46,394 bases of DNA. It comes from a virus. The notes under the pieces were generated by a model that did not search any database, had not been told where the DNA came from, and worked only from the letters and a program-made list of their open reading frames with translations. Position 1 is the first letter of the stretch. Each line of letters begins with the position of its first letter. Positions 1 through 46,394 of this stretch are shown in pieces. The stretch spans positions 1 through 46,394 of the IMG/VR virus record IMGVR_UViG_3300036826_000347. One strand, written 5' to 3'. The translations under genes and the position numbers were made by a program.

Positions 1-258
1 TCAGTTACCGATTTGACGGTGAATGCTGGAGTAGACGCAACAAAATACTTCGAACTGAATTCAGTCGCAATGCGGAAATATGTGCAAAATGTCAGTATTG
101 GTAGTGGTGTAATTACAAATCTATTGTCCAAAGTACTCGACGGTTCCAGTTGGCCGCTTCTACAACCGGGCGAGAATGAAATTTTCATCACTACAACTCC
201 TGTTGGTGGAATTCAAGATTGGGAGCTTACGTATTATGAACGTTTTGGGGGTCTCTAG
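1..258 (+). CDS. Distal tail protein, C-terminal fragment
   Basis: The frame is open from base 1 and stops at 256-258, so this is the last 85 codons of a gene that begins before the window. The residues (WPLLQPGENEI near the middle, ELTYYERFGGL at the end) resemble the C-terminal domain of siphovirus distal tail (Dit-like) proteins, which join the tail tube to the baseplate. The next gene starts inside the stop codon (TAGTG) and is a Gp37-like tail protein, which fits the usual order tape measure, distal tail, hub. The N-terminal part cannot be judged. Confidence 0.7.
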   Translation, partial: SVTDLTVNAGVDATKYFELNSVAMRKYVQNVSIGSGVITNLLSKVLDGSSWPLLQPGENEIFITTTPVGGIQDWELTYYERFGGL

Positions 259-1379
259 TGGAACCATACACTATGGATCGCAATTTCCAAAAACGCAGCG
301 TTATTGACGGATTTTTGTCGCTTATTTGGACAGAACGATATTACGGCGATGGCGAAATTGAATTGGTCGTCCCGGCAACGACGGAAATGATCCAACGATT
401 ACGAATTGGGATGTTTCTCGGACTTGACGTGTCGGACAAAGTGATGATCTTGGAAACGCTCAATATCGAAGAAGGTAAATTAAAAGTCACCGGAATCTCG
501 CTCTTACCATGGTTGAACAATCGGTTTATTCGCATCTCCGCGGCACACGAAGATAGATATTGGTATCTTTCCGGTGGGACGGCTGGCTGGACGTTATGGG
601 CAATTGTTTACTATATGTGCTGTCAAGGAAGCCCATATTTGGACGGTACGATCTCGACTGGAGTCACGAATCCACAAGCGTTGATTATTCCCGGCCTGAC
701 GCTCAAGGATTACGACAAGTCCGGTAGCAATATCAACGTTGGAGTTCCCTATGGACCGGTTTACAACGCTTTGCGCGAGATTGCCACCACGTATGAGATC
801 GGGATGGAGATCACGCTCGAATCGGTTACCGATAGCTCGTTTTCGCTTGGTTTTCGTAGCTATAAAGGACTTAACCGCACCAGTAGTCAAACCGAGAATC
901 CGGTTGTTCGTTTCTCACCGCAAATGGATTCCTTTACTAATATCAAAGAACTGCAATCGATCGCCGCACTCAAAACACTGGTATATGCCTTTGCGCCGCA
1001 AAACCCGGATGGACTTGCGACGACGCCCGGTGTAAGCAGTCTTACGGGATCGGAGTATACTGGATTTGATTTGCGCGCTCTATTAGTATTTGCGGAAGAT
1101 ATTACAACTGATATGGTAGCGGGAAGCCAAGCTAATTTGCTTAGTATTCTCAATAGTCGCGCTTACGATGCTTTGACCAATCATGTGTTTGTCAAAGCGG
1201 TAGACGGAGAGATTGTTCCCGAGAATCAGTTCCAATACGGGGTTGATTACAATCTCGGCGATGTGATCGAGGTAGAAGGAAATAGCGGCATTGTTCAGAC
1301 GTCACGGATAACCGAGTATATTCGCGCTCAAGATGAAGCTGGAGAACGCGCATATCCTACCGTCGCCATGCTTAGCTGA
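258..1379 (+). CDS. Gp37-like tail protein (ReqiPepy6 type)
   Basis: This 373-residue protein matches the siphovirus ReqiPepy6 Gp37-like family (recalled as PF14594). The typical start is visible: basic N-terminus, YYGDGEIELVVP, then a GMFLGLD-like segment and LKVTGISLLPWLNNR. The family forms part of the tail tip or baseplate of actinobacterial siphoviruses. The GTG start overlaps the stop of the preceding distal tail fragment by one base, indicating translational coupling. Length is normal for the family. It is the last recognisable structural gene before the small-gene region. Confidence 0.85.
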   Translation: MEPYTMDRNFQKRSVIDGFLSLIWTERYYGDGEIELVVPATTEMIQRLRIGMFLGLDVSDKVMILETLNIEEGKLKVTGISLLPWLNNRFIRISAAHEDRYWYLSGGTAGWTLWAIVYYMCCQGSPYLDGTISTGVTNPQALIIPGLTLKDYDKSGSNINVGVPYGPVYNALREIATTYEIGMEITLESVTDSSFSLGFRSYKGLNRTSSQTENPVVRFSPQMDSFTNIKELQSIAALKTLVYAFAPQNPDGLATTPGVSSLTGSEYTGFDLRALLVFAEDITTDMVAGSQANLLSILNSRAYDALTNHVFVKAVDGEIVPENQFQYGVDYNLGDVIEVEGNSGIVQTSRITEYIRAQDEAGERAYPTVAMLS

Positions 1380-1390
1380 GGAGCGAGGAA

Positions 1391-1633
1391 ATGATCGCCA
1401 TAATCGGGGTATTCTTTTTTGGAGTTATGATTGGTTTCCTTGTTCGCATATGGTGGACAGCAAAATTCAGGAATTACGACGGGACGATTTATGTAACGCA
1501 AGATGATCGTTTGGAAAAGACAGTATATTCGCTGATTCTCGACGATTATCCGGAAAAGCTTAAATTCGAAAAAAGAGTTGTGTTCAAAGTAGATAAACTT
1601 GACACTCTCACTAAGTCGCAATCAAAACAATGA
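1391..1633 (+). CDS. Small membrane-anchored protein
   Basis: This 80-residue protein has one N-terminal transmembrane helix (IAIIGVFFFGVMIGFLVRIWW, about residues 2-22). A soluble domain follows that begins YDGTIYVTQDDRLEKTVYSLIL and ends FKVDKL. I recall this arrangement as a common hypothetical protein next to tail genes in actinobacteriophages; no function is established. The start follows GAGGAGCGAGGAA. The 3' end of the gene carries the first copy of the TCGCA-N13-TATAAT promoter motif. Confidence 0.75.
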   Translation: MIAIIGVFFFGVMIGFLVRIWWTAKFRNYDGTIYVTQDDRLEKTVYSLILDDYPEKLKFEKRVVFKVDKLDTLTKSQSKQ

Positions 1634-1640
1634 CTATAAT
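1616..1640 (+). promoter_or_regulatory. Phage promoter P1 (TCGCA-13-TATAAT)
   Basis: TCGCAA at 1616-1621 and TATAAT at 1635-1640 are separated by exactly 13 bases, with an A-rich start and AC inside the spacer as in the other copies. A ribosome binding site (AAGGAG) and the start of the 91-residue gene follow 20 bases later. No TTGACA lies at standard 16-18 bp spacing. TTGACA at 1599-1604 is 30 bp from the -10, too far for a classical promoter. Confidence 0.75.
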
Positions 1641-1660
1641 AGAACTACTAAAGGAGTGTA

Positions 1661-1936
1661 ATGTTTTCGAAGTTGAACACTTATGTCGACGTTCAGATTG
1701 ATCGGATCGTTTCCGCACTTCAGTATCATGAACCGCATGAGCAGGAGTACAACAAATTGTTGAGTCATCTCGAGCGGCTGCAAAAGATCAGGCAAGAAGA
1801 GAAGCCGGATCGGATCAGCGCCGATATGAAACTGGCAGTTGGAGCAAATCTGCTCGGCATTCTGCTGATTTTGAAGCACGAGAACATGAATGTGATCACG
1901 TCGAAAGCGTTGAGCTTCGTGTTCCGAGCGAGATAG
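1661..1936 (+). CDS. Small hypothetical protein
   Basis: This 91-residue protein is not recognised. It has a charged amphipathic N-terminal half, probably helical (QYHEPHEQEYNKLLSHLERLQKIRQEE), and a hydrophobic C-terminal segment (KLAVGANLLGILLILKHE) that could be a membrane helix. It is a single-gene unit: promoter P1 is 20 bases upstream, the ribosome binding site AAGGAG is 7 bases before the ATG, and an intrinsic terminator lies 25 bases after the stop. Confidence 0.75.
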   Translation: MFSKLNTYVDVQIDRIVSALQYHEPHEQEYNKLLSHLERLQKIRQEEKPDRISADMKLAVGANLLGILLILKHENMNVITSKALSFVFRAR

Positions 1937-1960
1937 CAGTCCTGAAGAAGTCGATATGAG

Positions 1961-1983
1961 GGGCCCTGAAAAAGGGCCTTTCA
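1961..1983 (+). terminator. Intrinsic terminator T1
   Basis: GGCCCT (1962-1967) and AGGGCC (1973-1978) form a 6-bp GC-rich stem with a GAAAA loop, followed by a short T tract. It closes the P1 single-gene unit and lies immediately before promoter P2. Confidence 0.75.
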
Positions 1984-1991
1984 TATTTTTC

Positions 1992-2016
1992 TCGCAGAAA
2001 ATACATACCCTATAAT
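1992..2016 (+). promoter_or_regulatory. Phage promoter P2 (TCGCA-13-TATAAT)
   Basis: TCGCAG at 1992-1997 and TATAAT at 2011-2016 have the same 13-base spacing as P1. The transcribed leader (GAAAGCTATTAAAGGAG) resembles the leaders after P1, P3 and P6. Confidence 0.8.
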
Positions 2017-2037
2017 GAAAGCTATTAAAGGAGAATT

Positions 2038-2154
2038 ATGCGTCGTTACAAATTCAGAAACCTCATCTTCGATTGTATCATGCTCGTCCTCACCGGCGGG
2101 ATATGGTTGATCTGGATGTTCAATCGAGAAATGCGCGCACGCAACGCTCACTGA
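2038..2154 (+). CDS. Tiny membrane protein
   Basis: This 38-residue protein starts at the ATG after GGAGAATT. A basic N-terminus (MRRYKFRN) is followed by a single transmembrane helix (IMLVLTGGIWLIWMF) and a basic tail (REMRARNAH). It is clearly related to the 46-residue protein at 3430-3570, which shares DCIM..LT.G.WLIW.F.REMR. Small one-helix proteins of this type are frequent in actinobacteriophages and their role is unknown. The gene has its own promoter (P2) and terminator (T2). Confidence 0.75.
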   Translation: MRRYKFRNLIFDCIMLVLTGGIWLIWMFNREMRARNAH

Positions 2155-2161
2155 TAGATTT

Positions 2162-2194
2162 AAAAACTAAGACCGCACCAAGGTTTTAGTTTTC
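2162..2194 (+). terminator. Intrinsic terminator T2
   Basis: AAAACTAAGACC (2163-2174) pairs with GGTTTTAGTTTT (2182-2193), 12 bp with one wobble pair. The 3' arm itself ends in a T run. It sits 8 bases after the stop of the tiny membrane protein gene. Confidence 0.75.
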
Positions 2195-2228
2195 GCATTT
2201 CGAACAGGTCGTTTATTTTTTTCACTCT

Positions 2229-2254
2229 AAAAAATCTCCGGGGGGAAATTTTCC
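2229..2254 (+). repeat. CCGGGGGG-centred element, copy 1
   Basis: A 26-base segment with A-rich left flank, CTCCGGGGGG core and AAATTTTCC right flank. It matches 22 of 26 positions of a segment in the non-coding region before the terminase genes (26574-26599). It lies between terminator T2 and promoter P3 and is non-coding. Its role is unknown. It may be a packaging-protein or regulatory binding site present twice in the genome. Confidence 0.5.
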
Positions 2255-2285
2255 AATAGGGTCGCAGATATTACATCGTTTAAAC

Positions 2286-2310
2286 TCGCAAAAAATACAT
2301 GTTCTATAAT
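2286..2310 (+). promoter_or_regulatory. Phage promoter P3 (TCGCA-13-TATAAT)
   Basis: TCGCAA at 2286-2291 and TATAAT at 2305-2310 with 13 bases between. The 11-base stretch after the first hexamer (AAAATACAT) is identical at its start to P2. It drives the 43-residue gene that begins 24 bases downstream. Confidence 0.8.
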
Positions 2311-2333
2311 GAAACTACTATGAAAGGATACAC

Positions 2334-2465
2334 ATGTCCGTTGTTTCCAAAACTGGCGCGTTTATCGTGCGCAATCGTGCATTCGTGGCACGCACCGTGA
2401 TTTACATCGGTGTGCTCTACGCGGCCGATGCTGCCGTCAACGCTCTGGTCCATCGCAACGCGTAA
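2334..2465 (+). CDS. Small hypothetical protein, probably membrane-associated
   Basis: This 43-residue protein is not recognised. A basic N-terminal stretch (FIVRNRAFVARTV) precedes a short hydrophobic segment (IYIGVLYAADAAVNALV) that could span or lie on the membrane. The start follows AAAGGATACAC. It forms a complete promoter-gene-terminator unit with P3 (2286-2310) and T3 (2477-2510). The tight unit structure is the main evidence that it is a real gene. Confidence 0.65.
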   Translation: MSVVSKTGAFIVRNRAFVARTVIYIGVLYAADAAVNALVHRNA

Positions 2466-2476
2466 TCGCGTAGTAG

Positions 2477-2510
2477 AAACCAGAGTCCAACCCGGACTTT
2501 GGTTTTTTTT
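2477..2510 (+). terminator. Intrinsic terminator T3
   Basis: AAACCAGAGTCC (2477-2488) pairs with GGACTTTGGTTT (2494-2505), 12 bp with one wobble, followed by an eight-T run. This is the strongest classical terminator in the window. It is separated from the next promoter (P4) by only a few bases. Confidence 0.9.
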
Positions 2511-2516
2511 GTTCTG

Positions 2517-2541
2517 TCGCAGAAAAAACAAGTTGTATAAC
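2517..2541 (+). promoter_or_regulatory. Phage promoter P4 (TCGCA-13-TATAAC)
   Basis: TCGCAG at 2517-2522 and TATAAC at 2536-2541 with 13 bases between. This is the only copy with a changed -10 hexamer. The sequence right after the -10 is one arm of a long-range stem, so the transcript appears to be a small RNA or structured leader. Confidence 0.7.
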
Positions 2542-2612
2542 AGAAGAGAAGTGTGTGCCAAAATTAAAACCGTTTTGGAGAAATCATTCATACGCCCTCT
2601 TCTTATTTTCTT
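2542..2612 (+). ncRNA. Putative small RNA S1 / structured leader
   Basis: The expected 5' end (AGAAGAG, 2542-2548) pairs perfectly with CTCTTCT (2597-2603), which is followed by TATTTTCTTTT. An internal hairpin pairs CCAAAA (2558-2563) with TTTTGG (2573-2578). The layout of promoter, 5' terminal stem, internal hairpins and T-rich end is the same as in S2 and S3. It could be an independent roughly 70-nt RNA or an attenuating leader of the gene at 2636. A GTG at 2555 would be only about 13 bases after the -10, too close to be a good start. Confidence 0.5.
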
Positions 2613-2635
2613 TTGATTATATAGGAAGGATTAAG

Positions 2636-3082
2636 GTGCCTAATTTCGAACACAAGCTGACTTTCGACAATCCGTTCGGAGGTCTAAAAACGCATATCAA
2701 ACGGTATAAGATGGTATATTCAATTGGGACAACCGCGGTTATCGCAGGAATTACTGGTCTTATAATAGGAGGGCGATGTGCCGGGATTCTTGGAGTGCCG
2801 GATAGAACGGTGACGACCGTGTTTGCACGCCCTCTTTTTCTATTTTCCAATCACAACAAAATGTACAACGTAGTTGCGGTAATTACGAAAGAAGGGCGCG
2901 GTCATCCCGGATTTCCAATTTTGTGCAAAGAGACCGGAGATGTCTTCTTGTCGCAAAATGGCGCAGCGTCATGGCTCGGTGTTTCTCCGGGTATTCTTTC
3001 TTCACATCTAAAAGGATATCGTCCTAACATTGACGGTTTCACGTTCGAACGTCTGTCAGCAATTCCTGCAATTCCAGCCTAA
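2636..3082 (+). CDS. Membrane-anchored protein with small DNA-binding-like C-terminal domain
   Basis: I place the start at GTG 2636 behind AGGAAGG, giving 148 residues; an upstream GTG at 2555 would lie within the S1 leader. Around residues 23-48 is a membrane helix (YSIGTTAVIAGITGLIIGG). The C-terminal half reads ILCKETGDVFLSQNGAASWLGVSPGILSSHLKG..PNIDGFTFERL. That pattern resembles the NUMOD1/HTH-like modules that follow a sequence-recognition theme in phage proteins. I recall similar short proteins in actinobacteriophages with a membrane segment and this ending. The gene contains an embedded promoter-like element and a putative small RNA (2742-2845). Confidence 0.7.
   Translation: MPNFEHKLTFDNPFGGLKTHIKRYKMVYSIGTTAVIAGITGLIIGGRCAGILGVPDRTVTTVFARPLFLFSNHNKMYNVVAVITKEGRGHPGFPILCKETGDVFLSQNGAASWLGVSPGILSSHLKGYRPNIDGFTFERLSAIPAIPA
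2742..2766 (+). promoter_or_regulatory. Phage promoter P7, inside a coding region
   Basis: TCGCAG at 2742-2747 and TATAAT at 2761-2766 with exactly 13 bases between, inside the gene at 2636-3082. Both boxes match the consensus perfectly, although the spacer is less A-rich (GAATTACTGGTCT). The chance of both hexamers at this exact spacing is small, but the region also encodes a membrane helix, so this copy needs testing. Confidence 0.5.
2767..2845 (+). ncRNA. Putative small RNA S2, embedded in a gene
   Basis: Immediately after the P7 -10 box, AGGAGGGCG (2767-2775) pairs with CGCCCTCTT (2828-2836), 9 bp with one wobble, followed by a T-rich stretch. Inside are CCGG...CCGG and ACGGT-GACG-ACCGT hairpins and a GTGC/GCAC extension of the closing stem. 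The TTGGAG...ACGG..ACG..CGTG order is shared with S3. The sequence is also codons of the gene at 2636-3082, so the RNA is a nested gene or a coincidence. Confidence 0.4.
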
Positions 3083-3093
3083 CCATATATCGG

Positions 3094-3260
3094 TTAGGTT
3101 ACTCAGACACAGGCCCAAATCCTAGACGCAGCGCGGAAGAGTACTGACCTGCTCTTTGGCGGCGACAATAAGACTCGATAACCCTTTGGTTATCCCTTAG
3201 CTAGGTGCTGTCAAAAGGTAGGTCAGTGCGATAGCACAAGCCTGTGTCTCAGTAACCTAA
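3094..3260 (+). ncRNA. Structured RNA candidate A
   Basis: A 21-base arm at 3094-3114 pairs with 3240-3260 with a single mismatch. Inside, ACTGACCT (3143-3150) pairs with AGGTCAGT (3220-3227), GATAACC-CTTT-GGTTATC forms a 7-bp hairpin at 3177-3194, and GTGC-GATA-GCAC forms another at 3226-3237. The total is 167 nt. The left arm can alternatively pair with CCTAACC (3078-3084), which overlaps the stop codon of the upstream gene, so a switch between two folds is possible. It is not a tRNA (no acceptor or T-arm pattern), and I recognise no known class. Confidence 0.65.
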
Positions 3261-3267
3261 TCGGAGC

Positions 3268-3292
3268 TCGCGAGAAAAACTTACACTATAAT
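3268..3292 (+). promoter_or_regulatory. Phage promoter P5 (TCGCG-13-TATAAT)
   Basis: TCGCGA at 3268-3273 and TATAAT at 3287-3292 with 13 bases between. The spacer GAAAAACTTACAC resembles that of P6 (GAAAAACTGGGCA). It starts 8 bases after RNA candidate A and directly precedes small RNA S3. Confidence 0.75.
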
Positions 3293-3360
3293 AGAAGGGG
3301 GAGAGCTTCGCATTGGAGCCAGACACGGCTACGGTCGTGAACCCCTTCTATTTTTTCTTT
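3293..3360 (+). ncRNA. Putative small RNA S3
   Basis: AGAAGGGG (3293-3300), which begins right after the -10 box, pairs perfectly with CCCCTTCT (3342-3349), followed by ATTTTTTCTTT. Between the arms lie short stems (AGCC/GGCT and CACG/CGTG). No coding frame is convincing in these 68 bases. The perfect terminal stem starting at the likely transcription start and ending in a T run makes this the clearest of the three putative small RNAs. Its target is unknown. Confidence 0.6.
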
Positions 3361-3371
3361 GAGGAGGTGAT

Positions 3372-3470
3372 ATGTACGACGTTGCGTTTTGGATCGTGTA
3401 CAAGATCGGTGTTCTAACTAGGAGACTCAATGTTCGTAATCGTCGAGAAGAAGAACTACGGTTTTTTTAG
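3372..3470 (+). CDS. Very small hypothetical protein
   Basis: This 32-residue reading frame begins at an ATG placed ideally behind GAGGAGGTGAT. The product (MYDVAFWIVYKIGVL then basic and acidic residues) has a short hydrophobic start and no recognisable family. It overlaps the better supported 46-residue gene at 3430-3570 by 41 bases in another frame. It may mainly serve as a leader that couples translation of that gene. Confidence 0.45.
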   Translation: MYDVAFWIVYKIGVLTRRLNVRNRREEELRFF

Positions 3471-3570
3471 TTTTGTAGGCGACTGCATCATGGTCATCCT
3501 TACGTGCGGATTCTGGTTGATCTGGATTTTCGTACGTGAGATGCGAAGACGTTCCCGCTATACCGTCTAG
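3430..3570 (+). CDS. Tiny membrane protein, paralogue of 2038-2154
   Basis: This 46-residue protein starts at the ATG after AGGAGACTCA. It shares DCIM..LT.G.WLIW.F.REMR with the 38-residue protein at 2038-2154 and has one transmembrane helix (CIMVILTCGFWLIWIFV). Two copies within 1.4 kb suggest a duplicated small membrane effector. The role is unknown. It is followed six bases later by the DUF6353-like gene. Confidence 0.75.
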   Translation: MFVIVEKKNYGFFSFVGDCIMVILTCGFWLIWIFVREMRRRSRYTV

Positions 3571-3576
3571 AAAGGT

Positions 3577-4392
3577 ATGCATATGTTGAGTGCACTGATT
3601 CGCCATGGCGATAAGGTGAAGTTCTTGTTGAAGGATCATGCGCCGACGATTCTGACGGGCGTGGGTGTTACGGGCACGATTGCGACGGCATATTTGACCG
3701 GACGCGCCTCGTTCAAAGCGGCCGAGCTGATCGAGAAGGATCCGGGTGTCGAAAGCATGTATGTCGACGGCGATGGCGGCATGGCTCGGATGCATCGACC
3801 GTTGACCAACTTCGAAAAGAGCAAACTGGTCTGGAAGCTGTATATTCCACCGCTTGGTGCAGGCGTACTGACCGTCGGCTGCATCATCACCGCAAATCGA
3901 ATCTCGGCAGCTCGGATTGCAGCCTTGGGAGTTGCGGCCGGTATTTCTGAACGGGCACTGCAGGAATACAAGGATAAGGTGCTCGAGCGATTGGGTGAGA
4001 AGCAGAGCGAAAAGATTCGTGACGAGATTGCGCAGGATCGCGTCAATGACAGCGCCGAGAAGGCGAGCAATGTTGTTGTCATGGGCTCAGGCGACGTGCT
4101 CTGTTATGACGGACTGACTGGTCGTTATTTCACCAGTTCAGTTGAGAAGATCAAGCAGGCCGAGAACCATCTCAATTTCGAGGTGTTGCGGCATATGTAC
4201 GCCAGTTTGAGCGAGTTCTACGAACAGATCGGCTTGCCTCCGACTACCTACAGCGATAGTGTCGGCTGGCACAGCGAGACCGGAGAGATCAATGTAATGC
4301 TTTCGACGACGATGACTCCAGACAATCGTCCGTGCATCTCGATCGACTTCGAGAAGATGCCGCAGACCGAGTATTACAAGCTGCACGAGTGA
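3577..4392 (+). CDS. DUF6353-like membrane protein, copy 1
   Basis: This 271-residue protein shows the pattern I recall for DUF6353 phage proteins. An N-terminal segment reads FLLKDHAPTILTGVGVTGTIATAYLTGRASFKA; then comes a hydrophobic pair (YIPPLGAGVLTVGCIITANRISAARIAALG, about residues 90-125), a basic coiled segment, and a C-terminal SEFYEQIGLPP..DSVGWHSETGEINVMLSTTMTPDN. The function of the family is unknown. A second, divergent copy lies at 6690-7610. The ATG at 3577 follows AAAGGT; an alternative ATG lies two codons downstream. Confidence 0.75.
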   Translation: MHMLSALIRHGDKVKFLLKDHAPTILTGVGVTGTIATAYLTGRASFKAAELIEKDPGVESMYVDGDGGMARMHRPLTNFEKSKLVWKLYIPPLGAGVLTVGCIITANRISAARIAALGVAAGISERALQEYKDKVLERLGEKQSEKIRDEIAQDRVNDSAEKASNVVVMGSGDVLCYDGLTGRYFTSSVEKIKQAENHLNFEVLRHMYASLSEFYEQIGLPPTTYSDSVGWHSETGEINVMLSTTMTPDNRPCISIDFEKMPQTEYYKLHE

Positions 4393-4467
4393 AGGAAACG
4401 CATGGCGCGTTGCAGTGCCATGATCGACGAACTCCTCGACGAACCGTGAGCGTTGGAAAGGAAGACT

Positions 4468-4575
4468 ATGAACGCAAGCAAAGCGGCAGCGATTATTCGT
4501 ATTCTCAGCACGCCTCGTAATCGCGACCCGCGTTTTCTCCACTATGTCGTCGACAAGATCGTCCGTGGATGGTGA
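4468..4575 (+). CDS. Very small basic protein
   Basis: This 35-residue protein starts at the ATG behind AAAGGAAGACT. It is rich in Arg and Ala (NASKAAAIIRILSTPRNRDPRF) and is not recognised. It is located between the DUF6353-like gene and the chaperone-like gene, three bases before the latter. The good ribosome binding site and tight spacing are the only support. Confidence 0.55.
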   Translation: MNASKAAAIIRILSTPRNRDPRFLHYVVDKIVRGW

Positions 4576-4578
4576 CAG

Positions 4579-5118
4579 ATGCTCAAGAAGACGATTACGT
4601 ACGAGGATTTCAACGGCGAGACAGTTGTCGAGGATCATTTCTTCCATCTCTCGAAAGCGGAGCTAGTCGAGCTCGAACTGAGCCATCAGGGCGGTTTGGC
4701 GGCCTCGTTGCAAAAGATCATCAGCTCCGAAGATGGCAAGGCAATCATCGCGGAATTCAAGAATATCATCCTGACCTCCTACGGCAAGCGTTCGGACGAT
4801 GGACGACGTTTCATCAAGAACCAGGAATTTCGTGAAGAATTCGAATCGACCGAGGCATATTCGGCGTTGTTCATGGAATTGGTTACGGATACAGACGCCG
4901 CGGTCGAATTTGTCAACGGCATCATTCCGGCAGGTATGAGCGAGGAAGCTGCTAAATTGGCAGGAATCGACCCCAAGACCACACCGTTGATCGTGGTAGA
5001 GAACGAATCGCCGGGAAGACTCGTAACGAGGAAAGAATTCGTGGAGATGTCTCAGGATGAGCTTCGCGAGTTGGGACCGAAATTGGCCTCGGGTGAGGTG
5101 AAGCTCGAGCAGGAATGA
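4579..5118 (+). CDS. Tail assembly chaperone-like protein
   Basis: The N-terminus (MLKKTITYEDFNGETVVEDHFFHLSKAEL) and the central block (FKNIILTSYGKRSDDGRRFIKN, ESTEAYSALFMELVTD, FVNGIIP) match a conserved phage family. I recall it beside tail genes, annotated as a tail assembly chaperone or hypothetical protein, in Gram-positive phages. The family is usually near the tape measure gene; here it sits among early small genes, far from the second chaperone-like gene at 39461. Its stop codon is part of the first arm of RNA candidate 1. Confidence 0.65.
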   Translation: MLKKTITYEDFNGETVVEDHFFHLSKAELVELELSHQGGLAASLQKIISSEDGKAIIAEFKNIILTSYGKRSDDGRRFIKNQEFREEFESTEAYSALFMELVTDTDAAVEFVNGIIPAGMSEEAAKLAGIDPKTTPLIVVENESPGRLVTRKEFVEMSQDELRELGPKLASGEVKLEQE

Positions 5119-5228
5119 GGATAGCGAAATTAATGAGACGACAAAAAGATGGCCTCGTGGAAGCGCCATTAACAAAGCGTCAGCCCTGTCCACGCGGGGA
5201 AGGCGGTTAAAGCCGCTCGCTATCCTCA
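5116..5228 (+). ncRNA. Structured RNA candidate 1
   Basis: TGAGGATAGCG (5116-5126) pairs perfectly with CGCTATCCTCA (5218-5228), closing 113 nt. Inside are GACG (5137-5140) with CGTC (5178-5181), a hairpin ATGGC/GCCAT (5149-5169), a GCGG/CCGC hairpin near 5203-5216, and a loop contact CGTGG (5156-5160) with CCACG (5190-5194) that would form a pseudoknot. The first arm includes the stop codon of the chaperone-like gene. It shares CGACAA.AAGA with candidates A and 2. I see no coding frame and no tRNA features. Confidence 0.65.
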
Positions 5229-5232
5229 GAAG

Positions 5233-5417
5233 TTCCCAGGCTTAGTTAGATCACCGTCTTGTAGGAGAGGTCTCCCTATGTGGAGGCCCTTCACGAGATT
5301 TAAGGGGCGACAAAGACCTAGACTTCTGCAAGAGTTCGGGAACAAATCGTCCGGTGTTGCAGCGCAAAGCGGGTTAACTCGTACCGCGCGAGACGGCGGT
5401 CTAACTAAGCCTGGGAA
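5233..5417 (+). ncRNA. Structured RNA candidate 2
   Basis: A 27-base arm (5233-5259, starting TTCCCAGGCTTAG) pairs with 5391-5417 (ending CTAAGCCTGGGAA) with one wobble and one mismatch. This is the longest stem in the window. Inside, CTGCAA pairs with TTGCAG, AGGTCT with AGACCT, and a GCCCTT/AAGGGGC stem and a TAGG..CCTA hairpin are visible. Total length is 185 nt. Its last base lies one base before promoter P6, just as candidate A ends right before P5. The class is not recognised. Confidence 0.7.
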
Positions 5418-5418
5418 T

Positions 5419-5443
5419 TCGCATGAAAAACTGGGCATATAAT
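5419..5443 (+). promoter_or_regulatory. Phage promoter P6 (TCGCA-13-TATAAT)
   Basis: TCGCAT at 5419-5424 and TATAAT at 5438-5443 with 13 bases between. The leader AGAACCTACTAAGGAG is nearly that of P1 (AGAACTACTAAAGGAG). It drives the single gene at 5465-5704, which ends in terminator T4. Confidence 0.8.
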
Positions 5444-5464
5444 AGAACCTACTAAGGAGATGTT

Positions 5465-5704
5465 ATGTCTTTGCCTATGGCCAGGCTTGCTGTACATGCT
5501 GTTGCGAGCCTTGGTGTTACGAAGGTCATTCACGATATCATTCGAGTCAATACCGTCGTTACCAGCACTTTTGACGCTGTCAGAGTTGCCACGGGAACAC
5601 TGGTAATCGGCTCTTTGATTTCGGAGGTCGCTTCGAAGCACGTTAACGATCGTATCAATGATGTCGTCGCCTGGAACAATCAGCGAAAGGCTGACAACAA
5701 TTAG
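5465..5704 (+). CDS. Small conserved phage protein
   Basis: This 79-residue protein has two hydrophobic stretches (ARLAVHAVASLGVTKVIHDII and ATGTLVIGSLISEVA) and a C-terminal helix ending in VNDRINDVVAWNNQRKADNN. I recall actinobacteriophage proteins with the same order VxKVxxDII-N-V-T...D..KV..G...LG.M...H...KI..VV.W. It is probably membrane-associated; the function is unknown. It has a strong ribosome binding site (AAGGAG) and a dedicated promoter and terminator. Confidence 0.75.
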   Translation: MSLPMARLAVHAVASLGVTKVIHDIIRVNTVVTSTFDAVRVATGTLVIGSLISEVASKHVNDRINDVVAWNNQRKADNN

Positions 5705-5713
5705 TGGAAGAAG

Positions 5714-5742
5714 AAAGAGAGTCTATCATAGATTCTCTTTTT
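5714..5742 (+). terminator. Intrinsic terminator T4
   Basis: AAAGAGAGTCTA (5714-5725) pairs with TAGATTCTCTTT (5729-5740) through a three-base loop with one wobble, followed by more T. It ends the P6 unit nine bases after the stop codon. Confidence 0.85.
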
Positions 5743-5761
5743 GTCTCTAACTAAGGACAAA

Positions 5762-6400
5762 ATGGATAATTCTGAATTTCCGCCTAATAGCGAGGCAAGT
5801 AAACAAATTAAACCAGAAGTCGTCAAGAATATCGAACGCGTTACCTCCGGTGACGTAACGCGTAAACGAAGATCGCTACGGAAACAGTTCTCGGACGTGT
5901 TTGTTGGCGGAAACGCACGAATTGCCATCCAATATGCAATTATGGATATACTACTGCCAGCAGCACAAGACACTATTGTAGAAACATTACAACAAGGTAT
6001 CGAGATGCTGTTCAAGGGCGATGCTCGACGACGTCGAGGAGGAGCGACACCTCCCTCCAGCGGCCCCTATGGTTATGTCGATTATGCGCGTCGATCCACG
6101 TTCGGATATAGTCGACTTCCATCCGCACAACGAGCATTGAGTCGAGCAGCACGATCAAGACATAATTTCGACGAAATCGTCTTGGATGACCGCACCGAGG
6201 CCGAACAAGTAATCGATCAACTTTTCGAAATCGTGGGGAGCTATGAATCAGCGACCGTTGCAGATCTCTATGAGCTCGTGGGACTTACTCCTAGTCATAC
6301 AGACAATAAATGGGGTTGGACGGATCTTACGGGGGCCGGGGTTTCTCGAATCCGTGGCGGTTATCTCTTGGATCTCCCGGAGCCCTATCCGCTTAACTGA
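5762..6400 (+). CDS. Conserved phage protein with acidic C-terminal module
   Basis: I place the start at ATG 5762 behind CTAAGGACA, giving 212 residues. The N-terminal half is basic with a central hydrophobic region (RIAIQYAIMDILLPAAQDTIVETLQQGIEMLF). The C-terminal part (DEIVLDDRTEAEQVIDQLFEIV..YESATVADLYELVGL..SHTDNKWGWTDL.GA.V.RIRGGYLLDLPEP) is a module I recall from many phages of Gram-positive hosts. Its function is not known. It begins the co-directional block that runs to the polymerase gene. Confidence 0.75.
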   Translation: MDNSEFPPNSEASKQIKPEVVKNIERVTSGDVTRKRRSLRKQFSDVFVGGNARIAIQYAIMDILLPAAQDTIVETLQQGIEMLFKGDARRRRGGATPPSSGPYGYVDYARRSTFGYSRLPSAQRALSRAARSRHNFDEIVLDDRTEAEQVIDQLFEIVGSYESATVADLYELVGLTPSHTDNKWGWTDLTGAGVSRIRGGYLLDLPEPYPLN

Positions 6401-6447
6401 GCTCACTGAAGAAACGCAGGATAAATTCATCGAACAACTACATCTTC

Positions 6448-6690
6448 ATGACAAGAGCAGTTGAGATTCGAGAATTCGCTCAACGAGTTGAGCGTGTGTG
6501 TGATTTTCTGCTTGATCTTTTGAGCGCCGAAGGAATGAAAAACAAATCGACCGATGCTCGGGTAATTGAAGATCTGAGAGACGATGCCGTGAGTATCCAA
6601 TTCAATCGAATAGATTATCCTCATCTCTTCGAGGGTCTCGACACGTATATACGCGGCATTCCGATAAATAAAGCAGAAACCAAGGAGTAA
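6448..6690 (+). CDS. Small hypothetical protein
   Basis: This 80-residue, mostly helical, charged protein (TRAVEIREFAQRVERVCDFLLDLL...VIEDLRDDAVSIQFNR) is not recognised. No clear ribosome binding site precedes the ATG. The stop overlaps the start of the next gene (TAATG), so it probably belongs to the same transcript as the DUF6353-like gene. The pairing with a membrane-protein operon is the only hint about its role. Confidence 0.65.
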   Translation: MTRAVEIREFAQRVERVCDFLLDLLSAEGMKNKSTDARVIEDLRDDAVSIQFNRIDYPHLFEGLDTYIRGIPINKAETKE

Positions 6691-7610
6691 TGATGAAGTT
6701 CGTCCCCGAGGCGATCACAAAGACGATTGCCCATAATTCTTTGTTACTGCAGAAGAGCTCTCCAAAGCTTCTTTTTGGAGTCGGTATGGTTGGTATGGTC
6801 GGAAGTACAGTTCTTGCTTGTCGCGCTACGTTGAAAATGGATGAAATCGTCGACGAGGCGAAGAGTAAGCTCGATCTGGCCAAGACACTCGAGCACGAAG
6901 ATTACGGCGAAAAAGATCGCCAACGGGATATTTCGCTCATCTACTTCCAGACCAGCGTCAAAGTGGTACGAACATATCTACCGGCAATTATCGTCGGTAG
7001 CGCATCGATTGCTGCTCTGACCTATTCGCACAATATCCTAACCCGGCGTAATATCGCTTTGACCGCTGCATATTCCGCCTTGGACAAGGGATTTCGCGAA
7101 TACCGAGCGCGAGTAATCGATAAGTATGGTGAAGACGAAGATCGAAATCTCAGATACGGCAGTCAAGAAGTAGAAGTTATCGACGAAAAAGGTAAAAGTA
7201 AGAAGGTGATCCGGGCAGCTCCGGGTACGCCATCGATCTATGCGCGCTTCTTCGATTCATATTCGGCCAACTGGGGCAAAGATCACGATTACAATATGTA
7301 TTTTCTGCTTTGTCAGCAAAATTGGGCCAACGATTGCCTGAAAGCTCGCGGTCATGTGTTCTTGAACGAGGTCTACGACTTGCTCGGACTCGATCGTTCG
7401 AAAGCGGGAGCAGTGGTCGGTTGGATTCAATCTAAAAATGGCGAGACCGACAATCATATCAGTTTCGGTGTTTTCGACGGCAAAACGCAGGTCGCACGCG
7501 ATTTTGTCAATGGTTACGAAGGTGCGATCTTGCTCGATTTCAATGTCGACGGTGTAATTTACGATCAAATTGAAGGCTCATCGGAGGATCCAAAATGGCA
7601 GCGGTATTGA
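6690..7610 (+). CDS. DUF6353-like membrane protein, copy 2
   Basis: This 306-residue protein has the same plan as copy 1 at 3577. It has SSPKLLFGVGMVGMVGSTVLACRATLKMDEI near the start, a central hydrophobic region (YLPAIIVGSASIAALTYSHNILTRRNIALTAAYSAL), a basic coiled stretch and a C-terminal domain (LNEVYDLLGLDRSKAGAVVGWI....ISFGVFDGKT). The function of the family is unknown. It overlaps the next gene by 16 bases, suggesting coupled expression of two membrane proteins. Confidence 0.75.
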   Translation: MMKFVPEAITKTIAHNSLLLQKSSPKLLFGVGMVGMVGSTVLACRATLKMDEIVDEAKSKLDLAKTLEHEDYGEKDRQRDISLIYFQTSVKVVRTYLPAIIVGSASIAALTYSHNILTRRNIALTAAYSALDKGFREYRARVIDKYGEDEDRNLRYGSQEVEVIDEKGKSKKVIRAAPGTPSIYARFFDSYSANWGKDHDYNMYFLLCQQNWANDCLKARGHVFLNEVYDLLGLDRSKAGAVVGWIQSKNGETDNHISFGVFDGKTQVARDFVNGYEGAILLDFNVDGVIYDQIEGSSEDPKWQRY

Positions 7611-8386
7611 CGGAAGAGATTGCCAGTAATCTCGAAGAAGTCGCGGAAGTTACGCGTCAAATCGACGGGACGGTTATTCGGTATTTCTTCGGTGGCGTCG
7701 GGGTCGGTCTGGCACTCGGTTTCTACTTTGGCTGGCGCTATAACCGTGAGAAGATCAGAGCGGAAGCATTCAAGGAAAGCAAGGAAGAGATCGAGAAGCT
7801 GCGCGAGTCCTACGCGGTGAAAGAGAGGGCTGCGGCAGCGCGACAAAAACCGTCCGTCGAAGAGGTTGTCGAAGAGCGGGGATATTCGACCAACGTAACT
7901 CCGCCGCAAGCCGATGAAGTGATGGTCGAGACGCGCTTGAAGCCGCCGGTGCCGGTAGCTCCCGCGCGCCCGGCTCCTACATGTACGAATATGGTCGGTT
8001 GGGACTACGATACCGAGCTGTTGCTACGTGAAAATGGCGAGCCGTACGTCATCCATCAAGACGAGCGCTATGAGAAAGAGAATATGAACCAAGTCGTCTA
8101 TACCTATTGGGCTGTCGACGACGTCCTGACCGACGAAGACAATCGTCCACTCCCGCATGCACAAGAGATTGTCGGCTTGAAGAATCTCAAATTCGGACAT
8201 GGCACAGACGATGACGATGTCGTGTTCGTACGCAATGAGGATCTCGAGTTGGAAATGGAGATTTGTCGCACGCATCAGAGTTATGCCGAAGAGGTTCTCG
8301 GTCACGATCCACCCGATCAAGCAGAGACGAGCCTCGAGCACTCAACTCGGTCCAGACCACAAAAGCGAAGGAAGCGGAAGCGCTAG
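7595..8386 (+). CDS. Membrane-anchored protein with conserved C-terminal domain
   Basis: This 263-residue protein has one transmembrane helix (YFFGGVGVGLALGFYFGWRY, about residues 29-48), a long charged coiled-coil and Pro-rich linker, and a globular part (YVIHQDERYEKENMNQVVYTYWAVDDVLTDEDNRPL). It ends in a very basic tail (RSRPQKRRKRKR). I recall similar proteins following DUF6353 genes, where they likely act together at the membrane; the role is unknown. The ribosome binding site GGAGG lies inside the preceding gene. Confidence 0.7.
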   Translation: MAAVLTEEIASNLEEVAEVTRQIDGTVIRYFFGGVGVGLALGFYFGWRYNREKIRAEAFKESKEEIEKLRESYAVKERAAAARQKPSVEEVVEERGYSTNVTPPQADEVMVETRLKPPVPVAPARPAPTCTNMVGWDYDTELLLRENGEPYVIHQDERYEKENMNQVVYTYWAVDDVLTDEDNRPLPHAQEIVGLKNLKFGHGTDDDDVVFVRNEDLELEMEICRTHQSYAEEVLGHDPPDQAETSLEHSTRSRPQKRRKRKR

Positions 8387-8398
8387 AAGCGAAGACCT

Positions 8399-8908
8399 AT
8401 GAACAAGCTAGATTATGATTATTTCGATTGGCTAGTCGCACAAATCCATACTCCCGCTAACAACCGTACGTACAACGAACTATTTTCGCGTATGCACAAT
8501 ACCGAGTTTGTTTGGACGGTTCCGAATGACGACAATCGACTGCGTGATGGATTGGCACTCCGATCGGAGTTTCTCAACGGATCTCGTCGTCGTTTGGATG
8601 TTGTTGGCGTCTCGATTCTAGAAGTGTTGATAGCTCTCAGTCGCAGAGTTGCTTTCACTGCCGGTGGAGATGCCGAGCATTGGGCGTGGCGATTGATCAA
8701 GAATCTACGCCTGAACAAAGCTTATGATCCACTTACAGACGAGAAAGCACTAAAAGTCGACGATACTCTGTACGCGCTTATTTGGCGAACATATGCATCG
8801 AATGGTCGTGGAGGACTCTTTCCGCTAAAGCGTCCTAACTACGATCAAACCAAGCAAGAAATCTGGGATCAGATGAATGCTTATATTATCGAAGCGATAG
8901 AAGATTAG
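8399..8908 (+). CDS. Conserved hypothetical phage protein
   Basis: This 169-residue protein reads DYFDWLVAQIHTP..NRTYNELFSRMHNTEFVWTVPNDDNRLRDGLALR, followed by a helical region and a C-terminal FPLKRPNYDQTKQEIWDQMNAY. I recall this as a widespread hypothetical family in Gram-positive phages, usually just before replication genes, as here. No catalytic motif is evident. It is 12 bases after the membrane protein gene and 30 bases before the polymerase gene. Confidence 0.75.
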   Translation: MNKLDYDYFDWLVAQIHTPANNRTYNELFSRMHNTEFVWTVPNDDNRLRDGLALRSEFLNGSRRRLDVVGVSILEVLIALSRRVAFTAGGDAEHWAWRLIKNLRLNKAYDPLTDEKALKVDDTLYALIWRTYASNGRGGLFPLKRPNYDQTKQEIWDQMNAYIIEAIED

Positions 8909-8938
8909 TTTCCCTTAGAACTTGGGAACGGAGAGTGG

Positions 8939-11900
8939 ATGGACTTTTATCAGATCCGGACTAGAGAGACAAAAGATAAAGGATTAGAGCTTTACCCCGA
9001 CTTTATCATTGGGAGATCTCAGGATCTGATGGTTCAAGGACGAATGTTTTGTGCAATTTGGGATGCAGCACGAGGTTTTTGGTCTCGGGACGAATACGAC
9101 GTTCAACGTTTGGTCGACGAGGATCTAGAAGCAGAAGCCGAGAGACTACGAGCAGAGACGGGACTATCCTACAACGTACGTTATATGCGCTCGTTTCAAA
9201 GCAATTCCTGGGCGCAGTTCAAGAAATTCGTAGCTCATATCAGCGACAACAATCACCCACTCGATTCGAAAGTCGTCTTCGCCAATTCTCCGGTGCAGAA
9301 AAACGACTATGCGACCAAAGTGTTGCCATATGCTTTGGAGGGGGGTGATATCTCGGCTTGGGAGGAGCTCGTCGGAACGTTATATTCGGTCGAAGAACGA
9401 GCCAAAATCGAATGGGCTATCGGATCCATCGTGGCGGGAGACTCGAAGAAGATCCAAAAATTCTTCGTCTTCTATGGTCCTGCTGGATCCGGTAAGTCTA
9501 CTATCCTGAACGTTTTGCACAAACTGTTCGAAGGTTATACAACTACATTTGACGGAAAAGCGTTAGGACGTTCGGACGGAACTTTTTCTACCGAAGCTTT
9601 CAAATATAACCCCCTGGTCGCTATTCAACATGACGGCGATTTGTCCAAATTGGAAGACAACACTCGGCTGAATTCGATTGTCTCGCACGAACAAATGCTG
9701 ATGAACGAGAAGTACAAGCCGAGCTACACTGCCCGAGCCGAAGCGCTGTTATTCATCGGCTCGAATCAGCCGGTCAAGATTACTGATGCTAAATCGGGGA
9801 TTATTCGTAGATTGATCGATATTCATCCGACGGGTATTCGAATACCGGTTCGACATTACAATACCTTGATCACTCAGATCGATTTCGAGTTGGGTGCAAT
9901 TGCGGCCCATTGTCAGCATGTATATTTGGAAATGGGCAAGAATTACTACAATGGTTATCGACCGTTGGAGATGATGTTACAAACAGACGTCTTCTTCAAC
10001 TTTATCGAAGCCTATTATGACGTGTTCAAAGCACAAAATTACACTACCTTGAAACAGGCCTACGGTTTGTACAAGGAGTTTTGCTCGGAAACGGGAATTG
10101 CCCAACCGCGTGCTCAATACCGGATACGCGAAGAACTACGTAATTATTTTGATGACTTCAAAGATCGAGGCGAAGTAAACGGTGAACGTGTTCGTAGTCT
10201 ATATTTGGGATTCAACGCGGAGAAATTTAAGATTCCAAAGGAAAGTGACGATGACCTACCTGCGTTTTCTTTGGTCATGGATGAGACTGATTCGCTCCTC
10301 GATACGATTCTTGCTGACTGTCCGGCCCAGACGGCAACTAAAGATGGAGCGCCTGGTCGAAAATGGGAAAAAGTAACGACCAAGCTGTCAGATATTGACA
10401 CTAGGCAATTACACTATGTGAAGATACCGGAAAATCATGTCGTAATCGATTTCGACTTGAAGGATATCAACGGCGATACGCGCTTGGAACGTAATCTCGA
10501 AGCCGCCAGTAGCTGGCCCGCGACCTATGCTGAGATCAGCAAGTCCGGTCAAGGCGTACATCTGCACTATATTTACGAAGGCAATACTGCGGAGCTGGCG
10601 GCGATATATTCAGAAGGAATCGAAATCAAGGTCTTTACCGGCGATGCTTCTTTACGTCGACGTTTAACACTCTGTAATGCGCTTCCAATCTCGCACATTA
10701 GTAGCGGACTTCCGCTCAAGCAGAAGAAGGAGACGATGCTTAAGGCTAAGACGATTACCAGCGAAAAGGGCCTTAGGGATCTAATCGAGCGGAACTTGCG
10801 TAAAGAGATCCATCCTGGCACCAAGCCTTCGATCGACTTCATCGCGCATATTCTTGCCGAAGCGCACAAAGACGGTTTGAAATACGACGTTACCGATTTG
10901 CGACCGCGAATCATCGCCTTTGCCAACAACAGTACTAATCAAGCGGTGACTTGTTTGAAAACTGTACAGACGATGCAGTTTCAATCCGAGTCCGAGCTCG
11001 AGGGCGATGTGGTGGTAAAGGTCGACGATGATCGGATGGTTATATTCGACATCGAAGTCTATCCCAATCTGTTTGTCATCTGTTGGAAATTCAAAGGTGC
11101 TGATGAAGTTGTTCGGATGATCAATCCTTCGCGAGAAGAAGTCGAGAATTTAACCAAGTTGAAATTAGTCGGTTTCTACAATCGTCGTTTCGACAATCAT
11201 ATTCTCTATGCTGCTGTCTTGGGTTACAGCGTCAAACAACTGTATGAACTGACACGTAAGATCGTAATCGAGAACAATCGCAACGCGTTCTTCGCCCAAG
11301 CATACAATCTTTCTTACGCCGATGTCTGGGATTTTAGCTCGATTAAGCAAAGCTTGAAAAAATTCGAGATCGATCTCGGCATCCACCATATGGAACTGGA
11401 TCTTCCCTTGGACGAGCCGGTGGACGAAAAGGATTGGCCGCGAGTCGTCGAATACTGTGTCAACGATGTTCGAGCAACGGAAGCTGTGCTGGAAGATCGT
11501 TGGGAGGATTTCGTCGCACGGCAAATCCTGGCCGAGCTTAGCAGTTTGACTATCAACGATACGACACAGCGTCATGCGGCGAAGATCATATTTGAGAACG
11601 AGAGAAATCCACAACAATATTTCGTCTATACCGATCTAAGCGAAGAATTCAAGGGCTATCGTTTCGACGCTGGAAAAAGCTGGTATCGCGACGAAGATCC
11701 AGGAGAAGGAGGATACGTTTATGCGGAGCCCGGGATATACTCGAATGTGGCTCTCCTTGATATTGCTTCCATGCACCCGACTTCTATTGAGATCCTTAAT
11801 CTCTTCGGCAATTACACGAAGAAATATTCCGAATTGAAGAACGCTCGCTTAGCGATCAAAGAACGAGCCTTTACTCGCGCACGAAAGATGTTCGACGGTC

Positions 11901-12688
11901 GTTTAGCCCCCTATCTCGAAAATGAAGATGGAGCAGACAAGCTGGCATATGCATTGAAGATTGTTATTAATATTGTCTATGGTTTGACTTCGGCGAAATT
12001 TCCGAATCCATTTCGTGACAATCGCAATAAAGATAATATCGTCGCCAAGCGTGGAGCTCTCTATATGATCGATTTGAAAAACGACTTGATCGAAAATGGT
12101 CATCGCGTTGTCCATATCAAAACCGATTCAGTCAAGATTCCAAACGCGACCCCAAAAGCTATTGGGTTTGTAAAGAAGCATGGGAAGCGTTATGGCTATG
12201 ACTTCGAGCACGAGGTCACCTATGACAAACTTTGTCTAGTCAACGACGCGGTTTATATTGCTTGTAAGGATGGTAAGTGGACGGCGGTCGGATCGCAATT
12301 CCAGCACCCGTATATCTTCAAATCTCTGTTCTCGGGTGAAGAGATCGTTTTCGACGACTTTTGTGAGAGTAAGAACGTAATTCAAGGAACAATGTATCTC
12401 GACCGAGAGGAACGTAATAAAGATGAAACGTTCGATCATCGTACTATGCGGCATGTTGGGCGCACTGGCCGGTTTGTACCTGTCAAAGCCGGAGGCGGTA
12501 CGCTCTATCGGGTCAAAGATGAAAAGCATTACGCCGTAGCTGGAACCAAAGGTTACAAATGGATCGAAGCCGAGCTGGCACTGACGATGCCGGAGCTCGA
12601 AATCGATATGTCCTATTTCGAGAAATTGAAGGATGAAGCGATCAAGACAATCGAGCAATTCGGTTCATTTGAGGAGCTTGTATCATGA
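8939..12688 (+). CDS. Helicase-primase-family B DNA polymerase fusion
   Basis: This 1249-residue protein combines three replication enzymes. Residues about 160-300 are an SF3/D5-like helicase: Walker A GPAGSGKST at 180-188, acidic Walker B region near 226-240, and LLFIGSNQ...GIIRRL with the arginine pair near 290. Residues about 495-590 are an archaeo-eukaryotic primase (AEP) core: IDFDLKD at 503-509, SGQGVHLHY at 536-544, RRRLTLCN. Residues about 700-1249 are a family B polymerase: exonuclease motifs DIEVYPN (704-710), NRRFDN and YCVNDV (839-844), then DIASMHPTSI (941), KIVINIVYG (1007) and KTDSVKI (1061). All key acidic residues seem present. The gene overlaps the next by four bases. Confidence 0.9.
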   Translation: MDFYQIRTRETKDKGLELYPDFIIGRSQDLMVQGRMFCAIWDAARGFWSRDEYDVQRLVDEDLEAEAERLRAETGLSYNVRYMRSFQSNSWAQFKKFVAHISDNNHPLDSKVVFANSPVQKNDYATKVLPYALEGGDISAWEELVGTLYSVEERAKIEWAIGSIVAGDSKKIQKFFVFYGPAGSGKSTILNVLHKLFEGYTTTFDGKALGRSDGTFSTEAFKYNPLVAIQHDGDLSKLEDNTRLNSIVSHEQMLMNEKYKPSYTARAEALLFIGSNQPVKITDAKSGIIRRLIDIHPTGIRIPVRHYNTLITQIDFELGAIAAHCQHVYLEMGKNYYNGYRPLEMMLQTDVFFNFIEAYYDVFKAQNYTTLKQAYGLYKEFCSETGIAQPRAQYRIREELRNYFDDFKDRGEVNGERVRSLYLGFNAEKFKIPKESDDDLPAFSLVMDETDSLLDTILADCPAQTATKDGAPGRKWEKVTTKLSDIDTRQLHYVKIPENHVVIDFDLKDINGDTRLERNLEAASSWPATYAEISKSGQGVHLHYIYEGNTAELAAIYSEGIEIKVFTGDASLRRRLTLCNALPISHISSGLPLKQKKETMLKAKTITSEKGLRDLIERNLRKEIHPGTKPSIDFIAHILAEAHKDGLKYDVTDLRPRIIAFANNSTNQAVTCLKTVQTMQFQSESELEGDVVVKVDDDRMVIFDIEVYPNLFVICWKFKGADEVVRMINPSREEVENLTKLKLVGFYNRRFDNHILYAAVLGYSVKQLYELTRKIVIENNRNAFFAQAYNLSYADVWDFSSIKQSLKKFEIDLGIHHMELDLPLDEPVDEKDWPRVVEYCVNDVRATEAVLEDRWEDFVARQILAELSSLTINDTTQRHAAKIIFENERNPQQYFVYTDLSEEFKGYRFDAGKSWYRDEDPGEGGYVYAEPGIYSNVALLDIASMHPTSIEILNLFGNYTKKYSELKNARLAIKERAFTRARKMFDGRLAPYLENEDGADKLAYALKIVINIVYGLTSAKFPNPFRDNRNKDNIVAKRGALYMIDLKNDLIENGHRVVHIKTDSVKIPNATPKAIGFVKKHGKRYGYDFEHEVTYDKLCLVNDAVYIACKDGKWTAVGSQFQHPYIFKSLFSGEEIVFDDFCESKNVIQGTMYLDREERNKDETFDHRTMRHVGRTGRFVPVKAGGGTLYRVKDEKHYAVAGTKGYKWIEAELALTMPELEIDMSYFEKLKDEAIKTIEQFGSFEELVS

Positions 12689-12921
12689 CTGTCGAGATCT
12701 TTTTAGTTAACGGCACCTATCAAGAACTGTTACTTATAGCTCAGAAAAAGAAGATCGATCCGGAAAAAATTCGTTTGGTTAATTGTGTCCGCGATATTCA
12801 AGGATTTCGAACTGGTGTAGTAATTCTCGGTCTTACCGGACCTAATAAAGACGTAGACGATATTTTCGCTTATATCAGAACTCATTGGACGATCGGAGAA
12901 ACCGATGCCCGCGAAGGATAA
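12685..12921 (+). CDS. Small hypothetical protein in the replication operon
   Basis: This 78-residue protein starts within the stop of the polymerase gene (ATGA) and overlaps the SSB-like gene by 17 bases. The pattern of beta strands and helices (VEIFLVNGTYQELLLIAQ...IRLVNCVRDIQGFRTGVVILGLTG) suggests a small alpha/beta fold. I do not recognise it. Coupling to the polymerase and SSB genes suggests a replication role, which is inference. Confidence 0.7.
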   Translation: MTVEIFLVNGTYQELLLIAQKKKIDPEKIRLVNCVRDIQGFRTGVVILGLTGPNKDVDDIFAYIRTHWTIGETDAREG

Positions 12922-13372
12922 TACGGTCTTGATGGAGGGTGTGCGAATCATTTTCCGTAATTTCGCCGGTAAAGAAGGCCAATACAATCGAGAGGGTGAT
13001 CGTAACTTTGCCGTCTTGCTCGATGACAAGACCGCCAACGCCATGGCCGCAGACAGCTGGAATGTCAAATGGCTGCGCCCTCGTAACGAAGACGAGGAAG
13101 AAGCTCCGCAGGCATATTTGCCAATCTCGGTCAATTTCAAAGGTCGTCCGCCACGAATTGTCTTGATCACCTCACGAGGACGTACCACTCTTGACGAGGA
13201 TTCGGTCGAGATGCTCGATTGGGCCGATATTCTCAATGTCGACTTGATCGTGCGTCCGTACGAATGGACTGTCAATCAGAAGAGCGGAATCAAAGCCTAT
13301 TTGCAGAGTATCTACGTGACAATCGAAGAAGATGCGTTGGAGCTGAAGTATTCCGATCTAGACATGGCATAA
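12905..13372 (+). CDS. Single-stranded DNA-binding-like protein
   Basis: This 155-residue protein matches a phage SSB-like family that I recall from actinobacteriophages. The start is LMEGVRIIFRNFAGKEGQYNREGDRNFAVLLDD, the middle RPPRIVLITSRGRTTLDEDSVEMLDWADI, and the end NVDLIVRPYEW.VN.KSGIKAYLQSIYVTIEED. The family is expected to have an OB fold and coat template strands during replication. Its position right behind the polymerase fusion fits. It ends with an acidic stretch (ELKYSDLDMA) but lacks the long acidic tail of bacterial SSB. Confidence 0.8.
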   Translation: MPAKDNTVLMEGVRIIFRNFAGKEGQYNREGDRNFAVLLDDKTANAMAADSWNVKWLRPRNEDEEEAPQAYLPISVNFKGRPPRIVLITSRGRTTLDEDSVEMLDWADILNVDLIVRPYEWTVNQKSGIKAYLQSIYVTIEEDALELKYSDLDMA

Positions 13373-13474
13373 ATGATCGAAGTTCTTATCACCGTGGTTG
13401 TAACCGCTATTGTGGTTCTAATTAGTGTCGCGTTTGGGTATTTTCTTGGCGCAATTCGAAATCGAAATGAATAG
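13373..13474 (+). CDS. Tiny single-helix membrane protein
   Basis: This 33-residue protein is almost entirely one transmembrane helix (VLITVVVTAIVVLISVAFGYFLGAI) with a basic tail (RNRNE). The ATG directly follows the stop of the SSB-like gene. It is unlikely to be a random frame, given the clean hydrophobic pattern and charge at the end. The function is unknown. Confidence 0.65.
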   Translation: MIEVLITVVVTAIVVLISVAFGYFLGAIRNRNE

Positions 13475-13480
13475 GGAGCT

Positions 13481-13798
13481 ATGGAGAATACTAGTATTAC
13501 CACCAAGTATGTCCGTAAGCCACTATTCGTAGATGCTGTTCAGGTAACTGAGCAAAATTTCGCCGACATCGCCCGTTGGTGCTTTGGTGAGGTCGGCAAT
13601 ATCGATGAATCGCCAGTGGACAGATCTGCTGATGTTCAGCCTACAAAACAGTACATTCATGTACGAGTGCACAATCCCAAGAATCCGAGGCAGACCAAAG
13701 CCTTCGTCGGGGACTGGATTCTCTATACAGAACGAGGGTACAAGGTCTACACGACCAAAGCTTTCCAAGCTAATTTCGACCTAGTCGACACTAATTAG
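13481..13798 (+). CDS. Conserved small phage protein
   Basis: This 105-residue protein starts VRKPLFVDAVQVTEQNFADIARWCFGEV and ends TKAFVGDWILYTERGYKVYTTKAFQANFDLVD. This two-part pattern (KP..V.AVQVT...I..WC and GDW.......Y.V.....F...F) is a common hypothetical family in phages, sometimes near replication or tail genes. No enzymatic motif is visible. The ribosome binding site GGGAGC lies 1 base before the ATG region. Confidence 0.75.
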   Translation: MENTSITTKYVRKPLFVDAVQVTEQNFADIARWCFGEVGNIDESPVDRSADVQPTKQYIHVRVHNPKNPRQTKAFVGDWILYTERGYKVYTTKAFQANFDLVDTN

Positions 13799-13805
13799 AC
13801 CCATT

Positions 13806-14018
13806 ATGATTTTCGGATTACAAACCAGTGATTCGCTGCCCGAACAGTGGACGCCGTTGGAAGCGGTAGCGGTGCTCAAATGTTTGGACGAAGAAGGGCG
13901 CGTTACTTATTGCGTTCGTAGTACCGAGACCTTGACCGATATGGAGTGCTATGCAATGCTCGAGATGACGGCTCAAACACAGGCTCGAACAATCCTCGAC
14001 GATTTCGAGGATGGATGA
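13806..14018 (+). CDS. Small hypothetical protein
   Basis: This 70-residue acidic protein contains LPEQWTPLEAVAVLKCLDEEGRVTYCVRSTETLTDMECYAMLEMTAQT. I recall the combination of WTPLEAVAL.KCLDEDG and a C-terminal MLE..A in actinobacteriophage hypothetical proteins. The function is unknown. It follows the previous gene by seven bases. Confidence 0.7.
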   Translation: MIFGLQTSDSLPEQWTPLEAVAVLKCLDEEGRVTYCVRSTETLTDMECYAMLEMTAQTQARTILDDFEDG

Positions 14019-14066
14019 GTAAGCACTATCAAAAGATGAGCGGTAATTAATAAGGGGGTGAGATCG

Positions 14067-14252
14067 ATGACAGAGCTGCCGTCGTTCGCCAAGGCGTCGA
14101 TCCGCTTTTTCTCCACGGATCCATTCGGACGCAAGTTGACGATCCCCGAGTTCAAGCAGTTGACGGCGCAGGACAAACATGAGCTCAGTCAGATGCTCAA
14201 TACCGTCCCCGGTTACGAGCACGAGCCGTACGTCGAAGCTTCGATTCGGTAA
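14067..14252 (+). CDS. Small hypothetical protein
   Basis: I place the start at ATG 14067, behind AAGGGGGTGAGATCG, giving 61 residues; a GTG at 14058 is the alternative. The protein (FAKASIRFFSTDPFGRKLTIPEFKQLTAQDKHELSQMLNTVPGYEHEPY) reads like a short helical protein of an unrecognised family. Its stop is two bases before the first arm of RNA candidate 3. Confidence 0.65.
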   Translation: MTELPSFAKASIRFFSTDPFGRKLTIPEFKQLTAQDKHELSQMLNTVPGYEHEPYVEASIR

Positions 14253-14254
14253 AA

Positions 14255-14352
14255 TAGGTGTCGAGGTATGACCAAGCCCTAAGTTACGACTTTCTGTTAT
14301 GAGAAGAAACTCGTAGCGTCCAAGACCGGAATACGGACCGGAGCGACACCTA
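14255..14352 (+). ncRNA. Structured RNA candidate 3
   Basis: TAGGTGTCG (14255-14263) pairs perfectly with CGACACCTA (14344-14352), closing 98 nt. Inside, TACGA (14285-14289) pairs with TCGTA (14311-14315), with a smaller TTTCT/AGAAG hairpin within, and the GTCC...GGAC and CCG/CGG pairs form a second arm. The element lies between a stop codon and RNA candidate 4. The length is tRNA-like, but the closing stem is 9 bp and there is no T-arm sequence or CCA end. Confidence 0.6.
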
Positions 14353-14356
14353 ATTT

Positions 14357-14470
14357 CAGTCTCCAGGTAACCCCATGGGTTGTTCTGCCTGGGCCAAATG
14401 GGGCTTGCTGACGAGAGACAAGGATGCCGATCAGGGGCTTGGTCAGGCATTGCAGTTAGACTGGAGACTG
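14357..14470 (+). ncRNA. Structured RNA candidate 4
   Basis: CAGTCTCCAG (14357-14366) pairs perfectly with CTGGAGACTG (14461-14470), closing 114 nt. CCCCAT (14371-14376) pairs with ATGGGG (14398-14403), and ATGCC pairs with GGCAT in the second half. The loop of the first hairpin (TGCCTGGGCCAA, 14386-14397) is nearly complementary to TTGGTCAGGCA (14439-14449), so a kissing contact or alternative fold is possible. There is no coding frame on the + strand. Confidence 0.65.
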
Positions 14471-14480
14471 AGTAAAAAAT

Positions 14481-14586
14481 TGCTCTAGGAGCAGGAGGGC
14501 TGATCACCCGAGGCGAGACTAGAGAGCACACGGTACGGACCCTTGAAGAGCCTGCTTTACGATGCACTGGGCTACGCGGTGTGCAT
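14481..14586 (+). ncRNA. Structured RNA candidate 5 / leader of the Rpf-like gene
   Basis: Several mutually exclusive pairings are visible. TGCTCTAG pairs with CTAGAGAGCA (with a 2-nt bulge), AGCAGG (14490) with CCTGCT (14551), GCACAC (14526-14531) with GTGTGC (14579-14584), and ATGCAC (14562-14567) with GTGCAT (14581-14586). The last two compete for the same bases just upstream of the ribosome binding site of the secreted enzyme gene, the layout of a translational switch. It is less cleanly bounded than candidates 3 and 4. Confidence 0.45.
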
Positions 14587-14613
14587 ATTTGTCCCCTATC
14601 AAGGAGTTTACAC

Positions 14614-15147
14614 GTGCTCAAAGCAACTGTCCTAATCACAACGGCACTATCTTTGTTGATTAGTACGGAGGCTGACGCTAAACGAAATGTGGCAGCGGTT
14701 GCAAAACGTTGTCCCGGCCATGTGCAGGGCGTATATTACTATCGCGACATGACTCGAAAGTGGCAGCGAAAATTGAGCGTAACACCAACGCGCTCGAATT
14801 TCAACGCTTCGTTAGTGCGTTCGTGTAATTATACGGTTTGGGTCGCACACCGCTGGCAAAACCGGGCAAGCAAGTGGCACGTCAGATATACGGCATATTT
14901 GAAAACACAAACACCATCGAGATCAGGATACGCACCTTTGTGCAGCTCGTCGTGTGTTTCCTGTGAATCTGGTCACAATCCCAACGCCTGGAATAGTGCC
15001 GGATATTGGGGCTGGTATCAATTCGACTACGGCACATGGGTTGCACATGGAGGAATTCCTTCTCATTGGGGTAAGTCGAGTACTTCGTCGGGAGAGCAAA
15101 CCGCAGTAGCCAGTCGTATTCGTTACGACGCTTGGCCTAACTGTTGA
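14614..15147 (+). CDS. Secreted Rpf/transglycosylase-like enzyme
   Basis: I choose GTG 14614 behind AAGGAGTTTACAC, giving 177 residues with a signal peptide (LKATVLITTALSLLISTEADA, cleavage after ADA). The C-terminal 70 residues look like the resuscitation-promoting-factor or transglycosylase-like fold: CESGHNPNAWNSAGYWGWYQFDYGTWVAHGG..., then EQTAVASRIRYDAWPNC, with the catalytic-type Glu in CESG. Such enzymes cleave glycan strands of peptidoglycan. It lies outside the lysis cassette at 27-29 kb, so it may act outside the membrane on the host wall during infection or release. Confidence 0.8.
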   Translation: MLKATVLITTALSLLISTEADAKRNVAAVAKRCPGHVQGVYYYRDMTRKWQRKLSVTPTRSNFNASLVRSCNYTVWVAHRWQNRASKWHVRYTAYLKTQTPSRSGYAPLCSSSCVSCESGHNPNAWNSAGYWGWYQFDYGTWVAHGGIPSHWGKSSTSSGEQTAVASRIRYDAWPNC

Positions 15148-15161
15148 GCAGAGAGGGAGCT

Positions 15162-15326
15162 GTGGACAAACACGGATACATCTATATGGATGAAGCCGAG
15201 GAAATTCCCTCAGAAGATAGTACGCGCTTGGATGGATATCTTCGAGGTCGTGCTGAAGCCGATTTACAAAAACATCTCAATGCAATGCGCGAAAAAATGA
15301 AGTTGGTCGAAGATAATGCCCGCTAA
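15162..15326 (+). CDS. Small hypothetical protein
   Basis: I use the GTG at 15162 behind GAGGGAGC, giving 54 residues; a TTG at 15144 is an alternative. The protein (GYIYMDEAEEIPSEDSTRLDGYLRGRAEADLQKHLNAMREKMK) ends in a charged helix. It is not recognised. It overlaps the following small basic gene by 11 bases. Confidence 0.6.
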   Translation: MDKHGYIYMDEAEEIPSEDSTRLDGYLRGRAEADLQKHLNAMREKMKLVEDNAR

Positions 15327-15438
15327 GAGTCAACGTCAGCGGGCCTGGGCTTACGGGGTAAAAGGTAAGAGCTGGGCCAAAGCACATCATTTCAACAACA
15401 AAGGTAAACTGCCGAAAACAGCGCGCAAGAAGAAGTGA
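15316..15438 (+). CDS. Tiny basic phage protein
   Basis: This 40-residue, strongly basic protein (MPAKSQRQRAWAYGVKGKSW...GKLPKTARKKK) follows a pattern common in phages: a start like MPAKS..QRR, an Ala/Gly-rich middle and a KLPK.A..K ending. The function is unknown; nucleic-acid or virion association is plausible from the charge. It overlaps both neighbours by a few bases, typical of this operon. The internal hairpin GCCCGCT/AGCGGGC is part of its codons and lacks a T run. Confidence 0.7.
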   Translation: MPAKSQRQRAWAYGVKGKSWAKAHHFNNKGKLPKTARKKK

Positions 15439-15590
15439 TCGTCGACATATTCAAGTACAATCGCTATCGCTCGATCGAAGAGCGGCTTTGGTGCGCGGTC
15501 TTTTGGCTGGGAATTTTGCTGCTTGTCTTGTGGATCGAGCTCTGCGTTGCGATTGCAATTGCCAGATTATTGTTGATATTTCCGAACTAG
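15435..15590 (+). CDS. Small membrane protein
   Basis: This 51-residue protein starts at the GTG overlapping the previous stop. It has a charged N-terminus (DIFKYNRYRSIEERLW) and one long hydrophobic helix (FWLGILLLVLWIELCVAIAIARLLLIF). It is not recognised. The stop is followed immediately by AGGAGATCTAAGC, the ribosome binding site of the next gene. Confidence 0.6.
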   Translation: MIVDIFKYNRYRSIEERLWCAVFWLGILLLVLWIELCVAIAIARLLLIFPN

Positions 15591-15601
15591 GAGATCTAAG
15601 C

Positions 15602-15805
15602 GTGGGCGATACCGTAAAGCCGTATAGAGATCCGGTTCCTGGTCGCGGATCGATTGAACTTCGTCGTACGGCCGCGGGCGTATATTCTTGGGTGATCACG
15701 ATTTGGACGGATGCGATTGTAACCGATGCGCATCTGCTTGGTATGATCGACTCGGTCGAGCGAGTAGATAGCGAGCTACGTAAACGATATCCTGAATCGG
15801 GATAG
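15602..15805 (+). CDS. Small conserved phage protein
   Basis: This 67-residue protein starts at GTG 15602 behind AGGAGATCTAAGC. The core (GSIELRRTAAGVYSWVITIWTDAIVTDAHLLGMIDSVERVDSELRKRY) has the ELRR.AAG.YSW.I and terminal helix pattern I recall from mycobacteriophage-type hypothetical proteins. The function is unknown. Confidence 0.7.
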   Translation: MGDTVKPYRDPVPGRGSIELRRTAAGVYSWVITIWTDAIVTDAHLLGMIDSVERVDSELRKRYPESG

Positions 15806-15813
15806 AGGTAATC

Positions 15814-16011
15814 GTGGATACGAGTCAATGTATCAACTGCAACAAACCGATTTACTATGGACCTCGAGTAAGCGCCCGTAAGGACAACGAGGGTGGACTG
15901 GAGCGCCCGGAAATCTTGTGGCGGCATGCCGATACAGAAGACAACAAATGCTCAATACGAGTGTTTGTAGCGACGCCGATTATGAATCGAGAGGAAACCG
16001 ATCGGCAATAA
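15814..16011 (+). CDS. Small zinc-finger-like protein
   Basis: This 65-residue protein has CINCNKPIYYGPR near the start and HADTEDNKCSIR later, so one Cys pair plus His and Cys could bind zinc. Short proteins with CxxC...H..T...C are frequent in actinobacteriophages. The GTG start lies behind AGAGGTAATC. Its stop overlaps the first arm of RNA candidate 6. Confidence 0.65.
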   Translation: MDTSQCINCNKPIYYGPRVSARKDNEGGLERPEILWRHADTEDNKCSIRVFVATPIMNREETDRQ

Positions 16012-16102
16012 TTCTCCGGGACAGTCGATACCCGGAGTACGGACGGAGGAGAATTCTCTAGCGGCTACCCTCCCAAAGCTAGTCGTTAGAGATCTCCGTC
16101 CG
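16010..16102 (+). ncRNA. Structured RNA candidate 6 with two alternative folds
   Basis: CGGACGGAG (16040-16048) pairs perfectly with CTCCGTCCG (16094-16102), and inside it TCTCTAGCG (16055-16063) pairs with CGTTAGAGA (16084-16092), forming one long hairpin. An alternative uses AATTCTCC (16010-16017) with GGAGAATT (16048-16055), enclosing a CCGGG/CCCGG hairpin (16016-16035). The two folds share bases 16048-16055, so they exclude each other. The element spans the gap between two genes, 40 bases before the next start, and has no T run. It could be a translational or processing switch. Confidence 0.6.
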
Positions 16103-16142
16103 CTACGAGAACTAATGCTATATTTTTTGAAAGGATTGCTTA

Positions 16143-16457
16143 ATGGGTCGTTTTGAAGTACAAGGGATCGTTTCGGCTCAGACCGGCGAACCGTTGATTC
16201 AAATGCGCCAACTCGATAACAACGATAATTTGGAGTTCGGTTTCGAAATCCCACCATTGGAAGCACGCGAAATGGCGCAGATGATTCTCGAAGCGAGCAT
16301 CAATGCTGTTTACGATGCCGCGTTGATTGCCTGGGCAAAAGAAAGTGATAACGAGGCGATGGGAGTAATGTTGGTTAATCTAATTCGTAGTTTTCGAGCC
16401 GATCGCTGGGGACTTCCTGATCGTCCGGAGGATTGGCGCAATGACCGAAGATCCTGA
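16143..16457 (+). CDS. Conserved hypothetical phage protein
   Basis: This 104-residue protein contains PLIQMRQLDNNDNLEFGFEIPPLEAREMAQMILEASINAVYDAALIAWAKE and ends IRSFRADRWGLPDRPEDWR. This order (PL.Q.R..D.....FG.E.PPLEAREMAQMI) is a widespread hypothetical family in actinobacteriophages. No function is assigned. The ribosome binding site AAAGGATTG precedes the ATG. It overlaps the next gene by 17 bases. Confidence 0.75.
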   Translation: MGRFEVQGIVSAQTGEPLIQMRQLDNNDNLEFGFEIPPLEAREMAQMILEASINAVYDAALIAWAKESDNEAMGVMLVNLIRSFRADRWGLPDRPEDWRNDRRS

Positions 16458-16878
16458 TTGGTATGTGTCCGATATCCATTGCCGTCGGGCAATACAATAT
16501 TTGTATAGCAGCTTGTTCGGCGAAGGATATTTGTCTTCACAATTGTCACACGCCCAATTACTGGATTTGTGGGCTGAAGCGTTAGAGCAGACACTGGCCG
16601 TAAATGAGGCGTCGCCGATTGGACCAGATCCGGAAGCGGCGCGAAAATTCGTCCTGACAAAGATCGAAGCGCGAGTAACGACGGTGGAAGAACGTGCCGA
16701 CCAACTCGAGAACGCACTGATGATCTTGAGTAAATGGCTGATGTCGAACATGACCCATTACAACTGGCAGATTCACCGTCAAATCGAGAAGACTCTCTAC
16801 GAAGCGAAAAAGGAGCCTGATGGCAGAGCCGAAGTTACAGATCGAGCAGCGCGTCGAGCAGATCGAGAAGACGATTGA
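16441..16878 (+). CDS. Hypothetical helical protein
   Basis: This 145-residue protein begins MTEDPDWYVSDIHCRRAIQYLYSS and contains a long helical, Leu-rich middle (LLDLWAEALEQTLAVNEASP...TTVEERADQLENALMILSKWLMSN). It is not recognised. It overlaps the previous gene by 17 bases and the next by 59 bases in a different frame. The 3' end beyond about 16820 is Arg/Asp-rich and may be less constrained than the overlapping coiled-coil gene. Confidence 0.6.
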   Translation: MTEDPDWYVSDIHCRRAIQYLYSSLFGEGYLSSQLSHAQLLDLWAEALEQTLAVNEASPIGPDPEAARKFVLTKIEARVTTVEERADQLENALMILSKWLMSNMTHYNWQIHRQIEKTLYEAKKEPDGRAEVTDRAARRADREDD

Positions 16879-17008
16879 TAATTTGCTGCAATGGCTGGTC
16901 AAGGATTCGAAGATCGATTTCGATGGCGACGATTATCAGGAGCTTAGGGATATTCTAAATGGAACTGCTAAGACCGCATCAGAAGCTCGCCCTGACGCAA
17001 CTACGTAA
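16820..17008 (+). CDS. Small coiled-coil protein overlapping the helicase
   Basis: This 62-residue frame starts at the ATG behind AAAAAGGAGCCTG. It reads [46 protein letters not shown], a clean heptad pattern. I recall similar short coiled-coil proteins upstream of phage helicases. Its last 50 bases overlap the start of the helicase gene. The overlap on both sides keeps confidence moderate. Confidence 0.6.
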
Positions 17009-18155
17009 CGGCCATATTCTCTGGGGCGGCGTCGGCTCGGGCAAGTCGCGAGTAGCGGCAGCCTATTACATCGAGCAAGAGCGTCCGCGTGATGTCTACG
17101 TGATCACGACGGCGATGAAGCGCGACTCGAAAGATTGGGTCGGTGAGTTCGCTCCGTTTGGAATCGGAACCGCTCGTAATGCGACGGTGAGTGGCTTGTT
17201 GACGGTCGACAGCTGGAACAACATCGCCAAGTATGCAGATATCTCCGGAGCATTCTTCATCTTCGACGAGCAACGCCTGGTCGGCTCGGGCAAGTGGGTG
17301 AAAACATTCTTGAAGATCGCCAAGCACAATCGCTGGATTCTCCTCTCGGCGACTCCGGGCGATACCTGGCTCGACTACGTACCGGTCTTCATCGCCAACG
17401 GCTTCTACAAGAATCGCACCCAATTCAAGCGCGAACACGTCGTCTATTCGTCGTTTACGAAATTCCCCAAAGTAGAGCGTTATCTGGGTGAAGGGCGCTT
17501 GATCCGACTGCGTAACTCGATCCTGGTCCCGATGCCGCACCCGAAGCTGACTACGCGCCATAGCATGACAATTCCGGTCGAGTGGAACGAGGCCTTGCTG
17601 CAAAGCGTAATCAAGAATCGCTGGCATATCTACCAAAATCGCCCGATTCGCGACATCGCCGAGCTGTTCGGGGTAATGCGCCGGGTGGTGAACAGCGATC
17701 CAGCCCGCGTCAGAGCCGTTGAGAGCCTCTTAGAGCAGCACAAAAAGTTGGTGGTATTCTATAACTTCAACTACGAATTGGAGGCTCTACGGGGCTTACA
17801 GCGCCTTACAGAGCTAGCTGAGTGGAATGGACACAAGCACGAACCGGTCCCGGAGGGCTCGGAATGGATTTATTTGGTCCAATACGTAGCCGGATCGGAA
17901 AGTTGGAACTGTGTCGAGACGAATACGATCGTTTTCTACTCCTTGACCTACTCGTACAAGAACTGGGAGCAGGCGCATGGACGGATCGATCGTCTGAACA
18001 CTCCTTTTAGCGATTTGTACTACTATACGCTGCGTTCAAAGAGCGTAATCGATGCCGCAATCTGGCGCAGTTTGAAGGCCAAACAGAGCTTCAATGTGGC
18101 CAAATTTGAAATTAATTTGCTACAGGGGGGTGAAAAAGAGGGTAAAAATGGGTAA
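16959..18155 (+). CDS. SNF2/DEAD-type helicase
   Basis: This 398-residue protein carries the superfamily 2 helicase motifs. The start has [26 protein letters not shown] with Walker A at residues 23-30. [14 protein letters not shown] at about 101 has the Walker B box as DEQR rather than [16 protein letters not shown] is motif III at about 128, and [11 protein letters not shown], motif VI, is at about 337-346. It is compact for the SNF2 group. Phage homologues act in replication, recombination or branch processing; the exact substrate is unknown. Confidence 0.85.
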
Positions 18156-18348
18156 AAATCGGCCGTTTGTAAAGTGCAATTCGGACGGCAATTTTATGCT
18201 CAAATCGGACACTTTTTCGACTATTTTTCAGATTTGGGCAGAAACGGCAGCGGAGAAATTTGAACTGGTACGGACGACTATTTTGGGAAAAGGCCTGGTA
18301 ATTACGGAAAAATTAGAGAAAAAGGTACGAAAAGAGCTGAAAATGTAG
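18148..18348 (+). CDS. Small basic hypothetical protein
   Basis: This 66-residue frame starts at ATG 18148, overlapping the helicase end by eight bases, behind GAGGGTAAAA. The product is Lys-rich ([40 protein letters not shown]...[12 protein letters not shown]) and AT-rich in codon choice. No family is recognised. The coupled position suggests a real gene. Confidence 0.5.
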
Positions 18349-18402
18349 TATGGTCAAATTGCCCAAATATGCTTCAAAAAACTTTCCCTACGCGAGCAAA
18401 CC

Positions 18403-18428
18403 TAATATCTAAAAGGAATTAGATATTA
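18403..18428 (+). promoter_or_regulatory. Perfect inverted repeat, operator candidate
   Basis: TAATATCTAA (18403-18412) and TTAGATATTA (18419-18428) form a perfect 10-bp inverted repeat with a six-base centre. The half-site AATATCTAA occurs again at 18473-18481, and as its complement at 19281-19289 beside a sigma70-like promoter. Four copies within 900 bases suggest binding sites for a regulator, although an RNA hairpin is also possible. Confidence 0.55.
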
Positions 18429-18429
18429 A

Positions 18430-18603
18430 GTGGGTAAATATAAAGACTTTTGCCTTCAATATTCTTGGCATCAATATCTAATCAAGGAGGAGAGACAAAT
18501 TAAGACCATCCACAAGGTAGCGCCCTTTCTCAAGGTAGTTAAAAAAAAAAAAATAAAGGTGCGGAATGACCGATATTACGTTTCAATTAGAATTACTAGC
18601 TAG
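18430..18603 (+). CDS. Doubtful small gene in the 218-base gap
   Basis: The gap 18349-18565 holds the inverted repeat, a 13-base A run (18541-18553) and this open frame of 57 codons from a GTG at 18430. The product (KDFCLQYSWHQYLIKEERQIKTIHKVAPFLKVV.KKKIKVRNDRYYVSIRIT) is basic and plausible in composition, but the ribosome binding site is weak and it overlaps the next gene by 38 bases. A gap that is purely regulatory is equally likely. Confidence 0.25.
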   Translation: MGKYKDFCLQYSWHQYLIKEERQIKTIHKVAPFLKVVKKKKIKVRNDRYYVSIRITS

Positions 18604-18766
18604 CGTCGAGGGTGTGCGACGTAGAATTCACGAATGTGAGGGTAAACATGTCCAGCAAGCGATGTACAGTACCTATATGGATACTTTGACCCAGATTTGC
18701 TTTACTTGTCGTAAAGTACGTAGTAATGTTATGTGGGAAGGTAATCGATCATGGACTCCGTCGTAG
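18566..18766 (+). CDS. Small zinc-binding-like protein
   Basis: This 66-residue protein has a putative metal site: ECEGKH at about residue 23 and ICFTCRKVRSN near residue 44, a C..H...C..C arrangement. It overlaps the next gene by 16 bases. Small proteins of this kind often precede HNH-type proteins in phages, as here. The function is unknown. Confidence 0.65.
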   Translation: MTDITFQLELLASVEGVRRRIHECEGKHVQQAMYSTYMDTLTQICFTCRKVRSNVMWEGNRSWTPS

Positions 18767-19284
18767 AGCTCTGGAAGCCGATTGAGCTGTTTCCAGATTA
18801 TAGCGTAAGTAGTTGGGGAAGAATTCGTTCGAACAAGCGGGGCGAAGAAGGAAAGATCTTAGCGCTCTCTCCAAATCAGTATGGAGTTATGCAAGTCGGA
18901 TTGATGCGAGACCAAATTCAGCATCATCGTTCGGTTCCGCTGCTGGTTGCCAAGGCCTTCTTACCCCCGTTTCAGAACAAGCGCCAGGATCGTAGGGCAT
19001 TTGATACACCGATTAATCTAGATGGAAATCGTCGTAACAATTTGGTTACCAATCTTGCCTGGCGGCCACGCTGGTATGCAGTTAAGTACAATCGACAGTT
19101 TCGTTATCCATACGAGCATCCAATCTATCAACCGATTATCGATCTCGATACGGGAGAGGTAAGCAAGAATTCGCTTGAGTGTGCCAAACGTTATGGCCTG
19201 CTCGAGCAGGAAATTGTCTTGTCGATTTTGAATCGTACTTATACCTGGCCCACATATCAATATTTCAGTGTCGTAGTTAATTAG
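18751..19284 (+). CDS. NUMOD4/HNH-like protein with altered catalytic site
   Basis: This 177-residue protein begins with a NUMOD4 DNA-binding motif (ELWKPIELFPDYSVSSWGRIRS). An HNH-like region follows: HHRSVPLLVAKAFLPP... then FDTPINLDGNRRNNLVTNLAWRPRWYA. In active HNH enzymes this segment reads NHIDGNK.NN; here the first His is missing (INLDGNR), so nuclease activity is doubtful. The C-terminal part (LDTGEVSKNSLECAKRYGLLEQEIVLSILN) resembles a NUMOD1/HTH module. It may bind DNA without cutting. It contrasts with the intact endonuclease at 22817-23323. Confidence 0.75.
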   Translation: MDSVVELWKPIELFPDYSVSSWGRIRSNKRGEEGKILALSPNQYGVMQVGLMRDQIQHHRSVPLLVAKAFLPPFQNKRQDRRAFDTPINLDGNRRNNLVTNLAWRPRWYAVKYNRQFRYPYEHPIYQPIIDLDTGEVSKNSLECAKRYGLLEQEIVLSILNRTYTWPTYQYFSVVVN

Positions 19285-19287
19285 ATA

Positions 19288-19317
19288 TTGATTAGTGATA
19301 AGATCGCACGATATAAT
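19288..19317 (+). promoter_or_regulatory. Sigma70-like promoter before the first fibre module
   Basis: TTGATT (19288-19293), 18 bases, TATAAT (19312-19317), with a TTAGATATT half-site overlapping the -35 region at 19281-19289. It lacks the TCGCA-13 spacing of the other phage promoters. It would drive the BppU-like and collagen-like fibre genes that start about 70 bases downstream. Confidence 0.6.
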
Positions 19318-19384
19318 AGAAGAGTTAGGAACATCTGCTTTCTTTTTTCTGTCTATTATGTCGCAAAGGGTCGAAAGGAGGAGC

Positions 19385-19765
19385 ATGGCTAACGAAATCG
19401 ATCTTCAGCCGCAAGTTTTGAATCTAGCATTGTATGCTGGAGATGGTGTTGAATTTCGCTTGATTTGTACAGACAAAGCCGGTGCTCCCGTTGATGTTAC
19501 CGGTACGGTGAAGGCGCAGATTCGATTAGATCGAATGACGCCGGATCCCGCAATTGTCGAGTTTACTGCCGGTATGGTCGACGCCTATCAAGGAATCGTC
19601 GTACTTACTTTGACTGGTGTTCAAACACAAACTCTGTCGGCGCATCCTTCTGCGGTAAAGGGAACTTTTGTCGGTGTCTGGGATGTACAGTGGGCACCAG
19701 CAGGTAAGCAACCGCGGACGTTGTGTCAAGGATCCGTGGAGTGTGTGTCTGATGTTACTAGATGA
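19385..19765 (+). CDS. BppU N-terminal-like baseplate/fibre adaptor, copy 1
   Basis: I place the start at ATG 19385 behind GAAAGGAGGAGC, giving 126 residues. The protein has repeated beta strands: [40 protein letters not shown]...[32 protein letters not shown]. It resembles the N-terminal domain of upper baseplate proteins (DUF2479/BppU type) that anchors fibres to the tail. It has a paralogue at 29797-30159 with the same ending (GVWDLQ...VTR). Each is followed by a collagen-like protein, so the pair works as fibre anchor plus fibre. Confidence 0.7.
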
Positions 19766-21746
19766 TATTATCGTAACCATCGATCCAAAAGAGATTGTTG
19801 TTGTAGATGAGGTAAACGATATCGAGCTAGTGGGTGAATCGCATCCAGAAACAATTGTCGAGTTTGAATTTAATGTTGATCCGGTCGATGTGATTATTCG
19901 AGCCGAAGAAACGTCGATTACGGTTGAATCGCCACCCGATATTAAACTGGGAGTAAAGTCAGTTCCAGACGTGATTGTATTGGCGGCGGGTAATATCGGC
20001 AATCCTGGTCCTCCCGGTCCCGAAGGTCCACAAGGAGCAATGGGGCCACAGGGTAATCCCGGTCCTACGGGAGCAAAAGGCGAACAAGGTCTTGTTGGAC
20101 CACAAGGAGAACAAGGGGCTGTAGGTCCTATGGGACCCGTTGGTCCGCCGGGAGCAGCTAATGCAGCATATACAAGTGTTTGGACTTGGACGACTAAAAC
20201 GGCCGACGCCGCTACTAATGGTCAAATTGGTATTAATACTGGAAGCTGGGCAACTGCGACACAATTGAATCTGAATGAGAAAAATAATAATAACGCCGAT
20301 ACAACTAATTATCTAGCTAAAGTAGCAGTTGGCGATGAACTTTATGTTCAACAAAAAACTGACGCAACTCGTTGGGCCAAATATCGAGTTAACGTTTTAC
20401 CTACCGATCAAGGGGCATGGTGGTCGTGGCCGGTTACATTTATCGAGGGCAATGGGAATCCTCCTAATGGTAATGCCGAGACAATTTTTACCATTCTGAT
20501 TCAGGGCGCTCAAGTTGAAGAATGGTTGAATGGGAGTGGAGCTCCAGCAGGATCATTGGGTAAAATCGGCGATATGTATCTCGATATGGCTACAGGTAAT
20601 GTTTATGAAAAAACCGCTATTTCGACTTGGACTCTACGTGGGAATATTAAGGGTCCGACTGGAGCAACGGGTCAAGCAGAGGCGTGGTGGTCCGCTGTGG
20701 GTGCGCCTGCCGCGGGTACAGGTGTTGTTGGCGATTGGTATTTGAATACAACTAATGGTGATGTTTACGAAAAAACAGCTACTTCGACTTGGACTCTACG
20801 TGGGAATATTAAGGGTCCAATCGGTGACACTGGTGCTACAGGAGCACAGGGCGCAACTGGCGTAGGTGTTCCGACTCCGGTTATAAATGGACAATGGATT
20901 AAAGGTTCCGGTGGAGCGGCAATTTGGTCGGCAATTGCACAAGCAGATTTGCCTACGAATTTTCGTGCTGACGCATTAACGATTACCGATTGGAATACGG
21001 CAAACACAAACGGTTGGTATACAGGTATAGCGGCGACCAATGGACCGAGTACGACGATTTCCGGTGCAGCAACATATTTAGTTGGATTGGTCAAACGAGC
21101 TGCGGGTAATTATTTCGTACAAACGGTGTGGGATTATGCTCAAGGTACGCAAAATGGTCAAATTCGTACTTATCAACGACGTATTATGGGTGCGGGTCTT
21201 TGGTCTCCATGGGAGCAAATTTGGCCAATAGCCTATGCTACGTCTTTACCAGCTGCACCGTATGATGGACAAGAGGCAATTCTTGTTGATTCACTTACCG
21301 CTCCAACTTATCAATGGCGATTTCGTTATAATGCTGGTTCAACTTCGACGTATAAGTGGGAATTTATTGGCGGCGCCCCATTAGTCAATCAACCAGGTGG
21401 AACGCAGGCCATTACGATTAGTTCGGCATATCAAACATTTGGACCAACAATTACTGTTTTACGATCTGGTATTTATGTGGTTGATATTACTACCGTTGCT
21501 TATTCTGGTCCAATTAATGCTCATATTACGTATTTAACTCCTTTTGCTGGTGCGACTCCAATTGGTGAACAACTTATATTCGCTGGACCAGGTAGTGCTA
21601 ATACTTGGACATTTCAAGTATGCGGACGTTCTATTATTATGCTTACTAGTGGAAATATTATAGGTTTTGGAACGAAATCGGATCAAGCAAATAACTGGAC
21701 TTTTGCAGATCGTGCTCTTTCTCTTACTCCGGTAAAAGTATCATGA
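19752..21746 (+). CDS. Collagen-like tail fibre, probable receptor-binding protein
   Basis: From ATG 19752 (ribosome binding site inside the preceding gene) this encodes 664 residues. The order is an acidic N-terminal region (residues 1-80), about 20 collagen triplets ([13 protein letters not shown] onwards), a beta-rich spacer, two 54-residue repeats ending in [17 protein letters not shown], more triplets, and a C-terminal domain starting [14 protein letters not shown]. That domain includes a pyocin_knob-like segment ([16 protein letters not shown]...YFVQTVWDY). The C-terminal domain is the likely host-binding part. The start is uncertain; a GTG three codons upstream is also possible. Confidence 0.8.
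20521..20818 (+). repeat. Two 54-residue direct repeats in the fibre gene
   Basis: Two units lie 162 bases apart (about 20521-20656 and 20683-20818). The last 36 bases are identical at 20621-20656 and 20783-20818. They encode GS/GAPA..G..GD.YL....[19 protein letters not shown]. They probably arose by a recent in-frame duplication within the fibre gene. Confidence 0.8.
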
Positions 21747-21835
21747 GTAATATTTTATCCGTACGAGTTAAACCGTTTGAAGGTTGGCAAGAGTTAGTAT
21801 TTACGGTAAGGAGGATACATGAACGTAATGGTTAG
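21743..21835 (+). CDS. Very small hypothetical protein
   Basis: This 30-residue frame begins in the stop of the fibre gene (ATGA). The product ([30 protein letters not shown]) is not recognised. It carries the ribosome binding site of the next gene within its codons and overlaps it by 17 bases. It may be a real short gene or a coupling frame. Confidence 0.4.
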
Positions 21836-22004
21836 TATTATTCTTACTCCTGATGATACGCTGGATATGAGTGCTGATGAAATTGCGACAGTTGTACTAG
21901 AGAGTCTAAATGCTGATCCAGCTAAGGATACGGTAGTGAGTTCGATTCAAACACAGCCAGAATCGGGTTCGGCAGGTGCGAGTCCTGGTCTGCCGCCAGA
22001 ATGA
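21819..22004 (+). CDS. Small acidic hypothetical protein
   Basis: This 61-residue protein starts at the ATG behind AAGGAGGATAC. The product ([36 protein letters not shown]) has an acidic helix and a disordered C-terminus. It is not recognised. It overlaps the following nuclease gene by four bases. Confidence 0.65.
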   Translation: MNVMVSIILTPDDTLDMSADEIATVVLESLNADPAKDTVVSSIQTQPESGSAGASPGLPPE

Positions 22005-22312
22005 TCGAGAATAAATATCAGGCAAGATTAATCAAGAAATTAGAATGCATGTTTCCAGGTTGTATGATCTTGAAATCGGATTCATCGTATCGACAAGGTA
22101 TTCCAGATTTGGTTATTTTGTGGCAGAATTATTGGGCATCGTTAGAAGTCAAGCCGGGTTCAATGTATTCTACTCAGCCAAATCAAGATTACTATATTCA
22201 ACAGTTGAATGAAATGTCGTTTGCTGCCTATATTTATCCAGAAAACGAAGAGGAGGTTTTGAGTGCGCTTCAACAAGCATTTAAACCTCCAAGGGGAGCA
22301 TGCGTTTCTTAG
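22001..22312 (+). CDS. VRR-NUC domain nuclease
   Basis: This 103-residue protein is a minimal VRR-NUC nuclease of the PD-(D/E)XK superfamily. The N-terminal helix with Glu/Lys (NKYQARLIKKLE) is followed by RQGIPDLVILWQNYWASLEVKPG, which holds the catalytic D and ExK residues, then NQDYYIQQL and YPENEEEVL. Stand-alone VRR-NUC proteins are common in phages and are thought to process branched DNA. It overlaps the next nuclease gene, so the two may work together. Confidence 0.85.
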   Translation: MIENKYQARLIKKLECMFPGCMILKSDSSYRQGIPDLVILWQNYWASLEVKPGSMYSTQPNQDYYIQQLNEMSFAAYIYPENEEEVLSALQQAFKPPRGACVS

Positions 22313-22820
22313 TCCAAGTCAGTATCATTGGATTCATTATACGCGTGATCGTCTTCTCGAACGTTGGACGGCAGCGCAGGCGGCGGATTATGGAACGTTA
22401 CAACACGCCTATGCGCATCGAGAAATTTTAGCTGCTCGACAATCGGATCTGGTGGGTACGATTGGGTTGTATATCAACGATGCGATTCGTTATCGAATGA
22501 ATTGCGAACAGGTTCTCTATTACTCTGAGAATTGTTTTGGTACCGCGGATACCATTTGTTTTCGATATAATACGCTCCGAATTCATGATTTGAAAACCGG
22601 TGTCTATCCTGGTTCAGTTCATCAACTTGAGGTTTATGCTGCACTATTTTGTCTCGAATATGATAAAAATCCGTTTGATATCAAAATTGAGTTGCGCATT
22701 TACCAAGATAATGAAGTTTCAATTTTTGATGCTGATCCGGAAGACATTCAATTTATCATGGATAAGATTTTGGAATTCGACAAGATAATCGGACATCGAA
22801 GATTGGAGGAGGAGTCGTGA
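22263..22820 (+). CDS. RecB/Cas4-like PD-(D/E)XK exonuclease
   Basis: From GTG 22263 (behind GAGGAGG) this encodes 185 residues. The signature GTADTICFRYNTLRIHDLKTG followed by QLEVYAALFCLEY matches DUF2800/RecB-type PD-(D/E)XK nucleases, with D and K of DLKTG and E of LEVY as likely catalytic or structural residues. It is shorter than many of this family. It probably takes part in recombination or end processing with the neighbouring VRR-NUC protein. Confidence 0.75.
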   Translation: MRFNKHLNLQGEHAFLSPSQYHWIHYTRDRLLERWTAAQAADYGTLQHAYAHREILAARQSDLVGTIGLYINDAIRYRMNCEQVLYYSENCFGTADTICFRYNTLRIHDLKTGVYPGSVHQLEVYAALFCLEYDKNPFDIKIELRIYQDNEVSIFDADPEDIQFIMDKILEFDKIIGHRRLEEES

Positions 22821-23323
22821 TTTGGGAAGATGAAGAATGGGCGGATGTGGTAGGTTTACCGCGTTATTCTGTGTCTTCCTTTGGTCGGGTGTTCGATTTT
22901 AAAAGAGAACGGTGTTTAATTCAAACTCCAGATCGAGTTGGATATTTACGAGTTAAACTGTGGTTTGGAGATATTCGAAAGACGGTTAGTGTTCATAGAC
23001 TTGTAGCGTTTGCTTTTTTAGAATTTAAAAGTGAAGATTTTGAAGTAAATCATATAGATGGAGATAAAACATATAATTATATTTCAAATTTAGAGTTTGT
23101 AACACGATCAGAACAAATGCGACACGCTTATGAAAACGAATTGATTGATGTTCCTGGACGAACTCCAATTGTTTGTATTGAGTTGAATACGGAATATAAA
23201 TCTATTCGAGAAGCTGCTAGAATTTTAAATATTCACGATCATAAATGTATTACAAGAGTTCTCGATAATCCAAATAAATCAACTCATGGTTTTCATTTTA
23301 AAACTAAGGGGGTGATGCCATGA
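22817..23323 (+). CDS. NUMOD4-HNH-NUMOD1 homing endonuclease
   Basis: This 168-residue protein has the three modules in order: NUMOD4 (EEWADVVGLPRYSVSSFGRVFD), HNH (VSVHRLVAFAFL...FEVNHIDGDKTYNYISNLEFVT) and a C-terminal NUMOD1/HTH (TPIVCIELNTEYKSIREAARILNIHDHKCITRVLDN). The catalytic NHID motif is intact. The gene is AT-rich compared with its neighbours, consistent with recent insertion as a free-standing homing endonuclease. It overlaps the nuclease gene before it and the start of the RNA-polymerase-like gene after it. Confidence 0.9.
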   Translation: MIWEDEEWADVVGLPRYSVSSFGRVFDFKRERCLIQTPDRVGYLRVKLWFGDIRKTVSVHRLVAFAFLEFKSEDFEVNHIDGDKTYNYISNLEFVTRSEQMRHAYENELIDVPGRTPIVCIELNTEYKSIREAARILNIHDHKCITRVLDNPNKSTHGFHFKTKGVMP

Positions 23324-23415
23324 TCCGAACGACAGAACAACATCTAGCTCATTACGGAATTTTGCGTCGTTCTGGTCGTTATTTATCCTTGGGGATCGGG
23401 TGGTACACAAAATAA
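23320..23415 (+). pseudogene. Frameshifted 5' end of the DFDGD protein gene
   Basis: The frame from ATG 23320 reads ...HLAHYGILRRSGRY, then diverges and stops at 23413-23415. If the duplicated TTAT (TTATTTAT at 23379-23386) is reduced to one copy, the protein continues as HYGILRRSGRYPWGSGGTQNKRNRDFLDYINLHRKEGMSDAEIA into the large downstream frame. I recall HYGILR.SGRYPWGSG as a typical phage sequence, so this is the true N-terminus. The cause may be a real 4-bp insertion, a +1 frameshift signal or a sequencing error. Confidence 0.7.
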
Positions 23416-23464
23416 ACGTAATCGTGATTTTCTCGATTATATCAATCTGCATCGCAAAGAGGGA

Positions 23465-26041
23465 ATGTCGGATGCCGAGATTGCTCGCGATCTAGGTATT
23501 ACTAGAAATGAGCTAACTGCCAGTCGTTCGATCGCGCTTGCACAACAGAAGCAAACTAAGCAGCTTACCGCGCAACGCTTGAAGGAAAAAGGTTGGTCAA
23601 ATGTTGAGATCGGTAAGCGTATGGGTCTCAACGAATCGTCGGTTCGGTCTCTGCTTGCTCCGGGTGAGAAAGATAAAGCCTCTGCTGCCGAGACGACGGC
23701 CAATATGCTTAGAGATCAGTTGGCTAAGAAACCGATGATCGACGTCGGCAAAGGTGTTGAGGCACAGCTTGGTGTTACGCGAACACGACTGGACGTAGCG
23801 GTTGCACATTTGAAAGAAGAAGGATATGTCGTTCACCCGATTAAGATTCAACAAATCGGTACCGGTAAGTTTACGACAATGAACGTGTTGGCTCCGCCAG
23901 GTACAACCAAGTCGTATGTGCAGCAGAATCGAGATAAGATTTTTCAAATCAACGAATATTCGATCGATCAAGGGCGGAGTTTCTTCGGAGTTCAACCGCC
24001 GCTTCCGGTCAGTTCAAGAAGAGTGAAAGTTAATTGGGCAGAGACTGGTGGCGATAAGCTTGATGGCGTTATCTATCTTCGTCCGGGTGTAAAAGATTTG
24101 CATATGGGATCTGATCGCTATGGTCAGGTTCGAATCAATATCGACGGTACGCATTATATCAAGGGTATGGCGTTGTACAAAGATGATTTACCTAAGGGTA
24201 CGGATATTATCGTCAATACGAACAAGCCAAATACGGGACGTAAGAAAGACGCGATGAAGGAATTGGAACCGGATTCTGAGCTTCCGTTTGGTGCGCTTGT
24301 TCGTCAGTACCATAATCCAGCTACGGGTAAAGTTTCGTCGGCAGTTAATATTGTCGGTACTAAAGAAGGATCTGGTGTAGAGGGTTCATGGGATAAATGG
24401 TCGCGTACTCTTTCGTCACAGATGTTGTCGAAACAAAGTCCAGAATTAGCCAAGCAGCAATTGGATGTAACGTTTGAGCGTCGGAAAAGAGAGTATGATG
24501 AGATTAGTTCACTTACGAATTCAACCGTTCGTAAGGAACTTCTCAATCGTTTTGCCGATGCGACCGATTCAGCGGCCGTACATTTGAAGGCGGCTAATCT
24601 ACCAAGACAGGCAACTAAAGTTTTGTTGCCGATTACTTCGGTGAAAGATAACGAAGTTTATGCACCGGGCATGCGTCATGGTGAACGAGTAGTTCTGATT
24701 CGTTTTCCGCATGGTGGAAAGTTTGAGATTCCGGAATTGACGGTAAACAACAATAATCGAGAAGCACGCAAGATTATCGGTACCAATGCTGTTGATGCTA
24801 TTGGTATTAATCATCGTACGGCACAACACCTGTCGGGTGCGGATTTCGATGGTGATACGGTACTTGTGATTCCAAATAGACGTCGAACGGTAAAGAGTGA
24901 ATCTGCACTCGAGGAATTGAAGTCTTTCGATCCGATGACGTACAAGATTCCGGATAATTCTCCGATCGCGCGTATTAGTTCACGGCGAATGCAAACGGAG
25001 ATGGGTAAGGTCAGTAACCTAATCACCGACATGACGATCAAGGGCGCACCTAATGAGGACATTGCTAAAGCAGTGCGGCATTCAATGGTGGTCATTGATT
25101 CGGAAAAGCATGGGCTTGACTATCGGCAATCAGAAATCGACAACAGTATTCGTTCTTTGAAGGAGAAGTATCAGGGTAGTAAAACTGCGGGCGCACAAAC
25201 AATTGTTAGTAGAAAGAAAAGTACGAAGTGGATTCCGGAAAGAATGGAACGTCCACAATCAAGAGGCGGTCCAGTTGATCCGGTTACCGGTAAGCGAGTT
25301 TATGTAGAGACAGGAAGAATACGACCAGAACGTAAGCCTGTGACGGATCCAGTTACGGGGAAGAAGACATACCAACCTACGGGACGTATGGTTCCACATC
25401 AGCAAGAGATCCCGAAGTTGGCTTTGACTGACGATCCGTATACACTGGTCTCGAGAAATCCCGCACCGATGGAATTGCTATACGCAGAACATTCAGCCAG
25501 ACTCAAGGCAATGGCCAACGATGCGCGTAAACAGGCGCTACAAACGAAGGGTATAAAAAGATCCCCCTCCGCTGCGAAAGTGTATGCTCCCGAAGTGGAG
25601 TCGCTTACTCAGAAGTTGAATACCGCCAAGAAGAATGCTCCTCGTGAAAGACAGGCCCAGCTCGTAGCAAACCTCCAGGTCTCACAAAGACGGCAGGCTA
25701 ATCCGCACCTCGAGAAGGAAGAAATTACAAAGATCAAGAATCAAGCATTGAATGTAGCTCGTAATAGAACAGGAGCTAAGAAAGACAAAATCCATGTTAC
25801 TGAGCGTGAGTGGGAAGCTATTCAAGCTAATGCGATTAGCGATACCAAGTTGAAAGAGATCATTACTAATAGTGATCTTGATACGGTCAGGTTCCTTGCA
25901 TTACCTAAGCATACGCCTAAGATGACCTCCTCTAAGAGAGTTCGTGCTCAGTCTATGTTGCAGAATGGCTACACTCAACAAGATGTAGCGGATGCGTTGG
26001 GTGTATCCTTGACCACACTCAAGGTTAGTCTTAGCGAGTAG
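23465..26041 (+). CDS. DFDGD-motif protein, RNA polymerase-like (YonO-related candidate)
   Basis: The intact frame encodes 858 residues from ATG 23465, but it is open upstream to about 23387 and joins the frameshifted start at 23320. HTH-like segments lie at both ends (MSDAEIARDLGITRNEL, GWSNVEIGKRMGLNESSVRSLL and QNGYTQQDVADALGVSLTTLKVSL). The core motif LSGADFDGDTVLVIPN (D460, D462, D464) is the metal-binding signature of double-psi-beta-barrel RNA polymerases, including the phage YonO-like and RdRP-like enzymes. Further conserved blocks are TVNNNNREARKIIGTNAVDAIGIN and SNLITDMTIKGA. Alternatively it could be a non-polymerase phage protein with this fold. Confidence 0.6.
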   Translation: MSDAEIARDLGITRNELTASRSIALAQQKQTKQLTAQRLKEKGWSNVEIGKRMGLNESSVRSLLAPGEKDKASAAETTANMLRDQLAKKPMIDVGKGVEAQLGVTRTRLDVAVAHLKEEGYVVHPIKIQQIGTGKFTTMNVLAPPGTTKSYVQQNRDKIFQINEYSIDQGRSFFGVQPPLPVSSRRVKVNWAETGGDKLDGVIYLRPGVKDLHMGSDRYGQVRINIDGTHYIKGMALYKDDLPKGTDIIVNTNKPNTGRKKDAMKELEPDSELPFGALVRQYHNPATGKVSSAVNIVGTKEGSGVEGSWDKWSRTLSSQMLSKQSPELAKQQLDVTFERRKREYDEISSLTNSTVRKELLNRFADATDSAAVHLKAANLPRQATKVLLPITSVKDNEVYAPGMRHGERVVLIRFPHGGKFEIPELTVNNNNREARKIIGTNAVDAIGINHRTAQHLSGADFDGDTVLVIPNRRRTVKSESALEELKSFDPMTYKIPDNSPIARISSRRMQTEMGKVSNLITDMTIKGAPNEDIAKAVRHSMVVIDSEKHGLDYRQSEIDNSIRSLKEKYQGSKTAGAQTIVSRKKSTKWIPERMERPQSRGGPVDPVTGKRVYVETGRIRPERKPVTDPVTGKKTYQPTGRMVPHQQEIPKLALTDDPYTLVSRNPAPMELLYAEHSARLKAMANDARKQALQTKGIKRSPSAAKVYAPEVESLTQKLNTAKKNAPRERQAQLVANLQVSQRRQANPHLEKEEITKIKNQALNVARNRTGAKKDKIHVTEREWEAIQANAISDTKLKEIITNSDLDTVRFLALPKHTPKMTSSKRVRAQSMLQNGYTQQDVADALGVSLTTLKVSLSE

Positions 26042-26047
26042 GTGATC

Positions 26048-26323
26048 ATGACTGATAATACGGAACCTACTGAGCACATGTTAACAACGGTTGACAATCC
26101 ATTCAATCCTTTCACTGAATTTGATCAATGGTTAACATATGACATTCAGATGGGTTATAATACCGCCTCTTTCTTAGATAGAATTGCAAAGGTTTCACCG
26201 GACACGTCCGAGCCGGATCAAGCATTAGCGATTGAGGATGCGATTGACGAGATTGTTAATGAGAATGTGTCAGGAATGTGGAAGAAAGTTTCGAGAAGTT
26301 CTTTTGATACTATTCCCGAATGA
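26048..26323 (+). CDS. Small conserved hypothetical protein
   Basis: I place the start at ATG 26048 behind TAGGTGATC, giving 91 residues; GTG 26042 is the alternative. The protein reads DNPFNPFTEFDQWLTYDIQMGYNTASFLDRIAKVS...DQALAIEDAIDEIVNENVSGMWKKV. I recall the FNPFT.FD.W...D...GY.T...L.RI pattern as a conserved family that accompanies large DFDGD-containing proteins in Gram-positive phages. The partnership supports a shared process. The function is unknown. Confidence 0.75.
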   Translation: MTDNTEPTEHMLTTVDNPFNPFTEFDQWLTYDIQMGYNTASFLDRIAKVSPDTSEPDQALAIEDAIDEIVNENVSGMWKKVSRSSFDTIPE

Positions 26324-26478
26324 TCTGGCATATACCCATCACGCCTCGCCAAGGCATGGATGGTAAGTAAATAATAGATTAATTAATAAATTGTTTTTAT
26401 ACCGTTCGGTCATGCAGGGCATAAAATGTCTATAAGAAAGTATAAATTATTTTTGGAAAAGGAAATAAAAATTTCTAA

Positions 26479-26498
26479 TTTGGAAAAATTTTTCCAAA
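26479..26498 (+). repeat. 20-base perfect palindrome
   Basis: TTTGGAAAAATTTTTCCAAA is a perfect inverted repeat without a spacer. Such continuous palindromes suit dimeric protein binding rather than an RNA hairpin. It may be a terminase or regulator site in the packaging region. Confidence 0.7.
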
Positions 26499-26525
26499 AA
26501 ATTTTGGGGGACTCAACGATAGGGG

Positions 26526-26555
26526 GAGGGGGTTAAAAAAATTTATACCCCCCTC
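26526..26555 (+). repeat. G-run/C-run hairpin in the packaging region
   Basis: GAGGGGG (26526-26532) faces CCCCCCTC (26548-26555) across an A/T-rich centre. Both arms are homopolymeric, which is unusual for this genome. The position 120 bases before the small terminase gene suggests a role in packaging or transcription termination. Confidence 0.55.
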
Positions 26556-26573
26556 TGCATCGCCCGGCTCCTC

Positions 26574-26599
26574 AAAAATTCCCCGGGGGAAAATTTCCC
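26574..26599 (+). repeat. CCCCGGGGG element, copy 2
   Basis: This matches 22 of 26 positions of the element at 2229-2254. The core is nearly palindromic (TTCCCCGGGGGAA). Its location just before the terminase genes makes it the best single candidate for the cut or recognition site. Confidence 0.5.
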
Positions 26600-26675
26600 T
26601 GAAAGTTTTTGTTTTAACGGGGTTTAAAGTAGCTCGAAAGAAGTCCGAACTCAGTTGAAAACGAAAGGAGGTGTC

Positions 26676-27023
26676 GTGCCAGCGAGGAAAAGACGATTGG
26701 AAGTTGTTCCAACTCGTCGTAAACCTGCGACAACTCCTGAGGGTCGTGAGCGTGAGATGGTTTCTGCCGCAATTGACCTTGCTGAACAGCAGATCCAGAA
26801 CGGAACGGCGTCCTCACAAGTTATAACCCACTTCTTGAAGCTCGGTTCGAGTCGTGAACAGCTTGAACAGCAGAGACTCGAGCACGAGAACGAATTGACA
26901 CGGGTGAAGATTGAGGCTCTCGAGTCTCAGAAGCGGGTGGAGGAGCTGTACATGGAGGCGCTGACAGCAATGCGTTCATATGCGGGAGATCTATCGGCTC
27001 CTGAGTCAGATGGCGAGAATTAG
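26676..27023 (+). CDS. terS: Small terminase subunit, probable
   Basis: From GTG 26676 (behind AAAGGAGGTGTC) this encodes 115 residues. It has a basic N-terminus (VPARKRRLEVVPTRRKPATTPEGREREMV), then helices (AAIDLAEQQIQNGTASSQVITHFLKLGSSREQLEQQRLEHENELTRVKIEALESQKR). The pattern TPEGRE...A.DLAE.Q...GTASSQVI.H.LK.GS.RE.LE is the one I recall for actinobacteriophage small terminases. It would recognise the packaging site and bring the large subunit. It lies next to the candidate cos region and overlaps the HNH gene. Confidence 0.75.
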   Translation: MPARKRRLEVVPTRRKPATTPEGREREMVSAAIDLAEQQIQNGTASSQVITHFLKLGSSREQLEQQRLEHENELTRVKIEALESQKRVEELYMEALTAMRSYAGDLSAPESDGEN

Positions 27024-27423
27024 AACTTATTCCGAGCTGCGGCAATTAGAAACATTTGAAGAACGTTATCATTATTTGGAATTGAAGGGAGTTCTCGGTC
27101 AAGCTACATTTGGCTTCGATCGTTGGATTAATCAACGTTTTTACCGCTCGCCGGAATGGAAGTATGTTCGAAATCGAGTTATAATTCGTGACAACGGTTG
27201 TGATTTGGGTATTCTTGGTTTTGAAATTTTCTCCGGTTTGATAATCCATCATATGAATCCGTTGACAGTGAACGATTTGAAAATTGGCGATGAGCGAATT
27301 ATCAATCCAAATTTTCTCATAACCACTTCGCTACAAACTCATAACGCCATTCACTATGGTGATCAAAACTTACTTCCTAGAGGTCCAATTGTTAGAGAGG
27401 CGGGTGATACAACCCTCTGGTGA
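27010..27423 (+). CDS. HNH endonuclease associated with packaging
   Basis: From ATG 27010 this encodes 137 residues. It matches the HNH endonuclease family found beside terminase genes: RTYSELRQLETFEERYHYLELKG.LGQATFGFDRWINQRFYRSPEWKYVRNRVIIRDNGCDLG, then LIIHHMNPLTVNDL and TTSLQTHNAIHYGD. The HH and NAIH residues form the metal site. Packaging-associated HNH proteins assist terminase cutting at cos in HK97-like phages. It overlaps the small terminase gene by 14 bases. Confidence 0.9.
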   Translation: MARIRTYSELRQLETFEERYHYLELKGVLGQATFGFDRWINQRFYRSPEWKYVRNRVIIRDNGCDLGILGFEIFSGLIIHHMNPLTVNDLKIGDERIINPNFLITTSLQTHNAIHYGDQNLLPRGPIVREAGDTTLW

Positions 27424-27432
27424 AAGGAATAT

Positions 27433-27636
27433 ATGGCTAATCCAGTTGAGATTGCCAAGAATCGCCCAGCAGAAACGGCAATGCCAATCGCGACCGTACT
27501 GGCAGCGTTGCTGGCAAGACTTAGCGGTATCGAAGATACGGATACGATTCTTTACTTGGCTTTAGCTCTGTCTTTTGTACCTGCAGCAGTAACCTGGACT
27601 GTCGAGCTAGTAAAGCGAAAGCCGGATGAGAAATGA
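27433..27636 (+). CDS. Small membrane protein, holin candidate 1
   Basis: This 67-residue protein has two hydrophobic segments (AMPIATVLAALLARLSGI and TILYLALALSFVPAAVTWTVELV) and a basic tail (KRKPDEK). Two-helix proteins with this PAETA.P...A.L.AR...I.D.D....A....PA..TW ending are common beside actinobacteriophage lysins. It could be the holin, which would release or activate the endolysin encoded 0.5 kb downstream. This is inferred from topology and context. Confidence 0.65.
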   Translation: MANPVEIAKNRPAETAMPIATVLAALLARLSGIEDTDTILYLALALSFVPAAVTWTVELVKRKPDEK

Positions 27637-27859
27637 AATCTTTAATCTTCTCGCACTTGATCATCCCGATTGGACAATTCCCTGGGCGGGATTAGGCGCT
27701 TTACTGCTAGGTTCCGGCAGTTTACTTACAGGAATTGCCGCCATAATCACGGCGAGGAACAGGGGGCGCGATGAGCAAACAACTCGTTCTGCTGTTCTCG
27801 AGTCTGACGATGATGGGAGGAGCAGGATTTCTGACAGCGACAGCGATGAGTCAGGATAG
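27626..27859 (+). CDS. Small membrane protein, holin candidate 2
   Basis: This 77-residue protein starts in the previous gene. It reads [42 protein letters not shown], one long hydrophobic helix followed by a charged tail. I recall the [29 protein letters not shown] pattern from actinobacteriophages next to lysis or head genes. The C-terminal 29 codons overlap the collagen-like gene in another frame. It may act as holin or antiholin with the preceding protein. Confidence 0.7.
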
Positions 27860-28157
27860 CGGACCGACTCGAACTGTGACGATTGATATTGCTACCGGAC
27901 CACAAGGACCCGCTGGCGAGACAGGTCCGAAAGGCGATCAGGGACCAGCGGGAGAAACGGGTCCGAAAGGCGATCAGGGACCAGCGGGAGAAACGGGTCC
28001 AAAAGGCGAGCAAGGGCTTCCAGGCCCGCAAGGACCTCCGGGAGAAAGTGGTGGCGGTCCTTGTAGCGGAGCTCCGCCGGGTTACGAGCCGGGAATCTTG
28101 CAAATTAATCATCCGGGTGGGCATGTAAAGATTTTCACATGTCTGGAGCCGAAATGA
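27771..28157 (+). CDS. Exported collagen-like protein
   Basis: This 128-residue protein begins with a hydrophobic signal segment ([23 protein letters not shown]), a short beta region (TRTVTIDIA), sixteen or so collagen triplets (three copies of [12 protein letters not shown]), and a C-terminal domain with two Cys ([28 protein letters not shown]). Similar exported collagen-like proteins occur near lysis genes of actinobacteriophages. The location in the virion or on the host surface is unknown. The 5' end overlaps the holin candidate gene by 89 bases. Confidence 0.7.
27906..28013 (+). repeat. Three 36-base collagen repeats
   Basis: Three direct tandem units encode [12 protein letters not shown] (last Q preceded by E in copy 3). 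Copies two and three are almost identical, a recent minisatellite-type expansion. They code for collagen triplets and are not a CRISPR array. Confidence 0.85.
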
Positions 28158-28169
28158 GAGGATGGTTAA

Positions 28170-29078
28170 ATGGCGGAATGGTATTCTAAAGACTATCCGG
28201 GCGGACCAATGGTTGCAGTTAAGGGATTTCCAAGACCGGTGTATTCGCCCGATGCTGCTCCTGCTTATAAACCATCGGTAGACGGCTCGGATATCGAAGC
28301 GTATAAGCGTACGGTCAGTCGTGGCGGACGTTGGAAATGGCAGGCGTTTGATCAGGCGTTTAGCAACGCTTTTTCACACGGAAAAGGTCCAAATGTCGTC
28401 GATACCGGTGTTGCCGGAGTGCAACGACAGCAAGGGATTCAAGCAACGGGCTATATTGGTCAGGAAACGTTTAACTTGTTGCGTTCGATTATCATTCCCG
28501 AAGGTCTTCCCAATGCCGGTCAATATGCGATGGACGCTCGATCGGTTGAGTTGATCAATGCTGCGTATGATCGTTTCAAAGGCAAAGAACCGGACGATAA
28601 GCCATCTACATCGGCACAAGCGCGTTTGAACAAAGCTAAGACTCAGTTGGGTAAAAAAGAATCACCGATGCGGTCGAATATGCAAGAGTATGGCGAGTGG
28701 TATGGAATGAATGGTGTGCCTTGGTGTGCGATTTTTGCCACTTGGAGTGATCAATTAGGAGCCAAACCGAGTAAGAGTTTTGTTCGAAGTAGTAGATATT
28801 CCTATGTTCCTTCTATTCTCAACGATGCGCGCATGGGTCGTCATGGTCTATCGTTGACTAGCTCGCCGAAACCAGGAGATCTGGTTTGTTATGATTGGGG
28901 ATCAGATGGAGAATACGATCATATTGGAATAGTGCTTAGTACGCCGAACAGTTCTGGGGTTTTCGAGGCGATTGAAGGAAATACCTCGACTTCTAATGAT
29001 TCGAACGGTGGTCAGGTTATGCAACGTACGAGAAATCGTTTTAATCAACGAACGGTATTTGTCCGAGTAGAGGAATGA
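28170..29078 (+). CDS. CHAP-domain endolysin
   Basis: This 302-residue protein has an N-terminal part with a peptidoglycan-binding-like segment (TGVAGVQRQQGIQATGYIGQETFNLLRSI, about residues 75-110), a linker (KEPDDKPSTS) and a C-terminal CHAP domain. NGVPWCAIFATW holds the catalytic Cys186, YDHIGIV the His251, and EAIEGNTS the third residue. CHAP enzymes cut peptide bonds of the cell wall as amidase or endopeptidase. It follows two holin candidates, so it is the main lysis enzyme. The Rpf-like enzyme at 14614 would provide a second activity. Confidence 0.85.
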   Translation: MAEWYSKDYPGGPMVAVKGFPRPVYSPDAAPAYKPSVDGSDIEAYKRTVSRGGRWKWQAFDQAFSNAFSHGKGPNVVDTGVAGVQRQQGIQATGYIGQETFNLLRSIIIPEGLPNAGQYAMDARSVELINAAYDRFKGKEPDDKPSTSAQARLNKAKTQLGKKESPMRSNMQEYGEWYGMNGVPWCAIFATWSDQLGAKPSKSFVRSSRYSYVPSILNDARMGRHGLSLTSSPKPGDLVCYDWGSDGEYDHIGIVLSTPNSSGVFEAIEGNTSTSNDSNGGQVMQRTRNRFNQRTVFVRVEE

Positions 29079-29087
29079 AAGGAAGAC

Positions 29088-29252
29088 ATGACTGAGACTC
29101 AGCCCGAGCCGATGACAGTTCCCGATCCTGATGTTTCAGATGTTCCTGGAGTGCCTGAGGCACCGGATACGTCTCCGCCGGAAGAGAATGGTGAGGATGA
29201 AGGCGAGTCCGACACTGGTTCGCGTTATGACGGAGGAGAGATTCCGCGTTAA
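29088..29252 (+). CDS. Small acidic Pro-rich protein
   Basis: This 54-residue protein (MTETQPEPMTVPDPDVSDV, then EAPDTSPPEENGEDEGESDTGSRYDGGEIPR) is highly acidic, Pro-rich and probably disordered. It has a good ribosome binding site (AAAGGAAGAC). It is not recognised. It sits between the endolysin and the head-tail connector genes. Confidence 0.65.
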   Translation: MTETQPEPMTVPDPDVSDVPGVPEAPDTSPPEENGEDEGESDTGSRYDGGEIPR

Positions 29253-29276
29253 TTAAAACAAAAAGCAGGTGAAGAG

Positions 29277-29783
29277 ATGGAACAAAGTATTCTCACTAGT
29301 ACAAAAAAAATTCTAGGGATTGCTGAAGATTATACCGTATTTGACCTCGATATCATCACTCATATCAATACCGCGTTCTCCACTCTCACCCAGTTGGGGG
29401 TTGGACCAGTAAATGGGTTTATGATCGAAGATGAAACGGCCGTTTGGTCGGATTTTATTACTGATTATCCAGCGGGGAGTTATGATACTCCAACCGGCAA
29501 TGATCTTCAGTACAATTCGGTTAGAACATACGTTTTTCTCAAGGTACGACAGCTTTTCGACCCTCCAACGACGTCGTATTTAATTACAGCTGTTAATGAT
29601 CAAATCAAAGAGCTAGAGTGGCGTTTGAATGTGCATCGCGAAGAAACTCGATGGGTTGATCCTGATCCTTATTCCGAAGATTCGAATGCAATCGAGGATG
29701 CCGCATATTTCTCCAACATGCGTTCGTGGAGACGCTGGGTGGATAATGGTACTCGAGAAACCCGTCGAGGACTGAAAGGTTAA
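29277..29783 (+). CDS. Head-tail connector, gp6-like
   Basis: This 168-residue protein matches phage gp6-like/YqbG-type head-tail connectors: SILTSTKKILGIAEDYTVFDLDIITHINTAFSTLTQLGVGP.NGFMI, then NSVRTYVFLKVRQLFDPPTTSYL and IKELEWRLN. These proteins form the ring that joins portal to tail. It is unusual that it is encoded before the terminase and portal, separated from the other connectors (38143-38749) by the fibre module. The last part (RRWVDNGTRETRRGLKG) is basic. Confidence 0.85.
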   Translation: MEQSILTSTKKILGIAEDYTVFDLDIITHINTAFSTLTQLGVGPVNGFMIEDETAVWSDFITDYPAGSYDTPTGNDLQYNSVRTYVFLKVRQLFDPPTTSYLITAVNDQIKELEWRLNVHREETRWVDPDPYSEDSNAIEDAAYFSNMRSWRRWVDNGTRETRRGLKG

Positions 29784-29796
29784 ATAGGAGGAGACT

Positions 29797-30159
29797 ATGG
29801 CGGTCATCGACGTAGGACCACCTAAAGTCGACTTGCTTCGTATTCGTGCCGGTGATCGGAATTTAATTACGGTAACGCTTACTCAGAATGGTCAACCGTT
29901 TGATCTATCTGGGCTGACTGTCGAAGCACAGGCACGACTTACACCTAATGATTCAACAATTGCGGTTGAGGCCGTTATCAATATTCTTAATGCTGAAGAA
30001 GGACAATTCGAGATGCGTTGGCCTGGCGATGATGTACGAACTTTATTGGATAATCAAAAAGGTTGGTTCGGTGTTTGGGATCTTCAGGTTGGTAACGGTT
30101 TTGATCCACAAACCTTGATGGCTGGAATCTTTACGATTGAACCGGATGTAACGAGATGA
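29797..30159 (+). CDS. BppU N-terminal-like baseplate/fibre adaptor, copy 2
   Basis: This 120-residue beta-rich protein (RIRAGDRNLITVTLTQNGQPFDLSGLTVEAQARLTPND...GVWDLQVGNGFDPQTLMAGIFTIEPDVTR) parallels the protein at 19385-19765 in length, ending and gene context. The TVTLTQNGQPFDLSG pattern fits the BppU (DUF2479) N-terminal domain. It probably anchors the collagen-like fibre that starts in its stop codon (ATGA). Confidence 0.75.
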   Translation: MAVIDVGPPKVDLLRIRAGDRNLITVTLTQNGQPFDLSGLTVEAQARLTPNDSTIAVEAVINILNAEEGQFEMRWPGDDVRTLLDNQKGWFGVWDLQVGNGFDPQTLMAGIFTIEPDVTR

Positions 30160-30548
30160 GTACAAATATGGAAGTAAATACGAGTACACAAAACGTTGAG
30201 GTTAGCCAATCGCCTATTGAAATAACGGTTGACGTTCCGGCAGCTCCGGATATTGTAGTTGGAATGCCGGGACCAACCGGTCCTCCAGGTCCGCCGGGTT
30301 CAGAGGGTCCTCCAGGTCCGCCGGGAACTAGTGGAATTCCATTAGGGGGAGAGGCTCAACAAAGTTTGGCAAAAGCAAGCGCGAATGATTATGATGTTTT
30401 TTGGATGGATGTTGAGAATATTAGCTATAGAGGTAATTGGATAGACACATCATATAAAAATGGCGATATTGTTGTATACAATAATATTGTTTATATATGT
30501 GTTCGTCCTACTAATAATCCACCAATAGCATGGCCGGTGATGCCATAA
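30156..30548 (+). CDS. Short collagen-like fibre with carbohydrate-binding-like end
   Basis: This 130-residue protein has an N-terminal beta region (STQNVEVSQSPIEITVDVPAAPDIVVG), a short collagen stretch (GMPGPTGPPGPPGSEGPPG) and a C-terminal segment YRGNWIDTSYKNGDIVVYNNIVYICV. That segment resembles carbohydrate-binding modules of the chitin-binding (CBM5/12) type. It would be the fibre part of the second module. It is followed directly by a LamG-like protein. Confidence 0.75.
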   Translation: MSTNMEVNTSTQNVEVSQSPIEITVDVPAAPDIVVGMPGPTGPPGPPGSEGPPGPPGTSGIPLGGEAQQSLAKASANDYDVFWMDVENISYRGNWIDTSYKNGDIVVYNNIVYICVRPTNNPPIAWPVMP

Positions 30549-31253
30549 ATGAGTATTGAATATGATGATATAGTTAAGAATGATGGTGCACGCCATTTCT
30601 GGACTCTTGAACATGGAAACCTTCAAGATCAAATTGCTAATGGTTTGTATATGGTACAGATTGGAAGCGGTATGATTCCTGTGGATTCACCGTTTGGTCC
30701 GGGTACAGGAATCAAATTTGTAGAAACAGGTATAACAACACAGTATCCCTCTCTGGTTGTACCAGAATTTGATTGGTCATTCGATTGTTGGGTCAGAATG
30801 CCAAATCCTGGTACCGATACGGGTTGGGATACAATACTATGTTTTGGTACTCATGGGTGGCAGATTCGATCAGCTAGTGTTTTTAATGGAAAAATCTCAG
30901 TTGCAGTCTCTGCAATAGAAGCAGTCGGCGAGACGATAGATAATGTTCTTGGAGATATGTTGTGGCATCATCTTATGGTTACAAAAAATACAAATGTTGA
31001 ATTTAAACTCTATATCGACGGAGTACTCGATTCGACATTTGCTTATACGGGTAATGCCGTAATCAATGAATATGTGGGTACGCATGTTGCGAATGCTGAT
31101 TTGCCATCGCTTGAATTGGCGCGAATAGCATTATATCCCACTGTATTACAAGATAGTGACGCTATTGCTCATGCTACCGCTCAAACAATTGATCTTGTAC
31201 CCGATCCGATGACAACGGACTGGGTTCCGATTTGGAATTTAAAGCAATCATGA
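30549..31253 (+). CDS. LamG/concanavalin-like receptor-binding protein
   Basis: This 234-residue protein has the layout of a LamG-like jelly roll: FWTLEHGNLQDQIANG..., FDWSFDCWVRMPN....WDTILCFGTHGWQIR, then MLWHHLMVTKNTNVEFKLYIDGVLDST. Such domains bind glycans, in phages typically on the host envelope. It starts one base after the preceding fibre gene, so the three genes make a fibre complex. AT-rich codon use resembles the first fibre gene. Confidence 0.75.
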   Translation: MSIEYDDIVKNDGARHFWTLEHGNLQDQIANGLYMVQIGSGMIPVDSPFGPGTGIKFVETGITTQYPSLVVPEFDWSFDCWVRMPNPGTDTGWDTILCFGTHGWQIRSASVFNGKISVAVSAIEAVGETIDNVLGDMLWHHLMVTKNTNVEFKLYIDGVLDSTFAYTGNAVINEYVGTHVANADLPSLELARIALYPTVLQDSDAIAHATAQTIDLVPDPMTTDWVPIWNLKQS

Positions 31254-31286
31254 TTTATCAAACCAATTGAGAGTGGTGAGTAGATA

Positions 31287-31526
31287 ATGGGAGTAGAAGG
31301 GCTAGACAAAGCCGTTTCCGATGCAGTGGATGAAACAGAAACGACCGAACGCGAAGACCCCGTGGCTAAGCATGAACGTCAGAACAATGAGCGAGAAGAA
31401 GCAAGAAAAGCTCGTTCTGAACGACTGGGACACGAGTTGTTCGAGGAAGTCGAAGTAGAAGTAAAGGAAGAGAAGCCGGTTGCCAAGAAAACGGTGAATA
31501 AGAAATCATCGGAATCGGAGGATTAA
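31287..31526 (+). CDS. Small charged protein
   Basis: This 79-residue protein is extremely charged and probably disordered or coiled-coil (ETTEREDPVAKHERQNNEREEARKARSERLGHELFEEVEVEVKEEKPVAKK). No family is recognised. The position before the 2H-phosphoesterase and terminase genes suggests a head-related accessory role. Confidence 0.65.
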   Translation: MGVEGLDKAVSDAVDETETTEREDPVAKHERQNNEREEARKARSERLGHELFEEVEVEVKEEKPVAKKTVNKKSSESED

Positions 31527-31538
31527 GGAAGGGGTATT

Positions 31539-32477
31539 ATGCCCGACCTCGTTATTGTAGCGATTCCGTCCGAAGACGACTATATTTACAAGATCTCGAG
31601 TGAAGAAATTCCACATTTGACATTGTTATTTCTAGGCGAATCGAAACAAGTTAAGAATTTTAGTGCGATTGCCGATTTTGTCAAACACGCAAGTAAACTA
31701 AGTCTTACTCGTTTTGGCCTAGAAGTGGAACGTCGTGGAGAATTGGGCGAAGAGCAAGCAGATGTACTCTTCTTCGCCAAGCGCTGGAACGATTACGAAA
31801 TGATACGAGATTTTCGATCGTATTTGCTTAAAAACAACGATATTCGTACTGCCTATGATTCGATCGAGCAATTTCCCGAGTGGGTTCCACACATCACGTT
31901 GGGCTATGCGGATGCCCCGGCCAAGGAAGATAAGCGCGATTATCCCGGAATCAATTATGTGTCGTTTGATAAAGTTGCGCTTTGGTTTGCCGATTTCGAG
32001 GGTATAGAATTCCCTTTGAAAGCTTACGAAGGGGATGAGACGGTAGAGATGAGCAATCTTATGGAAAAGGTTCTTACTCATCACGGCGTCAAGGGGATGA
32101 AGTGGGGTGTTCGACGCAAAGCAACCGTTGGTCCGCAAGAAGTAATCGTCAGCGATCGTAGAAAGAAGCTTAAAACATCTGGTGGAGCAGGACATCCGGC
32201 ACATTCCGATGCCGTCAGTGCGCGTACGTTGGGACAAAGAGGAAAGAAGAGTGGTCTCAAATCTTTGTCTAATAAAGAACTGACTGACTACGCAAAGCGA
32301 TTGCAGTTGGAACAAAACGTCAAGCGACTTAATTACAACGATATGAACCCAGGTAAGAAATTTGTCGCCGGTCTTCTCGGTCAAACGGGAAAGAATACGG
32401 TTCAAAATGCTGCTAATGATGTTGCCGGTCAGCAAGTCAAGAAACGATTGGCAAAGATCGCAATTCTAGCTGCATGA
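31539..32477 (+). CDS. 2H phosphoesterase fused to a head-associated domain
   Basis: This 312-residue protein has an N-terminal 2H phosphoesterase domain with both HxT motifs, HLTLLF (His26) and HITLGY (His118), about residues 1-165. Next comes THHGVKGMKWGVRR at residues 179-192, a motif I know from head-associated proteins and toxin-carrying fusions in Gram-positive phages, and a basic C-terminal helical region (SNKELTDYAKRLQLEQNVKRLN). 2H enzymes cleave RNA or cyclic oligonucleotides; the anti-CBASS protein Acb1 has this fold. It may be packaged in the head and injected. That is inference. Confidence 0.8.
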   Translation: MPDLVIVAIPSEDDYIYKISSEEIPHLTLLFLGESKQVKNFSAIADFVKHASKLSLTRFGLEVERRGELGEEQADVLFFAKRWNDYEMIRDFRSYLLKNNDIRTAYDSIEQFPEWVPHITLGYADAPAKEDKRDYPGINYVSFDKVALWFADFEGIEFPLKAYEGDETVEMSNLMEKVLTHHGVKGMKWGVRRKATVGPQEVIVSDRRKKLKTSGGAGHPAHSDAVSARTLGQRGKKSGLKSLSNKELTDYAKRLQLEQNVKRLNYNDMNPGKKFVAGLLGQTGKNTVQNAANDVAGQQVKKRLAKIAILAA

Positions 32478-32554
32478 ACGAGACGGTGATCGTGTTTATT
32501 GTTGTGATAATTCTTCTATTTGTCTTAGCGTGGGCTATGAGGCGCGATAGTTAG
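32474..32554 (+). CDS. Tiny single-helix membrane protein
   Basis: This 26-residue protein is one hydrophobic helix (VIVFIVVIILLFVLAWAM) with a basic/acidic end (RRDS). It begins in the stop of the previous gene (ATGA) and ends 14 bases before the terminase gene. A similar 28-residue protein follows the terminase gene. The function is unknown. Confidence 0.55.
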   Translation: MNETVIVFIVVIILLFVLAWAMRRDS

Positions 32555-32568
32555 GAAGGAGGGTTGGC

Positions 32569-34314
32569 ATGAGCCTGTCTAATACGGCGATACCGATTTA
32601 TTACGGTCGGTTTCGCGAGGCAGTTCTCCGAAGTGAGATTCCGGTTAATCGAGAGATCTCAATGGAGATGAATCGTATTGATTCGCTCATCGCTAACCCC
32701 AACATCTATTATGACGATCAAGCAGTCGAGGGATTTATTCGTTATTGCGAAGGTGAGCTGACTTTAACCGACGGTTCCGATCTTCATCTGCTGGAATCGT
32801 TTAAACTATGGGCCGAGCAAATCTTCGGTTGGTATTATTTCGTTGAACGAAGCGTCTATGTGCCGACGAAAGAAAATCACGGCGGGCACTACGAGAAACG
32901 ATTGATCAAGAAACGGTTAACGCTCAAACAATACTTGATTGTCGCTCGCGGGGCAGCCAAGTCGATGTATGCGTTTTTAATCCATAGCTATTTTCTCAAT
33001 GTCGATACTTCGACGACGCATCAGATCAACACGGCGCCGACGATGAAGCAGGCCGAAGAAGTTTTGTCACCATTCCGTACTTCGATCACGCGCTCGCGCG
33101 GACCGTTGTTCAAGTTCTTAACTGAGGGCTCGTTGCAGAATACAACCGGTTCGAGAGCTCTTCGAGTCAAATTGGCTTCGACGAAGAAAGGGATCGAGAA
33201 TTTTCTTACCGGCTCGATACTCGAGATTCGCCCAATGGCAATCAACAAGCTGCAAGGTTTACGTCCGAAGATTTCTACGGTCGACGAGTGGTTGTCCGGC
33301 GATCTGCGAGAGGATGTTGTTGGAGCAATCGAGCAGGGCGCATCGAAATTAGAAGACTATTTAATTGTTGCCATTAGCTCGGAAGGAACTGTTCGTGCAG
33401 GTTCTGGTGACACAATCAAAATGGAGTTAGCGGACATCCTTAAGGGTGAGTACTTAGCACCGCACGTTTCGATCTGGCATTACAAGCTAGACGAAATCGA
33501 GGAAGTTGCTGATCCGGGAATGTGGGTGAAGGCAAATCCAAATTTAGGAGCAACGGTTTCCTATGAAACCTATCAACTCGATGTCGAACGAGCTGAAAAA
33601 GCTCCAGCATCCCGAAACGATATTCTTGCGAAGCGTTTTGGGATTCCCATGGAGGGTTATACCTATTTCTTCACGTACGAAGAGACCCTACCTCATCGTC
33701 AGCGAGAATTCTGGCAGATGCCTTGTTCTCTCGGAGCCGATCTTTCTCAGGGCGACGATTTCTGCGCATTCACCTTTATATTTCCATTGGGAAGAGAGAA
33801 ATACGGTATAAAAACGCGTAGTTATATCACCGAGCTCACGTTGTTCAAACTTCCAGCGGCAATGCGACAGAAGTATGAGGAGTTCGTCAACGAAGGAAGC
33901 CTTTATGTAATGCCGGGAAATATTCTCGATATGATGGAGGTTTACGATGATCTCGATCGGTTTATTCAGACGTCTGAATACGATGTTCGGGCGCTGGGCT
34001 ACGATCCATACAATGCGCGCGAATTCGTAGCTCGTTGGGAAGGAGAAAACGGACCGTTTGGAATCGAGAAGGTAATTCAAGGAGCTAAAACAGAATCGGT
34101 TCCTCTCGGTGAGATCAAGATTATGGCCGGAGAACGTTTGCTGATCTTCGATCAATCGTTGATGTCGTTTGCGATGGGTAATGCGATTACGTTGGAGGAT
34201 ACGAATGGTAATCGCAAGCTCTTAAAGCGACGACAAGAAGAGAAAATCGACAATGTTTCAGCTCTTTTAGACGCCTGGGTCGCATATAAGCTTAACAAGG
34301 AGGCGTTTGAGTAA
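32569..34314 (+). CDS. terL: Large terminase subunit
   Basis: This 581-residue protein is a HK97-type large terminase. The ATPase domain has Walker A ARGAAKSM at residues 126-133 (a variant with AA in place of GK-type spacing) and Walker B ISTVDEW at 235-241. The C-terminal nuclease starts at LGADLSQGDDF with Asp391. The length is typical. It would cut concatemers and pump DNA into the head. The small subunit is encoded 5.9 kb upstream, with fibres and lysis genes in between, an unusual separation. Confidence 0.95.
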   Translation: MSLSNTAIPIYYGRFREAVLRSEIPVNREISMEMNRIDSLIANPNIYYDDQAVEGFIRYCEGELTLTDGSDLHLLESFKLWAEQIFGWYYFVERSVYVPTKENHGGHYEKRLIKKRLTLKQYLIVARGAAKSMYAFLIHSYFLNVDTSTTHQINTAPTMKQAEEVLSPFRTSITRSRGPLFKFLTEGSLQNTTGSRALRVKLASTKKGIENFLTGSILEIRPMAINKLQGLRPKISTVDEWLSGDLREDVVGAIEQGASKLEDYLIVAISSEGTVRAGSGDTIKMELADILKGEYLAPHVSIWHYKLDEIEEVADPGMWVKANPNLGATVSYETYQLDVERAEKAPASRNDILAKRFGIPMEGYTYFFTYEETLPHRQREFWQMPCSLGADLSQGDDFCAFTFIFPLGREKYGIKTRSYITELTLFKLPAAMRQKYEEFVNEGSLYVMPGNILDMMEVYDDLDRFIQTSEYDVRALGYDPYNAREFVARWEGENGPFGIEKVIQGAKTESVPLGEIKIMAGERLLIFDQSLMSFAMGNAITLEDTNGNRKLLKRRQEEKIDNVSALLDAWVAYKLNKEAFE

Positions 34315-34400
34315 TGAATAAAACCTTTGGCGTAAGTGAAATTGCGTTAGTTGCAATTGCGGTTATTCTTATTGTTGCGTTATTTAATGGGTGGGGCTAG
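34314..34400 (+). CDS. Tiny single-helix membrane protein
   Basis: This 28-residue protein (MNKTFGVSEIALVAIAVILIVALFNGWG) has one clear hydrophobic helix. Its ATG overlaps the terminase stop (TAATG). No family is recognised; its size and topology resemble the 26-residue protein at 32474. Confidence 0.55.
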   Translation: MNKTFGVSEIALVAIAVILIVALFNGWG

Positions 34401-34434
34401 ATAATCCGAGCAAAATTGGGAAAGGAGGTGAGAA

Positions 34435-35739
34435 GTGCCGCGATTTGGGAATACGTTAAGACACGCTTGGAATGTGTTCTCGAATCAAGAATACCGATTC
34501 AAAGCGCAGCCGGTTGGTTATGGAACAGGTCGTCCAGATCGTGTACGGCTTAGAATTCCCAATGAACGCTCCCTCATCTCTTCGATTTATACACGTTTGA
34601 GCATTGATGTCGCTTCGATTGATATGCGTCATGTAAGAAATGACGATCAAAATAGATATATTTCCGATATTGACAGTGGTCTTAATAACTGTTTAACTGT
34701 CGAAGCCAATATTGATCAAGCTGCGCGCGCGTTTAGACAAGATGTGGCGATGACGCTCTTTGACAGAGGCGTTGCAGCGCTTGTTCCTGTTGATACTTCG
34801 ATTAATCCGCAGCAAAGTGGCGGCTTCGATATTTTGACGTTGCGTGTCGGCGAGATTATCACTTGGTATCCACAGCATGTGCGAATTAACTTGTACAATG
34901 AGGCTACAGGTCAGCGCGAAGAGATTACATTGCAGAAATCTGCGGTAGCGATTGTCGAGAATCCGTTGTATTCGGTGATGAACGAACCAAACTCGACTCT
35001 TCAGCGCTTGCTTCATAAACTTAATCTTTTGGATTCGATTGATAATCAAGCCGCTTCGAAACAACTTGATCTGATTATTCAGCTTCCATATGTGATCAAG
35101 TCCGAAGCGCGCAGAGAACAAGCCGAACAACGGCGTAAAGATATCGAGTTTCAGCTTAGTAATAGTACTTACGGTATTGCCTATACTGACGGAACGGAAA
35201 AGATTACCCAGTTGAATCGTCCGGCTGAGAGCAATCTCATGGGTCAGATTGAGTATTTAACGACGATGCTTTATGGTCAGCTGGGTCTAACCGAAGAAGT
35301 CATGAATGGCACTGCCGATGAAAAAGCGATGCTGAATTATTGGAATCGTACGATCGAGCCGATTCTTACTGCAATCGTAGAGGCAATGCGACGTTCCTTC
35401 CTGACCAAGACCGCTCGGACGCAAAAACAAACGGTTCAATTCTTCCGCGATCCATTTCGTTTGGTTCCGATTGAGAATATTGCCGAAATTGCTGATAAAT
35501 TTACTCGTAATGAGATCATGTCGTCGAACGAGATGCGACAGGTTGTTGGCCTGGCTCCTCATCCAGATCCTAAGGCCGATCAATTGATTAACAGCAACAT
35601 GCCGCAAGGTAGTCCGACGCCAACTGGAGTTGTACCGGCAGATAGTGGAGGAATGAGCGATCTTGAGAGTTCTCTTGATGAGATCAATTCGCTTATTGAT
35701 GAGGCCTTTTCGGGAGTGACGAATAATGAAGCTTCCTGA
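34435..35739 (+). CDS. Portal protein
   Basis: From GTG 34435 (behind AAAGGAGGTGAGAA) this encodes 434 residues. It follows the large terminase and has the portal pattern. There is an N-terminal region with IYTRLSIDVASIDMRHV, a middle ALVPVDTSINP..GGFDILTLRVGEIITWYPQHVRI, and the helical LGLTEEVMNGTADEKAMLNYWNRTIEPILTAIVEAMRRSF near the end. The portal ring is the DNA gate of the head. The size is normal for HK97-like portals. It overlaps the next gene by 14 bases. Confidence 0.85.
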   Translation: MPRFGNTLRHAWNVFSNQEYRFKAQPVGYGTGRPDRVRLRIPNERSLISSIYTRLSIDVASIDMRHVRNDDQNRYISDIDSGLNNCLTVEANIDQAARAFRQDVAMTLFDRGVAALVPVDTSINPQQSGGFDILTLRVGEIITWYPQHVRINLYNEATGQREEITLQKSAVAIVENPLYSVMNEPNSTLQRLLHKLNLLDSIDNQAASKQLDLIIQLPYVIKSEARREQAEQRRKDIEFQLSNSTYGIAYTDGTEKITQLNRPAESNLMGQIEYLTTMLYGQLGLTEEVMNGTADEKAMLNYWNRTIEPILTAIVEAMRRSFLTKTARTQKQTVQFFRDPFRLVPIENIAEIADKFTRNEIMSSNEMRQVVGLAPHPDPKADQLINSNMPQGSPTPTGVVPADSGGMSDLESSLDEINSLIDEAFSGVTNNEAS

Positions 35740-36304
35740 CGGCAGCGTTCTTATGCATAGATCTGCTCCTTATGATCCGGTTAAAGCGCATGAGTATTAT
35801 ATACGTACACGCAAGCTAAAAGGTCGTAAAGCTAATGTGGCTTTGCCGGTTACGGTACCGACTACGAGTAAAAGGTCTAAATCCTTCCAAGTTAATTTAG
35901 GCGGCAAGTCGGTTAAGCTTAGCGAGAAACAATTGGCGGAGCAAAAAGCTGCTGTAGAGAAAAGCATTAACGAAATTAAGAAAAATTTAGCCAAGCTGGG
36001 CGATAAACTTAAAGAAGCGATGGCCGACGCTAAAGCAAAGCAGGCAACATCAAGAAGAAACGCCAATAAGAAACCAACCGCTGCCGAAAAGTCGGAAGCA
36101 GCTAGAGAATCTAAAAAGTATAGAGAAAAACATCAGCAAGAGATCGGTAGTAAAAGTAGAAGTAGAGGTAAGAAGGAATCATCAAGCTCCACTTCCAAAA
36201 CAGATCCTGTTGCTGAACTCGAGGACAAGATTGTTGAAGTTAAGGATCGTCTTACAGCTGCCGTGGCAAAAGCACAAGCATTGGCTGCCGCCACAAGAGG
36301 TTAG
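35726..36304 (+). CDS. Head-associated basic protein
   Basis: This 192-residue protein starts with LMHRSAPYDPVKAHEYYIRTRKLKGRK, a motif I recall in head genes of Gram-positive phages. A Lys/Ala-rich helical body with a coiled-coil core (LSEKQLAEQKAAVEKSINEIKKNLAKLGDKLKEAMADAKA) and a Ser/Lys-rich linker follow. Position between portal and protease-capsid gene suggests a scaffold or inner head protein. The exact role is unknown. Confidence 0.7.
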   Translation: MKLPDGSVLMHRSAPYDPVKAHEYYIRTRKLKGRKANVALPVTVPTTSKRSKSFQVNLGGKSVKLSEKQLAEQKAAVEKSINEIKKNLAKLGDKLKEAMADAKAKQATSRRNANKKPTAAEKSEAARESKKYREKHQQEIGSKSRSRGKKESSSSTSKTDPVAELEDKIVEVKDRLTAAVAKAQALAAATRG

Positions 36305-36345
36305 CTGATAGGCCGATGATCCAAAACTAAGGAGGAACTGTCAAA

Positions 36346-38124
36346 ATGGGAGCAAAGGCTAAGCCTGATTTTAGCGGTTACGCCACGAAGGCTGGTCTTA
36401 AATGCTCAGATGGCCGGACGATCATGGCTGATGCGTTCAAGCATCAAGATAAAGAAACTGTTCCGTTGGTCTGGCAGCATAGTCATAGTGAACCCAGCAA
36501 TGTGCTTGGCTATGCAACACTTGAGCATCGCGAGGACGGCGTTTATGCCTACGGTTTCTTCAATGATACCGACGCGGCAAAGAATGCCCGAGTACTTGTT
36601 CAGCACGGAGATATCAAGTCGTTGTCGATCTATGCCAACGGACTCACCGAAAAGTCGAAGCAGGTTCTACACGGCTTTATTCGTGAATTGAGTTTGGTTC
36701 TGTCGGGAGCTAATCCTGGAGCATTGATTGACAATATTACATTGGCTCATGCTGATGGCGATATGGTTACTTTGGAAGACGAAGCCGTTATCTATACTGG
36801 TTTGGAATTGATTCACGCTGATGGCGAATCGGATTCGGATAATGAAGATGAAAATGGTCCGACTGTTCAAGAAGTTTACGATTCGATGAGTGAAGAACAG
36901 AAGGAAGTTGTTCACTATATGATTGGTGCCGCACTTGCTAGTCAGGCTAGTGAGGAAGCGACCCATTCCAACAAGGAATCTGAAACGAAAGTTGAAGAAA
37001 ATGTCGAAGAAGACTCTGAGTTGGAACTCGTACATCGTGGTGAAACTAATGAAGAGGAAGGACGGCGAATGACCCGCAACGTCTTCGAGCAGCGGAGCGA
37101 AGGCAAGAAAGAGGAGACGCCAACTCTCACGCATGATGCGATGCGGGAGATCGTTACCGAGGCTCAAAAGTCTGGATCACTGAAAGAAGCCGTTGAGGCA
37201 TATGCTCTCAGACACGGCATCGATAACATCGAGCTTCTCTTCCCGGATGCTCGTTCCGTCACGGATACGCCTGAGTTTGATCAACGGCGTATCGAATGGG
37301 TCTCTGGTGTCATCAACGGCACGAGGCACTCACCGTTCTCGCGCATCAAGTCGCTGGTCGCGGATATTACGGTCGAAGAGGCACGCGCTCTGGGTTATGT
37401 GAAGGGAAATCTGAAGAAGGAAGAGTTCTTCGGACTTGTCAAGCGTGTCACAACGCCCACCACGGTCTATAAGAAGCAGCAGTTGGATCGTGATGACATC
37501 GTCGATATCACCGACTTTGATGTCGTTACCTGGCTCAAGGCCGAGATGCGTCTGATGCTCGACGAGGAGCTTGCACGTGCCGTTCTGATCGGTGACGGGC
37601 GTAATGTAGCCAGTGCAGACAAGATCAAGGATCCGGCAGGAGCAGCTGAGGGTTCCGGTATTCGTTCGATTATGCACGATCATGATCTTTATGCCGCCAA
37701 GGTCGAGCTTCCGGCCGATGCAACTCCGAACGATGTCGTCGACGCGTTTATTGCAAACATGGGTGTCTACAAGGGATCGGGTTCACCTTCACTTTACACG
37801 ACGCGGCCGTTCTTGACACAGATGTTGCTCTCTCGTGATACAACTGGACGCCGTATGTATCGTGGCGTGACGGAGCTTGCGCAGGAACTTGGCGTAAACG
37901 AGATCGTGATCGTCGAAGTGATGGAAACGGAAGCTAATCTTTATGGTATTGTCGTCAATCTGAAGGATTATACGATTGGCGCCGATAAGGGTGGAGAGAT
38001 TAATTTCTTCGATGATTTCGACATCGATTACAACCAGTACAAGTATCTGTATGAGACTCGTGTCTCTGGCGCGCTGACTAAGATCCGTTCGGCCGTGGTC
38101 TTCAGCAAAGACGCGACACCGTAA
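36346..38124 (+). CDS. Capsid maturation protease-major capsid protein fusion
   Basis: This 592-residue protein combines two functions. Residues 1-165 look like a prohead protease: VPLVWQHSHSE holds the catalytic His and LSLVLSGANPGA the Ser. An acidic linker (about 165-260) acts like a scaffold delta domain. Residues about 265-592 are an HK97-like major capsid protein, from PTLTHDAMREIVTEAQ through YVKGNLKKEEFFGLVKRVTTPTTVYKK to ETRVSGALTKIRSAVVF. The protease probably cuts itself off during assembly. Codon use becomes more GC-rich after about 37080. Confidence 0.85.
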   Translation: MGAKAKPDFSGYATKAGLKCSDGRTIMADAFKHQDKETVPLVWQHSHSEPSNVLGYATLEHREDGVYAYGFFNDTDAAKNARVLVQHGDIKSLSIYANGLTEKSKQVLHGFIRELSLVLSGANPGALIDNITLAHADGDMVTLEDEAVIYTGLELIHADGESDSDNEDENGPTVQEVYDSMSEEQKEVVHYMIGAALASQASEEATHSNKESETKVEENVEEDSELELVHRGETNEEEGRRMTRNVFEQRSEGKKEETPTLTHDAMREIVTEAQKSGSLKEAVEAYALRHGIDNIELLFPDARSVTDTPEFDQRRIEWVSGVINGTRHSPFSRIKSLVADITVEEARALGYVKGNLKKEEFFGLVKRVTTPTTVYKKQQLDRDDIVDITDFDVVTWLKAEMRLMLDEELARAVLIGDGRNVASADKIKDPAGAAEGSGIRSIMHDHDLYAAKVELPADATPNDVVDAFIANMGVYKGSGSPSLYTTRPFLTQMLLSRDTTGRRMYRGVTELAQELGVNEIVIVEVMETEANLYGIVVNLKDYTIGADKGGEINFFDDFDIDYNQYKYLYETRVSGALTKIRSAVVFSKDATP

Positions 38125-38142
38125 TTCAAAGGTAGGTACCTC

Positions 38143-38484
38143 ATGACGAGGTTCTACGGTCGTATTGGTTATGGTGAATCTGTCGAAAATGCACAGGGTG
38201 TATGGGTTGATACAATCATCGAATATTTTTATACCGGAGATGTCGTGCGCAATGCAAGAAATCTTCGTGAAGGCGAAAATCTCAATCCTGATCTCAGCGT
38301 GCAGAATTCGATCAGCATTGTAGCTGATGCATACGCTAACGAACACTTCTTTGCCATCCGGTATGTGGAGTGGGCGGGGGCTTTGTGGACGGTGTCGAGC
38401 GTCGAAGTGCAAAGTCCTCGCCTGCTGCTTAGATTGGGGGAGGTGTACAATGGGCCAACGCCTGGAACTACACCAAGTTCTTAA
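38143..38484 (+). CDS. Head-tail connector, DUF7253-like
   Basis: This 113-residue protein starts MTRFYGRIGYGESVENAQGVWVDTIIEYFYTGDVVRNAR and ends YVEWAGALWTVSSVEVQSPRLLLRLGEVYNGP. This pattern matches the family I recall as DUF7253, found after the major capsid gene. It probably closes the head or binds the connector. The gene overlaps the following tail terminator-like gene by 35 bases. Confidence 0.8.
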   Translation: MTRFYGRIGYGESVENAQGVWVDTIIEYFYTGDVVRNARNLREGENLNPDLSVQNSISIVADAYANEHFFAIRYVEWAGALWTVSSVEVQSPRLLLRLGEVYNGPTPGTTPSS

Positions 38485-38749
38485 GACGTTTGTAGATAAT
38501 GTCTATTTTCAGCCTCCAACCAATATTCAGCTGAAATATCCGTGCATTATCTACCATCGCGATTGGGCCGAGACCAAATTTGCCAACGATAATCCATACA
38601 ATTATACAAAACGCTATATGATTATGGTTATCGATCCGGATCCCGATAGCGACATCCCCGACAAGGTGGCCGCGATGCCGATGAGTCTGTTTAATCGATT
38701 TTATACAGCTGATAATCTAAATCATGATGTTTTCAACGTATACTTCTAA
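38450..38749 (+). CDS. Tail terminator-like protein
   Basis: I place the start at ATG 38450 behind GGGGGAGGTGTACA, giving 99 residues. It reads LHQVLKTFVDNVYFQPPTNIQLKYPCIIYHRDWAETKFANDNPYNYTKRYMIMVIDPDPDSDIPDKVAAMPM, with the YPCI.Y and Y.VMVID.DPDSDIP elements typical of phage tail terminator or head-tail joining proteins. It is expected to cap the tail tube at the connector. The overlap with the previous gene indicates coupled expression. Confidence 0.8.
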   Translation: MGQRLELHQVLKTFVDNVYFQPPTNIQLKYPCIIYHRDWAETKFANDNPYNYTKRYMIMVIDPDPDSDIPDKVAAMPMSLFNRFYTADNLNHDVFNVYF

Positions 38750-38763
38750 GGGAAAGGAAGCAA

Positions 38764-39420
38764 ATGGCCCCTTTGACTTGGGACCAAGTTGGCGAAAGAC
38801 TGTACGAAACCGGTGTAGATCACGGAGTTCTGTACATTCCGGATGAAACTGGTGTGTACAATCTTGGTGTCGCTTGGAATGGTCTCACGACTGTTACCGA
38901 ATCGCCCTCGGGTGCCGAGCCTACTGCGCAGTATGCCGACAATATCAAGTATCTGAATCTGATCTCGGCCGAAGAGTTCGGCGCAACAATCGAGGCGTTT
39001 ACCTACCCGGAAGAGTTTGCTCAGTGTGACGGTACGGCTGTCCCCGAGCCGGGAGTATCGCTGGGACAGCAGAGCCGGAAGATGTTCGGCATGAGTTACC
39101 GGACTCGAGTCGGCAATGACGTGGACGGGACAGACTTTGGTTATAAGCTACATCTTCTTTATGGCTGCCAGGCTGCTCCATCCGAGAAAGCTTATGCCAC
39201 GATCAATGATTCACCAGAAGCGATTGCATTTAGTTGGGAAGTTACAACGTCCCCCGTCCCGGTTACAGATTACAAGCCTACTTCGTTGATCGTGGTTGAT
39301 TCGACGGTGGTAGATGCGGCGGATTTGTCGGCGCTTGAGGATCTACTTTACGGTGCGGGCGCAACCGAACCTGCTCTTCCGACACCGGATGCTGTTATCG
39401 CGTTGTTTGCCACGCCTTAA
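38764..39420 (+). CDS. Major tail protein 1
   Basis: This 218-residue protein starts TWDQVGERLYETGVDHGVLYIPD...VAWNGLTTVTES and contains IEAFTYPEEFAQCDG.....GV.LGQQSRKMFGMSYRTRVGNDVDG. It is the typical major tail tube protein of actinobacterial siphoviruses. A clear paralogue follows at 40016-40828 with the same blocks. GC content is higher than in the paralogue. It forms the tube through which DNA passes. Confidence 0.85.
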   Translation: MAPLTWDQVGERLYETGVDHGVLYIPDETGVYNLGVAWNGLTTVTESPSGAEPTAQYADNIKYLNLISAEEFGATIEAFTYPEEFAQCDGTAVPEPGVSLGQQSRKMFGMSYRTRVGNDVDGTDFGYKLHLLYGCQAAPSEKAYATINDSPEAIAFSWEVTTSPVPVTDYKPTSLIVVDSTVVDAADLSALEDLLYGAGATEPALPTPDAVIALFATP

Positions 39421-39460
39421 GTTCGAACGAGTATGACTTTTTTGGACAGGAGGCTGGAGA

Positions 39461-40003
39461 ATGCTCACTATTGTTGTTCCGGGTGTCGAGATGTTTGACG
39501 AACAGACACAAGAGTTTGTCACTAGAGACGACGTGACGTTGGAACTCGAGCATTCTCTGGTCTCACTGTCAAAATGGGAGTCGGAATACGAAAAACCGTT
39601 TCTGGGTAATCATGAAAAAAGTAGTGAAGAAGTGCTCGGTTATATCAGAGCAATGACCTTGACTCCCGATGTATCGGAAGAGGTTTTTTTGAAGCTGTCC
39701 GAGAAGAATATTATGGCTATTAATAGCTATATCGATGCCAAGATGACTGCTACTTGGTTCAATGAACCACCGGGAGCGCCGAAGAGTCGCGATGTGATTA
39801 CGGCGGAGCTCGTGTACTATTGGATGATCGCGTTTCAGATTCCATTCGAGTGCGAAAAGTGGCATTTGAATCGATTGTTTACCTTGATTCGAGTCTGTAA
39901 CATCAAGCAGGCAAAGCCGCAAAAGATGAGTCGCTCTGAACTTGCTGCTCGAAATCGTGAACTCAATGCTCAACGTCGAGCGCAATTGGGTACTAAGGGT
40001 TAG
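39461..40003 (+). CDS. Tail assembly chaperone-like protein
   Basis: This 180-residue protein ([48 protein letters not shown]...[28 protein letters not shown]) lies between the two major tail proteins. The early part with [20 protein letters not shown] is the family I recall as the tail assembly chaperone of related phages, although it often lacks the usual -1 frameshift. No slippery site is seen at its end, where a 13-base gap precedes the next gene. Confidence 0.7.
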
Positions 40004-40015
40004 AAAGGGGGTGAC

Positions 40016-40828
40016 GTGGCAACTCTTGTTTGGGATCAGGTAGGCGAACGAACGTATCAAGCCGGTATCGATCATGGTGTTCTTTATTTAAACGACGGTA
40101 CAGTGGTCGTTTGGAACGGACTTACTGATCTCGAGGAGGCATCAAATTCAGAATTGAAATCGTTTTGGCTCGATGGAGTGAAATATTTGGAAAATTTATC
40201 GCCGAATGATTTTCAAGGAAAACTTACCGCATTTACTTATCCGGATGAATTCGAAAATATTAACGGAATTGCCGTCGTTTCTCCCGGATTAGCCTACTAT
40301 GATCAACCCGCAAAGAGTTTCAGCTTGTCTTATCAAACGAAAATTGGTAACGACATCGACGGTACTGAGTATGGTTATAAAATTCACATTCTATATAACG
40401 TTATCGCCAATCCTGAGACCAAAACATATACTTCACTTAATGATTCTGGCGTTTCACCAGTGGAATTTGCTTGGAATTTAACGGGAACTCCACCTAAAAT
40501 TCCCAAAGGTAGACCAACGGTTCATATTGCTATCGACTCAAGACAAACTCCGACTGATATTTTGAAAATTATTGAGGATAAACTCTACGGAACAGCTACG
40601 AGTAATCCGAGTCTTCCACCGATTACGGAAATCGCCGAATATTTTGGATATCGCGGTGCACTTTTGATTGTCGATTATGGAGACGGTACTTGGGCAGCTA
40701 TCGATGAATCGGATAACTATATTACTATGCTCGATGCCACTACTTTTCAAATCGACGGTGCGGATGCCACATTTTTGGATCCAGATACCTACACAATTTC
40801 ATCTACCAACATCGGCGATGAAAATTAA
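40016..40828 (+). CDS. Major tail protein 2, with extra C-terminal domain
   Basis: From GTG 40016 (behind AAAGGGGGTGAC) this encodes 270 residues. It shares with protein 1 VWDQVGERTYQAGIDHGVLY, TAFTYPDEFENINGIAV.SPG and SLSYQTKIGNDIDGTEYGYKIH. It has about 50 extra C-terminal residues (LLIVDYGDGTWAAIDESDNYITMLDATTFQIDGADATFLDPDTYTISS) of an immunoglobulin-like or decorating type. AT-rich codon use suggests a different origin. The phage may build mixed tubes or use one copy conditionally. Confidence 0.85.
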   Translation: MATLVWDQVGERTYQAGIDHGVLYLNDGTVVVWNGLTDLEEASNSELKSFWLDGVKYLENLSPNDFQGKLTAFTYPDEFENINGIAVVSPGLAYYDQPAKSFSLSYQTKIGNDIDGTEYGYKIHILYNVIANPETKTYTSLNDSGVSPVEFAWNLTGTPPKIPKGRPTVHIAIDSRQTPTDILKIIEDKLYGTATSNPSLPPITEIAEYFGYRGALLIVDYGDGTWAAIDESDNYITMLDATTFQIDGADATFLDPDTYTISSTNIGDEN

Positions 40829-40837
40829 GGAGGTGAA

Positions 40838-41632
40838 ATGGCTACAGTTACCGGTCTTACTGCCGAGAGAATGTTGGAAATTGAAGCTGCTTCGGTTGTC
40901 GACGGTGAAGTTGTCAGCGGTAACTTAATTCTTACTAAACATGATGGATCAACAATTAATGCCGGTCCTGTAATTGGTCCGGCGGGTCCAAGCGGTCCGG
41001 CTGGGCCTGCTGGAGGCTTGATTCCCGGCGAGATTAGAATTTGGCCAGGTAGTGTATTACCAACTTTGGCTCAGTATGGTAAATGGGTTTGGGCAGATGG
41101 AGCAGTTTATGTTACAGCGACGTATCCCAAAGCAGCCGCAAATATCGCAGCCCAGTGGCGTACTTTTGCTGGCGCTAGCGATCCTGGTGCGAATAATTTT
41201 CGGGTACCTGATCTTCGTGGTCTTGTTGCAGCTGGTATGGACGCAATGCCCGGAGGTTCGCGCGCTAATCGGATGACACGAGCAGTTGCGATTACGATCG
41301 CTGCTCGAACCGGCGAGGAAACTCATATTGTCAGTGTAGGCGAGATGCCCGCACATGCACATGGGGTTACCGATCCGACACACGCACATAGTATTGCTGA
41401 TCCAGGACATTTTCATGGTGCTAACCACGTAATTTATCCAGGAACGGGCTTTCCTGGTGGATATGAAGGTGGTGGCGCTGGAGCTTATAATGCGACGGAT
41501 GTACGTGGTACAGGAATTGGTATCTATGCTGCTGCCACAGGAGTCTCGATTCAAAACAATGGTGGTGGCGGTGGACACGAGAATGTTCAGCCAACGGTCT
41601 TTGTGCCTTATATCGTAAAATTGGACGATTAA
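40838..41632 (+). CDS. Tail fibre with collagen segment and tail collar domain
   Basis: This 264-residue protein has an N-terminal helix, a short collagen segment (GPAGPSGPAGPAGG) and a phage tail collar domain (GEIRIWPGSVLPTLAQYGKWVWADGAVYVTATYPKAAANIAAQWRTF...NNFRVPDLRGLVAAGMDAMPGG). The His-rich middle (PAHAHGVTDPTHAHSIADPGHFHGANH) and the final ENVQPTVFVPYIVKLDD also fit collar-type fibres. It would contact the host surface. It is encoded before the tape measure gene, unlike typical tail fibres. Confidence 0.85.
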   Translation: MATVTGLTAERMLEIEAASVVDGEVVSGNLILTKHDGSTINAGPVIGPAGPSGPAGPAGGLIPGEIRIWPGSVLPTLAQYGKWVWADGAVYVTATYPKAAANIAAQWRTFAGASDPGANNFRVPDLRGLVAAGMDAMPGGSRANRMTRAVAITIAARTGEETHIVSVGEMPAHAHGVTDPTHAHSIADPGHFHGANHVIYPGTGFPGGYEGGGAGAYNATDVRGTGIGIYAAATGVSIQNNGGGGGHENVQPTVFVPYIVKLDD

Positions 41633-41633
41633 A

Positions 41634-42512
41634 ATGAGAATCGAACTCGCCGGAAGTTTAGTTCATCCCGATCCGCTAGTTCTAAAATTCGATCATAATG
41701 TAGGTATGGCTATTCCATATTATATGGATCTAGGCTATACTCATTTCGATGTTATTTGTATCGGGGGTGGCGGAGGAATGGGAGGAGGGATTGATACCGC
41801 AAATTCCGGTACTTTAATTCGAAGTTATGGTGGAGCCGGTGGTGGAGGAGGATTTCATCGAGTAGTAGGATTATTGTCAGCTCTTCCCGAATTGACCTCT
41901 ATTATTGTTGGCGTTGGTGGTGCTGTAGGAACCGAACATGCCAGTAATCCTGCTCTTACTACTAATGGTGGCGATGGTGGATATTCGTCATTTAATGATA
42001 CTACTTGTCGGGCTTCAGGTGGTGTAGGCGGTAAGCGAGTTCAATCAAATTCTTTAACCGTCTCTACACAAGCTCACGGCGGTGATGGTGGAGTAGGAAA
42101 CCGCATTATTGCTGGGGGTGGTGGAGCGGGTGGGGTTGCCGGAACACCAACAGCAACTGGTCCGGGCATCGCGGGTACAGCTGGTCAGGACGGTACGTTC
42201 TTCTCCAATGTTGGTAAAGGTGGAGGAGGTGGAGCCGGTGGAGTGGGTAAATATGGCTCCGGAGGAACTACCTGTAACGCTGCTACATCCGGAGGACGTG
42301 GTTCGTATAATCCTGGTAACACGGCCGTCTATGGGCCCGGAGATACTCCGCATAATGACGGATCTAGCGGCTCGCAAAACGTCATACCTGGAGGTGCAAG
42401 TGGGGCTAAAGCCGCTCCTTTGAACGGTTTACCGACAGTATACGGACAATCCAAAGGTGCACGAGCAGTAGGCGACCCTGGAGTTGTGATTGTTCGTCTA
42501 ACGGCGGAATAA
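41634..42512 (+). CDS. Glycine-rich tail/fibre protein
   Basis: This 292-residue protein starts with a beta-rich region (LAGSLVHPDPLVLKFDHNVGMAIPYYMDLGYTHFDVICIGGGGG). It continues as glycine-rich loops (GGAGGGGGFHRVVG, GKGGGGGAGGVGKYGSGG, GDPGVVIVRLTAE at the end). This is a phage glycine-rich domain as found on the tips of tail fibres, where Gly-rich helices bind receptors. It starts one base after the collar-type fibre gene. Confidence 0.8.
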   Translation: MRIELAGSLVHPDPLVLKFDHNVGMAIPYYMDLGYTHFDVICIGGGGGMGGGIDTANSGTLIRSYGGAGGGGGFHRVVGLLSALPELTSIIVGVGGAVGTEHASNPALTTNGGDGGYSSFNDTTCRASGGVGGKRVQSNSLTVSTQAHGGDGGVGNRIIAGGGGAGGVAGTPTATGPGIAGTAGQDGTFFSNVGKGGGGGAGGVGKYGSGGTTCNAATSGGRGSYNPGNTAVYGPGDTPHNDGSSGSQNVIPGGASGAKAAPLNGLPTVYGQSKGARAVGDPGVVIVRLTAE

Positions 42513-42514
42513 TT

Positions 42515-42892
42515 ATGATTACTTTCACAGAGAAAGGCTCGTTCAAGAATACCGAGTCATATTTGCGTCGATTGAAGAAAGCCGAGCAATTCGCCATTCT
42601 GAGTAAGTACGGATCGATTGGCGTAAATGCGCTTTCAAATGCTACTCCAGCTGATACCGGGTTAACTGCCGCTTCTTGGTCGTTCACTGTTGAAGCGCGA
42701 CCGGGATATTATTCGATTCGTTGGCACAACAGCCATCAAGAAAACGGTTTGCCGATTGCGGTTCTGATTCAATACGGTCACGGTACGGGAACTGGCGGTT
42801 ACGTACAAGGTCGAGATTATATTATGCCTGCTATTCGACCTATTTTCGATCAAATCGCAGCAGAAGCATGGAAGGAGGTGACTAGAGTTTAA
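42515..42892 (+). CDS. Tail completion protein, HK97 gp10-like
   Basis: This 125-residue protein contains FAILSKYGSIGVNALSNATPADTGLTAASWSF.VE.RPGYYSIRWHNSH.ENGLPIAVLIQYGHGTGTGGYVQGRDYIMPAIRPIFDQIAAEAWKEVT. The TP.DTGL.A.SW......Y.I...N......P.A..I.YGHGTG.GGYV.G.DYI.P pattern is that of gp10-like proteins that complete head-tail joining. Its stop overlaps the start of the tape measure gene by one base. Confidence 0.85.
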   Translation: MITFTEKGSFKNTESYLRRLKKAEQFAILSKYGSIGVNALSNATPADTGLTAASWSFTVEARPGYYSIRWHNSHQENGLPIAVLIQYGHGTGTGGYVQGRDYIMPAIRPIFDQIAAEAWKEVTRV

Positions 42893-45800
42893 TGCCTACT
42901 ATTGACGACAAAGTCGTGGCAATGAGTTTCGAGTCGAGTAAGTTCGAATCTGGCGTCAATAGTGCAATTAATGCTCTGGAGAAGCTAAAGTCAGCTCTTC
43001 ACTTCCCTGCTGCAGGCAAAGGTCTTGACGATATCAACGCGGCAGCCAAGCGAGTCGATCTCGGTTTTATCAGCCGTGGTATCGACGCGGTCAAGAACGC
43101 TCTCGGCTCGTTGCGATTGGTAGGACTCGGCGTTTTGACTCATTTGGCCAACATGGCCGTCGATGCCGGGATTAGATTTGCGAAAGCGTTTACACTCGAT
43201 CCAATCAAAGCCGGTTTCAGTGAATATACGACTAATCTGAACGCCGTCCAGACAATTCTGGCCAATACGCAAGCCGCTGGTACCAAGCTGAAAGATGTTA
43301 ATGCCGCCCTCAAAGAGCTAAACGATTATTCGGACAAGACGATTTACAATTTCAGCCAGATGGCCAAAAATATCGGTACTTTTACGGCTGCTGGCGTTGA
43401 TTTGAAGACGGCAACCGGTGCAATCAAGGGTATTGCCAACTTGGCCGCTTTGTCGGGCTCGAATGCCGAGCAAGCATCGACGGCAATGTATCAGCTCTCG
43501 CAGGCAATCTCGGCCGGGCGTGTCAATCTGCAGGACTGGAACTCGGTTGTCAATGCCGGTATGGGCGGTACTGTTTTCCAGCGCGCCCTGGCACAGACAG
43601 CAGAAGCAATGGGCACGTTGGACAAGGGCGCGGTCAAGCTTACCGGCAGCATGAAGAATGTCACCATCAATGGAGAAAACTTTCGTGCCTCGGTTGCGTC
43701 TAAACCTGGTGAGAAATCGTGGCTGACCTCAGATGTGCTGGTTAAGACGCTGGAGCAGTTTACGGGCGATCTGTCCAAAGCCGAGCTCAAGGCGCAAGGT
43801 TTCAACGACGCCCAGATCAAGGCGATTCAGCAAACGGCCAAAACGGCCATGCATGCTGCCACCGAGGTCAAGACGCTGTCCGGCGTTTTGGACACGGCCA
43901 AGGAAACCGCAGGCTCGGGTTGGGCGCAGACATGGCAGATCATTTTCGGCGACTTTGGTGAAGCGAAAGTATTGTTCACTAATGTCTCCAACGCGATTAA
44001 CGGTTTTATCAGTGCCTCGGCCGATGCGCGTAACAAAGTACTCGGCGATTGGAAAGCACTTGGTGGGCGTACGCTCTTGATCGATTCGATCAGAACCGCA
44101 TTTCACAATTTGAGCATGGTTGTCGCGCCGATCAAGGAAGCGTTTCGAGATATTTTCCCAGCCAAAACGGGTAAAGATCTCTATGAGTTGACGCAGCGAT
44201 TTCACGAATTTGCCGAAGCGCTCAAGCCCAGCCCGGAAACGATCGAGAATTTGAAGCGTACGTTCAAAGGACTATTCGCCCTTCTGGACATTGGTAAGCA
44301 AGTTATCAGCGGCATATTTACCGTGTTCGGACGGCTTTTCGGTGCCGTTGGCGATGGTAGCGGCAGTTTCCTGGAGATTACCGGCAATATCGGCGATTTC
44401 ATCGTCAAAATCGATCAAGCGCTGAAAAAGGGCGACGGACTGCACAAGTTCTTCGAAACAATCGGCGATATTCTTGCTGTTCCGATCAAAATGCTTGGTT
44501 TGCTGGGAGCCGCACTTGCTAATTTGTTTAGTGGATTTTCCTCCGGGGGATTTTCCGGACAAATGGATGATGTGAGCCGTTCGATGACTCCCTTGCAGAA
44601 AGTTATCGAGGGAATCGTTACGGCGTGGAACAATATGCTCGATGCGCTGAGCAATTCGGGCAAAGTTCTCGCTCCAGCATTCAAGGCGATTGCCGATTTG
44701 CTCTCCGGGCTGGGAATTGCGCTCGGTGAAGCAGCCAAGAACATGAATTTCGAGGCAATTCTAGCGGTGATCAGAACAGGCCTCTTTGGTGGTCTGGTGT
44801 TGATGTTCAAGAAGTTCTTGGGCAAAGGCACGTTGGCAGACCAGCTAGGTGGAGTCGGTGGTGGTATCATCAAGAACATCGCGGGCACATTCAAGGCGCT
44901 CGAGGGTTCGATGGTGGCGTTGCAGCAGAATATCAAAGCCGATACGCTGAAAAAGATCGCGATCGCGATTGGGATTCTGGCTGCCTCCGTGCTGGCACTG
45001 TCGTTTGTCGATCCGGATCGCTTGAAATCGTCGTTGGCCGCAATGACCGTCGCGTTTGGTCAGCTATTGGGCGCAATGGCAATTCTCGGTAATATCACCA
45101 AGACGGTTGGTTTTATCAAGATGCCGGTGATTGCCGCCTCGATGATCATGTTGGCGGGAGCTATCGACGCGCTCTCGATTGCGGTTGTGATACTCAGTCG
45201 GCTCAGCTGGGAGGATTTGCTCAAGGGTCTCGGTGGCGTAGCTGCTCTTTTGGGCACGATTGTTGCTGCGGTGGGACCATTGTCGGCCAATTCGGCAGGA
45301 ATGATCAAGGCGGGTATCGGTATCTCGGCGATTGCGGTTGCTTTGAATCTACTTGCACTGGCTGTGCGTCAGTTTGCCGGGATGAATATGAGCGAGCTCG
45401 GGAAGGGTTTGGGAGCAATTGCAATTGGGCTCGGGATCTTGATTGCGGGAATGAAATTGATGCCGCCGGGGATGGCTTTGTCCGGAGCCGGATTAGTTGC
45501 GGTGGCATTTGGTCTCAGAGTTCTAGCAGGAGCAGTCGAGAAATTTGGCGGCATGGACTGGAAGACGATCGGCAAGGGAATGGTTGGCATCGGCGGCGGT
45601 CTACTCGTTATCGCTACCGCAATGCGTCTAATGCCGTCGAATATGGTGTTAACAGCCGCTGGATTAGTGATCGTCTCTTTTGCGTTGGGTAAGATTGCCG
45701 ATGCAATTGGACAAATGGGCGGAATGTCAATTCGAGAGATTGCCAAGGGTCTGGGTACATTGGCTGGGTCATTGGTGATTTTGGCGGCAGCATTGTATGC

Positions 45801-46394
45801 GATGTCGGGAACATTGGCGGGTGCGGCGGCGCTGGGAATTGCTGCTGCAGGCTTGGCCCTACTTGCTCCGGCTCTGGTTGCTTTGGGAAAGCAGTCGTGG
45901 GGAGAGATCCTCAAGAGTCTGATCGTATTGGGAGCGGCACTTACCATTCTCGGGGTTGCCGGAGCAGCACTTTCTCCGGTGATTCCTGCTCTGATCGGTC
46001 TGGGTGCTGCTTTGGTTTTGATCGGTGGCGGTCTTGCTCTTGCCGGTGCTGGTATTGCGTTGATTGGTGTCGGTCTCAGCGCGATTGCGGTAGCGGGTCC
46101 GACAGCAATCGGGATTTTGATTACCGCGCTGACGCAATTCCAGGAAGCGATTATCAAGAATGCGAAACTGATCATTCTCGGCTTGTTGGAGATTGTTCGG
46201 GCGCTGGCTGATACAGCACCGCAATTCGTCGATGCCCTGCTCAAGATTATCGATTCATTGCTCGACGCGATTATCAGATCTTCGCCGAAGATCGCCGAGG
46301 CGTTTGAAGCTTTGATGGCTTTGGTCTTGCATGTTATGCATACTAATCAACCGAAGATCATTCAAGCTGGATTCGATATGCTGGTTGCGTTACT
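42892..46394 (+). CDS. Tape measure protein, N-terminal part
   Basis: The frame opens at ATG 42892 (with GGAAGGAGG 11 bases before it) and remains open to the window end, at least 1167 residues. It starts with VVAMSFESSKFESGVNSAINALEKLKSAL and contains NLNAVQTILANTQAAGTKLKDVNAALKELNDYSDKTIYNFSQMAKNIGTFTAAGVDL, typical of siphovirus tape measures. From about residue 840 four or five hydrophobic repeats of about 60 residues appear (KGLGAIAIGLGILIAGMKLMPPG and similar). Its length sets tail length. The 3' end is missing. Confidence 0.95.
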   Translation, partial: MPTIDDKVVAMSFESSKFESGVNSAINALEKLKSALHFPAAGKGLDDINAAAKRVDLGFISRGIDAVKNALGSLRLVGLGVLTHLANMAVDAGIRFAKAFTLDPIKAGFSEYTTNLNAVQTILANTQAAGTKLKDVNAALKELNDYSDKTIYNFSQMAKNIGTFTAAGVDLKTATGAIKGIANLAALSGSNAEQASTAMYQLSQAISAGRVNLQDWNSVVNAGMGGTVFQRALAQTAEAMGTLDKGAVKLTGSMKNVTINGENFRASVASKPGEKSWLTSDVLVKTLEQFTGDLSKAELKAQGFNDAQIKAIQQTAKTAMHAATEVKTLSGVLDTAKETAGSGWAQTWQIIFGDFGEAKVLFTNVSNAINGFISASADARNKVLGDWKALGGRTLLIDSIRTAFHNLSMVVAPIKEAFRDIFPAKTGKDLYELTQRFHEFAEALKPSPETIENLKRTFKGLFALLDIGKQVISGIFTVFGRLFGAVGDGSGSFLEITGNIGDFIVKIDQALKKGDGLHKFFETIGDILAVPIKMLGLLGAALANLFSGFSSGGFSGQMDDVSRSMTPLQKVIEGIVTAWNNMLDALSNSGKVLAPAFKAIADLLSGLGIALGEAAKNMNFEAILAVIRTGLFGGLVLMFKKFLGKGTLADQLGGVGGGIIKNIAGTFKALEGSMVALQQNIKADTLKKIAIAIGILAASVLALSFVDPDRLKSSLAAMTVAFGQLLGAMAILGNITKTVGFIKMPVIAASMIMLAGAIDALSIAVVILSRLSWEDLLKGLGGVAALLGTIVAAVGPLSANSAGMIKAGIGISAIAVALNLLALAVRQFAGMNMSELGKGLGAIAIGLGILIAGMKLMPPGMALSGAGLVAVAFGLRVLAGAVEKFGGMDWKTIGKGMVGIGGGLLVIATAMRLMPSNMVLTAAGLVIVSFALGKIADAIGQMGGMSIREIAKGLGTLAGSLVILAAALYAMSGTLAGAAALGIAAAGLALLAPALVALGKQSWGEILKSLIVLGAALTILGVAGAALSPVIPALIGLGAALVLIGGGLALAGAGIALIGVGLSAIAVAGPTAIGILITALTQFQEAIIKNAKLIILGLLEIVRALADTAPQFVDALLKIIDSLLDAIIRSSPKIAEAFEALMALVLHVMHTNQPKIIQAGFDMLVAL

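What the first reader, a model, noticed from the sequence alone, without database searches (positions are those of the whole stretch)
3094..3260. Large structured RNA with a 20-bp closing stem and possible switch
A 21-base arm pairs over 125 bases with one mismatch and encloses three further perfect stems. The left arm also pairs with bases overlapping the upstream stop codon (3078-3084), giving two exclusive folds. The size (167 nt) and long closing stem recall 6S-like RNAs, but the inner 8-bp stem and hairpins do not fit that model. I know no class with this layout.
Basis: seen in the sequence. Interest (0 to 1): 0.75.

Follow-up and report, generated by a model that had tools for sequence, protein, structure and literature searches.

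The report
New structured RNAs in uncultured phages
The flagged stretch is a real, tightly folded non-coding RNA of an uncultured phage, and two neighbouring stretches belong to a previously uncatalogued RNA family found in about three dozen phage contigs, some inside tRNA or tmRNA gene clusters; what it does is unknown.

Summary
Window 3090-3264 is a 24-bp inverted repeat enclosing a strongly folded core (z = -8.8; no inverted repeat of this strength in 100 shuffles of the window). It is non-coding and matches no Rfam family. One homologue was found (L106:3170-3322). It keeps the closing stem, a pseudoknot and the alternative hairpin over the upstream stop codon, with a few compensatory changes. 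Two sequences are too few to prove a class, so I call it 'type B'.

Following it up led to something better supported. The same window carries two tandem copies (5116-5228, 5231-5419) of another RNA, 'type A'. Its layout is a closing stem, a GRRYGACAAA...ACAAAUCRYYC helix, and two hairpins whose loops pair with each other. A covariance model finds it in 36 phage records. Covariation is strong (score 0.52; shuffled 0.20; slid 0.09-0.14). The loop-loop pairing covaries over about two dozen sequences (0 of 20,000 permutations reach it). In three unrelated phages it lies inside tRNA arrays, in others near tmRNA. No Rfam match.

My best reading is stable, stem-excised phage ncRNAs acting with the host translation apparatus. 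The structure is shown; the function is inferred. Cis-acting antitermination is the main rival. The 6S comparison is rejected.

The parts
3090..3264 (+). type B structured RNA (the flagged element), whole closed unit
   Evidence: z=-8.76; homologue L106:3170-3322, z=-5.42
3091..3114 (+). type B closing stem P1, 5' arm
   Evidence: inverted repeat I1
3240..3263 (+). type B closing stem P1, 3' arm
   Evidence: inverted repeat I1; conserved with compensatory changes in L106
3121..3125 (+). type B pseudoknot strand 1, CCUAG (CCUAA in L106)
3201..3205 (+). type B pseudoknot strand 2, CUAGG (UUAGG in L106)
   Evidence: one compensatory pair
3144..3149 (+). type B inner helix 5' strand CUGACC (CUAGCC in L106)
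3221..3226 (+). type B inner helix 3' strand GGUCAG (GGCUAG in L106)
   Evidence: two compensatory pairs by inspection
3177..3194 (+). type B apical hairpin GAUAACC-CUUU-GGUUAUC (not conserved in L106)
3076..3100 (+). alternative hairpin: 3076-3084 (over stop codon 3080-3082) with 3092-3100, exclusive with P1
   Evidence: -11.5 kcal/mol; analogous hairpin of -14.0 in L106
5116..5228 (+). type A RNA, copy 1; P1 arms 5116-5127/5217-5228; starts at the stop codon of ORF 4579-5118
   Evidence: CM hit 5133-5215, E=3.1e-5; z=-5.7; P1
5156..5161 (+). type A copy 1, loop L3 CGUGGA, pairs with L4 UCCACG 5189-5194
5189..5194 (+). type A copy 1, loop L4 UCCACG
5231..5419 (+). type A RNA, copy 2; 32-nt P1 arms 5231-5262/5388-5419
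   Evidence: CM hit 5302-5384, E=2.5e-14 (copy is in the seed alignment); z=-8.3
5326..5331 (+). type A copy 2, loop L3 CUGCAA, pairs with L4 UUGCAG 5357-5362
5357..5362 (+). type A copy 2, loop L4 UUGCAG
3276..3298 (+). promoter-like AAAAACU-N5-UAUAAUAGAA just after the type B element (second copy at 5427 after type A copy 2)
   Evidence: recurrent in relatives

Best explanation
The flagged element is a phage-encoded, non-coding structured RNA (type B). It is one of a set of stem-closed RNA units that this phage group carries in its intergenic spaces. The best-defined unit, type A, is a new RNA family present twice in the window. I think most likely that these units are cut out of long phage transcripts at their closing stems and persist as stable RNAs. 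In type A, the invariant unpaired bases (CAAA/ACAAA internal loop, GAAA junction) would form the surface for a conserved host partner, and the L3-L4 loop pairing would lock the fold or join identical copies. The presence of type A inside tRNA arrays and near tmRNA genes of unrelated phages makes the host translation or tRNA machinery the likeliest partner. Shown here: sequence, structure and covariation of type A, and conservation of type B in one relative. Inferred: excision, stability, trans action and partner.
For: Type B: fold far beyond shuffles; homologue keeps P1, pseudoknot and alternative hairpin. Type A: CM hits in 36 records. Covariation score 0.518 vs 0.201 shuffled and at most 0.141 slid; 19 of 21 pairs have changes on both sides. 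L3-L4 complementarity 5.57 nt mean vs 3.90 swapped, 0 of 20,000 permutations. This holds separately for members found by synteny and members found by motif. Paralogues in one genome have mutually different loop pairs, so each RNA pairs with itself. Members lie inside tRNA arrays (L238/L117 21 tRNAs, L243/L181 24, L242/L183 6) and near tmRNA (L231, L232, L244). Neighbouring protein genes differ from phage to phage. Units abut head to tail: window 5116-5228/5231-5419, and type B-type A in L106.
Against: No expression or processing data. Type B has only two members and the type A model does not recognise it, so it may be unrelated to type A. Most records, the window included, have no tRNA gene near the element. 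A long P1 is seen mainly in the window's relatives and not in every tRNA-array member, so excision at P1 cannot be general. The element was not found in 12 cultured phages tested.
Confidence: 0.5

Rival explanations
1. Cis-acting processive antitermination element, like HK022 put: the nascent RNA binds the transcribing RNA polymerase and lets it pass terminators or Rho sites in long operons, including untranslated tRNA arrays.
For: Several diverged copies per genome in different intergenic spaces, in the direction of the neighbouring genes; a terminator-like hairpin follows the type B element within 90 nt (sequence 3292-3350); put is a known phage precedent (PMC9378689).
Against: In some relatives a T-run precedes the element rather than following it. 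Position relative to promoters and terminators is not constant. put is much smaller and has no loop-loop lock (own knowledge).
Confidence: 0.2
2. Untranslated-region element that insulates or stabilises mRNA: the duplex blocks exonucleases or separates transcription units, or (type B) regulates in cis through the stop-codon-overlapping alternative hairpin.
For: Elements often start at a stop codon (window 5116, L033, L066) or end just before a ribosome-binding site (L024, L037, L123) or a promoter (window 5427, L020). The alternative hairpin over the upstream stop codon is present in both type B members.
Against: A plain insulating stem does not explain the near-invariant unpaired bases or the covarying loop-loop contact of type A.
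Confidence: 0.17
3. Packaging-RNA-like molecule: loops of neighbouring copies pair and form a ring or cage, as in phi29 pRNA or the ROOL/GOLLD cages.
For: Two hairpins with complementary loops on a closing stem, as in pRNA; each RNA is complementary to itself, which also suits homo-oligomers. ROOL and GOLLD use intermolecular kissing loops (PMC12286853).
Against: The window's terminase is an ordinary tailed-phage large terminase (phrog_9), not a phi29 ATPase; two or more different copies per genome; P3 arm lengths are narrowly constrained, which suits an intramolecular contact.
Confidence: 0.07
4. Inverted repeats acting at the DNA level, such as miniature transposable elements or recombination sites.
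For: Long terminal inverted repeats.
Against: The arms differ between copies in one genome while the inner single-stranded motifs are conserved. Compensatory changes include many G-U pairs, and the + strand folds better than the - strand in nearly all members listed.
Confidence: 0.02

Closest known systems
GOLLD and ROOL RNAs
   Same: Structured orphan RNAs of phages, often near tRNA islands, no known function, loop-loop contacts (PMC12286853)
   Different: Those are above 500 nt with their own Rfam models; here 110-215 nt, no Rfam match, different architecture
phi29 packaging RNA (pRNA)
   Same: About 120-170 nt, closing helix plus two hairpins with complementary loops (own knowledge)
   Different: Different phage type and terminase, multiple copies, extra helix, invariant CAAA/ACAAA loop, no Rfam match
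Lysine riboswitch (architecture only)
   Same: A bent helix and its neighbour joined by a 6-bp loop-loop contact at a multi-helix junction (own knowledge)
   Different: No conserved downstream gene, no Rfam match, different core sequence
HK022 put antitermination RNA
   Same: Phage intergenic structured RNA present in more than one copy per genome
   Different: Smaller, two simple hairpins, no kissing loop (own knowledge)
T4 species 1 and 2 RNAs (rnaC, rnaD)
   Same: Stable small RNAs in a phage tRNA cluster
   Different: No match to the type A model
6S RNA
   Same: Similar size, long closing stem
   Different: No central promoter-like bubble, no Rfam match

Membership tests
6S RNA | match to the Rfam covariance model | tested here: not met
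   no hit at gathering score or at E<=10 for 2950-3400
6S RNA | large internal bubble in a single long hairpin | tested here: not met
   branched, pseudoknotted fold inside the closing stem
GOLLD / ROOL | match to the Rfam models | tested here: not met
GOLLD / ROOL | location near tRNA islands | tested here: inconclusive
   type A: inside tRNA arrays in three phages; type B and the window: no tRNA genes
phi29 pRNA | phi29-type packaging ATPase in the same phage | tested here: not met
   window 32569-34314 matches the phrog_9 terminase large subunit
phi29 pRNA | two hairpin loops complementary to each other | tested here: met
   type A only, L3-L4
HK022 put-like antitermination RNA | increases readthrough of terminators in cis | not testable with these tools
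   needs in vitro transcription
type A family defined here | significant match to model R1 | tested here: not met
   flagged element 3090-3264: best score 3.4 bits or lower; 5116-5228 and 5231-5419 do match
type A family defined here | covarying P2, P3 and L3-L4 pairing | tested here: met
   for the 38-member alignment; both window copies carry the loop pairs

The most novel reading that the evidence does not exclude
Phages of several unrelated kinds share a previously undescribed small RNA class (type A), a multi-helix junction locked by a covarying loop-loop contact. It travels in tRNA and tmRNA gene clusters and acts on the host translation machinery, and the flagged type B element is a second, distinct class from the same phages.
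Probability: 0.45. Interest if true: 0.85.

Novelty: categorically new. Interest (0 to 1): 0.72.

Why it matters
Few phage RNAs with covariation-supported tertiary contacts are known, and the large tRNA-island RNAs (GOLLD, ROOL) still lack a function. A compact family of about 110-215 nt with the same habitat is easier to probe, crystallise and delete, so it makes the open question of what orphan RNAs do in phage tRNA islands more directly testable. The window offers two natural type A paralogues with mutually exclusive loop pairs, a ready specificity control.

Tried and rejected
6S RNA: no Rfam hit, wrong layout. Circular permutation of type A into type B: considered because type B holds CAAAUC and GGCGACAA in reversed order; the would-be P2 pairs do not form. 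Type B recognised by the type A model: no. More type B homologues: two pattern scans of IMG/VR gave only L106; the other hits are chance matches, several apparently coding. Type A in bacterial genomes: 42 pattern hits in mixed phyla score weakly, mostly cover only part of the model, and look like chance; 396 genomes of one bacterial phylum gave one weak hit (9e-5) without the GACAA motif. Type A in 12 cultured relatives or tRNA-rich phages: no significant match. BLAST in the phage collection: none. T4 rnaC/rnaD: unrelated by the model. A single conserved neighbour gene that would point to cis regulation: not found. Promoter/terminator scans: close to shuffle expectation in most stretches, not decisive.

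Full report
Setting. The window is an IMG/VR virus record of 46,394 bases. Its DNA primase/polymerase gene (8939-12688, phrog_4210) is about 60% identical to those of Rhodococcus and Gordonia phages, and it encodes an ordinary large terminase (phrog_9). It is therefore a tailed phage, probably of an actinobacterium. No tRNA gene was found in the window.

The observation. 3091-3114 pairs with 3240-3263 over 125 bases. The unit folds to -77.1 kcal/mol, z = -8.76. In 100 dinucleotide shuffles of the window no inverted repeat reached its strength. It lies between ORF 2555-3082 and the next genes and contains no ORF of 60 aa or more. Rfam gives nothing, even at E <= 10.

Type B homologue. Among relatives fetched through neighbouring proteins, one phage (L106 = L024 = L034, same contig) carries a homologue at 3170-3322, itself z = -5.4. 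Aligned, the closing stem is kept with one compensatory and two G-U changes, and the C.C mismatch becomes A-U. CCUAG/CUAGG becomes CCUAA/UUAGG, and by inspection CUGACC/GGUCAG becomes CUAGCC/GGCUAG (positions). The last two helices cross, so the core is a pseudoknot; the nested MFE of either sequence alone does not show it. Invariant segments are CACAGGCCCAAAUCCUARACGCAGCGC, GGCGACAA and GCACAAGCCUGUGUCU. In both phages the stop codon of the upstream gene is part of a strand that can pair with the 5' arm (-11.5 and -14.0 kcal/mol). With two sequences this is suggestive, not proof. Two more pattern scans found no third member.

A family beside it. A scan for long closing stems in the relatives showed many similar units, including a second in the window at 5231-5419. 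Most share the core GRRYGACAAA-[P3]-ACAAAUCRYYC-GCC-[P4]-GAAA-[P5]. A covariance model of 14 cores (R1) found further members, among them a third unit in the window at 5116-5228 that was not in the seed. Motif scans of IMG/VR added members in clearly different phages. In all, 36 virus records match at E between 1e-21 and 3e-5, some with two copies. None of the members scanned has an Rfam match.

Structure of type A. On the 38-member alignment, P2, P3, P4 and the L3-L4 contact together form standard pairs in 80% of cells (60% shuffled, 37-46% slid). The covariation score is 0.518 (0.201 shuffled; 0.088-0.141 slid), and 19 of 21 pairs have changes on both sides. The alignment was fitted to P2 and P3, which favours those helices, but L3-L4 and P4 were not in the model. 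An alignment-free test agrees: the longest Watson-Crick match between L3 and L4 of the same RNA averages 5.57 nt against 3.90 for swapped partners, and no permutation of 20,000 reaches it. The result holds separately for the synteny-found and the motif-found members. Where P3 is short (L036, L124, L126, L128) the contact is missing, and otherwise P3 arm lengths are narrow (9-13 nt with few exceptions). Two copies in one genome use different loop pairs (window: CGUGGA/UCCACG and CUGCAA/UUGCAG), so pairing is within one kind of molecule. A closing stem P1 of 12-38 nt exceeds shuffles in most of the window's relatives and is short or undetected in several distant members.

Context. Neighbouring protein genes vary. 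In three unrelated phages the element sits between tRNA genes (L238, L242, L243). In two related contigs it lies about 150 nt downstream of a tmRNA gene (L231, L232), and in another about 1.2 kb upstream of a tRNA-Leu/tmRNA/tRNA-Met group (L244). These phages differ from the window's relatives in the proteins sampled. In the window's clade there are mostly no tRNAs nearby; units lie at stop codons, before ribosome-binding sites or just before promoter-like sequences, and may abut. Twelve cultured phages, among them polymerase relatives and two large Streptomyces phages, have no significant match.

Mechanism. Shown: conserved structured RNAs, not protein-coding, mostly on the strand of neighbouring genes. 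Inferred: excision at P1, stability, and action in trans with a conserved host partner, most likely of the translation apparatus because of the tRNA/tmRNA neighbourhood and because GOLLD, which shares that habitat, has been reported to bind ribosomes (PMC12286853). The chief rival is cis-acting antitermination, which would also explain several copies per genome and location in untranslated arrays. I cannot separate them without experiments.

Relation of B to A. They occur in the same phages, are both stem-closed, abut in L106 and share short words (GGCGACAA, CAAAU). The A model does not score B and I found no permutation that maps one onto the other. I treat them as separate.

Verdict. The flagged element is real and probably a new RNA, thinly supported by one homologue. 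The type A family two kilobases downstream is well supported as a new RNA class. It belongs loosely to the known kind 'orphan structured phage RNAs near tRNA islands', but no catalogued family has its layout. Papers outside open-access PubMed Central could not be searched.

Noticed in passing
window 3276-3298 and 5427-5447: Recurrent promoter-like AAAAACU-N5-UAUAAUAGAA placed a few bases after RNA elements; similar sites in L106, L016, L020, L047.
   Followed up: partly
window 3292-3350: Hairpin UAAUAGAAGGGG...CCCCUUCUAUU followed by a T run begins at the presumed start site of the promoter above: a promoter followed at once by a terminator-like hairpin. Analogues at L106 2480-2570 and L016 about 7100-7150.
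   Followed up: partly
L035 4228-4401 and 4682-4850; L014 13195-13348: Other strongly folded, stem-closed intergenic units in related phages that do not match the type A model; possibly further RNA classes.
   Followed up: no
L069 4495-4666, L071 4486-4654, L074 5000-5194: Gordonia phage relatives carry stem-closed units with their own shared core (GGGAACUGGCGCGAAGAAUUGGA), in phages that are cultured and could be tested.
   Followed up: no
window 31539-32477: ORF whose N-terminus looks like a 2H phosphoesterase, joined to a segment HHGVKGMKWGVRR common in phage head proteins (by eye only).
   Followed up: no
window 3577-4392 and 6690-7610: Two paralogous genes of the unknown family phrog_2152 flank the RNA region.
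   Followed up: no
window 19668-21746, 27771-28157, 30156-30548: Several ORFs with collagen-like G-X-Y repeats.
   Followed up: no
L128 10468-10545: c-di-GMP-I riboswitch (Rfam RF01051) on a contig that IMG/VR classes as viral and that also carries type A.
   Followed up: no

Follow-up and report, generated by a model that had tools for sequence, protein, structure and literature searches.

An uncultured soil phage encodes two side-by-side copies of an uncatalogued folded RNA, and these belong to a new family of phage structured RNAs. About 39 copies are present in 35 phage contigs. In this family, the shape of the RNA, including a loop-to-loop (kissing) contact, is retained while its letters change. 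Structured phage RNAs are few and mostly of unknown function. This family is small and has a sharp, testable signature, an ACAAA/ACAAA internal loop plus a six-pair loop contact. It is present in unrelated phages, sometimes twice in one genome. Its compactness suits structure determination, and compensatory loop mutants offer a clean genetic test of the contact and of its role in infection.

The window, the whole 46,394-nucleotide stretch that was analysed, is an IMG/VR virus record (IMGVR_UViG_3300036826_000347) of a tailed phage. It encodes a large terminase, a portal, a head maturation protease, a major tail protein, a primase-polymerase (phrog_4210) and the protein that PHROGs calls RNA-dependent RNA polymerase (phrog_4291). 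The primase-polymerase is about 60% identical to those of Rhodococcus and Gordonia phages, from which an actinobacterial host is inferred to be likely. The region from 1.9 to 5.5 kb holds small genes and five phage promoters of the form TCGCA-n-AAAAAC-n-TATAAT. This motif is often followed by GAAACC and is shared with the relatives. The two copies, E1 and E2, lie between the end of one gene and the promoter of the next. Labels beginning with L or G denote the viral contigs and records compared with the window, and R3 is a covariance model built only from other phages.

In E1, the closing stem P1 is formed by TGAGGATAGCGA and TCGCTATCCTCA, which pair perfectly over 12 bp. P1 encloses three hairpin arms. 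The region folds better than all 200 dinucleotide shuffles (-49 kcal/mol, z -5.05). The minimum-energy fold leaves exactly CGUGGA as a hairpin loop, and this loop is complementary to UCCACG over six pairs. E2 has 27-nt closing arms that are 93% complementary (z -7.65) and contains its own loop contact. Both copies contain the ACAAA/ACAAA internal loop flanked by P2 with standard pairs, loop complementarity of at least 5 bp and a closing stem around the whole fold (12 bp in E1, 22-27 bp in E2).

The earlier note described a perfect 11-bp stem beginning in the stop codon of a chaperone-like gene, with a five-nucleotide loop, CGTGG, complementary to CCACG outside the hairpin. This observation is confirmed, but it understates what is present, since the stem is one pair longer, the contact is one pair longer and the second copy was not reported. 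The stem does begin in the TGA stop codon. The chaperone-like label is not confirmed, as the upstream gene matches phrog_4282, which has unknown function. The note's interpretation is partly supported. A structured RNA with a conserved tertiary contact is strongly supported, and lack of conservation of the contact, which had been named beforehand as a refuting outcome, was not found. The ribozyme, riboswitch and nuclease-resistant classes that it suggested are neither shown nor excluded.

Table. Coordinates of the RNA copies, neighboring features and other structured elements (window positions unless a contig is named).
Position	Strand	Feature	Support
4579-5118	+	Upstream gene, phrog_4282, unknown function; its TGA (5116-5118) is the first 3 nt of E1 P1	PHROGs match
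5116-5228	+	RNA copy E1 (113 nt)	Fold; R3, 30.8 bits, E 5.3e-7; ortholog at the same place in L125/L154
5116-5127/5217-5228	+	E1 P1
5137-5140/5178-5181	+	E1 P2
5141-5145 and 5172-5177	+	E1 internal loop, ACAAA and ACAAAG
5148-5153/5165-5170	+	E1 P3
5184-5188/5195-5199	+	E1 P4
5203-5207/5212-5216	+	E1 P5
5156-5161	+	E1 loop L3, CGUGGA, 5' strand of the kissing helix	Covariation
5189-5194	+	E1 loop L4, UCCACG, 3' strand of the kissing helix	Covariation
5231-5419	+	RNA copy E2 (189 nt)	Fold; R3, 52.8 bits, E 1.8e-13; E2-like homologs L111, L124, L126, L117
5231-5259/5391-5419	+	E2 P1 (22 bp perfect with GU, then imperfect)
about 5263-5293	+	E2 extra hairpin
5306-5309/5348-5351	+	E2 P2
5310-5314 and 5342-5347	+	E2 internal loop, ACAAA and ACAAAT
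5326-5331	+	E2 loop L3, CUGCAA	Covariation
5357-5362	+	E2 loop L4, UUGCAG	Covariation
5419-5445	+	Phage promoter motif TCGCAtgaAAAACtgggcaTATAAT of the next gene (5465-5704, phrog_7539), just after E2	Motif
1992, 2286, 2742, 3268, 5419		Repeated phage promoter motif	Shared with relatives
3090-3264		Stem-closed element (24-nt arms, 92% complementary)	Homolog in L010 1818-1974, E 2.4e-16
3268-3360		Promoter motif, then hairpin with 11-bp closing stem, structured insert and U-run (3290-3352)	Similar layouts in several relatives
14255-14352, 14355-14472, 14476-14600		Cluster of stem-closed elements in a gap without genes (14255-14600)	Last element: homologs in L012 4047-4162 and L152 1607-1714
16012-16110		Structured gap in front of gene 16143-16457
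L140 about 1630-1700; L141 about 1650-1720		RNA with tRNA-like T arm (GGGUUCGAUUCCC)	Conserved in two phages
L011 5826-5943		Terminator hairpin enclosing a folded domain

To find the family, forty-four relatives of the upstream gene were retrieved. Right after that gene, almost none of those examined have the RNA and only the promoter is present. L125/L154 has an ortholog of E1 between the phrog_4282 homolog and the promoter of the next gene, with a closing stem whose letters have changed in step (CUGAGGAUAACCG/CGGUUAUCUUCAG). Stem-closed elements in other gaps of these relatives share GRYGACAAA...ACAAAUCRUC. Pattern scans of viral contigs and three covariance models then gave the copies counted above. 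Of the 27 records brought in by the protein alone (G001-G027), 16 hold the RNA, although they are fragments. R3 finds both window copies and nothing else convincing in the window. Weak model hits in L073, L061 and Arthrobacter phage Qui (E 0.08) look like chance matches. A sliding scan for structure was too noisy to rank elements.

Sequence conservation is concentrated in unpaired positions. The ACAAA of the internal loop is unchanged on its 5' side in 24 of 26 non-redundant members and on its 3' side in 23 of 26. P2 covaries (GC/AU; AU/GU/CG; CG/UA). P1 is conserved as a pairing and not as a sequence (709.5 against 427.9 +/- 22). The same four-way junction (P1, P2/P3, P4, P5) is the minimum-energy fold of E1, L154, L138 and L140. 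A small inverted-repeat mobile DNA element (MITE-like) whose ends happen to pair was considered, because the place differs between relatives and P1 looks like terminal inverted repeats. However, conservation in the unpaired core and in compensatory changes is the reverse of what a transposon end would show. This reading is very unlikely and is already nearly refuted by the covariation of P2, P1 and the loop contact.

The loops of P3 and P4 are complementary in nearly all members, with different letters (for example UGGCAAA/UUUGCCA, CGCACA/UGUGCG, CUGCCG/CGGCAG and UCGUGGGA/UCCCACGA). With loops taken by position and not picked, the own-partner score is 393.5 against 272.8 +/- 13.3 for permuted partners, and none of 100,000 permutations is as high. 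Eight members found after this rule was set give 14 of 40,320 permutations as high. In a composite alignment, the six kissing pairs are 97.7% formed and each has changes on both sides. The P3 and P4 stems and hexamers in this alignment were hand-picked to pair, so this result is descriptive, unlike the two loop permutation tests and the P1 test. The permutation tests do not model relatedness of the sequences, for which the variety of pairings across unrelated phages is the safeguard. L153/L156 have a tiny P3 and no contact, and L145, L158, L159, L180 and L184 have short or weak contacts. The contact is therefore not indispensable.

Covariation cannot separate contacts within a molecule from contacts between copies. 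The RNA may instead assemble into dimers or rings that act as a scaffold, as phi29 packaging RNA (pRNA) does. The P2/P3 arm is much longer than P4, so a contact within one molecule needs a sharp bend. In the window, E1 L3 does not pair with E2 L4, and in two-copy genomes each copy matches itself, as a homo-oligomer would. The large phage RNAs GOLLD and ROOL form homo-oligomers through kissing loops (PMC12286853). These features are equally explained by a contact within one molecule with the ACAAA/ACAAA loop as the bend. No match to phage pRNA is found at the Rfam scan thresholds, and the phages carry an ordinary terminase. This alternative is considered unlikely. The pRNA also has a closing helix plus two hairpins with complementary loops, but the present RNA is found in phages of several types, its contact is usually 6 bp and is not shown to be between molecules, and an invariant ACAAA/ACAAA loop is not known as a pRNA feature.

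None of the 4227 Rfam 15 families, which include GOLLD, ROOL, phage pRNA, riboswitches and self-cleaving ribozymes, matches the window at or above the gathering score. In 20 member loci, the only match is a neighboring tRNA. A relaxed scan of 5090-5440 gives only a chance snoRNA match (E 2.5). A compact fold with a loop contact and about ten nearly invariant unpaired nucleotides is typical of both self-cleaving ribozymes and small-molecule riboswitch aptamers. However, there is no Rfam match to either class, no constant downstream gene or visible expression platform, and no conservation of sequence at the element ends. A ribozyme or aptamer is possible but unlikely. Purine-riboswitch-like junction folds share the closing stem and arms locked by a loop-loop contact, in architecture only. 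The present RNA has a four-way junction, arms of unequal length, no conserved downstream gene and no Rfam match. Neither copy is an intrinsic terminator, as E1 is followed by GAAGTTCCC and E2 by CGCATGAAA, with no U-run directly after the stem.

GOLLD and ROOL are likewise phage- or prophage-encoded, elaborately folded RNAs of unknown function with conserved kissing loops, often near tRNA islands (PMC12286853). They are about 600-800 nt, whereas this RNA is 100-190 nt and unrelated. Bacteriophage T4 rnaC and rnaD (species 1 and 2 RNAs) are small stable RNAs of unknown role in a tRNA cluster. They are rejected as relatives, as the best unfiltered model score in the T4 tRNA region is 7.6 bits (E 0.33), no match is found in the whole T4 record and the predicted folds differ. 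Highly expressed noncoding RNAs of unknown function are reported for mycobacteriophages and Rhodococcus phage WC1 (PMC10986025), so such RNAs in actinophages have precedent. No description of the present family was found in the literature searched, although a motif cannot be searched for by sequence.

Members occur in the window's phage group and in other phages. These include a T4-like phage with a tail sheath and a T4-like neck protein (L090), a phage with 13 tRNA genes in 3 kb and the RNA among them (L052/L139), a phage with the RNA beside tRNA-Leu (L056/L142), and phages with a Pol-I polymerase (L091, and L104 with similar genes). Nine of these fragments lack the window's polymerase family, although absence from fragments is weak evidence. 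Neighboring genes differ from place to place, and several genomes contain two copies. In the closest relatives, L124/L126, the RNA is in a different place than in the window. No match is found in 17 whole records of cultured phages (Rhodococcus, Gordonia, Arthrobacter, Curtobacterium, Streptomyces and Faecalibacterium phages, T4, other T4-like phages and more), a set that leaves out most cultured phages. One exact-pattern scan of 84,980 cellular species, which catches only members that fit the pattern, gives 5 hits. Two of these lack the fold and the other three score below the listing threshold of the model, so all five are taken as chance, and no convincing member was seen in bacterial or archaeal genomes with this one pattern.

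The analysis establishes a conserved RNA fold with a loop-loop contact. Transcription within longer phage transcripts is implied by position, and the RNA has no recognizable promoter of its own here or in the window's phage group. Release by trimming at or near P1, stability as an RNA of about 100-190 nt and action in trans are inferred. In the explanation that is favored, with only modest confidence, E1 and E2 are two tandem genes of the family. Each RNA would present the ACAAA/ACAAA platform, the natural binding surface, to a host or phage protein or ribonucleoprotein during infection. Action in trans is favored because neighbors are not constant, the core is more constrained than a stabilizing stem needs, copies are gained, lost and moved, and some sit in tRNA arrays, where stable RNAs are made. 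The presence of two copies in several genomes and of members in unrelated phages, including a T4-like one, also counts for it. More speculatively, and doubtfully on present evidence, this may be a widespread RNA that moves between unrelated phages, folds into a locked platform or homo-oligomer, and acts in trans on the host, for example as a decoy or inhibitor of a host RNA-binding protein or of a defense system.

The main alternative, which is less likely, is a generic cis-acting intercistronic element that blocks exonucleases, sets the end of a processed mRNA or offers an RNase III site, and so tunes the stability or separation of adjacent messages. The RNA is always intergenic and on the strand of the genes. 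In the window's group, it often begins right after a terminator U-run (roughly 30-45 nt upstream of P2), and many members are close to the next ribosome-binding site. P1 reaches 28 bp, and E1 starts in a stop codon. However, the conserved part is the unpaired core and a tertiary contact, more than a stabilizing stem or RNase III site needs. The RNA is also found among and beside tRNA genes and is absent at the same junction in most relatives.

Other structured elements are present in the window and in the relatives (Table). The stem-closed element at 3090 lies directly before a promoter and is probably a second RNA family. The element at 3268 looks like a small RNA gene whose terminator encloses a folded domain. 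In L011, an intrinsic terminator hairpin encloses a folded domain of about 80 nt in place of its loop. In L152 and L157, the kissing-loop RNA lies near the same gene neighborhood as the structured gap at 16012, so this may be a site where phage RNAs are exchanged. In L140 and L141, the RNA with a tRNA-like T arm is not called as a tRNA and lies just downstream of the kissing-loop RNA.

What the first reader, a model, noticed from the sequence alone, without database searches (positions are those of the whole stretch)
5233..5417. Structured RNA with 27-base near-perfect arms abutting promoter P6
This is the longest inverted repeat of the window and encloses several further stems. It ends one base before P6, just as RNA A ends 8 bases before P5. 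The repeated order large RNA-then-TCGCA promoter hints that the RNA ends transcription or shields the downstream unit.
Basis: partly seen in the sequence, partly recalled or inferred. Interest (0 to 1): 0.7.

Follow-up and report, generated by a model that had tools for sequence, protein, structure and literature searches.

The report
New structured RNA family of phages
The long hairpin next to the promoter is one of two copies in this virus of a previously undescribed, intricately folded RNA that many unrelated bacterial viruses carry, often among their tRNA genes, so it is probably a stable working RNA rather than a simple stop signal.

Summary
The inverted repeat at 5233-5417 is real, the longest in the window, and far beyond chance. 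It is the closing helix (P1) of a multi-branched RNA (B2). Both belong to an RNA family with no Rfam match: an NNNCGACAA/ACAAAUCGNNN stem (P2) with a hairpin (P2a), a short hairpin (P3) one nucleotide later, and usually AAASCGG. The P3 loop is complementary to the P2a loop. Loop sequences differ but complementarity persists: 52 of 68 non-redundant members pair the whole loop, with 31 different loops. In the first 51, 41 pair it (swap control mean 4.7, maximum 12); in a later set, 11 of 17 (mean 1.4, maximum 5). Members occur in actinobacteriophages, Pelagibacter-phage-like myoviruses and several large phages, often beside tRNA or tmRNA genes. Relatives lacking B1 and B2 join the upstream stop codon directly to the promoter, so the RNAs are optional cassettes. 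There is no U-tract, and in relatives a gene's Shine-Dalgarno follows the RNA immediately, so a terminator role is unlikely. Most likely: a stable, trans-acting phage RNA freed from longer transcripts. Its target is unknown. RNA A (3090-3264) is a different RNA.

The parts
5116..5228 (+). RNA B1: closing helix P1 5116-5127/5217-5228 (12 bp, its 5' strand overlaps the stop codon of the tail-assembly-chaperone-like gene)
   Evidence: fold; CM hit 58.7 bits; homologue in L044 with compensatory changes in P1, P2 and P3
5137..5181 (+). B1 P2: G5137-G5140 with C5178-C5181, conserved CAA (5142-5144) and ACAAA (5172-5176) between P2 and P2a
5156..5161 (+). B1 P2a loop segment CGUGGA, partner of the P3 loop
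5184..5199 (+). B1 P3 hairpin CCCUG-UCCACG-CGGGG; loop 5189-5194 complementary to 5156-5161
5231..5419 (+). RNA B2 (the finding), 189 nt
   Evidence: CM hit 65.4 bits
5233..5259 (+). B2 P1, 5' arm
5391..5417 (+). B2 P1, 3' arm
5264..5293 (+). B2-specific extra hairpin between P1 and P2
   Evidence: MFE fold
5305..5352 (+). B2 P2: GGGCGA 5305-5310 with UCGUCC 5347-5352; CAA 5311-5313 and ACAAA 5342-5346
5326..5331 (+). B2 P2a loop segment CUGCAA, partner of the P3 loop
5354..5365 (+). B2 P3 hairpin GUG-UUGCAG-CGC; loop 5357-5362 complementary to 5326-5331
5366..5390 (+). B2 AAAGCGG motif and P4 hairpin region
5418..5443 (+). promoter P6 (TTCGCA...TATAAT), shared by relatives that lack the RNA; not part of the RNA
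3090..3264 (+). RNA A: a different structured RNA with 24-bp arms; one relative found (L012 2725-2877)
   Evidence: no CM hit even with filters off

Best explanation
B1 and B2 are two copies of an undescribed family of phage structured RNAs. SHOWN by comparative sequence: a helix P2 with conserved CAA/ACAAA internal-loop strands and a hairpin P2a; one nucleotide after P2 a short hairpin P3, usually with a 6-nt loop; and a loop-loop (kissing) helix of about 6 bp between P2a and P3. In many members the whole is closed by P1 (10-32 bp). INFERRED: the RNA is transcribed as part of longer transcripts (3' of a gene, or within tRNA/tmRNA arrays), is cut free at or near P1 (for long P1 helices such as B2's, RNase III is the obvious candidate), and persists as a stable RNA that acts in trans, most likely on the translation or RNA-decay machinery or as an assembling RNA. 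My confidence is about 0.95 that this is a real RNA family with the kissing helix, and about 0.55-0.6 that it acts in trans as a stable RNA. The molecular target is not known.
For: Fold z -7.7. Covariance model R1 finds 22 copies in the relatives' loci, both window copies included. Two pattern-plus-model rounds found further members in unrelated phages. The kissing pairing was in neither the model nor the patterns: 41 of 51 members pair the whole P3 loop (1000 swaps: mean 4.7, max 12) and 11 of 17 later members do (2000 swaps: mean 1.4, max 5). Base-pair counts on a trimmed alignment give 97.7% paired against 64.5% in shuffles and at most 47% when slid; all 6 kissing pairs have double changes (the kissing register was chosen by complementarity, so the swap controls are the fair test). 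B1 in the window and in L044 differ by compensatory double changes in P1 (3 of 12 bp), P2 and P3. Trans action: neighbouring genes are not conserved (tail-chaperone/small ORFs, neck gene, tRNA, tmRNA). In 11 records that hold tRNA or tmRNA genes the RNA lies closer to them than chance (Fisher p about 1e-6; distances of 28-176 nt in four), on the same strand in those examined. Four later members also abut tRNA genes (L384, L391, L392, L407). The cassette is optional in close relatives.
Against: No transcript, processing site or partner has been observed. In the window's own group the RNA is not beside tRNAs (except, at 1.2 kb, in L028), so position there would also fit a cis role. P1 exceeds 95% of swapped controls in only 21 of 51 members, and the Pelagibacter-phage-like members show no clear P1, so P1 processing cannot be general. 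The tRNA test rests on 11 records, three with p > 0.15.
Confidence: 0.6

Rival explanations
1. A cis-acting intercistronic element: a folded barrier that stabilises, insulates or sets processing ends of polycistronic phage mRNAs (for example blocking exoribonucleases, as viral exonuclease-resistant RNAs do), without a separate life in trans.
For: Intergenic and, where orientation could be judged, on the strand of its neighbours. In the actinophages it begins directly after a stop codon or T-run and ends just before a promoter or Shine-Dalgarno, and P1 reaches 24-32 bp.
Against: Neighbouring genes share no common feature. The RNA is often between tRNA genes that need no such element. It is optional in close relatives. 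Barriers do not need a conserved core with a loop-loop helix in phages of unrelated groups.
Confidence: 0.22
2. A processive antitermination RNA acting on RNA polymerase, comparable to HK022 put RNA or EAR.
For: Phage early-type region with many small units. Two hairpins separated by one nucleotide (P3 starts 7 nt after the start of the P2 3' strand in 49 of 51) recall put RNA's two stem-loops (PMC9378689).
Against: In several actinophages it lies downstream of the nearest terminator rather than before it. It sits in tRNA/tmRNA arrays and beside a structural (neck) gene. It has a different closing helix and loop-loop pairing.
Confidence: 0.08
3. One reading: a transcription terminator or shield for the downstream unit.
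For: Very stable hairpin directly before a promoter.
Against: No U-tract and no terminator call. Downstream genes without a visible promoter follow the RNA in L005, L006, L012 and L015. The same promoter exists without it.
Confidence: 0.06
4. A DNA-level or mobile element (inverted repeat, cruciform, insertion remnant) rather than an RNA.
For: Its presence and position vary between close relatives.
Against: The + strand folds better than the - strand, and single-stranded loop-loop pairing with a fixed strand relative to the genes fits RNA. No flanking repeats or transposase were seen.
Confidence: 0.04

Closest known systems
GOLLD and ROOL RNAs (PMC12286853)
   Same: Structured phage/prophage RNAs without assigned function, often near tRNA islands; kissing loops are part of their architecture.
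   Different: They are 600-900 nt and have Rfam models; this RNA is about 110-240 nt, matches no Rfam family, and has its own core motif.
phi29 prohead RNA (pRNA)
   Same: Closing helix, then a long hairpin, then a short hairpin, whose loops are complementary to each other while loop sequences vary (general knowledge of pRNA).
   Different: No Rfam hit. Here there are 1-2 copies per genome with different loop pairs, optional in close relatives, and not tied to a packaging gene. Whether the pairing is within or between molecules is unknown.
HK022 put RNA and EAR antitermination RNAs (PMC9378689 for put)
   Same: Phage RNA with two adjacent hairpins one nucleotide apart.
   Different: put is about 70 nt and lies downstream of the early promoters, before the terminators it suppresses; no loop-loop helix was reported in the passages read.
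Viral exonuclease-resistant RNAs
   Same: Compact pseudoknot-like fold in untranslated regions (general knowledge).
   Different: Different topology; no Rfam match; activity untested.

Membership tests
Any Rfam 15 family (including GOLLD, ROOL, pRNA, tmRNA, group I introns) | Covariance-model match | tested here: not met
   Nothing in the window at gathering score; nothing up to E 5 at 4900-5700; 20 related loci gave only tRNA, tmRNA and one intron elsewhere
Intrinsic terminator | GC-rich hairpin followed at once by a T-run | tested here: not met
   No T-run after 5417 and no call there (sequence)
New family defined here | P2 with NNNCGA-CAA / ACAAA-UCGNNN | tested here: met
   B1 58.7 bits, B2 65.4 bits; the model was built with both, but 5 members outside it were found at once. 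B1 has CAAAGCGUC in place of CAAAUCGUC
New family defined here | P3 loop complementary to P2a loop | tested here: met
   B1 CGUGGA/UCCACG, B2 CUGCAA/UUGCAG
New family defined here | RNA A belongs to it | tested here: not met
   No convincing hit with filters off at 2900-5700 beyond B1 and B2
GOLLD/ROOL-like tRNA-array RNA (as a kind) | Encoded near tRNA or tmRNA genes | tested here: met
   Family-wide, p about 1e-6 over 11 records; not so in the window itself, which has no tRNA
pRNA-like oligomer | Loop-loop pairing between molecules | not testable with these tools
   Sequence complementarity cannot separate pairing within from pairing between molecules
Processive antitermination RNA | Suppresses downstream terminators | not testable with these tools
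   Needs transcription assays

The most novel reading that the evidence does not exclude
The loop-loop helix forms between molecules, so that this small phage RNA assembles into rings or chains: a minimal self-assembling RNA particle, made beside phage tRNA and tmRNA genes by phages of very different groups. P2 and P3 are separated by one nucleotide in nearly all members; if they stack end to end, the two complementary loops would point away from each other.
Probability: 0.2. Interest if true: 0.88.

Novelty: new variant of a known kind. Interest (0 to 1): 0.72.

Why it matters
It adds a compact RNA with a clear covariation signature to the small set of complex phage RNAs of unknown function. 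At 110-190 nt it is far easier to make, mutate and solve than GOLLD or ROOL, and the kissing pairs give ready-made break-and-repair mutants. Its repeated placement beside tRNA and tmRNA genes in unrelated phages points to a role in how phages handle host translation or RNA decay, a question that could then be tested directly.

Tried and rejected
Rfam at gathering score and at E up to 5: nothing. blastn of several members against cultured phages: no significant homologue. Neighbourhoods of gp13 in Pelagibacter and cyanophage isolates: annotated genes leave no space for the RNA upstream of the neck gene. tRNA arrays of cultured DSS3_MAL1, RcXuper, Thermus phage TMA and Mycobacterium phage Snenia: no copy. 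About 670 cellular genomes (Actinomycetota phylum sample and one other class): two weak hits; L296 lacks the kissing loop, and no P2-like core was recovered in L297; both taken as chance. The scan of genome contigs gave three weak hits in the 80 loci kept, two inspected and rejected for lack of the kissing pairing. One viral scan had a wrongly set gap and was repeated. L094, L189, L201, L280 and L281 were excluded as chance pattern matches. RNA A tested as a member: rejected. Cis-regulation of one gene type: rejected, downstream genes differ. The terminator idea was rejected as above.

Full report
OBSERVATION. The 27-nt arms at 5233-5259 and 5391-5417 are the longest inverted repeat of the window. 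The + strand folds at -95.4 kcal/mol, z -7.7 against shuffles. The stretch is intergenic: the upstream gene (4579-5118, Pfam PF23803, annotated as a phage tail assembly chaperone family) ends at 5118 and the next (5465-5704) starts after promoter P6. A second closed RNA, B1 (5116-5228), sits between that stop codon and B2.

SETTING. The window is a virus record of 46,394 bases. Its DNA polymerase region resembles actinobacteriophages (Rhodococcus, Gordonia, Arthrobacter, Streptomyces phages). A scan with the polymerase brought 80 related loci, on which eleven neighbouring proteins were mapped.

A FAMILY. A search for long stems in the related loci found many RNAs of 150-240 nt with 24-32-bp arms of unrelated sequence. 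Reading them side by side showed one core: P2 with GRNCGACAA on the 5' side and ACAAAUCGNYC on the 3' side; a hairpin P2a inside; then, one nucleotide on, a short hairpin P3; then usually AAASCGG. A covariance model of 14 cores recovered 22 copies, 5 of them new, at E < 1e-5. Pattern scans of the viral collection followed by the model extended the family to unrelated phages. These include myovirus records with the RNA upstream of a neck protein (PHROG head-tail adaptor; similar neck genes in Pelagibacter phages and cyanophages) and records of 90-200 kb. Whole records hold one or two copies. None was found convincingly in about 670 cellular genomes, so the family looks phage-borne, within the limits of that sample.

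THE LOOP-LOOP HELIX. The P3 loop is 6 nt in 48 of 51 members and is complementary to a segment of the P2a loop at nearly constant distance from P2. Own loops pair in full in 41 of 51; dealing the P3 loops out among members gives 4.7 on average and at most 12 in 1000 trials. Members found later behave the same (11 of 17; swapped mean 1.4, maximum 5 in 2000). Over all, 52 of 68 pair fully, with 31 different loop sequences. Neither the model nor the patterns contained this pairing, so it is an independent test. Pair counts are; there the kissing register was chosen by complementarity, so the swap controls are the fair statistic.

THE CLOSING HELIX. P1 exceeds 95% of swapped-arm controls in 21 of 51 members and all of 900 swaps in 10. 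It is long in the actinophages, shorter in several others, and not evident in the Pelagibacter-phage-like members. Between B1 of the window and B1 of its close relative L044, P1 shows three compensatory double changes in 12 bp, with further ones in P2 and P3.

NATURAL DELETION. In L008, L010 and L013 the chaperone-like gene is followed at once by TCGCA...TATAAT (TTTAAT in L010). L044 has B1 but not B2. The window carries B1 and B2 inserted exactly at that junction. The promoter therefore does not depend on the RNAs, and most likely predates them. Other relatives carry the RNA elsewhere: upstream of the DUF6353 gene (L004-L007, L012, L015, L019, L025), or several kilobases downstream of the polymerase (L010, L028).

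CONTEXT. In several actinophages the order is promoter, a leader of about 50-90 nt ending in a hairpin and T-run, the RNA, then a Shine-Dalgarno and start codon. A gene behind the RNA with no visible promoter of its own argues against termination by the RNA. In unrelated phages the RNA lies beside stable-RNA genes: between tRNA-Leu and tRNA-Arg in L098; 68 nt from a tRNA in L137; about 145 nt behind tmRNA in L105 and L108; before a permuted tmRNA in L131; within about 0.5 kb of tmRNA in L150. Four later members abut tRNAs (L384, L391, L392, L407). Over 11 records the closeness has a combined p of about 1e-6.

INTERPRETATION. The differing neighbours, the tRNA/tmRNA association, the optional cassette-like presence and the rigid core favour a stable RNA acting in trans over a signal acting on its neighbours. 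RNase III cutting in P1 is inferred from helix length only. Whether the loops pair within one molecule or between molecules is open; precedents exist for both (GOLLD/ROOL, PMC12286853; pRNA, general knowledge). I commit to the trans-acting stable RNA at about 0.6, with the family itself at about 0.95.

RNA A. The other long-arm RNA (3090-3264) is not a member. It has one close relative, in L012, where it lies directly before a B-type RNA. It is a second structured RNA with some covariation of its own.

LIMITS. Nearly all members come from uncultured virus records. The pattern scans need exact matches, so the family is certainly under-sampled and biased to CGACAA/CAAAUCG forms. E-values of the model are rough, and pattern-selected hits have inflated scores; that is why the loop-loop test is the main support. 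Literature was searched only in the open-access library, so a description in a subscription journal could have been missed.

Noticed in passing
window 3090-3264; L012 2725-2877: RNA A, a different structured RNA with 24-bp arms. The two copies share long invariant blocks (ACACAGGCCCAAATCCTA, GGCGACAA, GCACAAGCCTGTGT) and show compensatory change in an inner helix (CUGACC/GGUCAG against CUAGCC/GGCUAG). In L012 it directly precedes a B-type RNA.
   Followed up: partly
window 3277-3355; L004, L012, L014, L015, L097, L125 upstream of the RNA: Promoter units in which the first transcribed bases (AGAAGG...) pair with a segment 50-90 nt on that is followed by a T-run: a terminator anchored at the transcript's 5' end, before any gene. 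It looks like an attenuator or a tiny sRNA gene.
   Followed up: partly
L047 4495-4666, L049 4486-4654, L052 5000-5194: Gordonia-type phages carry another long-arm RNA with a shared core (CUGGGAACUGGCGCGAAGAAUUGG in L049 and L052), not matched by the B-type model where tested (L047, L049).
   Followed up: no
L013 4682-4850; L073 6270-6432: Further intergenic RNAs with long closing arms just before a promoter, unrelated in sequence to B-type.
   Followed up: no
L406 2981-3209; L111 1172 and 2497; L028 7372 and 7779; L389 4488 and 5366: Records with two B-type copies, in L406 in close tandem. The L389 5366 copy seems to lack the P2a stem but keeps the loop complementarity (UUGCAG/CUGCAA).
   Followed up: partly
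L131 5000-5173: Group I intron (Rfam RF00028) in the same phage record as a B-type RNA and a permuted tmRNA.
   Followed up: no
window 3577-4392 and 6690-7610: Two paralogous DUF6353 genes (PF19880), about 25% identical to each other, kept in nearly all relatives.
   Followed up: no
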